Origin: Lachnospiraceae bacterium
GTDB lineage: Bacteria > Bacillota > Clostridia > Lachnospirales > Lachnospiraceae
Assembly: GCA_017437065.1 (NCBI GenBank)
Contig: JAFSBX010000098.1
Coordinates: forward strand, 1 to 60,819
Direction: 5' to 3'
DNA: 60,819 nt
A program made the translations under genes and the position numbers. Positions 1-60,819 of this stretch are shown in pieces. Position 1 is the first letter of the stretch. Each line of letters starts with the position of its first letter. A model generated the notes under the pieces. It was not told the origin of the DNA. It did no database searches and saw nothing but the letters and a program-made list of their open reading frames with translations.

Positions 1-342
1 CGTGAAAAAATGGAAAGAATGAAGTTAAATGAGGCAGTGGAAAGTGCTGTCGAGGAATGTATCCGTAAAGATATACTGAAGGATTTTTTGCTGGAGCAGA
101 AAGCGGAGGTAGTAGCGATGTCGATATATGAATACAATGAGGAATACGCGAAGAAAGCCAACTTCGAAGCCGGGGAAGAAGAAGGTTATGAGCGAGGACG
201 TGAAGCAGGACGTGAGGAAGGTCAGGCGAGGTTAAACCGGCTGAACAGTATATTGATAGAACAGAATCGGGAAGATGATTTGGTTCGTGCAGTAAAAGAT
301 AAGGAGTATCAGGAAAAGCTGTTGGAGGAGTTGGGGATATAG
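1..342 (+). CDS. C-terminal part of Rpn-family (PD-(D/E)XK) nuclease/transposase-like protein, 5' end outside window
   Basis: The frame is open to the first base of the window, so the visible 113 codons are the end of a longer gene. The product is acidic and helical, and ends in a Gly/Glu/Arg-rich stretch of the type EEGYERGREAGREEGQ followed by a short C-terminal helix. This tail is typical of Rpn (recombination-promoting nuclease/putative transposase) proteins of Lachnospiraceae, whose catalytic domain would lie upstream. Related tails occur in this window at 46517-46744 and 48270-48656, and a full-length relative lies at 43545-44717. The nuclease domain is not visible, so the assignment rests on the tail only. 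Confidence 0.6.
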   Translation, partial: REKMERMKLNEAVESAVEECIRKDILKDFLLEQKAEVVAMSIYEYNEEYAKKANFEAGEEEGYERGREAGREEGQARLNRLNSILIEQNREDDLVRAVKDKEYQEKLLEELGI

Positions 343-456
343 TTTTGAATATGTTGGATTTTCGTTAATTTGCACATGGTATGTTTATTGCTTGTTACAC
401 TGGTTATGGAAGTGTATAAAGTGTATGAAAAAGGAAAAGAGCATAATTCTTTATTA

Positions 457-492
457 AAACCGGCAGTTTCATTTATGCAGAACTGCCGGTTT
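457..492. terminator. bidirectional terminator between convergent genes
   Basis: A perfect 12-bp inverted repeat (AAACCGGCAGTT at 457-468, AACTGCCGGTTT at 481-492) with a 12-nt loop sits between the Rpn-type gene ending at 342 and the minus-strand gene ending at 503. The A/T ends of both arms supply short U tracts in both directions. Confidence 0.8.
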
Positions 493-502
493 AGAGTAAA
501 CG

Positions 503-2458
503 TCAATTAATAAACATATTCCATTTTTCTTCCCAAGCATTTATCTTTTCAACTTTTTCATGTTCCGTCATTCCACTGTACTGATACGAATTAAGAATTA
601 ATTTCTTTATTTCTCTTAAATCCAGAAGCTGTCCTAAGTACATTTCCCAAAAATCATAAGATAATCCCGGATTACCGAGTATCAGTGGATCATCAGAGCA
701 GATAACACACGGAATGCCACGATTCAGATATTCTCCAATGGGGTGCATTCGTAAATCAGTTGTGTATCGTAAAAGCTGATTACTAATTGGACATACTTCT
801 AAAGCAACGCCTTTATCCTTCATTAAATCGACCATTGCCGGAAATCTGAATAGATTTAATCCGTGTCCTATCCTTCTAGAGCCTAAGGTAAATGCAGAGT
901 ATATATTATCATCGTTTGCCCAGCAGCTTTCACCATCATGGAAGTAAAAAGGAACTGCACCTACACATCCGGAAGCATATAAAGATTCTGCATAGATATT
1001 TGTTTCATTACCCCGGTCTTCTTCGCCTACCAAATCATAGCCAATGATGAAATTTGTTTCGATATCTTCTGGCGGATTTTGTATCCATGTGTTTACCTTT
1101 TGAATTTCTTCTTTTATGAAATCAGCATTCTTACTTCTATTTCCGGCAATAATCAGTTTAAGCTTAAAGGTAGGATGAGATTTTTTAACAGCCTGATAGG
1201 AATCGTAAATTACCTGATATGGGTATGTATCAGACGCTAAGAGGTTTGTTCCTTCGGCATTAGCGTTTGGATGATGAGAATTTGAAACAAATAAATCATT
1301 ATTGTTAGCAACAAAGTTTGGAGTGCCGCATCTTAATTCAACATAATCCACATTATCGTTTACAAGTTCTTCAAAGGATCTTATATAATATTCATAATAA
1401 AATGTTTTTACTTTAAGTATTGTAGAGACTCTTGTGAATGCCTGGTTAAAAGCGTCCCAAATATATTCTATCTGTTTGAATTTGTTATCGTCCATAAAAC
1501 ACAGATCAGACATTAAGTCAGCCTTTTCGTCATCTGTCAGTGTTGAGAATTTCTTATATTGATCAGATGGATTTATTGACTGCTCTTTATTATCTATCAG
1601 ATATAATGTGTTCTTTATTGCATTCTTTTCAGGTAAATCCTGCATAAGTACATATACTGCCCAAGTATGTTGTCCTTGTCCGGAAATCAGGTCATCATTG
1701 TTATCAAACAACTCCAATAATTCCATTAAACTTTCAACACTAAGTGTGGCTGATGTATGTATATGCAGATTGCCTCCTTTTGGCATGTTTTTGAATATAT
1801 CAAAGAGCTTATATTCCGGTGTATTCTGATTTTCCAGAAGCTTTGATTTAGCATCATAAAATGGATGAATCGGAGGGTAATATTTGGGTTTGGGTACCTC
1901 TTCCCGGATAGTTTTTACATATTTATTATTAATAATAGTCTGACGGAGAGTGTCCATATAATCATTTAGTTTTTGTTCATTACTATTTAATGCAATGTCT
2001 GAAGCTATATTATTAGTGGCATCGGTATCTTTATACATTTTTAGTTGTTTTTTATAGTCTTCGAAAGTGGTTGCCTGCACCAAAAAGGGTCTTTGATTGT
2101 TGTCATACCAATTAGGGAAATAGCACCAAAATCCTGTTCTGTCCCATGTTTCATAGTGTATAGTTTTGGAACAACGGACTTCCTTAGCACTGTCTGCAGA
2201 GGTATGAATAAACATTTTCTTTTTTTCATTATAGATACAGATCCATTTTCTACCACCCGAATTTGCTTCAATGTATTCAATATGGTCAGAAAGTATTGCG
2301 TTTTCAGGAAAGTTATATTCCCAGATTAAAAAAGTACTGTTATTATACTCGGCACGGTATTTTTTACCATCGTGATTTAAATAATCGATGTAAGTTGATA
2401 ACCGCTTGTCATTTGAGTTACAATCAGAAATATGATACATGAGTATTTGGGGTTGCAT
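503..2458 (-). CDS. adenosine deaminase family protein (large, ADGF-like layout)
   Basis: The 651-residue product has a C-terminal half with the metal-dependent amidohydrolase motifs of adenosine deaminases: the HIH metal ligands at residues 232-234, FHDGE near 507-511 (metal His and proton-shuttling Glu), GHG near 532, and SDDP near 588-591. These predict hydrolytic deamination of adenosine or a related purine nucleoside. About 200 residues precede the HIH motif, far more than the roughly 10 in classical ADA (about 340 residues total), and a long insert follows it; the long N-terminal extension recalls eukaryotic ADGF/ADA2 enzymes. No signal peptide is seen, so it is probably cytoplasmic. 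The ATG is preceded by AAAGGAG about 10 nt upstream on the minus strand. It stands alone, with its own promoter and terminator. Family is clear; substrate is inferred. Confidence 0.8.
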   Translation of the reverse strand: MQPQILMYHISDCNSNDKRLSTYIDYLNHDGKKYRAEYNNSTFLIWEYNFPENAILSDHIEYIEANSGGRKWICIYNEKKKMFIHTSADSAKEVRCSKTIHYETWDRTGFWCYFPNWYDNNQRPFLVQATTFEDYKKQLKMYKDTDATNNIASDIALNSNEQKLNDYMDTLRQTIINNKYVKTIREEVPKPKYYPPIHPFYDAKSKLLENQNTPEYKLFDIFKNMPKGGNLHIHTSATLSVESLMELLELFDNNDDLISGQGQHTWAVYVLMQDLPEKNAIKNTLYLIDNKEQSINPSDQYKKFSTLTDDEKADLMSDLCFMDDNKFKQIEYIWDAFNQAFTRVSTILKVKTFYYEYYIRSFEELVNDNVDYVELRCGTPNFVANNNDLFVSNSHHPNANAEGTNLLASDTYPYQVIYDSYQAVKKSHPTFKLKLIIAGNRSKNADFIKEEIQKVNTWIQNPPEDIETNFIIGYDLVGEEDRGNETNIYAESLYASGCVGAVPFYFHDGESCWANDDNIYSAFTLGSRRIGHGLNLFRFPAMVDLMKDKGVALEVCPISNQLLRYTTDLRMHPIGEYLNRGIPCVICSDDPLILGNPGLSYDFWEMYLGQLLDLREIKKLILNSYQYSGMTEHEKVEKINAWEEKWNMFIN

Positions 2459-2535
2459 ATAAATCGACTCCTTTCTAATAGTGAAATAAAATTAAAGTTA
2501 AAATGAGAGTGTCAGAGACAGAACTCTATATGTTT

Positions 2536-2563
2536 ATTATACAATATAGGAAATAAATGCAAA
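2536..2563 (-). promoter_or_regulatory. promoter of the adenosine deaminase family gene
   Basis: Read on the minus strand, TTTGCA (2558-2563) and a perfect TATAAT (2536-2541) are 16 nt apart, about 80 nt upstream of the start codon. Confidence 0.5.
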
Positions 2564-2854
2564 TGGACGATAGGTAGTATTTGGAAGGTGCTATTGTTCT
2601 GTTGTATTTTTTATAGAAATATCTTCTTGCAAAAGTCGCCTGTCTTTGTTAAAGTAAATTATAGAAATATCGCATCAGCTTCTATGATGTAGTTTTTCTT
2701 TATCCTTATCAAGGAATCAAACTTAGTTCTTAGAAAATCAATTTGTATCCCGGAACTGATTTTATGTTATAGCTGAACGGAGTTAAGTAGTATATATTTA
2801 ATGGATATAAAAAGAGATAGTGAGAATAGAACAATAGAATAAGTTTACTATTGC
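2564..2854. other. intergenic stretch with nothing recognised
   Basis: AT-rich, with no credible reading frame, RNA motif or long inverted repeat. It separates the divergent adenosine deaminase and coiled-coil genes. Confidence 0.4.
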
Positions 2855-2908
2855 TTGGTAAGAAGTGTGGGGCCGAAAAAAATTGTATGTAAATTGAGGT
2901 GGTTAATA

Positions 2909-3145
2909 ATGACGCAATTTGAAAATTTGGTTATAGAAAAATTAGGCAGTATTGATAAGCGTTTGGACAGAATAGAAGAACGTTTAGACAAAAATGAAAG
3001 TGATATTGCATCTTTGAAAAATGGACAACTTGAAATGCATAGAAAAATGAAGGAAATGGATTATAAGCTTACCAAAACATATGAGTTAGCATTGGAGGCG
3101 TGGGGGCAGGGAGTCGAAAACAGAAAATTACTGACAGAATTTTAG
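2909..3145 (+). CDS. small coiled-coil protein of unknown function
   Basis: The 78-residue product is almost entirely amphipathic helix with heptad spacing: IDKRLDRIEERLDKNESDIASL near residues 13-34, then more charged helix. The ATG at 2909 is chosen because GAGGTGG lies at 2896-2902; an in-frame start 54 nt upstream (2855) has no such site. It has no signal peptide or membrane segment. Similar short coiled-coil proteins are common as accessory genes in Clostridia and in phages; no function can be assigned. It is transcribed alone, ahead of a short repeat tract and the promoter of the next gene. Confidence 0.6.
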   Translation: MTQFENLVIEKLGSIDKRLDRIEERLDKNESDIASLKNGQLEMHRKMKEMDYKLTKTYELALEAWGQGVENRKLLTEF

Positions 3146-3170
3146 TTGAATTAGAAGAGAAAAGGTTGCA

Positions 3171-3213
3171 GAAAAGGCTTCAAAAAGGCAAAAAAGGCTT
3201 CAAAAAGGCTTCA
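3171..3213 (+). repeat. short direct repeats of AAAAAGGCTTC
   Basis: Three copies of AAAAGGCTTC (from 3172, 3192 and 3203), with a shortened copy AAAAAGGCA between the first two, lie between the coiled-coil gene and the ugd promoter. Confidence 0.6.
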
Positions 3214-3227
3214 ATAGTATTTTTTTA

Positions 3228-3256
3228 TTGAACATAGCTCAATCGTGGATTATAAT
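3228..3256 (+). promoter_or_regulatory. sigma-A type promoter of the nucleotide-sugar dehydrogenase operon
   Basis: TTGAAC (3228-3233) and a perfect TATAAT (3251-3256) are separated by 17 nt. The predicted 5' leader before the ATG at 3328 is about 65 nt. Confidence 0.7.
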
Positions 3257-3327
3257 GTAACAATGTGGATATTCCGCAGAATAATGGGATTATTAATAAG
3301 TAGTTTATATATTTTGGAGGAGAACAA

Positions 3328-4536
3328 ATGAAAATAGCAATCGCAGGAACAGGTTATGTTGGTTTATCTAATGCTGTTTTGTTATCACAGAACAATGAAG
3401 TTATTGCAGTAGATTTAGTTGCAGAAAAAGTAGAGATGATTAATAAGAGAATTTCTCCAATTGCAGACAAAGAACTTGAGGAATATTTAAAGGAAAAAGA
3501 TTTAAATTTATCCGCTACAACGGATGGTGCGGCAGCATATAAGGATGCGGATTTTGTAGTGGTATCGACACCGACAAATTACGATACGGAAAAGAATTAT
3601 TTTGATACATCTTCTGTAGAATCTGTAATTGAGCAGGTAACAAGGTTAAATGAAAAGGCATTTATTGTAATCAAATCTACAATTCCGGTAGGATTTACAG
3701 AAATGGCTCAGAAGAAATACGGTAACGCACGTATTTTATTCTCACCTGAGTTTTTGAGAGAAGGAAAAGCACTTTATGATAATTTGTATCCGTCACGTAT
3801 TATTGTTGGCCGTAATGCAGAGAATGAAGAGGCAATAAAAGCTGCAGAACAATTTGCAAAGCTGTTAGAGCAGGGGGCTATTAAGGAAAATATTGATATC
3901 TTATTTACAAATCCTACAGAAGCAGAGGCTGTAAAGCTTTTTGCCAATACTTATTTAGCACTTCGTGTTGCATATTTTAATGAGTTGGATACTTATGCAG
4001 AAGTGCGTGGTTTGGATACACAGCAGATTATAAAAGGTGTATGTCTGGATCCTCGTATCGGAGATTCTTACAATAATCCTTCTTTTGGTTATGGCGGATA
4101 TTGTTTACCGAAGGATACAAAGCAGTTACTTGCTAATTATAATGATGTTCCGAACAATATTATTTCTGCTATTGTAGAAGCAAATAGAACGAGAAAAGAT
4201 TTCATTGCGGATCAGATTTTGAGTAAGCTTGGAGTTAGTGCAGACAGTGCACATAGAGCGGTAGTAGGAATTTATCGACTGACTATGAAAACAGGTTCCG
4301 ATAATTTCAGACAGTCGTCTATACAGGGAATTATGAAACGTCTGAAAGCCAAAGGTGTAGAAATTATTGTTTTTGAACCGGCAATGAAAGAGAATACTTT
4401 CTTCAGCAGTGAAGTAGTCAGGGATTTACAGGAATTTAAAAAACGGGCAGAAATTATTGTAGTAAATCGAATGGAGCCTGAGCTGGAGGATGTGAAAGAC
4501 AAGGTATATACAAGAGATTTATTCAGTAGGGACTAA
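3328..4536 (+). CDS. ugd: UDP-glucose/GDP-mannose dehydrogenase family protein (probably UDP-glucose 6-dehydrogenase)
   Basis: The 402-residue cytoplasmic enzyme should oxidise a nucleotide-hexose to the uronic acid with two NAD+, supplying UDP-glucuronate for surface polysaccharide. It starts with the NAD-binding motif GTGYVG (residues 7-12), has VVSTPTN and KSTIPVGFT in the Rossmann domain, and the catalytic cysteine C259 in [10 protein letters not shown]. Length fits the short bacterial Ugd type. GGAGGAG lies just before the ATG. It has its own promoter and is followed 8 nt later by a polytopic membrane protein, which suggests a shared role in envelope polysaccharide production. The exact sugar (glucose, N-acetylmannosamine or other) is not proven. 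Confidence 0.85.
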
Positions 4537-4543
4537 AATTACG

Positions 4544-5938
4544 ATGAAAATAAGCGGAATGATTCAAAAGATACCATTTTTTGATAAAGGTATTCGAGAA
4601 GATAAGGTGGAAAAACGACATATAAATTGGGATGAAAATACAATAGTGACAATACTCATCTGTTTTTTTGCGTTAGCACCAATATTAGGAAAGTTGGGAA
4701 GCGGACTTATTCCTATATTTACAGTGCTGGGTGTAGTTTTTCTTTATGCAGGTCTTCTTAGAGAAAAGCGTACATTCTTAAAAAGAGCAGAAAAACCGCT
4801 GGAATTTTGTATAGCTGTTGTGGGAACATTGTCACTACTTGGAATTTTGCTATTCTGTCTGGGACTGGATATAGGGCAGCAGGAAGGGTATGAAACAGAG
4901 TTCCTTATATTGTTTTTTTCGTTGTTTTATTACTATGTATATAGTAAAAAGCAGATTAAGTCTGTAAATTTTGTGATAGTATTACATATATACAGTGGGA
5001 TTCTTGTAGTAGCTCTGATGGAATTTTTAGTGTTTCCGCAGATGGGCATCTTTACGGATAGTTGGAAGAATGCGTCAATGGCATTATTGGTGGCATTAAT
5101 GGCTGTAATACATTATTGTTACAGCAAAATAAGAGGACTTCGTTTGATTTATATAACGGAAGCTGTTGTAGCTTTTTTAGTCCTTGCGATTAACCATAAT
5201 GTAATTAGTCTTTATATTATGTGTTTGATGCTGTTTTTACTGGCTGCATTGTTACCACCGCGAGTGAAGCCGATAAAAAGAAGTTTGCAGATGTTTTTTT
5301 GTTTTACATTTTTAATAAGTAATATGTCTCTTTTTACAAATTACACAGGATTATTTCCGGTAAAAGAACCCGGTTATTCGTTGGAAACCAGTGTTTTGGT
5401 GGATTTGCTTTTGTGTGTATTGGGAGTCTATGTTACGGGTGTATGGGATAAACTCCCATTAGAAAAAGAATACAATTGTACATTGCCTCTACGCAGAATG
5501 CAAAAAAATCTATTGCGGGTATCAGTAGGGTTTGTCGGAATATTTTTATTTTTTGGTTTGTGTGGAAATCATTTAGGCAAGTTACCCGGCGGTACGATTT
5601 TTAATATGGCAAAAGTAGAGATAGATGTTCTGTTTAAAGCGTGTCAGGCAAGTTTAACAGAAGGACTGCTTTTTAGAGCAGCTGAGGAGTATGGATTGTT
5701 TGGCATAGTGGTGTGTCTGGTGATCACTATTTTAGTAATAGAAAGAATAGTCGTGAACCGAAGGTTTTTACATCATGAAAATATTATACTGACAATGTGT
5801 TCGTGTTTGTTTGGTATAATATTCTGTTTTTACAGTGTAAATGCGAAAGTACTTCCGGTGTATTCTTTTATGCTGATTTGTGCATTAGTACCGGATATGC
5901 AATATGTGAAAGGAACAAAAAAATTATGGAAAAATTAA
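4544..5938 (+). CDS. polytopic membrane protein, possibly polysaccharide polymerase-like
   Basis: The 464-residue product has about ten to twelve hydrophobic segments, starting near residue 30 after a charged cytoplasmic N-terminus. The last third carries a loop, then AEEYGLFGIVVCLVI, faintly resembling the late extracellular loop and TM of SEDS (FtsW/RodA) or O-antigen-polymerase-type proteins. Similarity is too weak for a firm family call. It lies between a nucleotide-sugar dehydrogenase and a membrane-anchored SH3 protein, so a role in assembling a surface glycan is plausible. The stop codon overlaps the start of the next gene by 13 nt. Confidence 0.6.
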   Translation: MKISGMIQKIPFFDKGIREDKVEKRHINWDENTIVTILICFFALAPILGKLGSGLIPIFTVLGVVFLYAGLLREKRTFLKRAEKPLEFCIAVVGTLSLLGILLFCLGLDIGQQEGYETEFLILFFSLFYYYVYSKKQIKSVNFVIVLHIYSGILVVALMEFLVFPQMGIFTDSWKNASMALLVALMAVIHYCYSKIRGLRLIYITEAVVAFLVLAINHNVISLYIMCLMLFLLAALLPPRVKPIKRSLQMFFCFTFLISNMSLFTNYTGLFPVKEPGYSLETSVLVDLLLCVLGVYVTGVWDKLPLEKEYNCTLPLRRMQKNLLRVSVGFVGIFLFFGLCGNHLGKLPGGTIFNMAKVEIDVLFKACQASLTEGLLFRAAEEYGLFGIVVCLVITILVIERIVVNRRFLHHENIILTMCSCLFGIIFCFYSVNAKVLPVYSFMLICALVPDMQYVKGTKKLWKN

Positions 5939-6600
5939 AGTATGTGGCAGGGAAAGCAGGTATTTTGTTGCTTATGGCAGTATGCTTTCTTACAGGAAAA
6001 CTGACAGTTAATGCAGAAGAATTAGAGATGTATTATACAACGCAGAAAATAGAGGTCTATGAAAAAAAAGCGGATTCTTCCAAAGTGTTGACTACAATAG
6101 AAGAAGGTATTCCGATTATGATATTGGAAAAAGGCGATGATTGGTGTCAGGTACAATATATGGATGCTACCGGTTATGTAAAAACATCACTTTTACAGAA
6201 GGAAAATGAAGAACTGGCTTCCGAACTTGATGCACAGCAGGAATATAATAATACTTTTATGAATGAGATATTTCGTCTTGAAGATGAAAAAGCAAAATCA
6301 CGAGTTTGGGGAGCAGTTATCGTACTTTTGATTATCGGCATCTTTGGTGTAGGTATTTTCAATACCATTAAGATGAATAAGAAAGAAGAACAGTCGGACG
6401 AAGGGCAACCGGAAGGTGAAGACGTTGCGGTAGGAGACATAATAGAAGAAGAGTCTGTTCAGGAAAATATAAGCGGTGCAGAAAATAGCGATGATATAGG
6501 AACGGATAACACAGAAGAGGCAGCTCAGGGTGAAGAAGCAGATAAAGCAGAAGAGACAAGTGAAACTGACGAGTCAGAAGAAACAGATGAATTAGAATAA
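5926..6600 (+). CDS. membrane-anchored SH3-domain protein with acidic tail
   Basis: The 224-residue protein has a signal peptide-like helix (ILLLMAVCFLTGKLTVNAEE, residues 13-32), an SH3b-like domain (about residues 35-85, IEVYEKKADSSKVLTTI to TGYVKTSLL), a helical linker, a membrane span (VWGAVIVLLIIGIFGVGIF, about 127-145) and a very acidic Glu/Asp/Ser/Thr C-terminal tail. SH3b domains of this kind usually bind cell wall material outside the cell. The ATG at 5926 is preferred because a signal peptide follows at once and GAAAGGAAC lies 10 nt upstream; the frame stays open further upstream inside the previous gene. Function beyond wall association is unknown. Confidence 0.7.
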   Translation: MEKLKYVAGKAGILLLMAVCFLTGKLTVNAEELEMYYTTQKIEVYEKKADSSKVLTTIEEGIPIMILEKGDDWCQVQYMDATGYVKTSLLQKENEELASELDAQQEYNNTFMNEIFRLEDEKAKSRVWGAVIVLLIIGIFGVGIFNTIKMNKKEEQSDEGQPEGEDVAVGDIIEEESVQENISGAENSDDIGTDNTEEAAQGEEADKAEETSETDESEETDELE

Positions 6601-6643
6601 AGAAAATCTATCAGTTGTTTGAATATAGTGGGGAAGCAATAGG

Positions 6644-6678
6644 AGTGTCGCAGCAGATTTGCAGAGCGACACTTTTTT
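6644..6678 (+). terminator. intrinsic terminator after the SH3 protein operon
   Basis: AGTGTCGC (6644-6651) pairs perfectly with GCGACACT (6666-6673), followed by a run of six T (6673-6678). Confidence 0.9.
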
Positions 6679-6741
6679 GTGGAAAAGTGGTGGATGGTAC
6701 TATATAATAAGTGTAGAAAAAATAGGGAAGGCTGATTTACC

Positions 6742-7284
6742 ATGAAATATTATGAAAAAATGTCTGGCAAACGTATTTTTTTATCTCCTATGAGCGAAGA
6801 AGATGCAGAAATTTATACAGTTTGGATGAATGACAGAGAAATTACGGACAACTTGGGAAGTTCCACGATGGTTTTTTCGGAAGAAGCAGAGCGGGGCTGG
6901 ATTGAAGAGAATTCGGGAGAGTACCAGTTTGCCATTATTGAAAGGGAAAGTGGTGAAATAATAGGAAACTGCGGTATTCAGGCGGTAACGCATACATTTC
7001 AGCGAGCAGAGCTGGGGTTGTTTATTGGAAAGGAAGAGAAACGTAATAAAGGCTATGGCAAAGAAGTTCTATCCCTGCTTTTGGAATATTGCTTTGACAC
7101 ATTGAATCTTCATAATGTGATGTTAAAAGTATTTTCTTTTAATGAACAGGCGATACATACTTACAACAGAGTCGGATTTAAGGAAATCGGAAGGCGAAGA
7201 GAGGCTTATTATGCCAAAGGAAGATTTTGGGATGAGGTATATATGGATATTCTGAAGGATGAGTTTACAAGAGAATTTTTGTAG
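6742..7284 (+). CDS. GNAT family N-acetyltransferase (RimJ/RimL type)
   Basis: The 180-residue protein has the GNAT fold signatures: an N-terminal RIFLSPMSEEDAEIY start, the central FAIIERESGEIIGNCGI strands, the acetyl-CoA binding segment KEEKRNKGYGKEVL (near residues 95-108) and the late NEQAIHTYNRVGFKEIG motif (near 134-150). It should transfer acetyl from acetyl-CoA to an amine, either a protein N-terminus, a polyamine or a small molecule; the substrate is unknown. It stands alone downstream of a terminator. A TATAAT at 6703-6708 may be its -10 box, but no convincing -35 was found. Confidence 0.85.
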   Translation: MKYYEKMSGKRIFLSPMSEEDAEIYTVWMNDREITDNLGSSTMVFSEEAERGWIEENSGEYQFAIIERESGEIIGNCGIQAVTHTFQRAELGLFIGKEEKRNKGYGKEVLSLLLEYCFDTLNLHNVMLKVFSFNEQAIHTYNRVGFKEIGRRREAYYAKGRFWDEVYMDILKDEFTREFL

Positions 7285-7339
7285 ACAGCTTTTATTGAGA
7301 TGGCACATAAAAATTTACAAAATCTAAACACCTTTTTTA

Positions 7340-7368
7340 TTGAGAGTGAAAGATGGACATTGTATAAT
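7340..7368 (+). promoter_or_regulatory. strong sigma-A promoter of the HD-domain/decarboxylase/pyk group
   Basis: TTGAGA (7340-7345) and a perfect TATAAT (7363-7368) are exactly 17 nt apart, after an AT-rich tract. The predicted transcription start near 7375 lies only about 16 nt before the ATG at 7391, so the leader is very short. Upstream TTG/ATG codons in the same frame (7340, 7367) lie inside the promoter and are therefore unlikely starts. Confidence 0.75.
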
Positions 7369-7390
7369 GTCGAGGGATGAAAAGTTAACT

Positions 7391-7930
7391 ATGGGAAAAA
7401 AAATAAAAAAATCTGAAAAATATAGAAAATTTTACGAAAGACAGAGAGAGCTACATAGATTGATTAAGGAAAATGGCAGTGATATTTTACACTCCGTTAA
7501 TTTTAAAAACAGCAAAAATTTTGTGCAGCATGGAACTATGTCTGTACACAGTCACAGTCGTAATGTGGCTAAATATAGTCTTATTATAAGCCGGAAACTG
7601 GGAATTCAATGTAATCAGGAGGATTTAGTGAGAGGTGCTTTACTTCATGATTATTTTCTTTATGACTGGCACGATAAAAAAAGGGAGAATTACAACCCTC
7701 TTCATGGATTTTATCATCCGGGGATTGCATTGAAAAATGCAGAGAAAGAATATAAATTGACACCCAGACAAAAAGATATTATAGGAAAACATATGTGGCC
7801 ATTGACTGTAGTTCCACCAAAATGCAGGGAAGCATGGATTGTAAGTATGGCAGACAAATATTGTTCCCTGATGGAAACAATCAGGTTGCATAAAGGACAT
7901 AACCGAAGACAAAATAGAAGGAGAAAGTAA
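7391..7930 (+). CDS. HD-domain protein (putative metal-dependent phosphohydrolase)
   Basis: The 179-residue cytoplasmic protein contains an HD-type arrangement: the VHSHSRNVAKYSL helix (first His), the ALLHDYFLYDWHD core with the His-Asp pair, a second H in HGFYHPGIAL, and IVSMADKYCSLMETI with the C-terminal Asp. Such proteins hydrolyse nucleotides or phosphodiesters using divalent metals; the substrate is unknown. The start at 7391 is chosen because a strong promoter covers the upstream candidates; GAGGGA lies 13 nt upstream. Its stop codon touches the start codon of the following decarboxylase with no gap, so the two are translationally linked. Confidence 0.75.
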   Translation: MGKKIKKSEKYRKFYERQRELHRLIKENGSDILHSVNFKNSKNFVQHGTMSVHSHSRNVAKYSLIISRKLGIQCNQEDLVRGALLHDYFLYDWHDKKRENYNPLHGFYHPGIALKNAEKEYKLTPRQKDIIGKHMWPLTVVPPKCREAWIVSMADKYCSLMETIRLHKGHNRRQNRRRK

Positions 7931-9382
7931 GTGGGTAAGCTTTACGATAAACTTACAGAATACAAAAAATCAGATTATTATCCTTACCATATGCCGGGAC
8001 ATAAGAGGAATATGAACGGCAGACCGTTTCAGGAGTATTATGAATTGGATATTACGGAAATAGATGGTTTTGATAATCTGCATCAGGCAGAGGGAATTTT
8101 GCGTGAGGTAGAGAAAAGAGCAAATCAGATGTATGGAGCGGATGATACCTTTCTCCTTGTGAATGGCAGTACTTGCGGTATATTGAGTGCTATTTCTGCT
8201 ACGGCGGAAACCGGCGGGAAAATATTGATTGCAAGAAACTGCCATAAATCCGTGTATCACGGAGCATATCTTAGAAATCTTGAAGTTCAGTATATATATC
8301 CGAAAGTTTCAGAGCAGTTTGGGATTGCATTGGGAACAAATCCTGAAGATGTGGAAGAAAAGCTGAAAGCCGATAATGACATTTCGGCGGTAATTATTAC
8401 CAGTCCCACATATGAAGGTGTGGTTTCCGATATCGAGAAAATAGCAAAAATTGTGCATAAGTATCATGTGCCGTTAATTGTAGATGAGGCACATGGAGCA
8501 CATTTGGGATTTTCAAAGGACTTTCCGCAAAACGCGGTTGCAAACGGAGCGGACATAGTAATACATAGTTTACATAAAACACTTCCTTCGCCTACACAAA
8601 CAGCCTTGCTTCATGTTTCAGGAAAATTGATTGATAGAGAAAAATTAAAACGATTTTTAGGAATATATCAGAGCAGCAGTCCGTCGTACCCGCTGATGGC
8701 AGGAATGGAATTGTGCCTGGATATCTTGGAAGAGGAAGGAAAAGAGCTTTTTGACGGATTATATGGAAACTGGACAAAAATGTTGGTTCAACTGGAGCGG
8801 TGTAAGTATTTAAAAATTTTACATAAGTTCGATGTATTGAAAACAGGTATGAAAGATTTTGATGTGGGAAAACTTGTAATATCCACAAAGGAGACAAGTT
8901 GGAGCGGGCAGCAGTTGTATGATGTTTTGTTGAATAAATATCATTTACAAATGGAAATGGCTACGGACAATTTTGTGCTTGCGATGTTTACGATTATGGA
9001 TACAGAGGAAGGTTTCGAACGTCTGACGAAAGCTTTAACGGAAATAGATGAAGAAGTGGGTGCTGAAACAGATATGAAGGCTGCAGAAAGTGTCAAAAAT
9101 GAGGTAGTTGCAGATAATAAGTGTAATGGATATTTAGTGCTTAGGACAGGTTGCCGGATTGCAGAGGCACTGGATGCAAAGAAAGAATGGATTGACCTTG
9201 CCCGGTGTGAAGGCAGAATGGCCGCAGGATTTGTCAATCTTTACCCGCCGGGGATTCCTGTTGTGGTACCGGGGGAAATATATAACAGACAGACAATTTC
9301 TAATATAGAGAATTGGTATAGAAAAAATTTATCTGTACAGGGAATAAACAAAAATATGGAAGCACCTGTGATAATAGAATGA
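7931..9382 (+). CDS. Orn/Lys/Arg decarboxylase family, PLP-dependent (first of two paralogues)
   Basis: The 483-residue protein has the fold-type I motifs of basic amino acid decarboxylases: YYPYHMPGHKRN at the N-terminus, ELDITEIDGFDNLHQAEG, the substrate/cofactor segment LLVNGSTCGI, VDEAHGAHLGF, and the PLP lysine K216 in SLHKTLPSPTQ. It should decarboxylate lysine, ornithine or arginine to a diamine or agmatine. It is shorter than the about 700-residue E. coli enzymes, matching the short Bacillus SpeA/YaaO type. GTG start after GAAGGAGAAAG, directly abutting the HD gene. A paralogue lies in the polyamine cluster at 38781-40229. Placement ahead of the tmk-holB-like block recalls B. subtilis yaaO, so a YaaO-like role is likely. 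Confidence 0.85.
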   Translation: MGKLYDKLTEYKKSDYYPYHMPGHKRNMNGRPFQEYYELDITEIDGFDNLHQAEGILREVEKRANQMYGADDTFLLVNGSTCGILSAISATAETGGKILIARNCHKSVYHGAYLRNLEVQYIYPKVSEQFGIALGTNPEDVEEKLKADNDISAVIITSPTYEGVVSDIEKIAKIVHKYHVPLIVDEAHGAHLGFSKDFPQNAVANGADIVIHSLHKTLPSPTQTALLHVSGKLIDREKLKRFLGIYQSSSPSYPLMAGMELCLDILEEEGKELFDGLYGNWTKMLVQLERCKYLKILHKFDVLKTGMKDFDVGKLVISTKETSWSGQQLYDVLLNKYHLQMEMATDNFVLAMFTIMDTEEGFERLTKALTEIDEEVGAETDMKAAESVKNEVVADNKCNGYLVLRTGCRIAEALDAKKEWIDLARCEGRMAAGFVNLYPPGIPVVVPGEIYNRQTISNIENWYRKNLSVQGINKNMEAPVIIE

Positions 9383-9399
9383 GAGGAGAAAGAGGAGAA

Positions 9400-10815
9400 A
9401 TGCGTAAAACCAAAATTATTTGTACACTTGGACCATCTTGTGAGAGTGAGGAAAAGTTAAGAGAATTGATGTTAGCAGGTATGAATGTGGCACGATTCAA
9501 TTTTTCACATGGAGATCATGAAGAGCAAAAGGGAAGATATGCAAGAGTATTGAAAATAAGCGGAGAATTAAATCTTCCGATTGCTACATTGCTTGATACT
9601 AAGGGACCTGAAATCCGTCTTAGAGATATTGAGGGCGGAAGAACAGAGCTTGTAGCCGGACAGAAATTTACTTTGACAACAGAAGAAATTCTTGGAAATA
9701 ACGAAAGAGTTTCCATTACTTATAAGAATCTGGTGAATGACATTACCGAGGGTACACATATTTTGATTGATGATGGTCTGATTGAAATGCAGGCAGAAAA
9801 AATCGAAGGAACAGAAATTATTTGTAACGTAATTAACGGTGGACCGATTTCCAATCATAAGGGTGTAAATGTACCGGGTGCTGTTTTATCCATGCCTTAT
9901 ATCAGTGAAGTGGACAGAAGTGACATTTTATTTGGTATTGAAATGGGATATGATTTTATTGCCTGCTCTTTTGCCAGAACGAAAGAAGATATCCTGCAGG
10001 TAAGAGCAATTCTTGATGAGCATAACAGCAAAATGAAAATTATTGCCAAAATTGAGAATATGCAGGGAATTGAAAATTTGGAAGAAATTTTAAGTGTTTC
10101 AGACGGTATTATGGTTGCACGTGGTGATATGGGTGTGGAAATCCCTATGGAAGAGGTTCCGGTTTTGCAGAAGCGTATGATTAAGATGGCAGAAGCGCAG
10201 GGAAAACATGTTATCACAGCGACACAGATGTTGGAATCCATGATTAAAAATCCAAGACCTACCAGAGCTGAGACAACAGATATTGCAAATGCGATTTATG
10301 ACGGAACAACAGCGATTATGCTTTCTGGAGAAAGTGCTGCAGGTATGTATCCGGTAGAAGCCGTAAAAACAATGGCAAGAATTGCAGAACGTGCTGAAAA
10401 GGATATTGATTATAAAGGTCGTATGAAAAAAAGAGATTTGCCGGAAGATGTAGATACAACGACAGCTATTTCGATGGCAGCATGTACTACGGCAATGGAT
10501 TTAAAGGCAGCTGCAATTATCAGTGTTACTATGTCCGGTTTTACCAGTGAAATGATTTCAAGATATAAGCCGGATTGTCCGGTGCTTGGATGCAGTGTAA
10601 ATCCAAGAGTGTGCAGACAGCTTAATTTAAGCTGGGGAATTACACCGCTTCTTATGCAGAGAGAAGAAACAGAGGAAGAACTGTTTGAGGAAGCACTCAG
10701 AGTATGTAAAAAGGCAGGATATATTAAGAAGGGTGATCGTGTGGTGCTGACTGCGGGAGTGCCGTTAGGGGTATCAGGAAATACGAACATGATTCGTGTG
10801 TTTGATGTACAATAA
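9400..10815 (+). CDS. pyk: pyruvate kinase
   Basis: The 471-residue glycolytic enzyme converts phosphoenolpyruvate and ADP to pyruvate and ATP. It begins MRKTKIICTLGPSC, has the NFSHGDHEE substrate region, DTKGPEIR, the active-site block IAKIENMQGIENLEEIL, ARGDMGVEIP and the signature VITATQMLESMI. The C-terminal regulatory domain ends at the usual place; the extra PEP-utiliser-like domain of Bacillus enzymes is absent. The ATG at 9400 is chosen since AGAGGAG precedes it; an earlier ATG at 9379 overlaps the previous stop and adds seven residues not expected in the family. A terminator follows. Confidence 0.97.
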   Translation: MRKTKIICTLGPSCESEEKLRELMLAGMNVARFNFSHGDHEEQKGRYARVLKISGELNLPIATLLDTKGPEIRLRDIEGGRTELVAGQKFTLTTEEILGNNERVSITYKNLVNDITEGTHILIDDGLIEMQAEKIEGTEIICNVINGGPISNHKGVNVPGAVLSMPYISEVDRSDILFGIEMGYDFIACSFARTKEDILQVRAILDEHNSKMKIIAKIENMQGIENLEEILSVSDGIMVARGDMGVEIPMEEVPVLQKRMIKMAEAQGKHVITATQMLESMIKNPRPTRAETTDIANAIYDGTTAIMLSGESAAGMYPVEAVKTMARIAERAEKDIDYKGRMKKRDLPEDVDTTTAISMAACTTAMDLKAAAIISVTMSGFTSEMISRYKPDCPVLGCSVNPRVCRQLNLSWGITPLLMQREETEEELFEEALRVCKKAGYIKKGDRVVLTAGVPLGVSGNTNMIRVFDVQ

Positions 10816-10842
10816 TACAATAAAATGATAAATGTGCTTATG

Positions 10843-10873
10843 AAAAGTGGGGCTGTAAAGTCTCACTTTTTTT
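10843..10873 (+). terminator. intrinsic terminator after pyk
   Basis: A 10-bp stem AAAAGTGGGG/TCTCACTTTT (10843-10852 with 10861-10870, two G-U pairs), loop CTGTAAAG, and a T run to 10873. Confidence 0.85.
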
Positions 10874-11060
10874 GTAGTAAAAATTGATGCAATTTTTTGT
10901 GGATATTTTTTGCGGATAAGAAAGCTGACTATTCCCTAATATAAAAAAAACTGGTATACTGAAAATAATAGTATATGACAGAAGGAAAAACTTAGGGAAA
11001 GTTAAACGGTGAAAATGTGCAGTACCTTGTACCGAATATCACACCGAAGAGGATAAATAA

Positions 11061-11648
11061 TTGGGCAAAATTGTATATCTGATGGGAAAAAGCTCAACAG
11101 GAAAAGACACAATATATAAGCATTTACTGAAAAATGATGAAATAGAATTTCATACCATTGTACCTTATACAACAAGACCGATTCGTGCAGGAGAAACGGA
11201 TGGTGTGGAATATTTCTTTACGGATGAGTCAGGATTTTTAAAATTGAAAGAGGAAGGCAGACTTATTGAGGACAGAGCATATAATACCTGTTTAGGGATT
11301 TGGCGCTATTTTACAGTAAATGACAGTCAGATAAACCTAGAGCATAATAATTATCTGATTATCGGAACATTGGAATCCTACAATAAAACCAAGGAATTTT
11401 TTTGTGAGGAAAAAATGGTTCCGGTTATGATTGAATTAGATGATGGAATCAGGTTACAACGGGCATTGGATAGGGAGAAAATGCAGGATACACCGAAGTA
11501 CGATGAAATGTGTCGGAGGTTTTTAGCTGATGCAGAGGATTTTAGTGAAGAGAAAATAAAGGCAGCAGGTATTCAGAGGCGTTTTATTAACAATGATTTA
11601 CAACAGTGTCTGGATGAAATTATGGTATATTTAAAAGAGATGCTATAG
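11061..11648 (+). CDS. guanylate kinase-like P-loop nucleotide kinase
   Basis: The 195-residue protein has a P-loop at residues 8-16 (MGKSSTGKDT), then a guanylate-kinase-like GMP site: TIVPYTTRPIRAGETDGVEYFF. True Gmk normally has GPSGVGKST in the P-loop, so this is a divergent member and may act on another nucleotide or as a regulator. It uses a TTG start about 9 nt after GAGGA. It stands where B. subtilis has tmk in the tmk-yaaQ-yaaR-holB block, which suggests a nucleotide-metabolism role replacing thymidylate kinase in position, though not shown in function. About 60 nt separate it from yaaR. Confidence 0.75.
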   Translation: MGKIVYLMGKSSTGKDTIYKHLLKNDEIEFHTIVPYTTRPIRAGETDGVEYFFTDESGFLKLKEEGRLIEDRAYNTCLGIWRYFTVNDSQINLEHNNYLIIGTLESYNKTKEFFCEEKMVPVMIELDDGIRLQRALDREKMQDTPKYDEMCRRFLADAEDFSEEKIKAAGIQRRFINNDLQQCLDEIMVYLKEML

Positions 11649-11707
11649 GCAGGGGCTTGTTGAGAAGAGGCATAAAACCTGTTTAGTGCAGGTAAATGGA
11701 GGCAAAT

Positions 11708-12148
11708 ATGGATATTAAAATAAATCAGATACAGCAACCTGCCCCGATAGAGCAGACAAAACAGACGGCACCTACAGATGGTAATTTTAAGTTTACGCTG
11801 GTCAGTCACATACAGGAGCAGGAGCTGCAGACAAGATTAACTGCTCTCATGGAAGAAATTACAATGCAGGGCGAAAAGATTTCTAAAAAGAAAGACATAA
11901 AAGATATGAAAAAGTATCGTGGATTGATTAAGGAATTTTTAAATGAAATCGTCAATCGTTCCCATTCTTTTTCGAGAGAGAATTTTTTGGACAGAAAAGG
12001 ACGTCACAGAGTATACGGCATTGTAAGACTTATTGATGAGAATTTGGATGAACTGGCTCAGGAGCTTATAAAGGATGAGCAGGACAGTATTGCGATTCTT
12101 AACAAGATAGGAGAAATCAGAGGACTGTTATTGGATATTTTTACATAA
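11708..12148 (+). CDS. yaaR: YaaR family protein (DUF327)
   Basis: The 146-residue protein has a polar Gln/Pro/Thr-rich N-terminus and a helical domain with [45 protein letters not shown], the hallmark of YaaR/DUF327. The biochemical function is unknown. The ATG at 11708 is selected because GGAGG lies at 11698-11702; an ATG 12 nt earlier lacks a spaced site. The order yaaR-holB-ricT matches B. subtilis, which supports the call. Confidence 0.85.
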
Positions 12149-12261
12149 GTGAAAGTGTCCGCAGGTAACGGACAAAGATACTTTTATAAAGGGATTTTTG
12201 GTAGAAGCGAGAAAGTTGAAAGATTTTCAGTATCAGTAACAGATACAGAAATGAGGGAGAA

Positions 12262-13254
12262 ATGGCGAGATTTTCAGATATTATCGGACAGGAACAGATA
12301 AAAGAACATTTACAGAACGCAATGGAAACAGGAAAGGTTTCCCATGCTTATATTATTAACGGAGAGCGCAGTGCGGGAAAAGAGTTTATTGCCCGCGTAT
12401 TTGCGATGGCATTGCAGTGTGAAAAACAGGGACAGGAACCTTGTCAGGAGTGCCATTCCTGTAAGCAGGCACTTTCGGATAATCAGCCGGATATTATCAG
12501 GGTAACACATGAAAAACCGAATACCATCGGTGTAGAGGATATCCGTAGCCAGATTAACGGAGACATTGCGATTAAACCATATAGCAGTCCGCGGAAAATT
12601 TATATTATAAATGACGGCGAAAAAATGACGGTGCAGGCACAGAATGCGTTGTTAAAAACGTTGGAGGAGCCGCCGGAATATGCGGTAATTCTTATTCTTA
12701 CCACGAATGTAAATGCACTTTTACCGACGATTTTAAGTCGTTGTGTTGTATTGAATATGAAACCGGTAAAAGATGCGTTAGTAAAAAAATATCTGATGGA
12801 AACTGTGCAGATTCCGGATTACAAAGCAGATGTATGTGTGGCATTTGCAAGAGGAAATATTGGTAAGGCGAAGCTTTTAGCGTCCAGTGAAGAGTTTGAC
12901 AATATTAAGGAAGAAGCAATTACACTTTTGAAATATATTAATGATATGGAAATGAGTGAAATTGTTGCTGCAATTAAGAAAATTAATGATTATAAATTTG
13001 ATGTAAATGACTATCTCGATATTCTTTCTATCTGGTATCGTGATGTGTTACTGTTTAAGGCAACAAATGATGCGAATCACTTGATTTTCAAAGGGGAAAT
13101 ACAGTATATTAGAAAAGTGGCAGACAAATGTGCGTATGAAGGAATTGAAGCAATTATCAAAGCACTGGACAAAGCGAAAAATCGTCTGAGTGCAAATGTT
13201 AATTTTGATTTGACGATGGAGCTTTTGCTGCTCACGATTAAAGAAAATTCATGA
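12262..13254 (+). CDS. holB: DNA polymerase III subunit delta'
   Basis: The 330-residue clamp-loader subunit helps load the sliding clamp at primed DNA. It has FSDIIGQEQIKEHLQNA, a P-loop-like GERSAGKE (residues 32-39), a zinc-binding C-x7-C-x2-C-x2-C cluster near 52-66 (CEKQGQEPCQECHSC), the sensor segment AQNALLKTLEEPPEYAVIL and the SRC motif in LPTILSRCVVL. It follows yaaR and precedes ricT as in Bacillus. ATG after GAGGGAGAA. Confidence 0.93.
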   Translation: MARFSDIIGQEQIKEHLQNAMETGKVSHAYIINGERSAGKEFIARVFAMALQCEKQGQEPCQECHSCKQALSDNQPDIIRVTHEKPNTIGVEDIRSQINGDIAIKPYSSPRKIYIINDGEKMTVQAQNALLKTLEEPPEYAVILILTTNVNALLPTILSRCVVLNMKPVKDALVKKYLMETVQIPDYKADVCVAFARGNIGKAKLLASSEEFDNIKEEAITLLKYINDMEMSEIVAAIKKINDYKFDVNDYLDILSIWYRDVLLFKATNDANHLIFKGEIQYIRKVADKCAYEGIEAIIKALDKAKNRLSANVNFDLTMELLLLTIKENS

Positions 13255-13281
13255 GGGTGTCGGTAAATTGGAGGTTTATAG

Positions 13282-14193
13282 ATGGTAAAGGTAATTGGAG
13301 TAAGATTTCGTACTGCGGGGAAAATTTACTTTTTTGATCCGCTTAAGTTTGACATAAAGAAGGGCGATAATGTTATTGTAGAAACTGCAAGAGGCATTGA
13401 ATTTGGTACGGTTGTGGGCGATCCGAAGGAAGTTGAGAATAATAAGGTAATACAACCGTTAAAACCGGTACTTCGTATTGCAACAGAAAAGGATAAAGAG
13501 CAGGAAGCTTCAAATAAAATAAAAGAACGAGAAGCGTTTAAAATTTGTCTTGAAAAGATTCGGAAGCACAAGCTGGAAATGAAGTTAATTGATGCGGAGT
13601 ATACTTTTGATAATAATAAAGTATTGTTTTATTTTACGGCCGATGGACGTATTGATTTCCGTGAGCTGGTAAAGGATCTGGCAGCAGTATTTAAAACAAG
13701 AATTGAGCTTCGTCAGATTGGGGTAAGGGATGAAACGAAGATTTTGGGAGGAATTGGAATTTGTGGGAGACCGCTTTGCTGTCATACCCATTTATCTGAG
13801 TTTATTCCGGTTTCCATTAAAATGGCGAAGGAACAGAACCTTTCTTTAAATCCTACAAAAATTTCAGGTGTCTGTGGAAGATTAATGTGCTGTCTGAAGC
13901 ATGAGGAGGAAACTTATGAGGAATTAAACCGTAAGTTGCCGGAAGTTGGTGATTTTGTAACCGCAGATGACGGATTAAAAGGTGAAGTACAGAGCGTCAA
14001 TGTACTCCGTCAGTTAGTAAAAGTAATTGTAGAAGTAAATGATGAAAAAGAAATTCATGAATATAAAGTAGAACAGTTACGATTTAAGCGTAAGCACAAC
14101 AAAAACACTAAAATGGATGTGTCTGACGCAGAACTTAAGGAACTGGAAAAATTAGAGAAGCAGGAAGGAAAATCCAAGTTAAATGACAACTAA
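13282..14193 (+). CDS. ricT: RicT/YaaT (PSP1 domain) protein
   Basis: The 303-residue protein carries the PSP1 domain, with the paired cysteine motifs CGRPLCC (near residue 160) and CGRLMCC (near 195) that in B. subtilis RicT contribute to [4Fe-4S] cluster binding in the RicAFT complex. That complex promotes RNA maturation by RNase Y and influences sporulation and competence. The C-terminus is Lys/Glu-rich. GGAGG precedes the ATG. The last 11 nt overlap the next gene. Whether RicA and RicF partners exist cannot be seen here. Confidence 0.9.
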   Translation: MVKVIGVRFRTAGKIYFFDPLKFDIKKGDNVIVETARGIEFGTVVGDPKEVENNKVIQPLKPVLRIATEKDKEQEASNKIKEREAFKICLEKIRKHKLEMKLIDAEYTFDNNKVLFYFTADGRIDFRELVKDLAAVFKTRIELRQIGVRDETKILGGIGICGRPLCCHTHLSEFIPVSIKMAKEQNLSLNPTKISGVCGRLMCCLKHEEETYEELNRKLPEVGDFVTADDGLKGEVQSVNVLRQLVKVIVEVNDEKEIHEYKVEQLRFKRKHNKNTKMDVSDAELKELEKLEKQEGKSKLNDN

Positions 14194-14971
14194 TACAGAA
14201 AATATTTCTAAAGCGGAAAGTGCTTCTGAAATGGAAAATATTCTTCTGAAGGAAAATGAGCGACTGGATGAACTGCAAAGAAACGGATACCGCATTATCC
14301 AAAACCCGGAGAAATTCTGTTTTGGTATGGATGCGGTACTTCTTTCGGGTTTTGCAAAAGCAAAGTCCGGAAGTAAGGTACTGGATTTGGGGACAGGAAC
14401 GGGAATTATTCCGATTCTGATGGAAGCAAAGACAGAAGCAGAGCATCTGACAGGGCTGGAAATTCAGGAAGAAAGTGCTGATATGGCACGAAGAAGTGTA
14501 GCTTTAAATGAGCTGACACAGAAAATTGATATCGTACAGGGAGATATTAAAGAGGCAGGACAGATATTTGGTGGTGCCTCTTTTGACGTTGTGACATGTA
14601 ATCCGCCTTATATGATTGGACAGCATGGTATAGCAAACCCGGATGCACCGAAAGCAATTGCGAGACATGAGATTCTTTGCACGTTGGAAGATGTGGTAAG
14701 TCAGGCGGCAAAGGTGTTAAAGCCGGGAGGGAATTTTTATATGGTACATAGACCGTTCCGGCTTGCGGAGATTATGGTGATGCTGGTGAAGTATAAGTTA
14801 GAGCCGAAGCGTATGCAGCTAGTATATCCGTTTGTGGATAAAGAGCCGAACATGGTATTGATAGAAGCAAATCGGGGTGGAAAGTCGAGGATGACGGTTG
14901 AGAAGCCGTTGATTGTGTATAAAGAGCCGGGCGTTTATACGGATGAGATTTATGAGGTGTATGGGTACTAA
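14183..14971 (+). CDS. trmN6: tRNA1(Val) (adenine(37)-N6)-methyltransferase family (TrmN6/YabB)
   Basis: The 262-residue class I SAM-dependent methyltransferase begins its core with NGYRIIQNPEKFCFGMDAVLL, has the SAM-binding loop VLDLGTGTGIIPIL (near residues 70-83) and the N6-adenine motif NPPYM (near 143). The family methylates A37 of tRNA1(Val). The N-terminal 35 residues are poorly conserved, so an internal ATG at 14231 (M17) could be the true start; the 14183 ATG overlaps ricT by 11 nt, consistent with translational coupling. It matches yabB in the Bacillus order, but yabA and yazA are missing. Confidence 0.85.
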   Translation: MTTNTENISKAESASEMENILLKENERLDELQRNGYRIIQNPEKFCFGMDAVLLSGFAKAKSGSKVLDLGTGTGIIPILMEAKTEAEHLTGLEIQEESADMARRSVALNELTQKIDIVQGDIKEAGQIFGGASFDVVTCNPPYMIGQHGIANPDAPKAIARHEILCTLEDVVSQAAKVLKPGGNFYMVHRPFRLAEIMVMLVKYKLEPKRMQLVYPFVDKEPNMVLIEANRGGKSRMTVEKPLIVYKEPGVYTDEIYEVYGY

Positions 14972-15071
14972 TCAGATGAATGTAGATATAAAAGACGGAA
15001 TAGAATCAGTTTGGCTTAGGTCAGTTAAGCGGAAAAGGGTTAAGTAGTTGTGACATGTAAAAGAGGAAGGC

Positions 15072-16487
15072 ATGAATATAATTATGAAAAAATTTAAGAG
15101 TTATTTCGTTGTGTTAAGTTTATGTTTCATTGTCGGAATGTTGACCGGATGCGCTGGAAAAACAGAAGATGTTTTTTTACAGAGTGATGTGTCAGGAAAT
15201 GACAGTGATACTGTTTCTGAACAAAATGAGTCGAATGGGAAATTGGTTGTTGAGGGAGAACCCATTGAAGAAATTGATGGAACTGTGGGAAATAATGAAG
15301 CGGTAGAGGTTCAGGGGAATCAGACAGGACATGACGATATGAATGGAAGTGAAACACCAGATGTTCAGGCAGATACGGTAGCTGGTGAAGGTGGAAATTT
15401 AAGCATACCTGACCGTGAAGCAGTAAAAGTAAAAGGAATTTATGTCAGTGGACCGATTGCGGGACATGCTAAAATGGAAGATTTGATTGCACTTGTGGAT
15501 GAAACAGAATTAAATGCCATGGTTATTGATATTAAAAATGACGATGGAAGAATTACCTATAAAATGCAGTCGGAAACTGTTTTGGAAATTGATGCAGGTA
15601 TTAATTACATTCGGGATATTGAAGAACTTGTAAAGAAATGTAAGGAAAAGAACATTTATCTGATTGCCCGAATTGTAGCATTCAGAGATCCATATCTAGC
15701 AGAACAGAAGCCGGAGCTTGCGGTAAAAACAGAGGCAGGAGATGTTTTTCGGGATAAAAACGGGCTTGCATGGGTAAATCCTTATAAAAAAGAAGTGTGG
15801 GATTATCTGATGGAAGTGGCGGCAGAAGCAGCGGAAATCGGATTTGATGAAATACAGTTTGATTATATTCGGTTTTCTACGGATATTAAGGCAGGAGAAG
15901 CTGATTTTGGTGCAGAGGCAGAAGGAATCAGCAAAATTGATATTATTACGCAGTTTACGGAATATGCATATGAGACGTTAACTCCACTTGGAGTATTTGT
16001 GGCAGCGGACGTATTCGGAACAGTAATTGATAACGAAACTGACCAGAAAATTGTAGGTCAGGATTATGCAAGAATGGCGGAGCATTTGGATTATATTTGT
16101 CCGATGGTGTATCCGTCCCATTATGTGAACGGAGCGTATGGTATTCCGGTGCCGGATGCAAATCCGTATCAGACAATTTATGAGGCATCCGGTGCTTCGG
16201 CAGAGGTTTTGGGTGAGTTGCCGGAAGAAAAACGGGCAACGGTGCGTGTGTGGCTGCAAAGCTTTACAGCTAAGTGGGTGTCCGGGTATATAAGCTATGG
16301 GCCGCAACAGATTAGAGAGCAGATTAAAGGTGCTTATGATGCAGGATATGAGGAATGGATTTTGTGGAATGCGGCAGTGAATTACCAGAGGGATTCTTTG
16401 CTGACGGATGAAGAAGCGGAGAGTGAGAGACAGCAGTGGGAAGCAGAGAAAGCGGCAAAGGATATGGAAACTGTGAGTGGGAATTAG
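15072..16487 (+). CDS. secreted lipoprotein with putative glycoside hydrolase domain (DUF4015 type)
   Basis: The 471-residue protein has a lipoprotein signal with lipobox LTGC (near residue 27), an Asp/Glu/Ser/Gly-rich linker to about residue 115, and a TIM-barrel-like domain. That domain contains VKGIYVSGPIAGHAKMEDL, MVIDIKNDDGRITY, the block GFDEIQFDYIRFSTD and MVYPSHYV, typical of the DUF4015 putative glycosidase family. It should be lipid-anchored outside the membrane and may act on a polysaccharide; no activity is established. It sits between trmN6 and rsmI, where Bacillus has yazA, so it is an insertion in a conserved block. GAGGAAGG precedes the ATG at 15072; an in-frame ATG at 15084 is the alternative start. 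Confidence 0.8.
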   Translation: MNIIMKKFKSYFVVLSLCFIVGMLTGCAGKTEDVFLQSDVSGNDSDTVSEQNESNGKLVVEGEPIEEIDGTVGNNEAVEVQGNQTGHDDMNGSETPDVQADTVAGEGGNLSIPDREAVKVKGIYVSGPIAGHAKMEDLIALVDETELNAMVIDIKNDDGRITYKMQSETVLEIDAGINYIRDIEELVKKCKEKNIYLIARIVAFRDPYLAEQKPELAVKTEAGDVFRDKNGLAWVNPYKKEVWDYLMEVAAEAAEIGFDEIQFDYIRFSTDIKAGEADFGAEAEGISKIDIITQFTEYAYETLTPLGVFVAADVFGTVIDNETDQKIVGQDYARMAEHLDYICPMVYPSHYVNGAYGIPVPDANPYQTIYEASGASAEVLGELPEEKRATVRVWLQSFTAKWVSGYISYGPQQIREQIKGAYDAGYEEWILWNAAVNYQRDSLLTDEEAESERQQWEAEKAAKDMETVSGN

Positions 16488-16545
16488 CCGGAAAAGAATT
16501 ACCATCTGGAAGTTATTGAAATTAGGAAAGGACAAACGGCGAATT

Positions 16546-17403
16546 ATGGAAGAAAAAAGATTTCCGGGAAAACTCTTTTTGTGTGCGACACCAATTGGAA
16601 ATTTAGGAGATATGACACCGCGTGTTGTGGAGACATTACAGGAAGCGGATGTGATTGCGGCAGAAGATACACGCAATAGTATTAAGCTGCTGAACCACTT
16701 TGGAATCAGCACACCGATGACCAGTTATCATGAATATAATAAGGTAGACAAGGCGAGAACGCTGATTGCACAAATGCAGGAAGGAAAAAATGTGGCGTTG
16801 ATTACCGATGCCGGAACACCGGCTATTTCCGATCCGGGAGAAGTACTGGTGCAGATGTGTCATGAGGCGGGAATTACGGTGACTTCACTTCCGGGAGCGG
16901 CAGCATGTATTACCGCGCTGACACTTTCCGGATTGAGTACGAGAAGATTTTGTTTTGAAGGATTTCTGCCTGCGGATAAAAAGGAAAAGAAAGTGATACT
17001 GGAGGAATTAAAAGAAGAAAGTCGTACGATGATTTTGTATGAAGCACCGCATCACTTAAAGCGTACATTAGAGGAATTGTATGGTGTGGTTGGAAATCGG
17101 CGCATTACCCTTTGCAGAGAGTTGACGAAGAAATTTGAAACCATTATGCCGACTACATTAGAGGAAGCATTGCGGTTTTATGAACAGGAAGAGCCTAGGG
17201 GAGAATATGTGCTTGTTTTGGAAGGAAAAAGCCTTGCGGAGAAGAAGAAGGAAAAGGAAGCAGGGTGGCAGGAGATGAGTATAGAGGAGCATATGGCAGT
17301 TTATGAAGAACAGGGTATGGACAGGAAAGAGGCTATGAAGCAGGTAGCAAAGGACAGAGGTGTGTCGAAGAGGGAGATTTATCAGTATTTATTGGAAGAA
17401 TAG
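16546..17403 (+). CDS. rsmI: 16S rRNA (cytidine(1402)-2'-O)-methyltransferase
   Basis: The 285-residue enzyme 2'-O-methylates C1402 of 16S rRNA in the ribosomal decoding centre. It starts LFLCATPIGNLGDMTPR, has the family segment DVIAAEDTRNSIKLLNHFGI, LITDAGTPAISDPG and LPGAAACITALTLSGL. The ATG at 16546 is used because the conserved domain starts at once and AGGAAAGG lies upstream; the frame extends 69 nt upstream into the previous gene without conserved sequence. It corresponds to yabC and closes the conserved block; a terminator follows. Confidence 0.95.
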   Translation: MEEKRFPGKLFLCATPIGNLGDMTPRVVETLQEADVIAAEDTRNSIKLLNHFGISTPMTSYHEYNKVDKARTLIAQMQEGKNVALITDAGTPAISDPGEVLVQMCHEAGITVTSLPGAAACITALTLSGLSTRRFCFEGFLPADKKEKKVILEELKEESRTMILYEAPHHLKRTLEELYGVVGNRRITLCRELTKKFETIMPTTLEEALRFYEQEEPRGEYVLVLEGKSLAEKKKEKEAGWQEMSIEEHMAVYEEQGMDRKEAMKQVAKDRGVSKREIYQYLLEE

Positions 17404-17410
17404 GAAAAGT

Positions 17411-17455
17411 AAAGGCTGAAAACCGGTAAGAATGGTTTTTGGTCTTTATTTTTTA
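17411..17455 (+). terminator. intrinsic terminator after rsmI
   Basis: AAAGGCTGAAAACC (17411-17424) can pair over 14 positions, with several G-U pairs, to GGTTTTTGGTCTTT (17434-17447), followed by ATTTTTTAT. Confidence 0.8.
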
Positions 17456-17495
17456 TCAATACTCGAACAGAAATGTAGTCATATATGCTTTTTAA

Positions 17496-17524
17496 TTGAC
17501 TATATTACAACGATGTAGTACGAT
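17496..17524 (+). promoter_or_regulatory. blaI promoter with BlaI-type operator
   Basis: TTGACT (17496-17501) and TACGAT (17519-17524) are spaced 17 nt apart. Between and over them lies TATATTACA-ACGA-TGTAGTACG (17501-17522): two copies of the unit TRTANTACR around TACA-N4-TGTA (17506-17517). BlaI/MecI repressors are known to bind TACA/TGTA dyads overlapping the promoter, so autoregulation is predicted. The same unit recurs at 19412-19433 and 24391-24424. Confidence 0.75.
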
Positions 17525-17593
17525 GTTGACGTGAAGTTAAAACAAAAGGGTTAGTTTGTTGACAGTACGAACAAAACAATCATGGAGGTTATT

Positions 17594-17974
17594 ATGGATA
17601 AGAAGTTGAATTTTGATGTGTCAGAAACAGAAAAAGAAATATTGGGTTATTTGTGGGAAAATCCGCAGGGAGTGTTGTCGCGTGAAATGTTGGACTATTT
17701 TAATGAAGTAAAACAGAAGGATTGGAAAAAGCAGACGTTAAATACTTTTTTGTTGCGTCTTGCAGAAAAGGGATTGATTGAGGGGAAAGCACAGGGGGTA
17801 AAAAAGGTATATCAGGCTGTATATGATGCAAAGGAATATGAAGCTAAGAAGGCAGAAAATATTTTAGAGAGTCACTATGGCGGTTCGGTTAAAAATTTTG
17901 TAATGGCTTTGACAGGTGGGGAAAAAATAGATAAAACCATGGCGGATGAATTAAGAAAGATGTTGGAAGAATAG
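17594..17974 (+). CDS. BlaI/MecI/CopY family transcriptional repressor
   Basis: The 126-residue protein has the winged-helix DNA-binding domain of the BlaI family (residues about 5-75: SETEKEILGYLWENPQGVLSREMLDYF, then WKKQTLNTFLLRLAEKGLIEGKAQG and KKVYQAVYDAKEY) and a short helical dimerisation tail. Family members bind TACA/TGTA dyads and are cleaved after activation of a BlaR1-type membrane protease. The next gene encodes such a protease 27 nt downstream. GGAGG at 17584-17588 decides the ATG at 17594 over one at 17582. Confidence 0.9.
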   Translation: MDKKLNFDVSETEKEILGYLWENPQGVLSREMLDYFNEVKQKDWKKQTLNTFLLRLAEKGLIEGKAQGVKKVYQAVYDAKEYEAKKAENILESHYGGSVKNFVMALTGGEKIDKTMADELRKMLEE

Positions 17975-18001
17975 TAAGTACGATAGGGGGATTACAATTA
18001 G

Positions 18002-19372
18002 ATGAAAATGTTGCAGACGATGTCGCTTTCGGGAAGCGTTGCATTGATATTTTATGTGGTAATTAAGTTGTGTGGAAGGAGAGGTTTTACATATTCATTT
18101 TATAAGAAAATGTTAATGATTGCTATGGTGTTTTTTCTGTTTCCTTTTCCGGAGTTTATATATCTTTATGCAGACTTATTAAAAACCATATTCCCGATAG
18201 AAGAGTGGGGATTGGGAAAATTGTTTCCACATACAGAATATAATAAACCGCTGGAACATTTTATTGAATATACCCAAAATGGACAATTTCGTATAAATCG
18301 GTTAGGATTTTATATTTTTACAATGATATGTCTGGTCGTTATGTTTATTTTTATGGCAAGCTATTTTTATAAAAGTCAAAAAATAAGAAAAAGTATTACA
18401 AAAAATACGGAACAGGTAAAAGGGGAAAATTTAAATAAACAATATGATGAATTGAAAAATCATATAAAAATAAGAAGTAGCGTAGAGTTACGAGTAAGTG
18501 AGAATATAAATTCTCCAATTACAATGGGAATTATTAAGCCGGTTATTTTTATACCCAAATATATGTATGATGAACAAAAGATGGAATTAATGATTGCCCA
18601 TGAATTGAATCATATCAAACAAAAAGATATGTTTTTCACTATAATTTCTTTTGCTATTGTAATGTTAAATTTTTATAATCCGCTGGCTTACTTTCTTATG
18701 TTTGAATGGAAAAGGATAGTAGAACTTGCTTGTGATGAACAGGTTATGAAGGGCATGCCTGATGATGAGAGGAAGATATATGGTCATTTACTTGTGGATA
18801 TGGCAGAAAAAGAAGTGTTTAGACAGCCAATCTATGCATTGGGATTTACCGGAAAGAAATTAATAACGGAAAGGATAGAAAATGTGATGAATAAGAGAAA
18901 AATGAGTAGATTTAAAAAGGTAGTGGCAGGTTGTTTAGTGGTGCTGATGACATTTGCGTCATCTTTAACGGTATTTGCGTATAAACCGGATGTATTTTTG
19001 GAAGTGGATGAAATTTATGGAGAAGCCCTAGATGTTGTTGTGTTAGGTGATGAAATTAATTTAGAAGAAATACAGATGGATGGTAAAGCTGTTATTTTTA
19101 AATCACAGAGCTATCAGGAGGAAGTGTTCTATCTTGATGAAAATGGTGAGTTGGTAGTGAAGGAACTTGATGCAGATAAAGCAGATTACGAGAGGGTAGG
19201 TGCAAAGGCCGGTTGTGTACATAGTTATGAAGAAAAAGCAATTGCTTATCACACTAAAATAGGAAGTGGATGCAGTGTGAAAATATATAATGCAAAGAAG
19301 TGTAAAAAGTGTGGTTATGTGAAATCGAAGACGCTATCCGAGTCAAGGACATATACGACATGTTCTCATTGA
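18002..19372 (+). CDS. BlaR1-like M56 family metalloprotease with Cys-rich sensor tail
   Basis: The 456-residue protein has N-terminal membrane spans near residues 8-25, 35-57 and 100-122, and a cytoplasmic M56 zinc protease domain with HELNH at 200-204. A further span near 217-231 and one near 305-323 (FKKVVAGCLVVLMTFASSLTVFA) place the last about 130 residues outside. BlaR1/MecR1 normally carry a 250-residue penicillin-binding domain here. This one has instead a short domain with several cysteines and histidines (GCVHSY, GSGCSV, KKCKKCGY, TTCSH), resembling a zinc-ribbon or disulfide fold. It should sense an unknown external signal and cause BlaI loss. AGGGGG lies 11 nt before the ATG. Confidence 0.85.
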   Translation: MKMLQTMSLSGSVALIFYVVIKLCGRRGFTYSFYKKMLMIAMVFFLFPFPEFIYLYADLLKTIFPIEEWGLGKLFPHTEYNKPLEHFIEYTQNGQFRINRLGFYIFTMICLVVMFIFMASYFYKSQKIRKSITKNTEQVKGENLNKQYDELKNHIKIRSSVELRVSENINSPITMGIIKPVIFIPKYMYDEQKMELMIAHELNHIKQKDMFFTIISFAIVMLNFYNPLAYFLMFEWKRIVELACDEQVMKGMPDDERKIYGHLLVDMAEKEVFRQPIYALGFTGKKLITERIENVMNKRKMSRFKKVVAGCLVVLMTFASSLTVFAYKPDVFLEVDEIYGEALDVVVLGDEINLEEIQMDGKAVIFKSQSYQEEVFYLDENGELVVKELDADKADYERVGAKAGCVHSYEEKAIAYHTKIGSGCSVKIYNAKKCKKCGYVKSKTLSESRTYTTCSH

Positions 19373-19382
19373 TGATATGTTC

Positions 19383-19438
19383 TTGACAGGATGGAAAAGG
19401 TATGCTAGCATTGTATTACAACATTGTAATACAATGCT
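19383..19438 (+). promoter_or_regulatory. promoter with perfect BlaI-type operator
   Basis: TTGACA (19383-19388) and TAGCAT (19406-19411) are 17 nt apart. A perfect 15-bp inverted repeat (19407-19421 and 19424-19438, AGCATTGTATTACAA and its complement, 2-nt centre) overlaps and follows the -10 box. It contains TGTATTACA-N4-TGTAATACA (19412-19433), the same arrangement as upstream of blaI. A terminator role is unlikely since no clean T run follows. Confidence 0.75.
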
Positions 19439-19470
19439 GTTTTGTATTGTGCAGCTGCAAATTATTTAAG

Positions 19471-19698
19471 AAAAAGATGGGAGAAAAAAAGCACGAGCAT
19501 TGCTGACATCAAATACTACAAATAGTTCTTTAGAACTTCGTTCAGCATTAGTAGGTATTTATAGTGATACCACAAAGATAAAACAAGAATATTTTGTAAA
19601 GACAAAAAAAGGGAACTAATTGCAAGTTGTATATTACAGGTGACCAGAATAATGGAACTAAGTATAAAGTAAAAATTTCAGGGCGTTATACATCTTAA
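19471..19698 (+). pseudogene. decayed small protein gene directly behind a BlaI operator
   Basis: No intact frame exists, but two frames join into one plausible beta-rich product: one reads ALLTSNTTNSSLELRSALVG then YSDTTKIKQEYFVKTKKG up to a stop at 19617, and the +1 frame continues CKLYITGDQNNGTKYKVKIS to a stop at 19696-19698. Joining requires removal of one A from the A7 run at 19604-19610. The N-terminus is also damaged: the ATG at 19477, preceded by no good site, runs out of frame in another A run. The product was probably a small secreted protein driven by the operator 40 nt upstream. Sequencing error in homopolymers could also explain it. Family not recognised. Confidence 0.5.
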
Positions 19699-19715
19699 TG
19701 ATAGGAGCAGGAAAT

Positions 19716-20903
19716 ATGCAGAAAAAACGTGCAATAAAAGCTGTGTGTTTCGGTGTGGTATGTGTGGCTGTAGGGATTTTTCTCTACAGCCGTATGCATG
19801 TAGATTATTTAACAGAAACACAGAAGCATAGAAGTAAAAGCACTGCCGGTGCAGAAAGTATAGAAGAAAATAAGGAAAAAGCACCTATAGTTTTTCCGGA
19901 GAAATTTCAGAAAGAAGTCAGTGAATTATTAAATTTTGATGTGGAGGTAGTAGTTAGTGAGGATTTTAAGACACAGAACTTTCATATAGCAACTGCCAAA
20001 AGAAGTCCGGTGGATGAGAAAACAGTTTGTTCTTATTTTATAGAAAAAGATGAAAACATTACATCGACAGTGTATGAAAATTATATGGATTTTGACGGGT
20101 ATAAAACACCTATTACAATATATGAAAATGAAAATAAGGATATAGCGATAGCAGACTATGATTTTACTTATAGCACGAATCCACAAATGAACTATATACA
20201 TAATTCTTTTTATGTTGGGTGCAGCGATTATTATAATGCGTATCGTTATTCGAAAGAGGACAGTCTTGGATTTATGAATCGAGATGCGGCATGGAATGCG
20301 GTGATTACCGCAATGGAAAAAATCGGCGTAGATATGTCAGCAGCAGTTTCGCAGGTAACGTACAGTCTGGATATGGAAACGATGTCCAAAGAAGAAAAAT
20401 GTTTTGACATGGATGGAAATGAAATATTGGAAGAAAAGAACCCGAGCTGGTCTAAGGAAGATGAAGGCTATTATTACTATATTACACAAAGTAATCAGGG
20501 ACTTCCACTTTATACAGGTGTAACATTGGAAACAGATGAGGAAACTGTTGCACCGCTGGAGATATTTCAAAACGAATCAGGAATTCAATTTGTTAATCTG
20601 ATGCGTTGGTTTGATATAGAAGAACAGGAAGAGGTACTGGAGTTTACTTCCTTTGATAATATCATGCATACGATAGAAGAAAAATATTCCGGTACAATAT
20701 ATACGAATCAGCTGACGGTGGAAAGTGCCAAGTTATATACATTCACGTTGCCGGGGAAAGATGAAGAATATACATTAGTGCCCGTGTGGGTATGCAGAAT
20801 TGCTGAAAAGCATGTGGATTGGGGAGAAGAAGTATATACCAGTTATATTTATATACCGATTAATGCAGTTACCGGGGAAGAAATGCTGGTGTTGGAGAAT
20901 TAA
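19716..20903 (+). CDS. membrane-anchored extracytoplasmic protein of unknown function
   Basis: The 395-residue protein has one N-terminal membrane span (KAVCFGVVCVAVGIFLYS, residues about 7-24) and a large outside portion rich in Glu, Tyr, Asp and Thr, with no motif I recognise. It contains a region ending WVCRIAEKHVDWGEEVYTSYIYIPINAVTGE, which recalls PepSY/YcdB-like domains of secreted regulators (weak). AGGAG at 19703-19707 fixes the ATG at 19716. It is followed 2 nt later by ABC permease genes, so it is probably an accessory subunit or sensor of that transporter, with transcription from the BlaI-controlled promoter at 19383. Confidence 0.65.
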   Translation: MQKKRAIKAVCFGVVCVAVGIFLYSRMHVDYLTETQKHRSKSTAGAESIEENKEKAPIVFPEKFQKEVSELLNFDVEVVVSEDFKTQNFHIATAKRSPVDEKTVCSYFIEKDENITSTVYENYMDFDGYKTPITIYENENKDIAIADYDFTYSTNPQMNYIHNSFYVGCSDYYNAYRYSKEDSLGFMNRDAAWNAVITAMEKIGVDMSAAVSQVTYSLDMETMSKEEKCFDMDGNEILEEKNPSWSKEDEGYYYYITQSNQGLPLYTGVTLETDEETVAPLEIFQNESGIQFVNLMRWFDIEEQEEVLEFTSFDNIMHTIEEKYSGTIYTNQLTVESAKLYTFTLPGKDEEYTLVPVWVCRIAEKHVDWGEEVYTSYIYIPINAVTGEEMLVLEN

Positions 20904-20905
20904 GT

Positions 20906-21703
20906 ATGGTCAGATATTTAAAAATGGATATTTATCGCATGATTACTTCGTGGCAGTTTTATGTAGGAGCAATAGGGATAGGTTTCTTATATTTATTTGG
21001 TGGATATCAGGGAAGGTATATACAAAGTGTGTACAGTTCCTATTTTTATAATGGTTTTTTTAGTACAGCTATTATGGCATATGCATTTTGTTGCATATCT
21101 TTTGCAGGATGTTTTATAGAAGATAGTGAATACCACTACTGGAATCAGGTGGTGCAAAAAGGAAGTTTGCGTTGTTATGCATGGTCAAAAACTATTACCT
21201 GCTTTTTGAGTGGAGTATGTACTATGGTGTTGGGAATTTTATTGTTTGTTTTTATGTTGCGATTGCGTGTTCCTTTTTTACAGGAGGAATATATTGTAGG
21301 GGGACAACGTGAAGGAGATACTTTTGGTTTTTTGATATATTCGGATACTGTTTTACTATATTTTATATGTTCAGCAGCGTTTTGTGGAATGTTGGGTGGA
21401 ATACTGGCTGTAGTGTCTGCGTATTTGTCATTATATGAAAAAAACAGATTATTTACTATATGCATAGCAGTGGTTGGTTTTTACTTTCTTGAAAATTTTT
21501 TGACCTCTAATTTGGATTTACCGGAATTTTTTAATATTTGGGTAATCTATGGTGCAGGATATTCATTGTTCGGAAATAGTTGTCAGAACATCGTATATGC
21601 AATTTTTGTAGCAATTTTATTTATTTGTGTATTTGGATTTTTTATAGAAAAAAAACTGAAGGAGGAAATTCGTGGACTTGGGGATAAAGCAAGAGCTAAT
21701 TAA
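20906..21703 (+). CDS. ABC-2 type permease-like membrane protein
   Basis: The 265-residue protein has about six hydrophobic segments, beginning YLKMDIYRMITSWQFYVGAIGIGFLYLF, the cytoplasmic N-terminal layout usual in ABC-2 permeases of LanEG, BcrB and similar export or immunity transporters. Sequence identity to named families could not be judged by eye. It overlaps the next permease by 32 nt and has the ATPase gene two genes downstream, giving a two-permease plus one-ATPase transporter. Substrate unknown; a peptide or lipid is typical of the architecture. Confidence 0.7.
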   Translation: MVRYLKMDIYRMITSWQFYVGAIGIGFLYLFGGYQGRYIQSVYSSYFYNGFFSTAIMAYAFCCISFAGCFIEDSEYHYWNQVVQKGSLRCYAWSKTITCFLSGVCTMVLGILLFVFMLRLRVPFLQEEYIVGGQREGDTFGFLIYSDTVLLYFICSAAFCGMLGGILAVVSAYLSLYEKNRLFTICIAVVGFYFLENFLTSNLDLPEFFNIWVIYGAGYSLFGNSCQNIVYAIFVAILFICVFGFFIEKKLKEEIRGLGDKARAN

Positions 21704-22514
21704 TTATCTGGGAAATCTTGGAATCAGAATACGATGTTTGCGGTTTGCAATAGTTCTTATAATGCTATTCTTTTTTATGGATTTATATTTAAGTGATTTT
21801 CGTGAGGATGTTATCCTATTAGGAGAAAAATGTAATATTGCAGTATTGCCCTTTTTACAAACGTCTGATTATTATATGAAAATAGTTTTTTTGGCAATAG
21901 TATATTTTTATGCCAATGTTCCTTTTATGGAAAAAAAAGAGTTATTTTATATAATCAGATTGGGAAAAGAATGCTGGGGAAGAAGAAATATTTTTTATAT
22001 AATAGGAAGTTCTTTGGTGATAGTAGTTTGCTTTTTTGTATTTAGCAGTATAGAAATTCTTTCAGTTGCAAAGTTTTCCTGTTCATGGGACAGTATATAT
22101 AAAACACTTTCACTTACAGGAGGGCAGAATCTTGGATTTGAAATTCCCTATGCTATTATAAAAGAATATGAACCGTTTATACTTGGGATTATTGTTTTTT
22201 TTCTAGACTGGCTTGTAGTAATGATGATTGGACTGATTATGTATGTAATCAGTTTGTATGGTCAGCGTATTCTTTCTAGTATAATTGCGATAGTTATTGT
22301 ATTTTTGCCTTCCATTAATGCCTGGTTGGGAGGGATTCTCATTTATTATTCACCGATATCCTGGCTGGATTGTAGTAATTGGAGGATCGGATATGATAAC
22401 AGGAAACCGGATTTATCCTATATGTTGGTTGCGGGAATATTTTTCAATGTACTTTTGATAATAATCAGTCAGTATCGTGTAAAGAAAATGGAATGGAAAA
22501 CACAGGATGATTAG
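21672..22514 (+). CDS. second ABC-2 type permease-like membrane protein
   Basis: The 280-residue protein has about six membrane spans: IVLIMLFFFMDLYL, MKIVFLAIVYFYANVPF, NIFYIIGSSLVIVVCFFVF, PFILGIIVFFLDWLVVMMI, ILSSIIAIVIVFLPSI and LVAGIFFNVLLIIIS. It uses a GTG start preceded by AAGGAGGAAATT and overlaps the previous gene in another frame, the tight coupling expected for partner permeases. It lacks recognisable enzymatic motifs. It likely pairs with the 265-residue permease and the ATPase at 22530-23183. Confidence 0.7.
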   Translation: MDLGIKQELINYLGNLGIRIRCLRFAIVLIMLFFFMDLYLSDFREDVILLGEKCNIAVLPFLQTSDYYMKIVFLAIVYFYANVPFMEKKELFYIIRLGKECWGRRNIFYIIGSSLVIVVCFFVFSSIEILSVAKFSCSWDSIYKTLSLTGGQNLGFEIPYAIIKEYEPFILGIIVFFLDWLVVMMIGLIMYVISLYGQRILSSIIAIVIVFLPSINAWLGGILIYYSPISWLDCSNWRIGYDNRKPDLSYMLVAGIFFNVLLIIISQYRVKKMEWKTQDD

Positions 22515-22529
22515 GGGAGGAAACTCAAA

Positions 22530-23183
22530 TTGAAGCTAATAAAAGAAAAATCAAATACAATACAACAGGATGAGGTACCAATAATTGAACTGGAGCAAGT
22601 GACAAAACGATTTGGAAAAACAGAAGTTCTTCATGATATAAATATAAAGTTTTATGCAGGAGAAATATATGGTTTTATAGGATATAATGGTTCGGGAAAG
22701 ACGGTTTTGTTTAAATGTATGTGTGGTCTGTTTTTGCCGGATGAAGGATGTGTATATGCCTATGGGAAGCCTTTAAAAGGGGAAATGCTACAAGATGCCG
22801 GAATTATTATAGAAAATCCGGCATTTTTATCAGGAAAGACAGGAAAACAAAATTTAGAGTTTTTATATATGTTAAATCATAAACGTGATACAAAACATAT
22901 TGAACAGGTATTAAAACAGGTGGGACTGAATCCACTGTCAAAAAAATGTGTTAAAAACTATTCTTTAGGAATGCGACAGAGATTAGCAATTGCACAGGCT
23001 ATTATGGAAAATCCGAAAATATTGATTTTGGACGAACCGATGAACGGGTTAGATAAAAAAGGAGTATGTGAAGTGAGGGAAATGCTTTTGAGTTTGAAAG
23101 AGCAGGGAACAACGATTATTTTGGCGAGTCATAACAGGGAAGACATAGATGTGTTATGTGATATTGTTTATGAAATGGAGTAG
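22530..23183 (+). CDS. ABC transporter ATP-binding protein
   Basis: The 217-residue ATPase has a Walker A motif GYNGSGKT (near residues 51-58), the signature YSLGMRQRLAIAQA, Walker B ILILDEPMNGLD and a switch histidine in ILASHNRED. The size and NxSLGMRQRL signature fit drug/bacteriocin exporters and immunity transporters of the BcrA/LanF class. It starts at a TTG preceded by AGGGGAGG at 22513-22520. It lacks the C-terminal extension of full-length BcrA-type proteins. It energises the two permeases encoded immediately upstream; substrate unknown. Confidence 0.92.
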   Translation: MKLIKEKSNTIQQDEVPIIELEQVTKRFGKTEVLHDINIKFYAGEIYGFIGYNGSGKTVLFKCMCGLFLPDEGCVYAYGKPLKGEMLQDAGIIIENPAFLSGKTGKQNLEFLYMLNHKRDTKHIEQVLKQVGLNPLSKKCVKNYSLGMRQRLAIAQAIMENPKILILDEPMNGLDKKGVCEVREMLLSLKEQGTTIILASHNREDIDVLCDIVYEME

Positions 23184-23276
23184 CTTTTTCTAACTGTGAT
23201 AATATGGTGCAACAATAAGTGCTATGCTATTATGTATACATACTTATAACTGCAAAAAGGGGAAAGGTTAGTAAAA

Positions 23277-24254
23277 ATGAAAAAGAAAATAGTAAAAATA
23301 ATTACATTAGCAACTATGAGTTTATTTCTGACTTCATGTTCAAATAAGCAGGAACAAAATATTGTCATTAATCAGAAGGAAATCATACAATGTACAAATT
23401 TTGATGAAAAAGAAACTTTGAAAGAAAAGTTAATAATAGAAGAATTCAAGATAAGGATTCCTGAGAATGCAAGTGTGAATAGTTTTTGTGTGTATGAAAA
23501 TATGGTTTATTATTCTGTGGAATTCGGAGATTATCTGTTGGGACCAAAACAAATCGGTAAAGAAGAGATTCCTTTTGAGGATAAATATAATACACAAATA
23601 AGAGCTTTTGATACAGAAACGAAGGAAGATAATATGGTGTATCGGTATAGCGCGAAGGAGTGTATTGGTGTATCGGATATACAATGTAATGGAAAGGAAC
23701 TGGTTTGGGAGGAGTATCAAAATGGTACATGGAATATAAAACTTTTCCTTTTAGGAGAACCTCAAAAAGAGCCGATCTTAAAATCACCATATGAACATAT
23801 AAACATACATGATGGAGTAAAAAGTGTTTGTACAGAAAAAGAAAATAATATTAATATGATTCAGTTAAGTGATAACTTAGATATCTTAAATTTAGAAATA
23901 GATATGGATGTAAGTGCTCCAATTGCCAATAAGCAATTATGCATCTGGATGAAAGGGTATGATTATCATGAACGGCAGGAATTGTATTGCTTTGACAGAG
24001 AAAAGCAGACTACATATTGCATACCTACATCTTACACGTTTGCTTATGAAGTATTGGACGATATGATTTTGTTAAATCAAGAAGATGAAATCATATGTTA
24101 TAATGTGAAAACTATGGAAAAAACAACGCTTACAGAAGGAAAAAAGGGATACGGATTTTTATTTTCAGGGATAGATGGAAATGTATACGCGGAGATATTT
24201 GATGAGGAAAAAGAGGATGGAACGCTAAATGTCATTAATATAAAAAAGAAATAA
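23277..24254 (+). CDS. lipoprotein of unknown function
   Basis: The 325-residue protein has a lipoprotein signal with lipobox FLTSC (residues 17-21) after a KKK start, so it should be tethered to the outer face of the membrane. The rest is acidic and strand-rich, with repeated D/E-x-Y/W patterns such as NMVYRYSAKECIG and LCIWMKGYDYHERQ that suggest a beta-propeller. No catalytic motif is seen. It shares its propeller-like look with the lipoprotein at 24907-25977, and may belong to the same function. AAAGGGGAAAGG lies upstream. Confidence 0.65.
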   Translation: MKKKIVKIITLATMSLFLTSCSNKQEQNIVINQKEIIQCTNFDEKETLKEKLIIEEFKIRIPENASVNSFCVYENMVYYSVEFGDYLLGPKQIGKEEIPFEDKYNTQIRAFDTETKEDNMVYRYSAKECIGVSDIQCNGKELVWEEYQNGTWNIKLFLLGEPQKEPILKSPYEHINIHDGVKSVCTEKENNINMIQLSDNLDILNLEIDMDVSAPIANKQLCIWMKGYDYHERQELYCFDREKQTTYCIPTSYTFAYEVLDDMILLNQEDEIICYNVKTMEKTTLTEGKKGYGFLFSGIDGNVYAEIFDEEKEDGTLNVINIKKK

Positions 24255-24360
24255 TCATTTTTTTATTAAGTATATCTCAGAAAAATAAGAGGTTGTATTT
24301 TCTGATAAAGGTTATAGTTATATAATTGCAAGTTTTTTGTGAAGCATAAAAGATTTGGTA

Positions 24361-24424
24361 TTGACAATCAAAGAAAAAGTATGATATTGTTGTAATACAA
24401 AATGTACTACAAAATAGTAATACA
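24361..24424 (+). promoter_or_regulatory. promoter with three BlaI-type operator units
   Basis: TTGACA at 24361-24366 with a weak -10 (GATATT, 24383-24388, 16-nt spacer) is followed by three direct units: TGTAATACA (24391-24399), TGTACTACA (24403-24411) and AGTAATACA (24416-24424), 12-13 nt apart. The unit is the same as in the operators before blaI and at 19412-19433. Confidence 0.65.
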
Positions 24425-24474
24425 TTTTACTTCACTAGTGAAAATAAATATTAAAAATAGGGAGAACTATATCT

Positions 24475-24795
24475 ATTAAAACAAAGAAAATATCAAAAAA
24501 AATCTTAGCGGGTGCTATTGCTTTAGTAATGACTGCTTCAACATTTATGCCGGTTATAGAAACTAAGGCCGCAAGTTATTCAGCATACAGTACTGTATCA
24601 ATTAGAAAAGTTATAGGAGATGGTGTGCGATTGAGAAAGGAAGGCTGGAGTCAAGGTACGGTATTAGAATTAATGTATCGTGGTGAAAAAGTGTATTTTT
24701 ATGATGATATTCTTGGCAGTGATCCTGAGTATAATTATATGCGCAGAGATAGTACAAAAACATATGGATATGTAGACCACCATTATGTAAGATAA
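24475..24795 (+). CDS. small secreted SH3-like protein with non-ATG start
   Basis: From 24475 the frame reads KTKKISKKILAGAIALVMTA then STFMPVIETKAASYS, a clear signal peptide ending near residue 29, followed by an SH3-like domain of about 70 residues (VRLRKEGWSQGTVLELMYRGEK to KTYGYVDHHYVR). The mature protein is about 75 residues. No ATG, GTG or TTG stands before the signal sequence; candidates are ATT at 24475 or ATA at 24469, after GGGAG at 24460-24464. The first ATG (24529) lies inside the signal peptide. So it either uses a rare start or has lost its start. It lies directly behind three BlaI-type operator units, so the mature product is likely part of the BlaI regulon. Confidence 0.6.
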   Translation: MKTKKISKKILAGAIALVMTASTFMPVIETKAASYSAYSTVSIRKVIGDGVRLRKEGWSQGTVLELMYRGEKVYFYDDILGSDPEYNYMRRDSTKTYGYVDHHYVR

Positions 24796-24829
24796 AAGAT
24801 AGTTATAAAATTTAAACATTTTAAATGTT

Positions 24830-24873
24830 AATTTTTAGTAGGGAGGGTTGTATCAGCATCCCTACTAAAAATT
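24830..24873. terminator. perfect 15-bp inverted repeat downstream of the secreted SH3 gene
   Basis: AATTTTTAGTAGGGA (24830-24844) pairs perfectly with 24859-24873, with a 14-nt loop. The tail on the plus strand is AAAAATT rather than a T run, so it may be an RNA-stability hairpin or weak terminator. Confidence 0.55.
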
Positions 24874-24906
24874 ATGTTGAAATAGATTGGGTTTGAGAGA
24901 GGCACT

Positions 24907-25977
24907 ATGAGAAAAAGAATTAACATAGTTATTCCAATTATAATATGCATGTTCATTTTATTCTCCTGTGAAAATGATATTAAAGAAAATAACGGTACAT
25001 CGGGAGAACAAATAATAAGTACTGAAGAAATAGCAAAAACCAAAGCAGGTCAAAAGAACTGTCTCCAAGATATAGAAAATACAAAGCAGAATGTGACATA
25101 TGAAATATCTGACGCAGAAGTTACAATTGGCTATGAAGGAGAACCTTTTACAAAATCTGTTTTTAAAACGGGTGGAGAAATGGTATATATACATGGAATA
25201 AAAGAAGATGGAAGTTATTTTTTAGGTAATATGAAAAAAGAAGAAAAAATATTAAAAGAACTTTCGATAGAAGTGCCTGAAAATATGCGTATTATAAATA
25301 TGGCAGTAGATTTTTATGAAGATTGCCATATTCTTTGGACAAGCGTGGATGAAATAGAGTTGGATGGACACAAGGTAAGTCAGATGACCTTTGAAAAGAG
25401 TCTTATTACCAAGGTGAATAAAGAGGGGAACACGGAATTTACAGTGGATATTTCAGAAATAATAAAAGAAAAGGTAATTCGACCGTTTTGCTTTAATATA
25501 GATAAAGATGGAAATTATTATTTGGAAAATAATAGCGACATATATGAAATAATTAAAATAGATTCTAACGGAAATACGAGTTTCTGTTTTTCTTGTGAAG
25601 GAAATATTGAAGTAATCGGTAATGGGAAATCGGGAGCAGTGTATTGTATATACACGAATGAAAAGGGTGAAGAACTGCTTGGAAAACTGCAAGAAAATGA
25701 AATAGTTTTCTGTGATGTTATTTTACCGGAGGCAAATGCAAAATATAGTGAAATTTGCAGAGGAACAGACACAGAATTAATTCTATATAATAAAGAAAAT
25801 GGAGTATATATATATGATTTAAATAGAGAATCCGTAGAACAACGTAAGAAAGGGAATGATTTGCCTGTATATGGTGAAGAGGTAAGTGGATATGGAGTTT
25901 TGGGTGACGGACGTTTATGTTTAATGACACAAAATAAAACAGGCACATTTTTTTATTACATTCCAATAGGAAAATAA
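24907..25977 (+). CDS. lipoprotein of unknown function, propeller-like
   Basis: The 356-residue protein has a lipobox LFSC (near residue 20) after a short positively charged start, then an acidic, strand-rich region with repeated motifs such as FNIDKDGNYYLENNSDIYEIIKIDSNGN, typical of beta-propeller proteins of the NHL type. No enzyme motif is visible. It sits between the small secreted SH3 protein and a solute-binding lipoprotein, all on the plus strand. Role unknown; as a surface-exposed lipoprotein it may bind the same ligand as its neighbours. GAGAGAGGC precedes the ATG. Confidence 0.65.
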   Translation: MRKRINIVIPIIICMFILFSCENDIKENNGTSGEQIISTEEIAKTKAGQKNCLQDIENTKQNVTYEISDAEVTIGYEGEPFTKSVFKTGGEMVYIHGIKEDGSYFLGNMKKEEKILKELSIEVPENMRIINMAVDFYEDCHILWTSVDEIELDGHKVSQMTFEKSLITKVNKEGNTEFTVDISEIIKEKVIRPFCFNIDKDGNYYLENNSDIYEIIKIDSNGNTSFCFSCEGNIEVIGNGKSGAVYCIYTNEKGEELLGKLQENEIVFCDVILPEANAKYSEICRGTDTELILYNKENGVYIYDLNRESVEQRKKGNDLPVYGEEVSGYGVLGDGRLCLMTQNKTGTFFYYIPIGK

Positions 25978-26004
25978 AAGAAGTAATATGAAGCAGGTGA
26001 ATAA

Positions 26005-27327
26005 ATGCACAAAGGAATTATAATAGTATTGACATTAATATTGCTATTAACAGGATGTGGAGAATCAAAAAAACAGGTGACAGAGGATGGCAAGGAAATA
26101 TTGGTACTTGCTTCTTTTGGTGAAAATCAAAAAATAAATGAACAGGTTGAAGCATTTAATCAGAAAAATAAGAATTATAAAATAGAAATAAAGAGATATG
26201 AACGGTCAGAACAGCCCGAAGATGATGGAATTGCTCAATTGCAGAGGGAGATAATGTCAGGTGAAGGGCCGGATATAATTGATTTTGGTTGGGGATATAC
26301 AGTCAGTGACATAGCCGGAAAATATACGGAAGATTTGCTACCATACATAAAAAATATGGAAGAACAGGAAGACATAACACTTTTTCCAAATATATTGGAA
26401 TCTTTTTATTACCGGAATGGTTTATATGCAATGCCTATAAGTTTTACATTGGAAACATTTGCAGGAAGAAAAGATAAAATAGAAAATCTAAATCACTGGA
26501 GTATTCAGGAATTAATAGCATGTTATGAAGAAATACAGGATGATATGATGCTATATCCGGGAGAAACAAAAAAAGATGTTTTTGCTACAATACTGACCGG
26601 ATGTATGGAATATTATATTGATTGGGAGACGGGAGAATGTAGTTTTAACGGAGAAGAGTTTAAAAAGATAATGGAATTTTCCAATACATTTCCTGATACT
26701 TTACAAATAACAGAGGATTTTTCCGTGGAACAGGCTTTTATAAATGGAGATGCTCTCTTAATACCGTTACGGTTAAATGATATTTACAGTACTGCCAGAA
26801 CAGAACTCATTTTTAACGAAAATGAGGTAATTTATATTGGATTTCCGGTGGAAGGAGAGTGTGGTACGGTTATTAAACCATCAGAACCAATGCTTGCAAT
26901 CAGTATAAACAGTCAACATAAAGAAATGTCATGGGAGTTTATCAAACAATTCTTGGAAAAGTCTTATCAGAGTGAATTGGAAGACAGTTTTTCCATCTAT
27001 CGCAGTGTGCTGGAAGAAAAGTTGATGAAAAATCGTGAGCCGGAATATACAATTGATGCAGAAGGAAATCAGATAAAGGCAGTGAAAGCAGAACTGATGT
27101 TTGAAGGAACGGAGCCGATGGAGATTTACTGTGTTACAAAAAAACAGGCGGATGAACTACTGCATTTAATTGAGTCTGCAACTATATGTACTACTACGGA
27201 TCATCAATTGTATAATGTTTTTTTAGAAGAAGCTGACAGTTATTTTAGAGGCGATAAAACATTAGAGGAAGCCGTAGCGGTAATGCAAAGTAGAGCCTCC
27301 ATATATGTTGGGGAAAAAGTAAATTAA
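26005..27327 (+). CDS. extracellular solute-binding lipoprotein (family 1 type)
   Basis: The 440-residue protein has a lipobox LTGC (near residue 18) and the fold of family 1 ABC solute-binding proteins: ILVLASFGENQKINEQVEAFNQKN with the first strand and helix, GEGPDIIDFGWGY, YRNGLYAMPISFT and the tail repeat LEEAVAVMQSRASIYV. Such proteins usually capture sugars for ABC importers, but no permease genes adjoin it, so it is an orphan or serves as a sensor. It shares direction and spacing with the two preceding lipoproteins. A terminator follows. Confidence 0.8.
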   Translation: MHKGIIIVLTLILLLTGCGESKKQVTEDGKEILVLASFGENQKINEQVEAFNQKNKNYKIEIKRYERSEQPEDDGIAQLQREIMSGEGPDIIDFGWGYTVSDIAGKYTEDLLPYIKNMEEQEDITLFPNILESFYYRNGLYAMPISFTLETFAGRKDKIENLNHWSIQELIACYEEIQDDMMLYPGETKKDVFATILTGCMEYYIDWETGECSFNGEEFKKIMEFSNTFPDTLQITEDFSVEQAFINGDALLIPLRLNDIYSTARTELIFNENEVIYIGFPVEGECGTVIKPSEPMLAISINSQHKEMSWEFIKQFLEKSYQSELEDSFSIYRSVLEEKLMKNREPEYTIDAEGNQIKAVKAELMFEGTEPMEIYCVTKKQADELLHLIESATICTTTDHQLYNVFLEEADSYFRGDKTLEEAVAVMQSRASIYVGEKVN

Positions 27328-27356
27328 AACAGAGTATTTGTAGTGGATTTTTGTGG

Positions 27357-27400
27357 TCTGCAGTGTGTTTTTCAAAAAATCACATTGCAGATTGCTTTTT
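27357..27400 (+). terminator. terminator after the solute-binding lipoprotein gene
   Basis: TCTGCAGTGTG (27357-27367) pairs with CACATTGCAGA (27381-27391) at 10 of 11 positions plus a G-U pair, then TTGCTTTTT. Confidence 0.75.
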
Positions 27401-27425
27401 ACATAAAAAAATCGTAATATAGTTG

Positions 27426-27466
27426 TTGACAAAATATATTTTACCAAATATACTTTGAATATCAAA
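27426..27466 (+). promoter_or_regulatory. fatty acid operon promoter with FabT-type operator
   Basis: TTGACA (27426-27431) and TATACT (27449-27454) are 17 nt apart. The palindrome TTTGAATATCAAA (27454-27466) starts at the last base of the -10 box and covers the transcription start. Streptococcal FabT sites have the core TTTGATTATCAAA, so this matches that pattern closely. The same site in reverse orientation lies before the operon of the FabT-like gene (57485-57497). Confidence 0.8.
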
Positions 27467-27498
27467 ATATTAATGAATTTAAAAACAAGGAGATTATT

Positions 27499-27732
27499 AT
27501 GTTAGAAAGAGTAAAAGAAATCATTCAGGAACAGTTAAACTTAGACGGAGTAGAAATCACAGAAGCATCTTCTTTTAAAGATGATTTAGGTGCAGATTCT
27601 CTTGACTTATTCGAATTAGTTATGGCTTTCGAAGAAGAATACGGAATCGAAATTCCTTCTGAAGACTTAGAGCAGATTACAACAGTTGGTGCTGTTATCG
27701 AATATATGAAAAGCAAAGGTGTAGAGGCATAA
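27499..27732 (+). CDS. acpP: acyl carrier protein
   Basis: The 77-residue acidic helical protein carries fatty acyl intermediates on a phosphopantetheine arm attached to Ser34 in the motif [10 protein letters not shown]. It is the first gene of the fab operon, behind the FabT-regulated promoter and after AAGGAGA. Length and motif are typical. Confidence 0.97.
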
Positions 27733-27814
27733 TAAAATAAAAAATCAGAGATTTTTTATTTGGCAGATTCGGAGTTGTCCGAATTCGCAGTGTGTGACAG
27801 CATGGAGGAATACA

Positions 27815-28738
27815 ATGAAAACAAGGGTAACCGAATTACTCGGAATTGAATATCCTATCATTCAGGGCGGTATGGCATGGGTTGCTGAATATAATTTAGC
27901 AGCAGCCGTTGCAAACGCAGGTGGACTTGGTCTGATTGGTGCCGGCGGTGCTCCGGCAGAATTTGTCCGTGAACAGATAAGAAAGACAAAGGAACTGACA
28001 GATAAACCATTTGGTGTGAACATCATGCTGATGAATCCGGAAGCAGATGCAATTGCTCAGGTGATTGTGGATGAGGGTGTAAAAGTTGTAACAACAGGTG
28101 CCGGAAATCCGGGGAAATACATGGCAATGTGGAAAGAAGCAGGAGTAAAAGTTATTCCGGTTGTAGCCAGTGTTGCCATGGCTAAAATGATGGAAAGAGG
28201 CGGAGCAGATGCTATTGTGGCAGAAGGAACAGAGTCCGGTGGACATATTGGTTCTGCTACAACTATGACATTAGTTCCGCAGGTAGTAGATGCGGTAAGC
28301 ATTCCGGTGATTGCAGCAGGTGGTATTGCAGACGGACGTGGTTTCGCAGCAGCTATGATGCTTGGTGCGGAAGCAGTGCAGATGGGTACACGTTTTGTTG
28401 TAGCAAAGGAATCTATCGTGCATGACAATTACAAGAAAAAGGTAATTGCAGCAAAAGACATTGATTCAGAAGTAACAGGAATGAGTCATGGACATCCTGT
28501 ACGTCAGCTTCGTAACAATATGACCAGAGAATATCTGAAGCTGGAAAAAGAAGGAGCTTCTTTTGAAGAACTGGAGCATCTGACACTTGGTGCATTGCGT
28601 AAAGCAGTAGTAGAAGGTGATGCTGTTAATGGTACATTAATGGCAGGACAGATTGCCGGTTTAGTGAAAAAAGAGCAGACTTGTGCAGAAATGATACAGG
28701 AAATTATGAAAGAGGCTGGGGAGCTTTTACATAAATAA
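27815..28738 (+). CDS. fabK: enoyl-[acyl-carrier-protein] reductase FabK
   Basis: The 307-residue FMN-dependent enoyl-ACP reductase performs the last step of each elongation cycle. It begins MKTRVTELLGIEYPIIQGGMAWV and has the FMN/substrate-binding segments VKVVTTGAGNPGKYM, VAEGTESGGHIG (near 140) and PVIAAGGIADGRG, LGAEAVQMGTRF. The ATG at 27815 is selected because TGGAGGA lies 6 nt upstream; a GTG 21 nt earlier has no site. FabK-type reductase replaces FabI here, the usual state in clostridia and streptococci. A second related protein lies at 32249-33310. Confidence 0.9.
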   Translation: MKTRVTELLGIEYPIIQGGMAWVAEYNLAAAVANAGGLGLIGAGGAPAEFVREQIRKTKELTDKPFGVNIMLMNPEADAIAQVIVDEGVKVVTTGAGNPGKYMAMWKEAGVKVIPVVASVAMAKMMERGGADAIVAEGTESGGHIGSATTMTLVPQVVDAVSIPVIAAGGIADGRGFAAAMMLGAEAVQMGTRFVVAKESIVHDNYKKKVIAAKDIDSEVTGMSHGHPVRQLRNNMTREYLKLEKEGASFEELEHLTLGALRKAVVEGDAVNGTLMAGQIAGLVKKEQTCAEMIQEIMKEAGELLHK

Positions 28739-28769
28739 GAGAAAGTTATTTATAGAATACATAGATAAA

Positions 28770-28805
28770 GCTGCTGCATAGGGGAGATGCAGCAGCGAAT
28801 TTTTA
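28770..28805 (+). terminator. internal terminator or attenuator between fabK and fabD
   Basis: A perfect 10-bp stem GCTGCTGCAT (28770-28779) with ATGCAGCAGC (28787-28796), loop AGGGGAG (28780-28786), and a T-rich tail GAATTTTTA. It may allow partial read-through, giving more acpP-fabK than downstream message. Confidence 0.7.
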
Positions 28806-28814
28806 TGAAAATAT

Positions 28815-28827
28815 TTTGATACTCAAA
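28815..28827 (+). promoter_or_regulatory. second FabT-type operator upstream of fabD
   Basis: TTTGATACTCAAA differs by one base from TTTGATATTCAAA, the reverse complement of the acpP operator. It lies 29 nt before the fabD ATG and 10 nt after the internal terminator. No clear promoter hexamers were found with it, so it could work as a roadblock or belong to a weak internal promoter. Confidence 0.6.
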
Positions 28828-28855
28828 TAATCAGAAGAGAATACGGAGGTTAGCT

Positions 28856-29773
28856 ATGTCAAAGACAGCTTTTATTTTCCCGGGACAGGGAGCACAATAT
28901 GTTGGAATGGGAAAGGATTTTTACGATACAATTCCGGCATGTAAGGAAACAATAAAATTAGCAGGAGAAGTCAGCGGTCTTGATATGGAAGCACTTCTCT
29001 TCGAAGAAAATGAAAATATTAATATTACAGAATATACACAGATAGCTATGCTTGCAGCAGAAGCAGCTATGCTAAAAGCAGTAGAAGAAAAAGGAATTAA
29101 ACCGGATGTAACAGCTGGTTTAAGTCTTGGTGAATATGGTGCCCTTTTGGCAGCAGGCGTTATGGATTTAGCAGACGTATTCCGCCTTGTTAGAAAACGT
29201 GGTATTTATATGCAGGAAGAATATCCGCAGGGTGGTGCCATGAGTGCTATTCTCGGTTTAGATACAGATACAATTGAAAAAATTTGTGAAGAAACAGAAG
29301 GTCAGGTCAGCGTAGCAAACTATAACTGCCCGGGACAGACTGTTATTACAGGTGAAGAAAATGCGGTAGCAAAAGCAGCAGAAAAGCTTGCAGAAGCAGG
29401 AGCAAAGAGATGCGTTTCCTTAAAGGTAAGCGGTCCTTTCCATTCTCCATTACTTGCAGGTGCAGGAGAAAAGCTGAAAGCTGAGCTGGAAAATGTTACT
29501 GTTAATGATATAAAAGTTCCTTATCTTGCAAACGTAACAGCAGATTATGTAGCAGATAAGTCACAGGTAAAAGATTTACTTGCACGTCAGGTTGCATCTT
29601 CCGTACGTTGGCAGCAGAGCGTGGAGAAAATGATTGCAGACGGAGTTACTACTTTTATTGAAATCGGACCCGGCAAGACACTTGCAGGATTTATGCGTAA
29701 AATCAATAAAGATGTAACAGTAATTAATATTGAAAAAGTAGAAGATTTAGAGAAATTAGAAGCTTTAAAATAG
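28856..29773 (+). CDS. fabD: malonyl-CoA:ACP transacylase
   Basis: The 305-residue enzyme moves malonyl from CoA to ACP. It starts [19 protein letters not shown], has the active-site serine S90 in [10 protein letters not shown] and the catalytic histidine in GPFHSPLL (near 200). ACGGAGGTTAGCT precedes the ATG. It follows fabK after an internal hairpin and operator. Confidence 0.95.
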
Positions 29774-29799
29774 AAATGGGGAAGCAGGAGGATAACAGA

Positions 29800-30540
29800 A
29801 TGTTAAGCGGAAAAGTAGCATTAGTTACCGGAGCAAGCAGAGGAATCGGAAGAGATATCGCACTTACTTTAGCAGAATATGGTGCAACAGTTATTGTAAA
29901 TTACAACGGTTCCAAAGAAAAAGCAGAAGAAGTTGTAGAGACAATCAAAAACAATGGTGGGACAGCAGAAAGCTATCAGTGTTCCGTAGCAGACGAAGCA
30001 GCATGTAAGACAATGATTGATGCAATGCTTGCAAAATACGGACGTATTGATATTCTTGTAAACAATGCAGGAATCACAAAAGATAATCTTGTAATGAAAA
30101 TCAGCGAAGAAGATTTTGATGCGGTTATCAATACCAACTTAAAAGGAACATTTAATACAATTAAAGCAATGTATCGTGCCTTCTTAAAACAGAGAGGCGG
30201 AAGAATTATCAATCTTTCTTCCGTATCCGGTGTATTAGGAAATGCAGGACAGGCAAATTATGCGGCTTCTAAGGCAGGTGTAATCGGTCTGACAAAGAGT
30301 GTGGCAAGAGAGCTTGCAAGCAGAAATGTAACAGTAAACGCAGTAGCACCGGGATTCATTGCAACAGATATGACAGATGCAATGACAGATGCGGCAAAGG
30401 AAGCAACTTTGAACCAGATACCGTTAAAACGTATCGGACAGACTAAGGATATCGCAGAAACGGTAGCTTTCCTTGCAAGTGATAAGGCGTCATATATTAC
30501 AGGACAGGTTATTTCAGTAGATGGCGGTATGGCAATTTAA
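29800..30540 (+). CDS. fabG: 3-oxoacyl-[ACP] reductase
   Basis: The 246-residue short-chain dehydrogenase reduces 3-oxoacyl-ACP with NADPH. It has TGASRGIGR at the dinucleotide site, NNAG, and the catalytic Ser-Tyr-Lys arrangement in NLSSVSG and [14 protein letters not shown] at 29786-29791 fixes the ATG at 29800; the upstream ATG at 29776 is two bases after the fabD stop and lacks a site. Confidence 0.95.
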
Positions 30541-30564
30541 AAACAGAAAGGTATGGTTAGTAGG

Positions 30565-31803
30565 ATGAGCAGACGAGTAGTAGTAACCGGATTAGGAGCA
30601 ATTACTCCAATCGGACTTAGTGTAGATGAATTTTGGGCAAGTGTAAAAGAAGGAAAAACAGGTTTTGGTGAAATTACAAAATTTGATTCTTCTGAATATA
30701 AATGTCATTTAGCAGCAGAAGTAAAAGGCTTTGAAGGAAAGAATTTCATGGATTTCAAGGCTGCTAAGAGAATGGAGCTTTTCTGTCAGTATGCAGTAGC
30801 TGCAACAAAGGAAGCTTTAGAGGATTCCGGAATTGATATGGAAAAAGAGGATCCATATAAAGTAGGTGTTTCCGTAGGTTCCGGTATCGGTTCTTTACAG
30901 TCTATGGAAAGAGAACATCAGAAATTATTAGAAAAAGGACCGAATAAGGTAAATCCTCTTTTAGTGCCACTTATGATTTGTAACATGGCAGCAGGAAACG
31001 TATCTATTCAGTTTGGTTTAAAAGGTAAAAATATTAACGTAGTAACAGCTTGTGCTACAGGTACAAACTCTATCGGTGAGGCATTCCGTGCAGTTCAGTA
31101 TGGCGATGCTGATGTAATGGTAGCAGGTGGTACAGAAAGCAGTGTTACTCCAATCGGTATTGCAGGTTTTGCAGCTTTAACAGCACTTACTTCTTCAGAA
31201 GACCCGGCAAGATGTTCCATTCCGTTTGATAAAGACAGAAGCGGTTTCGTTATGGGTGAAGGTGCTGCAGTTGTAGTATTGGAAGAGCTTGAACATGCAA
31301 AAAAACGTGGTGCTAAGATTTATGCTGAGGTAGTAGGATACGGATGCAGCGCAGATGCATTCCATATTACTTCTCCGGCAGAAGATGGTTCAGGTGCAGC
31401 AAAAGCAATGGAATTTGCAATGAAAGATGCAGGAGTAACTCCTAAAGATGTAACTTATATCAATGCCCACGGAACAAGTACACATCATAACGATTTATTT
31501 GAAACAAGAGCAATTAAGTTAGCATTTGGTGAAGACGCAAAGAATTTGAAAATCAACTCTACTAAGTCTATGATCGGTCATTTACTTGGTGCGGCAGGTG
31601 CTATTGAATTCGTTACCTGTGTAAAAGAATTAGAAGAAGGTTATATTCACCAGACAGTAGGTTTACAGAATCCGGATGAAGAATGTGATTTGGATTACTG
31701 TATGGAACCGGTACAGGGAGAATTTGAATACGCATTATCCAACTCTCTCGGCTTCGGTGGTCACAATGCAAGTATTTTGGTTAAAAAGTATAAAGAAGAC
31801 TAG
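30565..31803 (+). CDS. fabF: 3-oxoacyl-[ACP] synthase II
   Basis: The 412-residue condensing enzyme extends acyl-ACP with malonyl-ACP. It has the catalytic cysteine in [17 protein letters not shown] and the two histidines in [11 protein letters not shown] and [13 protein letters not shown]. The start is uncertain: ATG at 30553 and ATG at 30565 are both possible and neither has a well-spaced ribosome site; 30565 gives the usual [10 protein letters not shown]-terminus. It lies 24 nt after fabG. Confidence 0.95.
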
Positions 31804-31814
31804 GAGATTACATT

Positions 31815-32252
31815 ATGGCAGTTCTTGATACAAAACAGATTATGGAAATCATTCCGCACAGACAGCCGTTTCTTTTGATTGATACAATTGAAGAATTAGA
31901 GAGTGGAAAAAAAGCAGTTGGAAAGAAATGTGTTACATACAATGAGCCTTTCTTCGCAGGTCATTTTCCACAGGAGCCGGTTATGCCGGGTGTTCTTATT
32001 GTAGAAGCACTGGCGCAGGTAGGTGCAGTAGCAATTTTAAGCCAGCCGGAATTTAAAGGAAAAACAGCATATTTCGGTGCAATTAATTCCGCAAAATTCA
32101 AAGGAAAAGTAGTACCTGGCGATGTACTTCGTCTGGAAACAGAAATTATCAAAGTAAAAGGCCCTATCGGGGTTGGCAGTGCGAAAGCATATGTTGGCGA
32201 TAAATTAGTTACACAGGCAGAATTGACTTTTGCTATCGGAGAGAGCGTATGA
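31815..32252 (+). CDS. fabZ: 3-hydroxyacyl-[ACP] dehydratase
   Basis: The 145-residue hot-dog fold enzyme dehydrates 3-hydroxyacyl-ACP. It has [12 protein letters not shown], the catalytic His in [13 protein letters not shown] and the catalytic Glu in VEALAQVGA. Its stop overlaps the following gene by four bases (ATGA), indicating coupled translation. No accB lies next to it, unlike many clostridial operons. Confidence 0.95.
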
Positions 32253-33310
32253 AAATAGAACCGTTAGTTATTGGTGATTTAATTGCAAAAATTCCTGTGA
32301 TTCAGGGTGGAATGGGTGTCGGAGTCAGTTTGTCTAATCTTGCCGGAGCTGTTGCTTTAGAAGGCGGTATTGGTGTAATTTCCACAGCACAGATTGGCTA
32401 TCGCATGCCGGAGTTTGATTTACATCCGATTGAATCAAATTTGAAAGCAATTGGAGAAGAAATAAAAAAAGCAAAAGAAATAGCAAAGGGTGGAATCATT
32501 GGTGTGAATATCATGGTTGCCACACAGCGTTATGAAGATTATGTAAAAGCGGCAGTGGCAGCAGGCGTGGATTTAATTATTTCAGGAGCCGGACTTCCAA
32601 TGTCCCTTCCTGAATTAGTTAAAGGTGCAAAAACAAAAATTGCACCGATTGTTTCCAGTGTAAAATCCGCACAGGTTATTTGCAAATACTGGTTGAAAAA
32701 ATACAATTATCTGCCGGATATGGTAGTAATTGAGGGACCGAAAGCCGGAGGGCATCTCGGGTTTTCCAAAGAACAGTTAGACAATATAGAAGAGATGGAT
32801 TATGATACGGAAATCCGTAATATTATAGAAGAAGTGAATAAATTCGGCAAGACACAGGAGAAAGAAATTCCTGTAGTAGTAGCCGGAGGTATTTATACAA
32901 GAGAGGATATGGAGCATGCGCTTTCTCTTGGAGCAAAAGGTGTACAGGTGGCAACACGTTTCGTGACTACTTACGAGTGTGATGCTTCTGATGCTTATAA
33001 GCAGGCATATTTAAATGCGAAGAAAGAAGATATTGTGATTGTAAAAAGTCCGGTAGGAATGCCGGGACGTGCAATTAACAATGCATTTATGAAGAGAGCA
33101 GCAGAAGGTCAAATCCCACACGGAAGATGTCATCTTTGTGTACAGACCTGTAAGCCGGCAGAGACACCATATTGTATTACTGATGCTTTGGTGAATGCAG
33201 TAAAAGGAAACCTTGACGAAGGGCTTATTTTCTGTGGCGAAAATGCATGGCGTTCAGAAAAAATGGAATCTGTAAAGGATATCATGCAGGAGTTTGCAGA
33301 TAAAAATTAG
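32249..33310 (+). CDS. FabK-like flavoprotein / nitronate monooxygenase family
   Basis: The 353-residue protein is a TIM-barrel FMN enzyme related to FabK and nitronate monooxygenase: [49 protein letters not shown] and [20 protein letters not shown]. The C-terminus has a cysteine cluster [16 protein letters not shown] not expected in FabK, which could bind a metal or Fe-S centre. It is translationally coupled to fabZ and followed by fabH, so a fatty acid role is likely, perhaps a second enoyl or unusual acyl reductase. Either annotation is possible; FabK identity is not assumed. Confidence 0.75.
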
Positions 33311-33390
33311 AGTAATAGGTATTACGAAGTTTGATAAATAGAGATAGGTATATTACAGGAAAGGCTGAAATATACGGAGAGAGGCTAGAG

Positions 33391-34365
33391 ATGTCTATAA
33401 GAATAATGGGAACAGGTAGTTGTTTACCGGAAAATGTAGTAACAAATGATTTCCTATCTACGATCATGGATACTTCCGATGAGTGGATTAGCAGTCGTAC
33501 AGGTATCCGTGAAAGAAGACTTGTAAAAGAAGAAACAACGGCTTCGATGTCTGCGGAAGCGGCAAAAAGAGCACTTACGGATGCAGGTATTCAGGCGGAA
33601 GATATAGATTTGATTATTGTAGGGACACTTTCAGGAGACTATGTAACTCCTTCTACGGCATGTGAAGTACAGGCAGCAATCGGTGCGGTAAATGCGGTTG
33701 CATTTGATATAAATGCAGCATGTTCCGGTTTTATGTACGGAGTAAGTATGGCTTATGCCTACATGAAGTGTGGAATGTACAAAAATGCACTGGTAATTGG
33801 TGCAGAAACCTTATCCAAAGTTATGGACTGGAATGACAGAAGTACATGTGTATTGTTTGGTGATGGTGCAGGTGCAGCAGTGCTGGCATTGTCAGAGGAT
33901 GAAAAATCCTTAGGAATTATTGAACTTGAGCAGGGAGCAGACGGTTCTAAAGGAATGGTACTTGCAGGTCGTGACAGAATGAACAACAATCCGTTAGTAA
34001 CGAACCCAAAAGAACCGGGATATGTACAAATGGATGGTCAGGAAGTTTATAAATTTGCGGTAACTACTGTACCGGAGTCAATTAACAGAGTTTTGGATAA
34101 AGCACAGTTGAAGGTAGAAGATATTAAATATTTCCTGCTTCATCAGGCGAATATCCGTATCATTCAGTCTGTATCAAAAAGACTGAAAGTACCTATGGAG
34201 AGTTTCCCAATCAGTTTGGATCATTGTGGAAATGTTTCTGCGGCAAGCGTACCGATTTTATTAGATGAAGTGAATAAAAAAGGAATGCTGCAAAAGGGTG
34301 ATAAGATTGTAATGTCCGGTTTTGGTGGCGGACTTACATGGGGAACCTGTGTGTTAGAATGGTAA
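33391..34365 (+). CDS. fabH: 3-oxoacyl-[ACP] synthase III
   Basis: The 324-residue enzyme starts fatty acid synthesis by joining an acyl-CoA with malonyl-ACP. The catalytic cysteine C111 lies in NAACSGFMYG, the histidine in LLHQANIRI (near 250) and the asparagine in HCGNVSAAS. The ATG at 33391 is used, after GAGAGAGG at 33378-33384; the frame is open 60 nt further upstream but the sequence there is not conserved. It is the last gene of the operon, unlike many bacteria where fabH leads. Confidence 0.95.
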   Translation: MSIRIMGTGSCLPENVVTNDFLSTIMDTSDEWISSRTGIRERRLVKEETTASMSAEAAKRALTDAGIQAEDIDLIIVGTLSGDYVTPSTACEVQAAIGAVNAVAFDINAACSGFMYGVSMAYAYMKCGMYKNALVIGAETLSKVMDWNDRSTCVLFGDGAGAAVLALSEDEKSLGIIELEQGADGSKGMVLAGRDRMNNNPLVTNPKEPGYVQMDGQEVYKFAVTTVPESINRVLDKAQLKVEDIKYFLLHQANIRIIQSVSKRLKVPMESFPISLDHCGNVSAASVPILLDEVNKKGMLQKGDKIVMSGFGGGLTWGTCVLEW

Positions 34366-34372
34366 GATGATG

Positions 34373-34450
34373 AAACTGCATCTTTTCAATATAATTTGAT
34401 TTTGCTGAAGTCAAAATTGTAGATTATGTTGAAAAGGATGCAGTTTTTTT
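34373..34450 (+). terminator. long stem-loop terminator of the fab operon
   Basis: AAACTGCATC and following TTTTCAA (34373-34389) pair with TTGAAAAGGATGCAGTTT at the other end (34430-34447, one bulged G), with a second inner stem of AT pairs, then a run of T (34444-34450). Stem and tail are convincing. Confidence 0.85.
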
Positions 34451-34483
34451 GTGTGTGGAGGATTCGGCATCCATGCCTCAGTT

Positions 34484-34518
34484 CAGCCTTTCGCCAACAT
34501 CGTGTTGGCGAATTGCTG
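34484..34518. repeat. strong hairpin of unknown role
   Basis: TTCGCCAACA (34490-34499) pairs perfectly with TGTTGGCGAA (34503-34512) over a 3-nt loop, extended by CAGC/GCTG across a small bulge. It has no T tract and is separate from both fabH and bioY terminators. Confidence 0.6.
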
Positions 34519-34646
34519 GTTACTATCAAAACATTAAGAAAATCTAATATCCTGCACAAGTCACAAATGACAAAATAATTTTATGCAACATGCGTATGTA
34601 GCTTTTGACAGAACTTATGTTAGGTGAATCTTTATATAGTATAGAG

Positions 34647-35192
34647 TTATATAAGGTTTGCCTTGACCAGGCGTTTGCGGATTTCGGTTCCGGCGAAGGT
34701 AGCAATTAGGATTTTGGTGGCATCACCCGGGAGGTAGGGGAGGACACCTGTTATCAGTGCGGTGCTGAAACTTAGGTTACTTTGTATACTAAGCCATGTG
34801 GTGCCGAAGGCATAGCATATAGTTGTACCGATAATCATACCGATAATGTACATATATATTTTTCCGATAAATTTTTCAATAAAATAACCACTGACCATTG
34901 CCATGAATATAAAACCGATTAAGTACCCGCCGGTAGGACCGAGGAGTTTGGCAGGTCCGGCAGTAAAAGAGGAGAAAACGGGAACACCTGCGAAGCCGAT
35001 GAGCAGATACAGCATACAGCTTATTGTTCCTTTTTTTTGTCCTAAAATCATAACTGTAAGATAAATGGCAAGGTTTGTAAAAGAAATAGGAACCGGAGAA
35101 ATTGGGATGACTATGGATATAGGGCCTAAAATACAGGTAATGGCGGTCATTAATGCAATTAGTGTCAGTGATAGTGTTTTTGTATTTGTCAT
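34647..35192 (-). CDS. bioY: biotin transporter BioY
   Basis: The 181-residue integral membrane substrate-binding (S) subunit of a biotin ECF transporter has about six spans and BioY motifs: ISIVIPISPVPISFTNLAIYLTVMILG, YLLIGFAGVPVFSSFTAGPAKLLGPTGGYLIGF and ILPYLPGDATKILIA near the end. The ECF energising module is not seen in the window and probably lies elsewhere. It is monocistronic, on the minus strand, between the fab operon and spmA. Biotin supply fits with acetyl-CoA carboxylase needs. No clear BirA site was found upstream. Confidence 0.92.
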   Translation of the reverse strand: MTNTKTLSLTLIALMTAITCILGPISIVIPISPVPISFTNLAIYLTVMILGQKKGTISCMLYLLIGFAGVPVFSSFTAGPAKLLGPTGGYLIGFIFMAMVSGYFIEKFIGKIYMYIIGMIIGTTICYAFGTTWLSIQSNLSFSTALITGVLPYLPGDATKILIATFAGTEIRKRLVKANLI

Positions 35193-35423
35193 ATCAGCTC
35201 CATTTTTGTCAAGTTTCCTTTAGAGAGTAGTATAGAAATAGGGAAAAGTCAACGTAATTATTAAGTTTAAGAGGCATGTATTGTTTAGGAAGAAACGTAT
35301 AAGCCTCTGTTTTTATGTAATAGAAAATTACGCGAGACAAGTGGTGGGAGTTAAGGCGTATGTATAATATAAAAGCGGAGTTCATATACATGTATATGAA
35401 TAAACAGAAAACGGGATGCTGTT

Positions 35424-36029
35424 ATGCTGAATTATATATGGGCTTTTATGATACTTTTGGGGATAGTTTATGGTGCATTTACAGGAAATATGGAGGAACT
35501 GACGAATGCAGCAATGAATTCTGCGGGGGAAGCAGTTTCCTTATGTATTACCATGCTGGGGGTAATGGCGCTTTGGATGGGATTAATGGAAATTGCCCAG
35601 AAATCGGGACTAATTGCAAAACTGACAAAAGGAATACAGCCATTTGTCAGTTTTATGTTTCCTAATATTCCGAAAGGACATGAAGCAAGAGAATATATTT
35701 CGACAAACTTGATTGCAAATGTACTTGGGCTTGGCTGGGCATGCACACCGGCAGGTTTAAAAGCGATGGAAGCGTTGTCAAAGCTGGAGGAGGAGCGCGG
35801 GAATCCGCAGTATACGGACAAAGGAAGGTTAAGGGATGCGAGTAATGAAATGTGTACTTTTTTAGTGTTAAATATTTCTTCATTACAGTTGATTCCGGTA
35901 AATATGATTGCATACCGAAGCCAGTATGGAAGTGCAAACCCGGCAGCAGTAATTGCACCGGCACTGGTGGCGACTTTTTTTAGTACATTGGTGGCGGTAG
36001 TGTACTGTAAGATAAAGGAGAAAAAATAA
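35424..36029 (+). CDS. spmA: spore maturation protein A
   Basis: The 201-residue membrane protein has a nucleoside-recognition (Gate) domain with several spans and family motifs IWAFMILLGIVYGAFTGN, GLMEIAQKSGL, ISTNLIANVLGLGWACTPAGLKAM and LNISSLQLIPVNMIAYR. In Bacillus, spmA and spmB influence spore core dehydration. It is followed by spmB at 36092 after a 62-nt gap. A TATAAT lies at 35363-35368, without a good -35. Confidence 0.93.
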   Translation: MLNYIWAFMILLGIVYGAFTGNMEELTNAAMNSAGEAVSLCITMLGVMALWMGLMEIAQKSGLIAKLTKGIQPFVSFMFPNIPKGHEAREYISTNLIANVLGLGWACTPAGLKAMEALSKLEEERGNPQYTDKGRLRDASNEMCTFLVLNISSLQLIPVNMIAYRSQYGSANPAAVIAPALVATFFSTLVAVVYCKIKEKK

Positions 36030-36091
36030 GGTGGATTTGGCATAAGATGAATTGGGTATATATGTAGCTGACTTATTTAAAGGAGAATCAC

Positions 36092-36619
36092 ATGGTTAAT
36101 GTATTATCAAATATTTCCAATATTATTATTCCACTTGTTATCTTTTATATAGTAGCATATGGTCTTGCGGCAAAAACAGAGGTGTATGACGATTTTGTGA
36201 AGGGTGCTAAAGAAGGAGTTATGACTGTTTTTCAAATTATGCCTACATTGGTGGGGCTGATGGTAGGAGTCGGGGTACTTCGGGCTTCCGGATTTTTGGA
36301 TTTTTTGGGAAAGTTATTGGCAGGGATTACGGAACAGATGGGATTGTGTCCTGATTTGGTTCCTATTATGATTATAAAGATGTTTTCTTCCTCGGCTGCA
36401 ACGGGACTGGTACTGGATATTTTTAAAACTTATGGTCCGGATTCTGTTACTGGAATGATTACGTCTATTATGATGAGTTGTACGGAAACGGTGTTTTATA
36501 CTATGTCGGTTTATTATATGGCAGCCAAGGTAACGAAGACACGGTGGACTTTGAAAGGGGCATTAATTAGTACTTTTACGGGGGTAATAGCAAGTGTTGT
36601 GCTGGGGAAAATGATGTAA
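36092..36619 (+). CDS. spmB: spore maturation protein B
   Basis: The 175-residue membrane protein has a second Gate domain: FYIVAYGLAAKTEVYDDFVKGAKEG, PTLVGLMVGVGVLRASGFLDFL, PIMIIKMFSSSAATGLVLDIFKTYGPDS and SCTETVFYTMSVYYMAAKVTKTR. It probably works together with SpmA in spore core dehydration. AAAGGAGAATCAC precedes the ATG. Presence of both genes marks the organism as a spore former or recent descendant. Confidence 0.94.
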   Translation: MVNVLSNISNIIIPLVIFYIVAYGLAAKTEVYDDFVKGAKEGVMTVFQIMPTLVGLMVGVGVLRASGFLDFLGKLLAGITEQMGLCPDLVPIMIIKMFSSSAATGLVLDIFKTYGPDSVTGMITSIMMSCTETVFYTMSVYYMAAKVTKTRWTLKGALISTFTGVIASVVLGKMM

Positions 36620-36702
36620 GAATTTAAAAAAGAAGATAGCAAAGAAAGTACATTCTTTGTATAATTATAATATAAGCAAGAATGGAAAAAGGAGGCGGAT
36701 AT

Positions 36703-37392
36703 ATGGGCTTGACGATAGAATATTTAAGAGAACTCAATTTGTTATCCATTTGTCTGAGAATTATTTTATCGCTTATTATAGGTGGGATTCTGGGCTTGGA
36801 GCGAGGTCGGAAAAATCGTCCTGCCGGTTTTCGAACGTATATCTTAGTATGCCTCGGTTCTACAATAGTCATGATGACAAATCAGTATGTCTATCAGGTG
36901 TTTGGAGCTTCCGACCCAACCAGAATGGGTGCGCAGGTAATAAGTGGTATCGGTTTTTTGGGTGCCGGAACCATTATGGTAACGGGCAGACAGCAGATTA
37001 AAGGAATTACGACGGCAGCAGGAATGTGGTCGGCGGCATGTTGCGGTCTTGCGATAGGTATCGGTTTTTATGAAGGTGCCATTGCGGGTGGGATTATTGT
37101 CTTTCTGATTATGGAATTTTTGGAAAAAATGGATGGAATTATTAGAAGACATTCCAATATTATGGACGTTTATTTGGAATTTGACGGGAAGAAAATGTTC
37201 AGCACATTTTTGTCCAGTGCCAGGGAGAATGGATTTGATGTGTCTAATATACAGATAAGCAAGAATAAACATGTTAAGACGGGAGAACTGAGCGTGGTGT
37301 TAACGCTGGAAAGCCAGACAAAACGGACGCAGGAGGAGATGCTTTCTGTTATTGGAAGTGTTGAAGGGGTTAGTTTTATTGAGAAGTTGTAA
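36703..37392 (+). CDS. MgtC/SapB family membrane protein
   Basis: The 229-residue protein has the MgtC/SapB N-terminal domain with four to five spans: LSLIIGGILGLERGRKNRPAGFRTY, LVCLGSTIVMMTNQYV, QVISGIGFLGAGTIMV and GMWSAACCGLAIGIGFY. A cytoplasmic ACT-like C-terminal domain (residues about 150-229) follows. The family is linked to magnesium homeostasis and stress adaptation. AAGGAGG at 36689-36695 fixes the ATG at 36703. It lies 84 nt after spmB and ends ahead of the speD promoter. Confidence 0.9.
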   Translation: MGLTIEYLRELNLLSICLRIILSLIIGGILGLERGRKNRPAGFRTYILVCLGSTIVMMTNQYVYQVFGASDPTRMGAQVISGIGFLGAGTIMVTGRQQIKGITTAAGMWSAACCGLAIGIGFYEGAIAGGIIVFLIMEFLEKMDGIIRRHSNIMDVYLEFDGKKMFSTFLSSARENGFDVSNIQISKNKHVKTGELSVVLTLESQTKRTQEEMLSVIGSVEGVSFIEKL

Positions 37393-37435
37393 GAGTAAAA
37401 AATATTTGTAACAAAAAAATATTTTGAAAAATTAC

Positions 37436-37464
37436 TTGCAAATTACTTTAATACTTTATATAAT
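37436..37464 (+). promoter_or_regulatory. strong sigma-A promoter ahead of the speD leader
   Basis: TTGCAA (37436-37441) and a perfect TATAAT (37459-37464) are 17 nt apart. The predicted transcription start near 37471 gives a leader of about 400 nt before speD. Confidence 0.8.
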
Positions 37465-37470
37465 TAAAGC

Positions 37471-37773
37471 AATGTTGTTAGGTTTTAAGAGCCATAAAGC
37501 AGGGAATGATTTTAACCATTTTCGGCAACTTTCGTTGCCTTATTGATTGAGTGAAAACTCGTTTGATTTAAATTTGAAGTTTTTTAACGAAGCTGTATAT
37601 CACATTTAGTGAACAATCAATAAGAGTAGTAAAAGTAAGTTCTTGCTATATAGACTCTGGAGCCATATTTCTGAAATAGACGGAAGATAAAATAATGTAT
37701 TTTATCGTGATGTAGTGAAATATTGTATGATTAGAAACTTAAGTGGTACACAGATAAAGTGTATCACTTTTTT
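37471..37773 (+). ncRNA. candidate structured RNA: speD leader or independent small RNA
   Basis: After a strong promoter, about 300 nt without a reading frame contain several strong stems: GGCAAC-TTTC-GTTGCC (37524-37539), a long-range perfect 11-bp pairing CTTATTGATTG (37539-37549) with CAATCAATAAG (37614-37624) that encloses further short stems such as GAGTGAAAACTC (37549-37560), and a terminal hairpin at 37741-37773 with a T run. The layout is like a riboswitch/attenuator upstream of polyamine genes or an autonomous small RNA. It does not match T-box, SAM-I, purine, lysine or c-di-GMP motifs that I know. Family unknown; 6S RNA cannot be excluded. Confidence 0.5.
37741..37773 (+). terminator. 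terminator or attenuator hairpin in the speD leader
   Basis: AAGTGGTACAC (37741-37751) pairs with GTGTATCACTT (37759-37769), one G-U pair, loop AGATAAA, followed by six T (37768-37773). It lies about 100 nt upstream of speD. Confidence 0.85.
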
Positions 37774-37785
37774 CATGTGACAGGA

Positions 37786-37834
37786 TTCTGGTGTCAAAAG
37801 ATTCAGATTATAATAGTACCTTTTGACACCAGAA
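37786..37834 (+). promoter_or_regulatory. perfect 15-bp hairpin directly upstream of speD
   Basis: TTCTGGTGTCAAAAG (37786-37800) pairs perfectly with CTTTTGACACCAGAA (37820-37834), with a 19-nt AT-rich loop. The RBS GAGGT (37862-37866) and start codon lie 28-40 nt downstream. It has no T run, so translation control or RNA stability is more likely than termination. Confidence 0.6.
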
Positions 37835-37873
37835 GCGTGATAGTAAATTACTTTTATGAAATGAGGTAATGCC

Positions 37874-38668
37874 ATGAACAAATTAAAATTATATGGATTT
37901 AACAATTTGACAAAATCTTTGAGCTTTAATATTTATGATGTATGTTATGCAAAAACAGCAAGAGAACAAAAAGAGTACATTGCTTATATTGATGAGCAGT
38001 ACAATTCCGATCGTTTGACCAAAATATTATTTCACCTGACAGAAATGATTGGTGCCCATGTGCTTAATGTATCAAAACAGGATTATGAACCGCAGGGAGC
38101 TAGTGTTACTTTTTTGATTGCGGAAGGAAATATGTTGCCGTCAGGTTATGAAACATTGGCAGATGCATCTATAACCCTTCGTGACACCGTGGTAGGGCAT
38201 TTGGATAAGAGTCATGTAACTGTGCATACTTATCCTGAATATCACCCGGATACCTGCATTGCTACATTCCGCGTAGATATTGATGTGGCGACTTGTGGGG
38301 AAATTACGCCGCTTAGCACCTTGGATTATCTGATCGGAAGCTTTGATTCGGATATTATTACAATGGATTACAGAGTGCGTGGATTTACCCGTGATATGAG
38401 TGGTAAGAAGCTCTTTATGGATCATAAAATTACTTCCATTCAGGATTATATAGCACCGGAAATTATACAGAAATATGATGCAATTGATATTAATATGTAT
38501 CAGGCAAATTTATTTCACACAAAGATGTTGATTAAAGATATGGATTTGCAGAATTATCTTTTTAATACAGATATTTATGAAATTCCACCAAAAACAAGAC
38601 TTCAAATTAGTAATAATTTACGACAGGAAATGATTGAAATTTTCAGTGGAACAAATATCTATGAATAA
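37874..38668 (+). CDS. speD: adenosylmethionine decarboxylase proenzyme
   Basis: The 264-residue proenzyme is of the E. coli type (same length). It self-cleaves at the serine of HLDKSH (S113) to form the pyruvoyl group and decarboxylates S-adenosylmethionine to the aminopropyl donor for spermidine synthesis. Similar segments include LKLYGFNNLTKSLSFNIYD, DYEPQGASVT, VHTYPEYHP, DYRVRGFTRDMSG and FHTKMLIKDMDL. It begins the polyamine operon after a structured leader. GAGGT precedes the ATG. Confidence 0.97.
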   Translation: MNKLKLYGFNNLTKSLSFNIYDVCYAKTAREQKEYIAYIDEQYNSDRLTKILFHLTEMIGAHVLNVSKQDYEPQGASVTFLIAEGNMLPSGYETLADASITLRDTVVGHLDKSHVTVHTYPEYHPDTCIATFRVDIDVATCGEITPLSTLDYLIGSFDSDIITMDYRVRGFTRDMSGKKLFMDHKITSIQDYIAPEIIQKYDAIDINMYQANLFHTKMLIKDMDLQNYLFNTDIYEIPPKTRLQISNNLRQEMIEIFSGTNIYE

Positions 38669-38780
38669 ATGTAATTATTCAGAGCAATTCATGAGAAAAA
38701 AATAGGCATTGAAAATATGTTTTGCGAATTAAACTCATGGGATGAAAATAATATGGTAACGCGTAAGAGGGAGAGAGAAT

Positions 38781-40229
38781 ATGTCGGTTTTAAATCAGGA
38801 CAAAGCACCAATCATGGAGGCGCTTCAACAGTTAAAAACAATGCGAATTGTGCCTTTTGATGTACCGGGACATAAAAGAGGAAAAGGAAATAAAGAACTG
38901 ACGTATTTTTTGGGCGAAAAGTGCATGGAGCTGGATGTGAATTCCATGAAGCCGCTGGACAATCTTTGTCATCCGATTTCGGTGATTAAAGAAGCAGAGG
39001 AGCTGGCAGCGGATGCCTTTGGTGCGGCACATGCCTTTTTTATGGTAGGAGGGACTACCAGTGCGGTACAGGCAATGGTGTTAACGGCATGTAAGCGTGG
39101 GGACAAGATTATTCTGCCGAGAAATGTGCATAGAAGTGCCATTAATGCAATGATTTTGTGCGGTGCAGTGCCTGTATATGTTAATCCCGAAACGAATCAT
39201 GAGTTGGGGATTTCTCTTGGAATGCGTGTATCCGAGGTGGAAAAGGCAATCAGGGAAAATCCGGATGCAAAGGCTATTTTGGTAAATAATCCGACGTATT
39301 ATGGAATTTGTTCAAATATCAAGGCAATTGTGGAGTTGGCACATGCCCATGGAATGATGGTGCTTGCGGACGAAGCTCATGGTACACATTTTTACTTTAA
39401 TAAAAACCTGCCAATGTCAGCAATGGAGGCAGGAGCAGACATGGCATCGGTAAGTATGCATAAGTCAGGTGGTTCTCTTACACAAAGTTCCTTTCTGTTA
39501 ATGGGTCCGAATGTGAACGAAGGATATGTAAGACAGATAGTGAATCTGACACAGACAACAAGTGGTTCCTACCTGTTTTTATCCAGTCTTGATATTTCCA
39601 GAAGAAATCTGGCATTGAACGGAGAACAGGTCTTTGATAATATCATCAATCTGGTACAGTATGCAAGAGATGAAATTAATGAAATCGGTGACTACTATGC
39701 ATATTCTACAGAATTGAAAAATGGTGATTCTGTTTATGATTTTGATGTAACGAAATTGTCGGTACATACGAGAAATATAGGACTTGCCGGCATTGAAGTT
39801 TATGACATTTTAAGGGATGACTATGATATACAGACGGAGTTCGGAGATATCGGAAATCTGCTGGCTTATGTATCCGTAGGTGACAGACCGAGGGATATAG
39901 AGCGTTTGGTGAGTGCTCTTGCTGAAATTCGTCGCAGATACAAAAAGGATACAAGCGGAATGCTGGAGGCAGAGTATATTAATCCGATTGTGGCAGCAGC
40001 CCCACAGGACGCTTTCTATGGAGAGAAAGAGTCGTTACCTCTTGAAAAAACAAACGGAAGAGTTTGTGCGGAATTTGTCATGTGCTATCCCCCGGGAATT
40101 CCGATTCTGGCACCGGGCGAACTGATTACGGAAGAGATATTGGATTATATTCGCTATGCAAAAGAAAAAGGATGTTCCATGACAGGACCGGAGGATATGA
40201 ATATTGAGAGGATAAATGTGCTTAAGTGA
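38781..40229 (+). CDS. speA: Orn/Lys/Arg decarboxylase family, probably arginine decarboxylase
   Basis: The 482-residue PLP enzyme has FDVPGHKRGKG, FFMVGGTTSAVQAM, VLADEAHGTHF and the PLP lysine K228 in SMHKSGGSLTQ. With agmatinase two genes downstream, arginine to agmatine is the most likely reaction. The C-terminal domain has the VCAEFVMCYPPGIPILAPGE motif. GAGGGAGAG precedes the ATG. It is a paralogue of the protein at 7931-9382 (about equal length) but differs in the loop near the PLP lysine. The next start, at 40354, is 125 nt downstream. Confidence 0.88.
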   Translation: MSVLNQDKAPIMEALQQLKTMRIVPFDVPGHKRGKGNKELTYFLGEKCMELDVNSMKPLDNLCHPISVIKEAEELAADAFGAAHAFFMVGGTTSAVQAMVLTACKRGDKIILPRNVHRSAINAMILCGAVPVYVNPETNHELGISLGMRVSEVEKAIRENPDAKAILVNNPTYYGICSNIKAIVELAHAHGMMVLADEAHGTHFYFNKNLPMSAMEAGADMASVSMHKSGGSLTQSSFLLMGPNVNEGYVRQIVNLTQTTSGSYLFLSSLDISRRNLALNGEQVFDNIINLVQYARDEINEIGDYYAYSTELKNGDSVYDFDVTKLSVHTRNIGLAGIEVYDILRDDYDIQTEFGDIGNLLAYVSVGDRPRDIERLVSALAEIRRRYKKDTSGMLEAEYINPIVAAAPQDAFYGEKESLPLEKTNGRVCAEFVMCYPPGIPILAPGELITEEILDYIRYAKEKGCSMTGPEDMNIERINVLK

Positions 40230-40353
40230 GTCAAGTTCATATGGATTTGACGAATGTCTACATGAGTGTAGGAGAAGCCGTAGCGAATGGAGCTTTGCAC
40301 GAAGTGCTAAGGAGCATAGTAGCACAGTAGTAGAAAGAAAGGGGAACAAACAA

Positions 40354-41205
40354 ATGGAATTGTGGTTTTCAGAAAAGCATACGCAAAATGTTAAGTTTTC
40401 CATAAAAGTTGACAGGCAGCTTTATTCGGGAAACAGTGAGTTTCAGCGAATTGACATTTTTGAATCGAAAGAATTCGGCAGATTTCTGGCATTGGACGGC
40501 TATATGATGCTGACAGAAAAAGATGAATTTATTTACCACGAAATGATAGTACATGTGCCGATGGCGGTGCATCCGAATGTAAAAAAAGTGCTTGTAATTG
40601 GTGGCGGTGACGGTGGTGCAGTCAGAGAACTTTTAAGATATCCGACCGTGGAATGGATTGATTTGGTTGAGATAGATGAGCTGGTAGTGGAAGTTTGTAA
40701 AAAGTATATGCCACAGACCGCGGGACAGTTAAGTGATGGAAAAGTGCATATTCATTATGAGGATGGACTTGCTTATGTTCGTCATATGGAAAATGAATAT
40801 GACTTGATTATTGTAGATTCTACAGATCCTTTCGGACCGGGGGAAGGCTTGTTTACGAAAGAATTTTATGGGAATTGCTTCAAGGCACTGAAGGAAGACG
40901 GCATTATGGTAAATCAGCATGAAAGTCCGTTTTATCAGGAAGACAGACAGGCAATGCAAAGAGCGCATAAGAGAATTGTAGAGTCTTTCCCAATCAGTAA
41001 GGTTTATCAGGCACATATTCCAACATATCCGTCGGGGCACTGGTTGTTTGGCTTTGCTTCTAAAAAATACCATCCCATTAAAGATGCAAACTTTGTGAAA
41101 TGGAATGTGCTTGGATTAAAAACAAAGTACTACAATACGGAACTTCATGCAGGAGCATTTGCCCTGCCGAATTATGTGGAGGAGATGTTAGAAGATGTGG
41201 AATAA
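40354..41205 (+). CDS. speE: polyamine aminopropyltransferase (spermidine synthase)
   Basis: The 283-residue enzyme transfers the aminopropyl group from decarboxylated SAM to putrescine. It has MELWFSEKHTQNVKFSIKV, QRIDIFESKEFGRFLALDGYMMLTEKDEFIYHEMI, VLVIGGGDGGAVRELLRY and the catalytic Asp region DLIIVDSTDPFGPGEGLF. The ATG at 40354 fits the family start and follows AAAGGGGAAC; an in-frame extension to 40216 shows no family similarity. It overlaps speB by 11 nt. Confidence 0.96.
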   Translation: MELWFSEKHTQNVKFSIKVDRQLYSGNSEFQRIDIFESKEFGRFLALDGYMMLTEKDEFIYHEMIVHVPMAVHPNVKKVLVIGGGDGGAVRELLRYPTVEWIDLVEIDELVVEVCKKYMPQTAGQLSDGKVHIHYEDGLAYVRHMENEYDLIIVDSTDPFGPGEGLFTKEFYGNCFKALKEDGIMVNQHESPFYQEDRQAMQRAHKRIVESFPISKVYQAHIPTYPSGHWLFGFASKKYHPIKDANFVKWNVLGLKTKYYNTELHAGAFALPNYVEEMLEDVE

Positions 41206-42058
41206 AAATATAGAAACTTTTTTAGGCTGCGACGCAGATTATGAGGAAGCAAGAATTGTATTGTTTGGCGCACCTTTTGATTCAACAACATCATATCGAC
41301 CGGGAACAAGGTTTGCCAGCAAAACCATGAGAGCGGAATCTTACGGTTTGGAAACTTACAGTCCGTATCAGGATTTGGACTTGGAGGACTGCAAGATTTT
41401 TGACGGTGGGGACTTGGAGCTTTGTTTTGGAGATACTTCTCTCGCATTACAGGATATAACAGAGTGTACAAGAGAGATTTTGAAAGACGGAAAAATGCCA
41501 CTGATGATTGGTGGAGAGCATTTGGTGACACTTGGGGCAGTTCGTGCCGTTTTTGAAAAATACCCGGATTTGCATGTGATTCATTTTGATGCTCATGCAG
41601 ATTTAAGAGAGGAATATTTGGGAGCAACCCTTTCCCATGCAACGGTTTTGCACAGAGTATGGGATTTGGTAGGTGACGGAAAGATTTTTCAGTTCGGCAT
41701 ACGAAGCGGAGAACGTGCAGAGTTTGCATGGGGAAAAGAACATGTAACTACAAGAAAATTTGACTTTGAAGGATTGGAAGAGGTCATTGAAAAGTTAAAA
41801 GGAAAACCGGTGTATTTTACACTGGATTTGGATGTGCTTGATCCGTCCGTATTTCCGGGAACAGGAACACCGGAGGCCGGAGGAGTCAGCTTTTTGCAGC
41901 TTTTAGATGCGGTGATGAAGGTTGGAGAGCTGGATTTGGTTGGTTGTGATATCAATGAACTTTCACCGCCACTTGATGCCAGTGGAGCATCTACGGCAGT
42001 GGCATTGAAGGTGTTGAGAGAGTTGTTACTGAAACTGGAAGAGAAGCATATCAAGTAG
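41195..42058 (+). CDS. speB: agmatinase
   Basis: The 287-residue binuclear manganese ureohydrolase converts agmatine to putrescine and urea. It has the metal-binding motifs GGEHLVTLG, FDAHADLREEY and DLDVLDPSVFPGTGTPEAGG. It overlaps speE by 11 nt after GGAGGAG. With the arginine decarboxylase it completes the agmatine pathway to putrescine. Confidence 0.94.
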   Translation: MWNKNIETFLGCDADYEEARIVLFGAPFDSTTSYRPGTRFASKTMRAESYGLETYSPYQDLDLEDCKIFDGGDLELCFGDTSLALQDITECTREILKDGKMPLMIGGEHLVTLGAVRAVFEKYPDLHVIHFDAHADLREEYLGATLSHATVLHRVWDLVGDGKIFQFGIRSGERAEFAWGKEHVTTRKFDFEGLEEVIEKLKGKPVYFTLDLDVLDPSVFPGTGTPEAGGVSFLQLLDAVMKVGELDLVGCDINELSPPLDASGASTAVALKVLRELLLKLEEKHIK

Positions 42059-42196
42059 AGAGTACAAATGATCGTAGTCATAAAGATAAAATCATAACGA
42101 AAAAAGATGTATGAAATATCTGATAAGAGATTTGTGGCAGAAATAAGACAGGAAAATATGCAGAAGCATATCTGTAAAATAAAGGAGAATGAAAAA

Positions 42197-43453
42197 ATGG
42201 GAAGAGCGTTGATTATCGGATGTGGCGGTGTTGCAAGTGTGGCAATTCACAAATGTTGCCAGAACAGTGAAGTATTTGAGGAAATTATGATTGCAAGCCG
42301 TACAAAATCAAAATGTGATGCACTGGCAGAGAAGCTTTCCGGTGGAAAGACAAAAATTCAGACCGCTCAGGTAGATGCGGATAACAAGGATGAAGTTGTA
42401 GCATTAATTAAGCAGTTTCAACCGGATTTGGTAATGAATATTGCATTGCCTTATCAGGATTTGACTATTATGGATGCCTGCCTTGAATGTGGTGTCAATT
42501 ATATGGATACAGCAAATTATGAACCGGAAGATATTGAAGATCCGGAATGGCGTGCCATTTATGATAAGAGGTGTAAGGAAGAAGGATTTTCGGCGTATTT
42601 TGATTATTCATGGCAGTGGGCATATAAGAAAAAATTTGAAGAAGCAGGACTTACTGCACTGTTAGGTTCCGGTTTTGATCCGGGTGTAACACAGGCGTTT
42701 TGTGCCTATGCTTTGAAGCATGAGTTTGATGAAATTGATACGATTGATATTTTGGATTGCAATGGCGGGGATCATGGGTATCCTTTTGCAACGAACTTCA
42801 ATCCTGAAATTAATCTTCGTGAGGTTTCCGCACCGGGAAGTTATTGGGAAAACGGACATTGGGTCGAAATTCCTGCTATGAGCATTAAACGTGAGTATGA
42901 TTTTGAAGAAGTTGGAAAAAAAGATATGTATCTTCTTCACCATGAGGAGATAGAATCTCTGGCTAAAAATATTCCGGGTGTAAAAAGAATCCGTTTCTTT
43001 ATGACCTTCGGACAGAGCTATCTTGACCACATGAGATGTTTGGAAAACGTAGGAATGCTTTCTACAACACCGATTAATTACGAAGGAAAAGAAATTGTGC
43101 CGATTCAGTTTTTAAAAGCACTTTTACCGGATCCGGCAAGTCTTGGACCGCGTACAAAAGGTAAGACAAATATCGGTTGTATTTTTACAGGCAAGAAAGA
43201 CGGCAAAGAAAAAACTTATTATGTTTATAATGTTTGTGACCATCAGGAATGCTATAAAGAGGTTGGTTCACAGGCGATTTCTTATACAACGGGTGTACCG
43301 GCTATGATTGGAGCAATGATGCTGCTAACCGGAACATGGAATAAGCCGGGAGTTTATACGGTAGAAGAGTTTGATCCCGACCCATATATGGAAGCGTTGA
43401 ATAAATGGGGATTGCCGTGGAAAGAAAGCTTTGAACCGGTGTTAGTGGAGTAG
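42197..43453 (+). CDS. carboxynorspermidine/carboxyspermidine dehydrogenase (saccharopine dehydrogenase family)
   Basis: The 418-residue NADPH-dependent enzyme condenses a diamine with aspartate-beta-semialdehyde to carboxy(nor)spermidine. It has a Rossmann start MGRALIIGCGGVASVAIHKC, MNIALPYQDLTIMDACLECGVNYMDTANYE, GFDPGVTQAFCAYAL and DILDCNGGDHG. The partner decarboxylase lies at 45014. The ATG at 42197 follows AAAGGAGA at 42181; an in-frame start at 42107 adds 30 residues without family similarity. Family members are also called LYS1-like; the context fixes the polyamine role. Confidence 0.9.
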   Translation: MGRALIIGCGGVASVAIHKCCQNSEVFEEIMIASRTKSKCDALAEKLSGGKTKIQTAQVDADNKDEVVALIKQFQPDLVMNIALPYQDLTIMDACLECGVNYMDTANYEPEDIEDPEWRAIYDKRCKEEGFSAYFDYSWQWAYKKKFEEAGLTALLGSGFDPGVTQAFCAYALKHEFDEIDTIDILDCNGGDHGYPFATNFNPEINLREVSAPGSYWENGHWVEIPAMSIKREYDFEEVGKKDMYLLHHEEIESLAKNIPGVKRIRFFMTFGQSYLDHMRCLENVGMLSTTPINYEGKEIVPIQFLKALLPDPASLGPRTKGKTNIGCIFTGKKDGKEKTYYVYNVCDHQECYKEVGSQAISYTTGVPAMIGAMMLLTGTWNKPGVYTVEEFDPDPYMEALNKWGLPWKESFEPVLVE

Positions 43454-43485
43454 GTGGAATGAATTGAAGGTTTAGGTTAGAAAGG

Positions 43486-43527
43486 TTTCATTGGCAGGAA
43501 GCTATTTATAGATTCCTGCCAATGAAA
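43486..43527. terminator. bidirectional terminator between CASDH and the Rpn gene
   Basis: TTTCATTGGCAGGAA (43486-43500) pairs perfectly with TTCCTGCCAATGAAA (43513-43527), 12-nt loop. Confidence 0.8.
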
Positions 43528-43544
43528 GTTAAGAAATGTTGTGT

Positions 43545-44717
43545 TTAATGAGTGGTTTTCCAGTATTTTTCGAGGTAGGTTTTTGCAATATCATGATTAA
43601 GTCCGTAGGATTGTATAAGTTGGTTTAAAGTATCATTTGGGGAAATATTAAGATTTTGGCAACTTCTGATAAAAGAAATAATACCTTCTTCAAGGCCTTT
43701 AGCCATACCTTGTTGTATACCTTGTTGTATACCTTGTTGCATACCCTGTTGTATACCTTGTTGCATGCCCTGTTGTATGCCTTGTTGCATACCCTGTTGT
43801 ATGCCTTGTTGCATACCCTGTTGTATGCCTTGTTGCATACCCTGTTGTATGCCTTGTTGCATACCCTGTTTGATACCTTGTTCGATGCCCTGTTCATGAC
43901 CTTCTTCAAAACCTTTTTCTAACCCAATTTTATGACCTTCTTTAAATCCCTGAGCCAGACCTTCCTCACGATGCATTTTTTCAAGTTCCCATGATTTCAT
44001 ATAATTTATTCCAACCTCCTTTCGGGATTTTATTTTTTCAACAATATGGTGGAGTGTATCAATGTTTTGATTAGTTATATTGTCCGTAGTTGTATGTTCA
44101 ATATATCTTAGCATATCGCGAAGTTCCTGACTAGGATTTCCTTCGGTGCCTTTGGTGTATAAAAAAATCTTTTTTGCACCATCGTTATATGGAACGGCGG
44201 AATCTTCTACACATTGATTTTGTATGGTGTAAACCATACGGTTTTTTCCAAATGGATCATAGGGAAGTATAATAATAATTGCTACGTTGGGGAGTTTATC
44301 GTAGTCGATGTTCGTTGCGAGGAGTTGAGTATCAATTAGACCATGGTAGTAACGCATACGTTTGGGAAGTGTCTTTTTTTCATAGGTATTATTAGGTTCT
44401 ACATCATAGATGTCAGAAATAACTTCTGCTTCTAATGTTTCTGTTCCGATACCCATAGTTTCTTCCGAGATGTCTTCAATATATGCGTCCATACGAATAC
44501 CATGGTGGTTGGTGTCTATGCCGAGTACATTTTTCTGAGGAATGATTCTTACTTTACTTATAGGTTTTCCTAAAATTGTACTAAGTAGAATGCGGCAAAA
44601 TTCCTCACCATCTTCTTTTTGCATGAGAAGCTGTTGAAAAAGAAAATCATCAATCAGATTAAGTTCTTCAAGTGGTCGTTGTGTATAAGTTGTGGAATTT
44701 GTTTGAGTGTTTTTCAT
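43545..44717 (-). CDS. Rpn-family recombination-promoting nuclease/transposase-like protein with QG repeats
   Basis: The 390-residue protein has an N-terminal PD-(D/E)XK nuclease domain (FQQLLMQKEDGEEFCRILLSTILG, GIRMDAYIED with a candidate metal-binding Asp, DVEPNN, RMRYYHGLIDTQLL and NVAIIIILPYDPFG). A C-terminal coil has about sixteen QGxx units (such as QGMQQGIQ). Rpn proteins promote recombination and may act in defence or mobility; biological role uncertain. It lies inverted between CASDH and nspC and splits the polyamine cluster. A minus-strand AAGGAGA precedes the ATG. Confidence 0.85.
   Translation of the reverse strand: MKNTQTNSTTYTQRPLEELNLIDDFLFQQLLMQKEDGEEFCRILLSTILGKPISKVRIIPQKNVLGIDTNHHGIRMDAYIEDISEETMGIGTETLEAEVISDIYDVEPNNTYEKKTLPKRMRYYHGLIDTQLLATNIDYDKLPNVAIIIILPYDPFGKNRMVYTIQNQCVEDSAVPYNDGAKKIFLYTKGTEGNPSQELRDMLRYIEHTTTDNITNQNIDTLHHIVEKIKSRKEVGINYMKSWELEKMHREEGLAQGFKEGHKIGLEKGFEEGHEQGIEQGIKQGMQQGIQQGMQQGIQQGMQQGIQQGMQQGIQQGMQQGIQQGMQQGIQQGIQQGMAKGLEEGIISFIRSCQNLNISPNDTLNQLIQSYGLNHDIAKTYLEKYWKTTH
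43705..43872 (-). repeat. intragenic 12-bp tandem repeats (24-bp alternating) in the Rpn gene
   Basis: About 14 units of a 12-bp sequence of the type CATACCCTGTTG/TATACCTTGTTG encode alternating QGMQ/QGIQ. The units are near-identical, so copy number should vary easily by slippage or recombination. In-frame repeat changes keep the protein readable. Confidence 0.85.
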
Positions 44718-45013
44718 AAAAATCTCCTTTGAATTGTAATAATAGAATTGATACTAATGGCGAAATGCCGGATGTGAATAATTCACAAGAATAGTAAATC
44801 AATAGATAAAATAACAGGACAAGAATATCCTGAAAATGTGAATATAGTATAACTGATTTTTAACGAGTCTGCAATAAGTGTATTCATATTTTTCAAATTT
44901 TTATGTATATGAAGTGTTATAAGAAAATGAAAGGAAACAATTTGCAGATACATAGTTTAGTATTTGTAACCCAATTAAATAGAGCAATTTAAATTGGGGA
45001 ATGGTAATATATT
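44718..45013. other. intergenic region upstream of nspC
   Basis: AT-rich; it holds the start region of the inverted Rpn gene and the leader of nspC. TATAAC at 44848-44853 may be a -10 box with no clear -35. A short CAGGA/TCCTG hairpin is near 44816-44832. No reading frame or RNA motif was recognised. Confidence 0.4.
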
Positions 45014-46147
45014 ATGAAAATAAAAAAAGAATGGATGCAACTTCCCACCCCGTGCTATGTGGTGGAAGAAGAGCTTTTAATTAAAAATCTTGAAATATTA
45101 AAAAGTGTAGAAGAGGAAGCAGGTTGTCATATTCTCTTAGCACAGAAGGCTTTTTCAATGTATCATTTTTATCCTCTTATCGGTAGCTATATTTCCGGTG
45201 CGACGGCGAGCGGATTATATGAGGCAAAATTAGGTGCTGAAGAAATGGGAAAAGAAAACCATGTATTTTCTCCGGCATACAAGGAAGAGGATTTCGATGA
45301 AATTCTCGCTCTTTGTGACCATATTATTTTTAATTCTTTTGCACAGTGGAAGAAGTTTAAAGAAAAAGCACTGGCAGCGGGAAGAGAATGCGGAATTCGT
45401 ATCAATCCTGAATGTTCTACACAGGATCATGGTATTTACGATCCGTGTAGTAAAGGGTCCAGATTGGGAGTAACACTGGCGAATTTTCAGCCGGAGCAAC
45501 TTGATGGAATCGCCGGATTGCATTTTCACACACTTTGTGAACAGGGTGTGGATGCATTGGAAATTACATTGAATGCTGTGGAAGAAAAGTTCGGTAAATG
45601 GCTTCCGATGATGAAGTGGATAAACTTTGGCGGTGGACATCATATTACAAAACCGGACTATGATGTGGATAAGTTGATAAAAATTATAAAAGAGTTTAAA
45701 GCGAAATATCAGGTGGAAGTTTATCTGGAGCCGGGAGAGGCAGTGGCTTTGGATACCGGATTTTTAGTGGCAGAGGTATTGGAACTGATTGAAAATGACG
45801 GGCAGATAGCAATTTTGGATACTTCTGCGGCGTGCCATATGCCGGATGTACTGGAAATGCCTTACAGACCTTTTGTAATCGGAAGCGGAGAAGCCGGGGA
45901 GAAGAAATATACTTATACTTTTGGCGGACCGACCTGTCTTGCAGGAGATATGATTGGGACATATTCTTTTGATGAACCGCTGAAAATCGGGGATAAAGTG
46001 GTATTCTGTGACATGTCGATTTATTCTATGGTAAAAAATAATACATTTAACGGAATGCCGTTGCCTGCGATTGCTGCTGTGGATAGGGATAGAAATGTCA
46101 GTATCGTGAGAGAGTTTGGCTATGAAGATTTTAAGGGAAGGCTTTAA
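45014..46147 (+). CDS. nspC: carboxynorspermidine decarboxylase
   Basis: The 377-residue PLP enzyme of the alanine-racemase-like fold removes the carboxyl of carboxy(nor)spermidine, giving (nor)spermidine. It begins LPTPCYVVEEELLIKNLEIL, has the PLP lysine K45 in LLAQKAFSMY, the histidine-rich GLHFHTLCE, MKWINFGGGHHITKPDYD and the C-terminal MPYRPFVIGSGEAGEKKYTYTFGGPTCLAGD. It completes the alternative polyamine route with the CASDH gene at 42197, from which it is separated by the inverted Rpn gene. GGGGA lies upstream. Confidence 0.95.
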   Translation: MKIKKEWMQLPTPCYVVEEELLIKNLEILKSVEEEAGCHILLAQKAFSMYHFYPLIGSYISGATASGLYEAKLGAEEMGKENHVFSPAYKEEDFDEILALCDHIIFNSFAQWKKFKEKALAAGRECGIRINPECSTQDHGIYDPCSKGSRLGVTLANFQPEQLDGIAGLHFHTLCEQGVDALEITLNAVEEKFGKWLPMMKWINFGGGHHITKPDYDVDKLIKIIKEFKAKYQVEVYLEPGEAVALDTGFLVAEVLELIENDGQIAILDTSAACHMPDVLEMPYRPFVIGSGEAGEKKYTYTFGGPTCLAGDMIGTYSFDEPLKIGDKVVFCDMSIYSMVKNNTFNGMPLPAIAAVDRDRNVSIVREFGYEDFKGRL

Positions 46148-46516
46148 ATCAGCAGGGAAAATGTACTTTGTTTATGGTAGAAAACTTTCAGTATCAGGTA
46201 TGGAGTGAGACTGAGTTGTGGGAAATTCTCGAGTGATTTGCGGGAGAATTTTACACAACTTGGTCTTGTTTTTGTAATGGAAATGGCATATAATAGCGGC
46301 AGTATCATATCAAAGTGGATAAGGTATTTAGATGACTTTGATGTATTAAAAATCATCGATATTATTCATGTCGAGACGAAAAGAAATTCGTTTTTTAGTT
46401 CTTATTTTAGTGTTTCATCTATAAATTCTTGAGATTTCTCATTTTTTTCACAAAATATTTTATGGAAGTAATTGGTAGGTGTAAGTTTTGGACAAAAGGA
46501 AGGAGAAAGAGGTAGA
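46148..46516. other. intergenic region with no convincing gene
   Basis: A possible 75-codon reading frame from a GTG at 46205 shows no family features. TTGTTT (46266-46271) and TATAAT (46289-46294), 17 nt apart, could be a promoter for the following fragments; -35 match is weak. Confidence 0.4.
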
Positions 46517-46744
46517 ATGAATTCACCATTGACAGAGTTTGATGAAGAAGAGTATGCGAAAATGTTGCGAGAAGAAGGGTATAAAGAGGGATATGAGGAA
46601 ATAAGAAAAGGAGTAATGGGAATAGTAAAAATTTGCAAATCTTATGGACTATCTAAATTGGAAACAGTGAAAAAGTTGAAGGAAGAATTAAATATTTCAA
46701 AAGAACAGATAGAAGAATATGTAGAGGCTTATTGGGAAAGTTAA
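46517..46744 (+). pseudogene. fragment of an Rpn-family C-terminal domain
   Basis: The 75-residue product (MNSPLTEFDEEEYAKMLREEG, then YEEIRKGVMGIVKICKSYGLSK and a closing EEYVEAYWES) matches the C-terminal tail of Rpn proteins, as also in 48270-48656, which has the same TEFDEE...YA..LR and the final ...YWDN. The nuclease domain is absent and upstream sequence has no Rpn frame, so this is a remnant. ATG at 46517 is preferred to the upstream TTG at 46472. Confidence 0.65.
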
Positions 46745-46777
46745 TTCATAAAAATGGCCTTAGTGCAGGAGAAAGAT

Positions 46778-47008
46778 ATGAAAAACTTATATTTTATTAT
46801 GGATGAGTTTTTAAAAGTAGAGTATGACATAAAAGCATTGCTTACTGTATTGGCTATAATGGAAGGTGGTTGTGGTGAGGAAAAGGAAGAGGTGAAACGC
46901 ATAATTAATGTGTTGGAGGGATACTTAAAATCAGTGGAAGAAGAGGTACATACAGCAATTGGGTCTTTGGATAGGTTTGTTGTAGAAGATGGACGGAAAT
47001 GTAGATGA
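46778..47008 (+). CDS. small acidic protein of unknown function
   Basis: The 76-residue product is helical and acidic: MKNLYFIMDEFLKVEYDI, LLTVLAIMEGGCGEEKEEVKRIINVLEGYL, SLDRFVVEDG. AGGAGA at 46767-46772 selects the ATG at 46778 over one at 46754. No family recognised and no signal or membrane segment. It stands between two gene fragments in an accessory region. Confidence 0.5.
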   Translation: MKNLYFIMDEFLKVEYDIKALLTVLAIMEGGCGEEKEEVKRIINVLEGYLKSVEEEVHTAIGSLDRFVVEDGRKCR

Positions 47009-47013
47009 ATTTA

Positions 47014-47100
47014 ATGAGGGAATTATTTACTAGCACTAAAAGTATTAGTAATATAAAATTATATGAGAAACTTGGTTACAAAACTTATAAAAAAGAATAA
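47014..47100 (+). pseudogene. remnant of a GNAT acetyltransferase C-terminus
   Basis: The short frame reads MRELFTSTKSISNIKLYEKL then GYKTYKKE and a stop. The pattern T-x-K-S-x-x-N-I-x-L-Y-E-K-L-G-Y is the conserved acetyl-CoA binding end of GNAT enzymes. The N-terminal two thirds are missing. Confidence 0.6.
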
Positions 47101-47224
47101 ATATCAGAAGACGTATGTTTAGAAAAATGTTAAGGTCGAAATACATACAAATTCATAGATTTATGCGAGAGGTGTATTTCGCTCTGTGAGCCGCAGTTGA
47201 AATAGTAATTAAAAGGAGATTGGA

Positions 47225-48223
47225 ATGGAAGAAAAATATGGAGAAATTTTAATCTATCAAACAGAAGATGGGTTGACAAACATAAATGTTAAAATTCAAG
47301 ATGAAACAGTTTGGCTTACACAACAACAACTGGTAGAGTTATATCAATCTAGTAAATCTAATGTTAGTGAGCATATTAAACATATTTTTGAAGAGGGAGA
47401 ACTTGACAAAGAAGGAGTTGTTCGGAAATTCCGAACAACTGCTTCTGATGGCAAAAACTACAATGTAACTTACTATAATCTGGATATGATAATTTCATTA
47501 GGTTATAGAATAAAATCATCTATTGCAACTCAATTTAGACGATGGGCAACTGAACGAATAAAAGAGTACATGATAAAAGGGTTCACGATGGATGATGAAC
47601 GATTAAAAGGAAATGGAGGTGGTAATTACTGGAAAGAATTGCTTGATCGCATTAGAGATATTCGTTCATCAGAAAAAGTGTTGTATCGTCAGGTCTTGGA
47701 TTTGTATGCAACAAGTGTGGATTATGACCCTCATAGTGAGCAATCTATTTTATTTTTTAAAATCGTACAAAATAAATTGCATTATGCAGCGCATGGTCAT
47801 ACTGCTGCCGAAGTAATATATGAGCGTGCGGATGCAGAAAAGCCCTTTATGGGGTTAACGTCATTTAAGGGAGAATTGCCTGCGCTTAAGGATATTGGAG
47901 TTGCAAAGAATTATTTGAGTGAGGATGAACTGAAAATATTGAATAATCTTGTATCCGGTTATTTTGATTTGGCAGAAATCAACGCAATTGAACACAAACC
48001 GATGTATATGACTGATTATGTGGAGCAACTGGATTCTATTTTATCGTCAGGGAATCGAAAGTTGTTAGCTGATTCGGGTAAAATCAGTCATGAAGAAGCG
48101 ATGAAAAAAGCAAAAGAAGAATACAGAAAATATCAGGAAATGACATTATCACCAGTGGAACAGGCGTATATGGAAACCATTAAAGATGCAGGTCAGTCGG
48201 CTAAAAAAGGTGTACGGAAATAA
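47225..48223 (+). CDS. rhuM: RhuM family protein
   Basis: The 332-residue protein matches RhuM: an N-terminal LIYQTEDGLTNINVKIQDETVWLTQQQLVELYQSSKSNVSEHIKHIFEEGEL domain, RKFRTTASDGKNYNVTYYNLDMIISLGYRIKS, and a C-terminal helical region with SEKVLYRQVLDLYATSVDYDP and YFDLAEINAIEHKPMYMTDY. RhuM genes occur in pathogenicity or defence islands next to restriction-modification genes; exact activity is unknown. AAAAGGAGATTGG precedes the ATG. It is in an accessory region beside Rpn fragments and an XRE regulator. Confidence 0.85.
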   Translation: MEEKYGEILIYQTEDGLTNINVKIQDETVWLTQQQLVELYQSSKSNVSEHIKHIFEEGELDKEGVVRKFRTTASDGKNYNVTYYNLDMIISLGYRIKSSIATQFRRWATERIKEYMIKGFTMDDERLKGNGGGNYWKELLDRIRDIRSSEKVLYRQVLDLYATSVDYDPHSEQSILFFKIVQNKLHYAAHGHTAAEVIYERADAEKPFMGLTSFKGELPALKDIGVAKNYLSEDELKILNNLVSGYFDLAEINAIEHKPMYMTDYVEQLDSILSSGNRKLLADSGKISHEEAMKKAKEEYRKYQEMTLSPVEQAYMETIKDAGQSAKKGVRK

Positions 48224-48269
48224 ATTATGTTCCCTTATTTGTTAAGTATAAGGGCAAAACAAGGAACTG

Positions 48270-48656
48270 ATGGAGAAATGTGAGAAGTTAAGGGAGTATG
48301 CAATTTTAATTGCAACGATACGCAAGTATCAGGAGCAAGGAATGGATTTGGAAAAGGCAGTAAGTCTTGCGTTGGATGAATGTCTGGAAAAAGGAATTTT
48401 GACAGAGATTTTGAGAAAGGAGCGTGCGGTAATTATGAATTCGATATTAACAGAATTTGATGAAGAGGGATATGCAAGTATGCTAAGAGATGAGGGATTT
48501 GAGGATGGTAGAGAAATTGGAAAAATAGAAGGCATGATTAAAATGTGTATATCTTTCGGAGCATCGAAAGAAGAAGCTGTGGAAAAGATAACAGAAGAGT
48601 TGAATATTCCAAAGGAAGAAGCAGAAAGCTATGTAGAGAAATATTGGGATAATTAA
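48270..48656 (+). CDS. truncated Rpn-family protein (C-terminal part only)
   Basis: The 128-residue product starts EKCEKLREYAILIATIRKYQ, includes LEKAVSLALDECLEKGILTEILRKERAVI and ends with the tail EDGREIGKIEGMIKMCISFGASKEEAVEKITEEL...YVEKYWDN. In complete Rpn proteins this region follows the nuclease domain, which is absent here. The ATG has AAGGAACTG upstream, so it could still be expressed as a standalone domain. Confidence 0.65.
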   Translation: MEKCEKLREYAILIATIRKYQEQGMDLEKAVSLALDECLEKGILTEILRKERAVIMNSILTEFDEEGYASMLRDEGFEDGREIGKIEGMIKMCISFGASKEEAVEKITEELNIPKEEAESYVEKYWDN

Positions 48657-48671
48657 AGGAAATAAAAAACG

Positions 48672-48703
48672 GGCTGTGACATTCGATTTAAAATGTGACA
48701 GCC
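48672..48703. terminator. bidirectional terminator between Rpn-type and XRE genes
   Basis: GGCTGTGACAT (48672-48682) and ATGTGACAGCC (48693-48703) form a stem with one internal G-G mismatch; T-rich tail on the plus strand. Confidence 0.65.
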
Positions 48704-48927
48704 TATTTCTTTGGATACGGATGTTTTACATTGCTTGCGCCTGTGATGTAATCAACGGAAACATTATAAAATCTGGCAAGTATTAAAATACTGTCAATCG
48801 GAATTCTGGTTTTACCACTCTCATAATCGGCATAGGTTCGTTGACCAATATTTAAAAGGTCGGCTATCTTTTGCTGGGTCAGGAAATTGTCTTCACGGAT
48901 TTCGCGTATTCTTTCATTATATTTCAT
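48703..48927 (-). CDS. helix-turn-helix XRE family regulator
   Basis: The 74-residue protein is a single HTH: RIREIREDNFLTQQKIADLLNIGQRTYADYESGKTRIPIDSILILARFYNVSVDYITG, the classic lambda-repressor-like fold. It lacks any sensing domain. It could control the neighbouring RhuM/Rpn genes or the large surface protein divergently transcribed from 49102. GGAAAGGAAG lies upstream on the minus strand. Confidence 0.85.
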   Translation of the reverse strand: MKYNERIREIREDNFLTQQKIADLLNIGQRTYADYESGKTRIPIDSILILARFYNVSVDYITGASNVKHPYPKK

Positions 48928-49101
48928 GTTAAGTACACTTCCTTTCCCAAAATAAAATTTTATTAGTAGATTCTATGAAAATAGTATAAAGAACGACAAA
49001 AGAATAATTGACTTTTAGAGTTATAAACTCTGAACTAAAGACTAAGACAGACCAATATTGCAGAAGAAAAAGAAGGTCGAAGTACTTAGGAGGACAAGGT
49101 C

Positions 49102-52100
49102 ATGGGTAAGAGAGTTTTAAGTGTTTTTTTATGTGTTGTGTTGCTTTTGTCGTGTGTGGATTATACGGTATTTGCGGCAGAAGTGGCAGAGAGTGTACAG
49201 GAAACGGAGCAGGAGACTGTAACGGTAGAGACTGTACAGGAGACGGAGTCGGAATCTGTGACGGTAGAGACGGAAGAAGTTGAGGACGAGCCAGAGTCTC
49301 CGTTAGAGGAAAGTAGTGAAGTGGTTGAGCCAGAAGAAAGTAGTACAGTAGTTGAAGACAACGATGAACAGGATAGTGGTACTGAAATAGAAGAGGAACA
49401 AACTTCACTAGAGGTAGAAGAGAGTAGTTTGTCTGAATTTATGGAAAGTGAAGAGCAATGCAGTAGTCAAATGGAGCAAGCTAATATAGTAAATAATGGG
49501 GAAGAAGCTACATATGAGTTGATTTATGAAATAAACGCGGATGGAACAGCAACTATTACAGGTTTTACAGGAACTGCAAGTGGGGATTTAGTTATTCCAA
49601 ATACAATTGATGGCTATAAAGTTACAGGAATAGGTGGATTGGCGTTTCATGCATGTGATGAGTTTGAAGGAATGCTTGTACTTCCGGAAGGATTAGAGAT
49701 AATAGGTGGGCACGCATTTTTGGGTTGTAGCGGATTTACTGGAGATTTGGTTATTCCAGATAGTGTAACTGAAATTTTGGATGGTGCTTTTGAGAGTTGT
49801 GGGTTTACAGGAAGACTTAGACTTTCAGAAAATTTAGAGGTGATACGGGATGGAGCTTTTTTTGATTGCCGTAATCTTACTGGAGATTTGATTATACCAG
49901 AAGCGGTGACTTCGATCTGTGATAGTGCTTTTGCGAATTGTGGGTTTACAGGAAAGCTTGTATTACCAATGGACTTAACAACAATAGGAAACTCTGCTTT
50001 TTACGATTGCAGTGGATTTACTGGAAGTTTGGTTATCCCAGAAAAGGTTACTAAGATAGGATGGTTTGCATTTAGCGGTTGTAGTGGATTTACAGGAGAC
50101 TTGAGTATACCTGAAAAAGTGGTTGAAATAGGAAATAATGCATTTGAAAATTGTAGCGGATTTACAGGAAAACTTGTATTGCCGGAGGGATTAGAAAAAA
50201 TAGAGAATTGTGCATTTCGGAATTGCAGTGGGTTTACAGGAGATTTGGTTATACCAGAAAGTGTAAGTGAAATAGGATATGATGCATTTGAAAACTGTAA
50301 AGGATTTACAGGAAAACTTGTATTGCCAGAAAATTTAAAAAAAATAGGAAGTGCTGCATTTAGGTATTGCAGTGGATTTACAGGAAAATTAGTGATACCT
50401 GAGGGTATAACAAGCATTGAATATTATACATTTTATTGGTGTAAAGGTTTGAATGATGTGTATCTGCCACAAAGTATTTCTTACATTGAACAGTATGCAT
50501 TTGAATGTGGTAATTCAGATGCTACTATGCATTGCTACATAGGCTCCTACGCCTACAATTGGGCAATTGAAAATGGTTTCGAAGTTATTGGGATAGAGAA
50601 AGCCAGCACCACACCAATAGTTGCTGACCCAGAAAAACATATCATTTATATTTACGATACCGAATCCGAAACCCCAATTACCAATGCCACAATATCCATC
50701 TCCGATAAAACATTCCAAACTTCTTCCGAAGGTCTTATATCTTTCCCAGCGGTTGATGTTGCGATAAAGACCAAAATCCAAGTCTCCGCCGATGGCTACC
50801 CGGTACTGGAAACCGTTAAAAACATCAAAAACGGAACAGTAACCCGTATCGGAATGCAACCCACTACAGAAAATCTAACAGTAACATCTGTAAGTGGCGA
50901 ATTAGGCGAAGAAAAATACGATTTCCTCAATGGAAAATTAGTATTAGGCTATTACGCTGATACGAGCAAGATTGAAAAACCGGAACAGCAGACTCTGAAA
51001 ATTACGGCAAAAGCAAATAAAGCCGTTACAAAGTACGAGATTATTACCGAAGATGGAACAACGGTTATGTCAGATGCCAACGGAGTATTTGAAATTACCA
51101 CAATTACTTCAGGAAAAACAGCGGAACAGAATACAATAAAACCTAATATGCCCATTAACAGTACCTTTGAGCACGGAAAAAAATATTATGTAAGAGTTAC
51201 CGATAATGAGGGTAATACAGCAAAGAAGAAAATAGGACTTTCGGCTACTGTTAATTATATAACTGCTGAAAATGAATATCAGAAAGGAGCTTTTAAATTA
51301 GGAGAATCTTTCAAAATAGATATTCCAAGTGATGTGCCATTTATTGGGGGAAGTAAATATAAAGTGGGTTTTGAAGAAGCATTACCTGTAGAAATGTCGG
51401 TAGATGAGTCCGGTAAAGTCAAGATTGCCTTGAATAAACCGGCAGATGTACCACTTAATAAATTTCATGAGAATTATAAGAATTTAGAGAAGAAAGCCAA
51501 AAGAGGCAGTGATATATCCAAAGCTTTTGGAAAATCCGTAAGCCCATTTGGTGCAGGATTCATTGATGTAAATGGTAAGGTTTGCGGATATGGAGAAGGT
51601 AATATCAGTGAACTTGATAAAGGAAATTTAACAATTAAGTTAGGAATTATTGCAGAAATTGAAGGTGAAGGTGGCTATAAGTATTATTTCTTTCTTGGTT
51701 CAATTCCGGTAAATGTCTTTGTGGAAGGTTCGGTAAAATCGTCTTTTCAAACGGAAGGAAAAGTAACGATTGAAAACTGGAAAATAAAGTCGTTGGATAT
51801 AACGGGTGGCAGCATAAACATAAAAATAGAAATAACTGTTGGAGGTGGTGTTGGTGTAGGAATAGAGTTAAATGCCTCAGGAACAGGAAATATTAATTAT
51901 TTATGCAAGCCTGCAAGAAATTATCATAAAGCATGGTTGGAGGGTTCGCTTAAAGTAGTGGGATGTGTAGGTCCATTTGAAAAAACGCTTTGGAAAACTG
52001 AGAAATATAAATATACTATTTTGGAAAAAGGAAAGGATGCCGCACAAAATCTTCTGGGAGTTACCTCTAGTGGGCTGACAGGTGACACTTATACAGAATC

Positions 52101-55100
52101 ATCTTTTACACCAATAAGTAGAAATTATTTAAACTATTCAAAAGGCTACAACAACAATTTTAAGACCCAATCGCTGTCAACAAATGAAAAAACAACATCC
52201 AAAACCATTCTAAGAGAAGCAGTGTACCCATCTGCCAGTCCCAAAATGGTTGAAGTAAATGGTTCGAAATACTTATTCTGGTTAGAAGACATTACATCCA
52301 GAAATTTAAATAACCGTACAGCATTAGTTTACTCAAAATCTCCAAACGGAATTTCATGGAGTGAGCCGATACAGTTGATAAAAGAAATGGAAGACGGAAC
52401 ACTGGATAATACTTATGATGTTTATATAGAAAATGACAAAATCTACGTTACATGGCAAGATGCTACAAGAGTCATCACAGAGGAAGATGACGTTCTATCG
52501 GCCATGAAAGCAATGTCCGTAAGGCTGGTGGAATTTGATACACAGACGGATACTGTGACAGAAAACAATTGTCTGACACAGGATTCCGGATATTACATGT
52601 ATCCGTGTACCGTAGCGGCAGGCGGAGAAAGCTATTCAGCTTATGTTCACAATATGCTGGACAGTGAAGATGTTTTAGGTAACAATACACAGCATCTGTA
52701 TTGTATAAAAGGAACAGACAGTGAAGCAAAGGAAATAACACTTCCTGAGAAGGCACAAATTGTAAATATGGACGGTGGCATCTTTGAAGGAGAAGCAAGC
52801 GTAGTCTGTGAAGTGGATTTGGATGGTGATATTGCCACAGATACAGACAGAGATATTTATGTGTACAGTATGCAGAGTGAAAAATCCTACTGCTTAAGTA
52901 ATAATAGTGTAGTAGATACTATGCCGATTCTTGCAGACAGCGGAAAGGTATACTGGTATCAGAATGTAAATATTATGCAGGCATCGGATGGCGAAAGTGC
53001 AGCAGAACCTGTCTTAGAAAAAACACAAATGTCTAGCCCGACAGTGTTCACTGTAGTTACCGATAATGATGGAAGAGATACTATTTTGTGGGAAGCAGGT
53101 GACCCGGAAGCAGAAGATGGTTCTATTGCTGTCTACCAGACATGTCAACAGGAAGATGGAAGTTTTGGAAACGTGGTAAAATGTTTAGAAACAGATGGCA
53201 ACGTTGCATATAGAATTACGGCAGCAGGAAGTGCATCGGATTTACAGATTGCTTATTTAGAAGGTGTCTTTTTAGAAGATGGAAGTCTTTTAAAGGATTT
53301 GTGTGTAACAACACGTCAGAATGTAAATGACATTATGGTAGAATCTGTTACCTACAATGAAGAGGTGGCAGGTGCCGGAGTAGCACTTCCATTGCAGGTT
53401 GCGATTGTAAACACAGGAAATACTACTATAAATGAAATAGCAGTTAATGTAAACAAACAGACTATTACAACTTTGAAGGATATAAATCTCTTACCGGGAG
53501 AAAGCAAAGAAGTTACAATAAATGGATTTAAAGTACCGAAAGACATAACTTCAGCTCAAAATTTTACGTTGCAGGCAGTTGCGAAGGGTGAGCAGAATAT
53601 TGTAGATAATCAAGTAGATTTTTTGTTGGGATGCTCAGATGCATATATGGAGACAGAAATACGTCTGGCAGACGAATCAACATGGTTGGATATCAATCTT
53701 TGGAATAATAATGATTATGAAGCAAACGGAACTTTAAAAGTACATAAAGGAACATTAGATGGAGATGTAATTTACGAAAAAGCATTTGAGAGTATTAGTG
53801 CAGAAAATGGTTGTTCATATACGGTAAATTTAGGAGCATATGAGGATGAAAATGTTAAATACTATGTTGAAATTGTTACCGAAAATGAAGAGAACAACGA
53901 AGGTAACAATACAGAATTTGTTTACATTGGTTATGGAACAGGAGTAGAAGAAAGTATCGAGGGGGGAGAAGTTGCAGAAGAGATAACCTCTCTATCTCTG
54001 AATGTACAGAATTTAGAACTTACTATTGGCGAGACGGCTCAATTGGAAGCAAACTCTAACATCGGTAAAGAATGGAGCGGTGGCGAGTTATTTTGGGTTT
54101 CCAGTGACAAGTGTATTGCCAGTGTAGACAATAATGGACGGATAAAAGCACATCGTGAAGGAAAAACACAAATTACAGTATATTATGGAGAACTTTCTGC
54201 GATATGTGACGTAGAGGTTTCAGAAGAAAAAAGTAAGACATTTTCCGTAAAATTTGATACGCAAGGTGGTAACCTCATTGAAACGATTACCGGAATTACG
54301 CCTGGAAGTACTATTACTATACCGGAAAATGCTACGAAAGAAGGATATATATTTAAAGGATGGTATACTTTGCCAAGAGGTGGAGAAAAAATCTCCGGTA
54401 CCAAAATAATAGTAGAAGAATCAATGACATTGTATGCACAGTGGATGGAAGAGTTCGTGGAAAACGGTTTGTGGATTCAGAGTATTCCGGCACAAACTTA
54501 TACCGGTAAAGCAATAAAACCAAAGGTAGCTGTCTATGATGGTAAAACGCTTTTACAGGAAAAGAAGGATTATACGATTTCCTATAAAAACAATGTAAAG
54601 GTAAATGATGCTTCTATTGCCAAGAAAGCCCCTACAGTCATTATTACAGGAAAAGGAAATTATTCCGGCAAAGAAACAGCTACGTTCCGCATTATACCAA
54701 AAGAAATAGAAGATTCGGATATTCAAGTTTCAGATATAATTGTTGCTTACAACAAAAAAATACAAAAACCGGTGCCGGTTATTACAAGAGATGGAAAGAA
54801 ATTGAAAAATAAAACAGATTTTACAGTAGAATATCCTGATACGAAAAATGGTGCTTATAAAGAAACAGGAACCTACAAAATTATTATAAAAGGAAAGGGT
54901 GGTTATACCGGAGAACGGAGTATACAGCTTACAATTACAAATAATATTTTAATAAGTAAAGCCTCTGTCTCCAAGATTAAAAATCAAACCTATACCGGAT
55001 CTGAGATTAAACCGCAGCTTACGATAAAATATAAAGGAAAACTTTTGAAAAAAGGAATAGATTATAACGTTTCTTATGAAAATAACAAAGAAATAGGAAC

Positions 55101-56250
55101 TGCAGTTGCTGTTATTACGGGAATAGGAAAGTATAGTGGAGAAAAACGTGTAAACTTTAAAATAACAGGTACGAGTATCAGTAAGGCGAAGGTGCAAGGT
55201 CTTGTTAGTACAGTTATCTATCATGGAGAAGAAATTAAACAAAATTGTAAACTAACTGTTAAGGTAGGTAGCAAAACAATACAACTGAAGGAAAATAAAG
55301 ATTATACGGTTTCATATCAAAAAAATCAAAATGTCGGAACTGCAACAATAATATTTAAGGGAATAAATGGTTATAACGGTACGCTAAAAAAGAAATTCAA
55401 AATTAAAGCTTATGACATAAAGAAAGATACAGAAAATGCTATCCGGATAGAAGAGAATATTTCAATTGTTCATGCAAAAGGAGGCAGTAAACCTAAACCG
55501 GTTGTTAAATTTAATGGAACGGTTCTCATAGAAGGAACAGACTATAAATTAAGTTACAAAAACAATAGTACAGTAAATGACGGAAGCAACAAGAAAAAAA
55601 TTCCAACGATTACTATTACCGGTAAAGGAAATTTTAAAGGAGCAAGAACCGTGTCATATAAAATTAGGACACAGGATATTAAGTGTCTCAATATGACGGT
55701 GGCAGATAAGACTTATCAAAAGAAAAAGAACAGTTACAAGTCAGTGCCCAAAATTGTGGATTTGGATGGGAAAGTGCTTCGTGCAGGAAAAGATTATGAT
55801 AAGAATTTGGAATATACTTATGCAGAAAATACAATTCTGGACAATGGTGTTATAAAAAAAGCCGGAGAAATCATAGGAAAAGATGATATTCTCCCGGTAG
55901 GAACGGTAGTAAGAGTTACGGCAAAAGGTATTGTAAATTATGTAGGGACAATTAGCGGAGAATATCGCATTGTTCAAGCAGATATTAAAAAAGCTTCCGT
56001 AAAAATTCCGGCTCAGATTTACAGCGGTTCGGAAATAATACTTGATAAATCGCAGATAACAGTAAAAATGGGAAAAATAACACTGGAAGATACCGATTAT
56101 GAAATTGTAAGTTATAGTAATAACATAAAGAAAGGTACTGCAAAAGTAGTTCTGCAGGGTGTAGGAAATTATGGAGGAACGAAGACTGTGAATTTCAAAA
56201 TAAAATCAAAGGGATTGGTTTGGTGGTTTAGAAACTTATTTAGTAATTAA
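49102..56250 (+). CDS. very large secreted repeat protein (BspA-type LRR, CARDB, Big2, InlB B-repeat, MBG-like repeats)
   Basis: The 2382-residue protein has a signal peptide (cleavage near VFAA-EV, residues 26-28), an acidic Glu/Thr/Val-rich stretch to about 130, BspA-like leucine-rich repeats (about 158-475, units like GFTGKLVLPEGLEKIENCAF), a carboxypeptidase-regulatory-like region, an about 300-residue region, a propeller-like region (1030-1400), a CARDB domain (about 1415-1530), a Big2-like segment (about 1640-1705), an InlB B-repeat (1713-1785) and about seven MBG-like repeats of about 85 residues. It ends LVWWFRNLFSN without LPXTG or SLH domain. AGGAGG precedes the ATG. Adhesion to host or glycan is likely, not shown. 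Codon use around 50510-50870 is C-rich compared with flanks. Confidence 0.85.
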   Translation: MGKRVLSVFLCVVLLLSCVDYTVFAAEVAESVQETEQETVTVETVQETESESVTVETEEVEDEPESPLEESSEVVEPEESSTVVEDNDEQDSGTEIEEEQTSLEVEESSLSEFMESEEQCSSQMEQANIVNNGEEATYELIYEINADGTATITGFTGTASGDLVIPNTIDGYKVTGIGGLAFHACDEFEGMLVLPEGLEIIGGHAFLGCSGFTGDLVIPDSVTEILDGAFESCGFTGRLRLSENLEVIRDGAFFDCRNLTGDLIIPEAVTSICDSAFANCGFTGKLVLPMDLTTIGNSAFYDCSGFTGSLVIPEKVTKIGWFAFSGCSGFTGDLSIPEKVVEIGNNAFENCSGFTGKLVLPEGLEKIENCAFRNCSGFTGDLVIPESVSEIGYDAFENCKGFTGKLVLPENLKKIGSAAFRYCSGFTGKLVIPEGITSIEYYTFYWCKGLNDVYLPQSISYIEQYAFECGNSDATMHCYIGSYAYNWAIENGFEVIGIEKASTTPIVADPEKHIIYIYDTESETPITNATISISDKTFQTSSEGLISFPAVDVAIKTKIQVSADGYPVLETVKNIKNGTVTRIGMQPTTENLTVTSVSGELGEEKYDFLNGKLVLGYYADTSKIEKPEQQTLKITAKANKAVTKYEIITEDGTTVMSDANGVFEITTITSGKTAEQNTIKPNMPINSTFEHGKKYYVRVTDNEGNTAKKKIGLSATVNYITAENEYQKGAFKLGESFKIDIPSDVPFIGGSKYKVGFEEALPVEMSVDESGKVKIALNKPADVPLNKFHENYKNLEKKAKRGSDISKAFGKSVSPFGAGFIDVNGKVCGYGEGNISELDKGNLTIKLGIIAEIEGEGGYKYYFFLGSIPVNVFVEGSVKSSFQTEGKVTIENWKIKSLDITGGSINIKIEITVGGGVGVGIELNASGTGNINYLCKPARNYHKAWLEGSLKVVGCVGPFEKTLWKTEKYKYTILEKGKDAAQNLLGVTSSGLTGDTYTESSFTPISRNYLNYSKGYNNNFKTQSLSTNEKTTSKTILREAVYPSASPKMVEVNGSKYLFWLEDITSRNLNNRTALVYSKSPNGISWSEPIQLIKEMEDGTLDNTYDVYIENDKIYVTWQDATRVITEEDDVLSAMKAMSVRLVEFDTQTDTVTENNCLTQDSGYYMYPCTVAAGGESYSAYVHNMLDSEDVLGNNTQHLYCIKGTDSEAKEITLPEKAQIVNMDGGIFEGEASVVCEVDLDGDIATDTDRDIYVYSMQSEKSYCLSNNSVVDTMPILADSGKVYWYQNVNIMQASDGESAAEPVLEKTQMSSPTVFTVVTDNDGRDTILWEAGDPEAEDGSIAVYQTCQQEDGSFGNVVKCLETDGNVAYRITAAGSASDLQIAYLEGVFLEDGSLLKDLCVTTRQNVNDIMVESVTYNEEVAGAGVALPLQVAIVNTGNTTINEIAVNVNKQTITTLKDINLLPGESKEVTINGFKVPKDITSAQNFTLQAVAKGEQNIVDNQVDFLLGCSDAYMETEIRLADESTWLDINLWNNNDYEANGTLKVHKGTLDGDVIYEKAFESISAENGCSYTVNLGAYEDENVKYYVEIVTENEENNEGNNTEFVYIGYGTGVEESIEGGEVAEEITSLSLNVQNLELTIGETAQLEANSNIGKEWSGGELFWVSSDKCIASVDNNGRIKAHREGKTQITVYYGELSAICDVEVSEEKSKTFSVKFDTQGGNLIETITGITPGSTITIPENATKEGYIFKGWYTLPRGGEKISGTKIIVEESMTLYAQWMEEFVENGLWIQSIPAQTYTGKAIKPKVAVYDGKTLLQEKKDYTISYKNNVKVNDASIAKKAPTVIITGKGNYSGKETATFRIIPKEIEDSDIQVSDIIVAYNKKIQKPVPVITRDGKKLKNKTDFTVEYPDTKNGAYKETGTYKIIIKGKGGYTGERSIQLTITNNILISKASVSKIKNQTYTGSEIKPQLTIKYKGKLLKKGIDYNVSYENNKEIGTAVAVITGIGKYSGEKRVNFKITGTSISKAKVQGLVSTVIYHGEEIKQNCKLTVKVGSKTIQLKENKDYTVSYQKNQNVGTATIIFKGINGYNGTLKKKFKIKAYDIKKDTENAIRIEENISIVHAKGGSKPKPVVKFNGTVLIEGTDYKLSYKNNSTVNDGSNKKKIPTITITGKGNFKGARTVSYKIRTQDIKCLNMTVADKTYQKKKNSYKSVPKIVDLDGKVLRAGKDYDKNLEYTYAENTILDNGVIKKAGEIIGKDDILPVGTVVRVTAKGIVNYVGTISGEYRIVQADIKKASVKIPAQIYSGSEIILDKSQITVKMGKITLEDTDYEIVSYSNNIKKGTAKVVLQGVGNYGGTKTVNFKIKSKGLVWWFRNLFSN
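49576..50520 (+). repeat. tandem leucine-rich repeats (BspA type) in the large surface protein
   Basis: Roughly a dozen units of 23 residues (69 bp) repeat the pattern GFTGxLVIPxxVxxIGxxAFxxC. Units are close enough in DNA to allow recombination (for example GGATTTACAGGA recurs many times). Confidence 0.85.
54474..56200 (+). repeat. seven MBG-like repeats near the C-terminus of the large surface protein
   Basis: Repeats have the pattern KPxVxxxGKxLxxxxDYTxSYxNN...GTAxVxxxGxGNYxGxxxxxFxI, for example residues from 1792 (AIKPKVAVYDGKTLLQEKKDY), 1877, 1960, 2044, 2128, 2206 and 2303. Confidence 0.8.
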
Positions 56251-56274
56251 AATATAATAAGTCAAAAAATGAAT

Positions 56275-56321
56275 AAATAGAGCAGACGTATCGTAAATGA
56301 GGTGACACGTCTGCTCTATTT
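56275..56321. terminator. bidirectional terminator between the surface protein and AEC genes
   Basis: AAATAGAGCAGACGT (56275-56289) pairs perfectly with ACGTCTGCTCTATTT (56307-56321) over a 17-nt loop; the right arm touches the stop codon of the minus-strand gene. Confidence 0.85.
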
Positions 56322-57267
56322 AGATTAATTCACAAATCTTCAAGACATAAAGCCAAAATGTAATCGAAACAGAACTCAAAAAAGTAGTTGCAACTACCAC
56401 ACTTGAGGTCAACACCCCTTCATGTCCCATATTTTTAGCCATAATATAACAGCTTACCGTAGTCGGTGCTCCCAACATAATTAAAATAGCTACCATTTTT
56501 TCATCCCGAAACCCCATGTATGCGGCAAGTGGAAGAAAAATAGCAGGCTGCACCATCAATTTGATAAAGGAACAGACGAAAGTAGGCTTTAATTTTGCCA
56601 GAGCTTTCTTTCCTTCAAATCCTGCACCCAGCCCAATCAGGGCAAGTGGTGTGGCGAGAACCGAAATGTTGCCGATAGTCTTAGTAACAATGACCGGAAA
56701 CGAAATCCGGCAGAGTGAAACAATCATACCTAAAAGAATACCAAGAATAATCGGATTAGTAACAATTCCTTTGATAGATTTTTTGATGGCAGCTTTATCC
56801 ATACCATGACTTTCCGGTCCGGTGAAGGATAAAACCAGAACAGCGGCAACATTATACAGAGGAACCGTGCCTACAATCATAAGCGGAGCCATTCCGGAAG
56901 TGCCATAAATATTCTGAATAAAAGCAATTCCCAAAACGGCGGCACTTCCACGATAGGAAGCCTGTACAAATTCCCCAATTAAATTTTTATCTTTGTAGAA
57001 AATTCCTGAAATAATCCATATAACACATATGCAAAATAGAGAAACCAAAAAGCAGAATAAAACATATTTCGTGTCCCAAACTGCATAAAAATCTGCTTCT
57101 GCAATATCCTTAAATAAAAGAACCGGAAGGGTAACTTTATAGTTAAAAGAGTTTAACGTTTTTACAAAACTGTCATCTGCCAGTTTTAAATTTTTACATA
57201 TGTATCCAATGACCATAACGAGAAATATGGGGATGGTAGCGTTTAAACTGAAAATTAGATTTTCCAT
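56320..57267 (-). CDS. AEC family transporter
   Basis: The 315-residue protein has about ten membrane spans in two halves (LIFSLNATIPIFLVMVIGYICKN; ISVLATPLALIGLGAGFEG; FVCSFIKLMVQPAIFLPLAAY; MVAILIMLGAPTTVSCYIMAKNMGHEGVLTSSVVVATTF), the pattern of auxin efflux carrier/malate permease proteins. Substrate unknown, perhaps an organic acid. The first possible ATG (57279) and the one at 57267 are both plausible; the ribosome site AAAGG is 14 nt from the second and 2 from the first. It diverges from the nuclease/fabT operon. Confidence 0.85.
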   Translation of the reverse strand: MENLIFSLNATIPIFLVMVIGYICKNLKLADDSFVKTLNSFNYKVTLPVLLFKDIAEADFYAVWDTKYVLFCFLVSLFCICVIWIISGIFYKDKNLIGEFVQASYRGSAAVLGIAFIQNIYGTSGMAPLMIVGTVPLYNVAAVLVLSFTGPESHGMDKAAIKKSIKGIVTNPIILGILLGMIVSLCRISFPVIVTKTIGNISVLATPLALIGLGAGFEGKKALAKLKPTFVCSFIKLMVQPAIFLPLAAYMGFRDEKMVAILIMLGAPTTVSCYIMAKNMGHEGVLTSSVVVATTFLSSVSITFWLYVLKICELI

Positions 57268-57279
57268 AATAATAACCAT

Positions 57280-57469
57280 GCCTTTCAGTCAATTTAAACA
57301 TTATTTTCTAATATATATTCTTTAATCTGATATCAAACTCTCATGCAATTCATGCATCAACATAGATAAAAGTTTCAGGTATGGGAGTTTGGTTATTAAC
57401 GCACATAGACGAGTATAGAACTGATTTTATTTTATGTCAAATTCTCTCACCTAAAATTTAAATTTGTGT
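57280..57469. other. intergenic region between AEC gene and fabT operon
   Basis: Holds the 5' end of the minus-strand AEC gene and AT-rich DNA. TTTGATATCAG on the minus strand (57328-57338) resembles one half of the FabT palindrome only. No gene seen. Confidence 0.4.
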
Positions 57470-57497
57470 TATACTGTAATAAAGTTTGATATTCAAA
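57470..57497 (+). promoter_or_regulatory. fabT operon promoter with FabT-type operator
   Basis: An extended -10 box TGTTATACT (57467-57475) lacks a good -35. TTTGATATTCAAA (57485-57497) follows 9 nt later, over the early transcribed region. It is the exact reverse complement of the acpP operator at 27454-27466. FabT genes are known to be autoregulated. Confidence 0.7.
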
Positions 57498-57592
57498 TAT
57501 TTTGAAAGGTTGACAATTTATAGTTTGTTGTATGAAAACTTTGAAACAGTGGAAAAAGTTGGAGTCAATAGAAAGTCAGAGTGAGTTAGATT

Positions 57593-58048
57593 ATGTCAAA
57601 TAATGCAATATTAATAACTATTATAACAGGAATTTGTATCATAGCTTTTTTGGTTGCTATGATTGTTATTGTAAGTCGCAGAAAAAAAAGAGCCCAAAGT
57701 ATATTGGATGAAATGGAAGGACATGAGTTTGAATATTTTTGTGCAGAGCTGCTTCAGGAAAATGGGTTTTATGAAGTGGAAGTGACAAGGGCGAGTGGAG
57801 ATTATGGAATTGACATTCTCGCAGAAAAGGATGGAGTAACTTATGCCATTCAGTGTAAATGTTATTCCGCTCCGGTTGGGGTCAAGGCTATTCAGGAGGC
57901 TTATGCAGGGCGTGATTATTATGACAGGATGGTAGGAGCAGTGTTGACAAACCAGTATTTTACAAATCCGGCAGTGGAGGCAGCCAGAAAGCTGAAAATT
58001 TTGTTGTGGGATAGAGAATATCTGGAAAGCATGATGGAGGAAGAATAG
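57593..58048 (+). CDS. membrane-anchored Mrr-like restriction endonuclease-fold protein
   Basis: The 151-residue protein has an N-terminal membrane span (LITIITGICIIAFLVAMIVIVSRRKK, residues 7-32) and a PD-(D/E)XK nuclease domain of the Mrr_cat type with HEFEYFCAELLQENGFYEVEVTRASGDYGIDIL and the metal/catalytic pattern AIQCKCYSAPVGVKAIQEAYAG (Asp in GIDIL, then QCK). The domain cleaves DNA in restriction systems; here it is membrane-tethered with unknown target. It is upstream of fabT with a gap of two bases, so the two share a promoter. It lacks a clear ribosome site. Confidence 0.8.
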   Translation: MSNNAILITIITGICIIAFLVAMIVIVSRRKKRAQSILDEMEGHEFEYFCAELLQENGFYEVEVTRASGDYGIDILAEKDGVTYAIQCKCYSAPVGVKAIQEAYAGRDYYDRMVGAVLTNQYFTNPAVEAARKLKILLWDREYLESMMEEE

Positions 58049-58050
58049 AA

Positions 58051-58494
58051 GTGGATATTAATGTAGCTTTAAATGAAATACTGGTAAAGCTTTTTCGCAA
58101 TATAGGTACGATAGAAGAAAATACGTTAAAAAAGGGAAAATACAAAAACGTGACCGTGAACGATATGCACGTTATAGAAGCTATCGGAATAGGAGCACCT
58201 AAAAATATGACCGCAGTGGCTAAAACGTTGGCAGTTACCACGGGTACGCTGACCATTTCCGTCAATAGTCTGGTGAAAAAGGGTCTGGTAGAGCGTGTAC
58301 GAAGTGAAGAGGACAGAAGGGTTGTGCTTGTTTCTCTTTCGGAAAGCGGAAAGGCAGCGTATGAGTATCACCAGAAGTTTCATAGGGAAATGGTAAAAGC
58401 AGTTATTAAGAATCTGAATGAAGAAGAAAAGGATGTTCTTACGAAGGCACTTTATAATCTTTCGGATTATTTTCAGAGGTGTCTGGATAAATAG
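58051..58494 (+). CDS. fabT: FabT-like MarR family regulator of fatty acid synthesis
   Basis: The 147-residue MarR protein strongly resembles pneumococcal FabT: IEENTLKKGKYKNVTVNDMHVIEAIG, then AVTTGTLTISVNSLVKKGLVERVRSEEDRRVVLVSLSESG and YHQKFHREMVKAVIKNLNEEEKDVL. FabT represses fab genes when bound with long-chain acyl-ACP and binds a TTTGA-TCAAA palindrome. Sites of that kind lie before acpP, before fabD and in the promoter of this operon. GTG start after GGAGGAAG. In Streptococcus fabT sits inside the fab cluster; here it is 24 kb away. The symbol is my recognition by recalled similarity. Confidence 0.9.
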   Translation: MDINVALNEILVKLFRNIGTIEENTLKKGKYKNVTVNDMHVIEAIGIGAPKNMTAVAKTLAVTTGTLTISVNSLVKKGLVERVRSEEDRRVVLVSLSESGKAAYEYHQKFHREMVKAVIKNLNEEEKDVLTKALYNLSDYFQRCLDK

Positions 58495-58526
58495 AATTGT
58501 TGGATTTGCTTTCAGAGGAAATTTGT

Positions 58527-59243
58527 ATGTTGAAAATAGCAATATGTGATGATGAAGCGATTTATAGAGAAAATACGGAGAAGGTATGCAATGATTACTT
58601 TCAGGGAGATGGGAAAGCTTTTGGTGATGAAGTGGCTATGTTTACCTTTTCATCCGGGAAGGAGTTAATGGATTCTTCGGAAGAATATGATGTCTTGTTT
58701 CTTGATGTGGAAATGCCGGATAGTGATGGGATTTGTGTGAAAGAGTGCTTTGAGAAGAATAGGAAGAAAACGAGAATTATTTTTTTGACCAGTCATGAGG
58801 AAAGAGCATTTGAAGCATTCGGGAAAAATGTGATGTACTTTTTACGGAAACCTTTAAAGGCACAGGAATTTAAAAAGGCTATGGATAAAGTGATGACAGA
58901 TATTAATGGTGCAGTGTTGGAGATAGAAGAAAATGGGGAAATTATTATTTTACCGATTCGGAAGATAAAGTATGTTGAAGCACAGGATAAGTACACTGTA
59001 GTGTTTACAGAAACAAAAAGTCAGATGGTTCGTAAAACTATGAAATTTTGGGAGGAGCAACTACCAAAGCAGGATTTTGGACGTATTCATAAGTCTTTTT
59101 TGGTAAACTTTGAATTTTTTAGGAAAGATAGGGATGAAGTTGTACTTGAAAAGGATAAAAGGGTAAAAATCAGCAGGAAAAATAAAGAGGAAATTATGAA
59201 TCAATATAAGGAATATTTGAGGAGGAAAGTGAGGATGATGTAA
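58527..59243 (+). CDS. LytTR-family response regulator (AgrA-like)
   Basis: The 238-residue regulator has a receiver domain (MLKIAICDDEAIYREN; phosphoacceptor D60 in VLFLDVEMPDSDG; switch residue region FLTSHEERAFEAFG, KPLK at the lysine site) and a C-terminal LytTR DNA-binding domain (from about 130: IRKIKYVEAQDKYTVVF, FGRIHKSFLVNFEFF and VKISRKNKEEIMNQYKEYL). AGAGGAA at 58514 fixes the ATG at 58527. The kinase gene follows with its start at the next base after the stop. This pair is the agr/VirS-type quorum or peptide-sensing layout, but no agrB or agrD was found nearby. Confidence 0.9.
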   Translation: MLKIAICDDEAIYRENTEKVCNDYFQGDGKAFGDEVAMFTFSSGKELMDSSEEYDVLFLDVEMPDSDGICVKECFEKNRKKTRIIFLTSHEERAFEAFGKNVMYFLRKPLKAQEFKKAMDKVMTDINGAVLEIEENGEIIILPIRKIKYVEAQDKYTVVFTETKSQMVRKTMKFWEEQLPKQDFGRIHKSFLVNFEFFRKDRDEVVLEKDKRVKISRKNKEEIMNQYKEYLRRKVRMM

Positions 59244-60552
59244 GTGTCAGAAAATGTCCTAAAATTAGTTTATTATATTATGTATTCAGTAGAGATTTTT
59301 CTGGTTGGAGAAGCATTATTTCATAATAAGGTAAAAGAAAAGATTAAGTACATTGTAATGACAGTGCTATATTTATTAGTAATGATTCCGACTATATTAT
59401 TGATAGATAATCCGTTTTTTTTAGTACCATTAGCATTGAATATATTGATATATATAGTGCTATTTCAAGGAAAGCTATTACTTCGATTAACTCATTTTTT
59501 GGGAGTATACATATTTACCGGTATGGCAGAGAGTGTAGTGGGGGGGGATTTGTTCTTTTTTATTTGATCAGCCTGTAAATAGTATTAGAATCAGTGTGGT
59601 TACGCCTGAGGGAAGAGTAGTAGTTGTCGTGATAACGACAGTGCTTATTCTTGTAATAATTACTAGAAGGCCAATACAAAACTTTATTGGTTATTTTCAG
59701 GTACTGAAATGGTTTCAGTATGTTGCAATTATTATGATAGCACTTAGTGGTACTTTGGTAATGGCGATAAGTGAGGTAGTGTTGGAGTATATAGATAATA
59801 AAGAAGTTGGGAATGTATTGCATACAGCAACACTTTTATTATTAGTAACTACTTTTGTAGGAATTGTTTGGTTTATATCCAGTGTATATGGGAAGGAATA
59901 TTATTTAAAACAAAATCAGTTAAAAGAGGAGATTATTATTTCTCAACATAAATATTATAATAGTATTTATGAAAACGATAGAGAAATGCGTAAGTTCCGC
60001 CATGATATACGTTCACAATTAGGTTGTTTGCAATTATTGTTGGCGGAGGGAAAAACTGATGAGGCTATAAAACATTTATCTTTAGTAGAAAATAATTTCA
60101 AACAGATTGATACTCATAAATACCATACAGGGAATGAAATTTTGGATGTAATTATTAATCAGAAATGTTCAGAAGCGAAGAAACGAGATATTGATATCAG
60201 AGTTGAAGGAAGGCTTACTGCATCAGAGTTTATTGATGCTTATGATATGTGTACCATTTTTGCTAATGCCCTCAATAATGGTATGGAGGCTTGTGATAGA
60301 ATACAGGATACGGGAAAAATAATACTCGTTTCAATTTTGGAGCATGGAAATACAATCTTGTTTCAATTTGCGAATCCTGCAACGACTGAAATGTATGAGA
60401 CAGTAAAGAAAGGTAAGACGATAAAAGAGGATAGCCAAAATCATGGATTCGGTATGGAAAATATAAGAATGGCAGTAGAAAAGAATGGTGGAGAATTACA
60501 ATATCAATATAATGACGGAAAAATTACGTTGGAAATATTTTTTGAAGTTTAA
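59244..60552 (+). pseudogene. GHKL histidine kinase split by one-base frameshift in a G8 run
   Basis: The first frame (from GTG at 59244) encodes about four membrane spans and ends at a stop at 59567. The second frame encodes the rest: further spans, the H-box EMRKFRHDIRSQLGCL, N-box ALNNGMEACD and G-box HGFGMENIRMA, ending at 60552. Removing one G from the run of eight at 59540-59547 joins them cleanly (FTGMAESVVGGICSFLFDQP). Either a phase-variable kinase, a mutation, or a sequencing error. It resembles AgrC-type sensor kinases and should pair with the LytTR regulator. Confidence 0.85.
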
Positions 60553-60592
60553 AAAGAACCTGAATTATTCATGAGAATACTTCAGGTTCTTT
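60553..60592 (+). terminator. terminator after the histidine kinase
   Basis: AAAGAACCTGAA (60553-60564) pairs perfectly with TTCAGGTTCTTT (60581-60592), 16-nt loop. T tail is short. Confidence 0.75.
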
Positions 60593-60608
60593 CAGACTGT
60601 AGACAAAG

Positions 60609-60633
60609 TCCGAGGCACATGCCTCGGATTTTT
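60609..60633 (+). terminator. GC-rich hairpin near the IS left end
   Basis: TCCGAGGCA (60609-60617) pairs with TGCCTCGGA (60620-60628), loop CA, followed by a run of T. Such hairpins shield transposase genes from outside transcription. Confidence 0.7.
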
Positions 60634-60724
60634 CTGCTAAAAGAGCTAGAAATCCCCTTGTTTTTGGAACTTTCGGGCTCTTTTCTGGTATAATAGAAGT
60701 ATCAACGAAAGGTGGGATGCTTCT

Positions 60725-60819
60725 ATGATGACTCAGAATGCGGACAAGAAAAGAGAACAGATTCAAATGTTCTGTATGGATGACATGGTTCCACAGGACC
60801 ATCTTCTGCGTATTATTGA
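60725..60819 (+). CDS. IS1182-family transposase, N-terminal part
   Basis: The visible 31 codons read MMTQNADKKREQIQMFCMDD followed by MVPQDHLLRII. The pattern F-C-x-D-x-x-V-P-x-D-H-x-L-R is the typical start of IS1182 family DDE transposases. The frame is open at the window edge. AAAGGTGGGA lies upstream of the ATG at 60725 (a second ATG follows directly at 60728). Confidence 0.8.
   Translation, partial: MMTQNADKKREQIQMFCMDDMVPQDHLLRII

Follow-up and report, generated by a model that had tools for sequence, protein, structure and literature searches.

The window, the whole 60,819-nt stretch of Lachnospiraceae DNA analyzed here, belongs to a source genome of 3.9 Mb in 156 contigs and carries a cluster of polyamine genes on its plus strand. 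The first gene after the leader is speD, encoding S-adenosylmethionine (SAM) decarboxylase (37874–38668; TIGR03331, 412.8 bits, cut-off 255.8). It is followed by an Orn/Lys/Arg-type decarboxylase gene (38781–40229), named by resemblance, with best matches to lysine, arginine, and ornithine decarboxylase models that all lie far below the cut-offs; by speE, encoding spermidine synthase (40354–41205; TIGR00417, 337.6 bits, cut-off 249.55); and by speB, encoding agmatinase (41195–42058; TIGR01230, 262.8 bits, cut-off 174.3). The first-pass annotation held that the genes after the leader use SAM and make polyamines. Further downstream are a carboxynorspermidine synthase-like dehydrogenase gene (42194–43453; NF043000, 414.7 bits, below the cut-off of 800) and nspC, encoding carboxynorspermidine decarboxylase (45014–46147; TIGR01047, 517.9 bits, cut-off 409.05). 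The stretch 37874–46147 appears to encode both spermidine routes, SpeD/SpeE and carboxy(nor)spermidine synthase/decarboxylase. Between the carboxynorspermidine synthase-like gene and nspC, a minus-strand gene (43545–44717) contains a repetitive QGIQQGM tract, for which Pfam gives only a weak Yae1_N match. A gene for an MgtC-family membrane protein (36682–37392) sits directly 5′ of the leader on the same strand.

The leader begins with a sigma-70-type promoter, TTGCAA-17-TATAAT (37436–37464, plus strand), which matches the consensus at 10 of 12 positions and is the best of eight promoter-like sites in a 5-kb scan; the match alone is not significant, with eight sites against a mean of 16.6 in shuffled sequence. 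Judged from the promoter spacing, transcription is expected to start at about 37471, approximately 403 nt 5′ of the speD ATG at 37874, in agreement with the earlier claim of a near-consensus promoter about 400 nt before speD. A possible 5′ hairpin (37478–37497), seen by eye, has the loop AAGAG (37487–37491), which could pair with a 3′ tail CTCT. The RNA-closing helix P1, paired in the minimum free energy (MFE) fold of the window leader, is formed by AGCAGGGA (37498–37505) and TTCTTGCT (37640–37647). Within it lies the P4 hairpin, GGCAAC-TTTC-GTTGCC (37524–37539). P5 joins 37539–37549, which has the core TTATTGA in relatives, to 37614–37624, and the first base of the P6 hairpin, GAGT-GAAA-ACTC (37549–37560), overlaps the end of this 11-bp helix. 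The most conserved strand, TCAATAAGAGTAGTAAAAGTAAGTTCTTGCTATATAGACTCTG (37617–37659), is mostly invariant in an alignment of 29 relatives. A leader peptide in the window was judged unlikely by eye, as the conserved strand contains four stop codons in one frame. Downstream, the hairpin 37741–37769 followed by TTTT makes up an intrinsic terminator (37741–37773); scanning for terminators gave no excess (4 sites compared with 2.8 in shuffles). The ribosome-binding site of speD is at 37863–37866. The tetraloop hairpin P4, the perfect 11-bp pairing that we call P5, and the terminator had all been picked out in the first-pass annotation and are present as it described them.

The same annotation had also drawn a perfect 15-bp hairpin near the start codon into the leader architecture. 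The inverted repeat exists, between the terminator and the ribosome-binding site (37786–37800 with 37820–37834, 19-nt loop), but it does not belong to the conserved RNA. It is absent from the leader of a sister species (locus L005), occurs once in the genome by exact pattern, and does not overlap the ribosome-binding site; therefore, we left it out of the RNA as defined here and rejected it as an element of the switch. A stretch of about 70 bp related to the repeat region, with 77% identity, is found at G000:C14:14581–14649.

A covariance model (R1) was built from 29 aligned relatives with the window left out. R1 models five helices, P4–P8, and has the P4 register slightly misplaced from the first alignment. 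In a search of the source genome, it scored the window leader at 92.9 bits (E 7.0e-19). R1 matched 48 of 391 class genomes, spread over 26 family labels, and 25 of 398 phylum genomes; both counts include the source genome, the two samples overlap, and the strict filters lose weak matches. One match per genome was found in the class and phylum searches, with the exception of genome G500, which has two. By blastn, the leader (37460–37780) was detected in 35 of 200 same-family genomes, again including its own, and an exact 22-base piece of 37617–37659 was found in 18 genome-contig stretches, including Acetobacterium species and several Clostridia. It is this conservation, by R1 and blastn, and not the promoter or terminator scan counts, that sets the leader beyond chance. 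R1 found two of the three genomes of the window's own genus; the same-genus genome G583 gave neither an R1 copy nor a SpeD match. A Paenibacillus plasmid record (Bacilli) carries the RNA with 83.5% identity to the copy at L017, here preceding carboxynorspermidine synthase and nspC genes. The phage records searched gave no match to the RNA. Locus L023 has two tandem copies 390 bp apart (1383–1553 and 1773–1943, 91.9 bits each), which may be a true tandem or an assembly effect.

The helices common to the relatives are the closing helix P1, an optional P2/P3 domain, and P4, P5, P6, P7, P8, and P9. The first-pass annotation had proposed a covariation analysis of homologs, and the helices covary in both of the alignments made. 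In a MAFFT alignment of 29 copies, two-sided changes were seen at 9 of 29 pairs and in 22 cells, against 3.7 and 7.2 in shuffled controls; none of 500 shuffles scored as high, and P4–P8 were paired in 87.4% of cells compared with 85.5% in shuffles. In a model-aligned set of 70 distinct rows, which was fitted to the structure and hence leans towards it, 92.5% of cells were paired, and two-sided changes were found at 15 of 29 pairs and in 107 cells (6.5 and 29.1 when shuffled; 0/500 as high). Sliding the partners by 1–3 columns in these 70 rows left only 29–50% pairing.

Individual helices contribute to this signal in different ways. Each of the five modelled P4 pairs had two-sided changes, and 71.1% of P4 cells were paired, as the register varies among the 70 rows; three of the five P6 pairs had two-sided changes in relatives, with 97.0% of cells paired. 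P5 was paired in 99.2% of cells (70 distinct rows), and six of its seven pairs never vary; being invariant, it is neutral and lends no covariation support. Eight rows were dropped before counting in the tests of P1, P2, and the 3′ tail. For P1, the 3′ strand matches the 5′ region of its own locus better than 5′ regions swapped in from other loci (one-sided p = 1.7e-7 over 68 loci, uncorrected for relatedness), although only 14 of the 68 loci rank in the top 10% against swaps. The P2 partner that scored best paired at 5 or more of 6 positions in 51 of the 53 copies that have the P2/P3 domain; this count is weak because the best partner within a search interval was taken without a shuffled control and some partners were mis-assigned. 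Fifteen of 68 copies were scored as P2-less, in some cases simply because P2 had diverged too far for the pattern to catch it. Of the 95 copies, 83 were parsable, and 79 of these have a predicted P9 hairpin. A pseudoknot between the 5′ loop and the 3′ tail looked attractive by eye but was unsupported when own partners were compared with swapped ones (p = 0.35). Another candidate pseudoknot, between CGGACA and TGCCG, was likewise noted by eye.

The window copy is a reduced one. The window and its same-genus sister, L005, lack the P2/P3 domain, as do other copies, and both are shorter and rearranged across P7–P9; in the window, P7 and P8 cannot be recognized, and the MFE fold of its leader keeps P1, P4, P5, and P6. 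The essential parts are probably P1, P4, P5, and the strand 37617–37659. Because P2/P3 is missing and the P7–P9 region is rearranged, the window copy may be weaker or altered. By eye, the weak copies L109–L111 look reduced further, with the TTATTGA strand of P5 seemingly lost and the invariant 3′ strand kept; L109 and L110 may use an ACC/GGT pairing instead.

According to the first-pass annotation, the leader fits no recognizable riboswitch class. This holds for the window, where Rfam gave no match at gathering thresholds and the leader gave only noise up to E 10, but not for the longer relatives, which contain RF02440 (SpF59_sRNA, "Streptococcus sRNA SpF59 (ldcC RNA)"; Rfam type sRNA gene). 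RF02440 (threshold 37.2 bits) matched neither the window at gathering nor the leader up to E 10, consistent with the absence of the domain from this copy. Its 54 positions cover P2/P3, as present in the longer relatives, together with the UGCCGA that comes next, whereas the conserved core and the terminator switch fall outside the model. It was matched in 11 of 16 relatives scanned, and in the five misses P2 was also not found by pattern. In a phylum sample, RF02440 matched 8 of 249 genomes, and at each of the eight loci the R1 core follows immediately on the 3′ side; Lactococcus lactis matched it among 14 named controls. The RNA is probably a riboswitch class so far catalogued only as a fragment. 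The Rfam alias "ldcC RNA" shows that a portion of this RNA has already drawn notice, and that portion may have been described in other literature. A description of the whole RNA was not found in open-access full text, nor by word searches in the motif surveys PMC8632094 and PMC11109978, a 2010 survey, which gave one unrelated passage, and the riboswitch review PMC10043782.

Gene neighborhoods were counted over 95 distinct fetched copies, obtained from 105 instances by removing repeats of the same locus. Ninety-one of them precede polyamine genes on the same strand: the nearest probed downstream gene is speD in 50, an Orn/Lys/Arg decarboxylase gene in 29, carboxynorspermidine synthase in 8, and potA in 4. 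Three of the remaining copies are at contig ends, and one (L025 of genome G117, also recorded as L124, G117:C7) precedes an M28 peptidase gene, with no recognized polyamine gene. At L023, an acetyltransferase gene lies between the tandem RNAs and speD, and at L080 a decarboxylase gene is directly 3′ of the RNA. All 21 loci examined, down to the weakest R1 match in the phylum (E 3.1e-5), adjoin polyamine genes. One potA gene, shared by the records L071 and L127, scores above the cut-off of a spermidine/putrescine transporter model; the other three potA genes were named by similarity to it and by their ABC_tran and TOBE_2 domains. In L127, potA is followed by potB-, potC-, and potD-like genes that score below the cut-offs of their models. 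Polyamine is the common denominator of all the genes beside the RNA.

A terminator lies between the RNA and the gene in 74 of 76 copies, as counted by a finder run without a shuffled control. Antiterminator pairing was assessed by matching the terminator 5′ arm against successive RNA positions at 67 loci, after dropping seven near-duplicates and two copies without a terminator. The energy of the arm-RNA duplex shows a single dip, where the RNA holds the 3′ strands of P9 and P7; the mean there is -10.0 kcal/mol, and shuffled arms give -4.0 kcal/mol. When the entire target was considered, the best duplexes averaged -11.6 kcal/mol, against -6.8 for shuffled and -9.3 for swapped arms. At 41 of the 67 loci the arm outperformed 95% of shuffled versions of itself, but at only 14 did it outperform 95% of arms taken from other loci; the complementarity therefore reflects, for the most part, a conserved match common to the loci and not coevolution within each of them. 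The same dip was found at 13 of 14 further loci, the remaining one having no terminator (-10.5 kcal/mol; -4.6 shuffled, -5.7 with reversed arms). This set is partly dependent: L103 has the arm and target of L086, L097 and L098 have the arm of L087, and some of its loci are closely related to members of the 67. In the window, the segment occupying the place of the P9 and P7 3′ strands of longer relatives is 37593–37607, which is complementary to the terminator 5′ arm with its preceding 5 nt (37736–37753). This duplex has a calculated energy of -11.5 kcal/mol, equaled by 25 of 2,000 shuffles; the arm used here was chosen after a shorter one had given no significance for the window by itself (11% of shuffles did as well). 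The equivalent duplex in the sister species (L005) reaches -14.5 kcal/mol, with 5 of 2,000 shuffles as good. On complementarity and calculated energies, the RNA has a predicted expression platform in competition with the fold of the sensor.

Taken as a whole, the comparative evidence makes it likely that the leader acts in cis to attenuate transcription of the polyamine operon, most probably as a riboswitch. A riboswitch or attenuator had been suggested from the architecture in the first-pass annotation, and that reading is now supported by the covarying helices, the polyamine contexts of 91 of 95 copies, the terminator, and the matching antiterminator. The sensor would be the RNA fold that P1 closes, comprising P4, P5, P6, and the almost invariant 3′ strand. 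When polyamine is low, 37593–37607 would pair with 37736–37753, the terminator would be blocked, and the polymerase would read into speD; when polyamine is ample, the sensor would keep its own fold, leaving the arm free, so that the terminator (37741–37773) could form and transcription would stop before speD. We infer the OFF direction, which fits because a stabilized sensor would free the terminator arm. The switch probably answers to a polyamine, with spermidine the first candidate, and we infer that the ligand is bound directly.

The attenuator could instead be mediated by a protein: the leader would be the same, with a polyamine-responsive RNA-binding protein reading the conserved strand. 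That the most conserved part of the RNA is a block of sequence (37617–37659) and that some helices are dispensable would suit a protein site, but the fold is large, multi-helical, and covarying, as expected of an aptamer, and we regard protein mediation as unlikely. Further from the evidence is an independent, trans-acting small RNA that merely happens to be located before speD. Rfam lists the related domain as an sRNA gene, and early termination would give a short RNA anyway. SP0916 presumably begins a polyamine operon in pneumococcus. F59, a pneumococcal RNA of 82 nt, is placed between SP0915 and SP0916 in the consulted part of PMC3395615. Such an RNA would not be expected before four kinds of polyamine gene, on the same strand, in 91 of 95 copies, or with a terminator arm complementary to the RNA itself, and we give this explanation very little weight.

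A sensor of SAM, decarboxylated SAM, or MTA, that is, a SAM-type riboswitch, ranks marginally lower again. The first gene of the window is a SAM decarboxylase gene, and the published spermidine riboswitch, the one bacterial class for this ligand found in the literature searched, is a SAM-I variant (PMC10853860). The nine genomes examined in which carboxynorspermidine synthase follows the RNA all encode SpeD elsewhere; therefore, these loci alone do not exclude a SAM-derived ligand. However, no SAM family matched the window at gathering, the leader up to E 10, or any of 16 relatives at gathering, and a SAM-type identity was rejected on this basis. The potA copies also speak against SAM or decarboxylated SAM as the ligand: a SpeD match is absent from the four potA genomes, as it is from G117, at completeness values of 62, 61, 89, and 83% for the former and 97% for the latter. 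Among the other families considered, a T-box match of only 11.3 bits (gathering threshold 93) was taken as chance. 6S RNA (RF00013), independently transcribed, had been named in the first-pass annotation as the main alternative; it resembles the leader in length and in having its own promoter, and in these respects alone. The genome's own 6S RNA lies on another contig (G000:C3:40044–40226; 69 bits, above cut-off), and the window has no 6S match, which excludes 6S from that role and leaves it with a negligible probability. A riboswitch that senses a polyamine is the reading we retain.

Polyamines bind RNA in general. Use of RNA as a dedicated polyamine sensor has been disputed, and one polyamine riboswitch class was reported in 2023 as rare SAM-I variants (PMC10853860). 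On balance, we favor the view that the RNA described here is a second widespread natural polyamine riboswitch class, structurally unrelated to the first, that shuts off synthesis by two pathways as well as import in Clostridia, a Paenibacillus, and other Bacillota, with the window as a stripped-down version showing the essential core. If this is true, a large, widespread, and independent RNA would offer a direct test of RNA polyamine sensing and a new aptamer for structure work, to which the window would contribute a reduced natural variant. It would also explain the control of spermidine production in gut anaerobes and put right Rfam's listing of a single leader domain as an independent sRNA.

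Other structured leaders are known before polyamine genes. The speF and odc1 leaders precede ornithine decarboxylase genes and are described as alphaproteobacterial, with odc1 (uORF-25-1) forming a hairpin with a pseudoknot, in the parts of PMC11477304 and PMC8632094 consulted; the leader RNA resembles them in its place before polyamine genes, in a comparison made through Rfam and published descriptions only. A further parallel is the SAM-I-variant spermidine riboswitch (PMC10853860), which is an OFF switch for spermidine acting via an intrinsic terminator and antiterminator and controls ldcC, speD, speE, and speB genes. The two RNAs share a polyamine gene context and a terminator/antiterminator arrangement, which in the leader RNA would fit an OFF switch, whereas the published riboswitch has an aptamer of the SAM-I type and the leader RNA, with no SAM match, folds differently.
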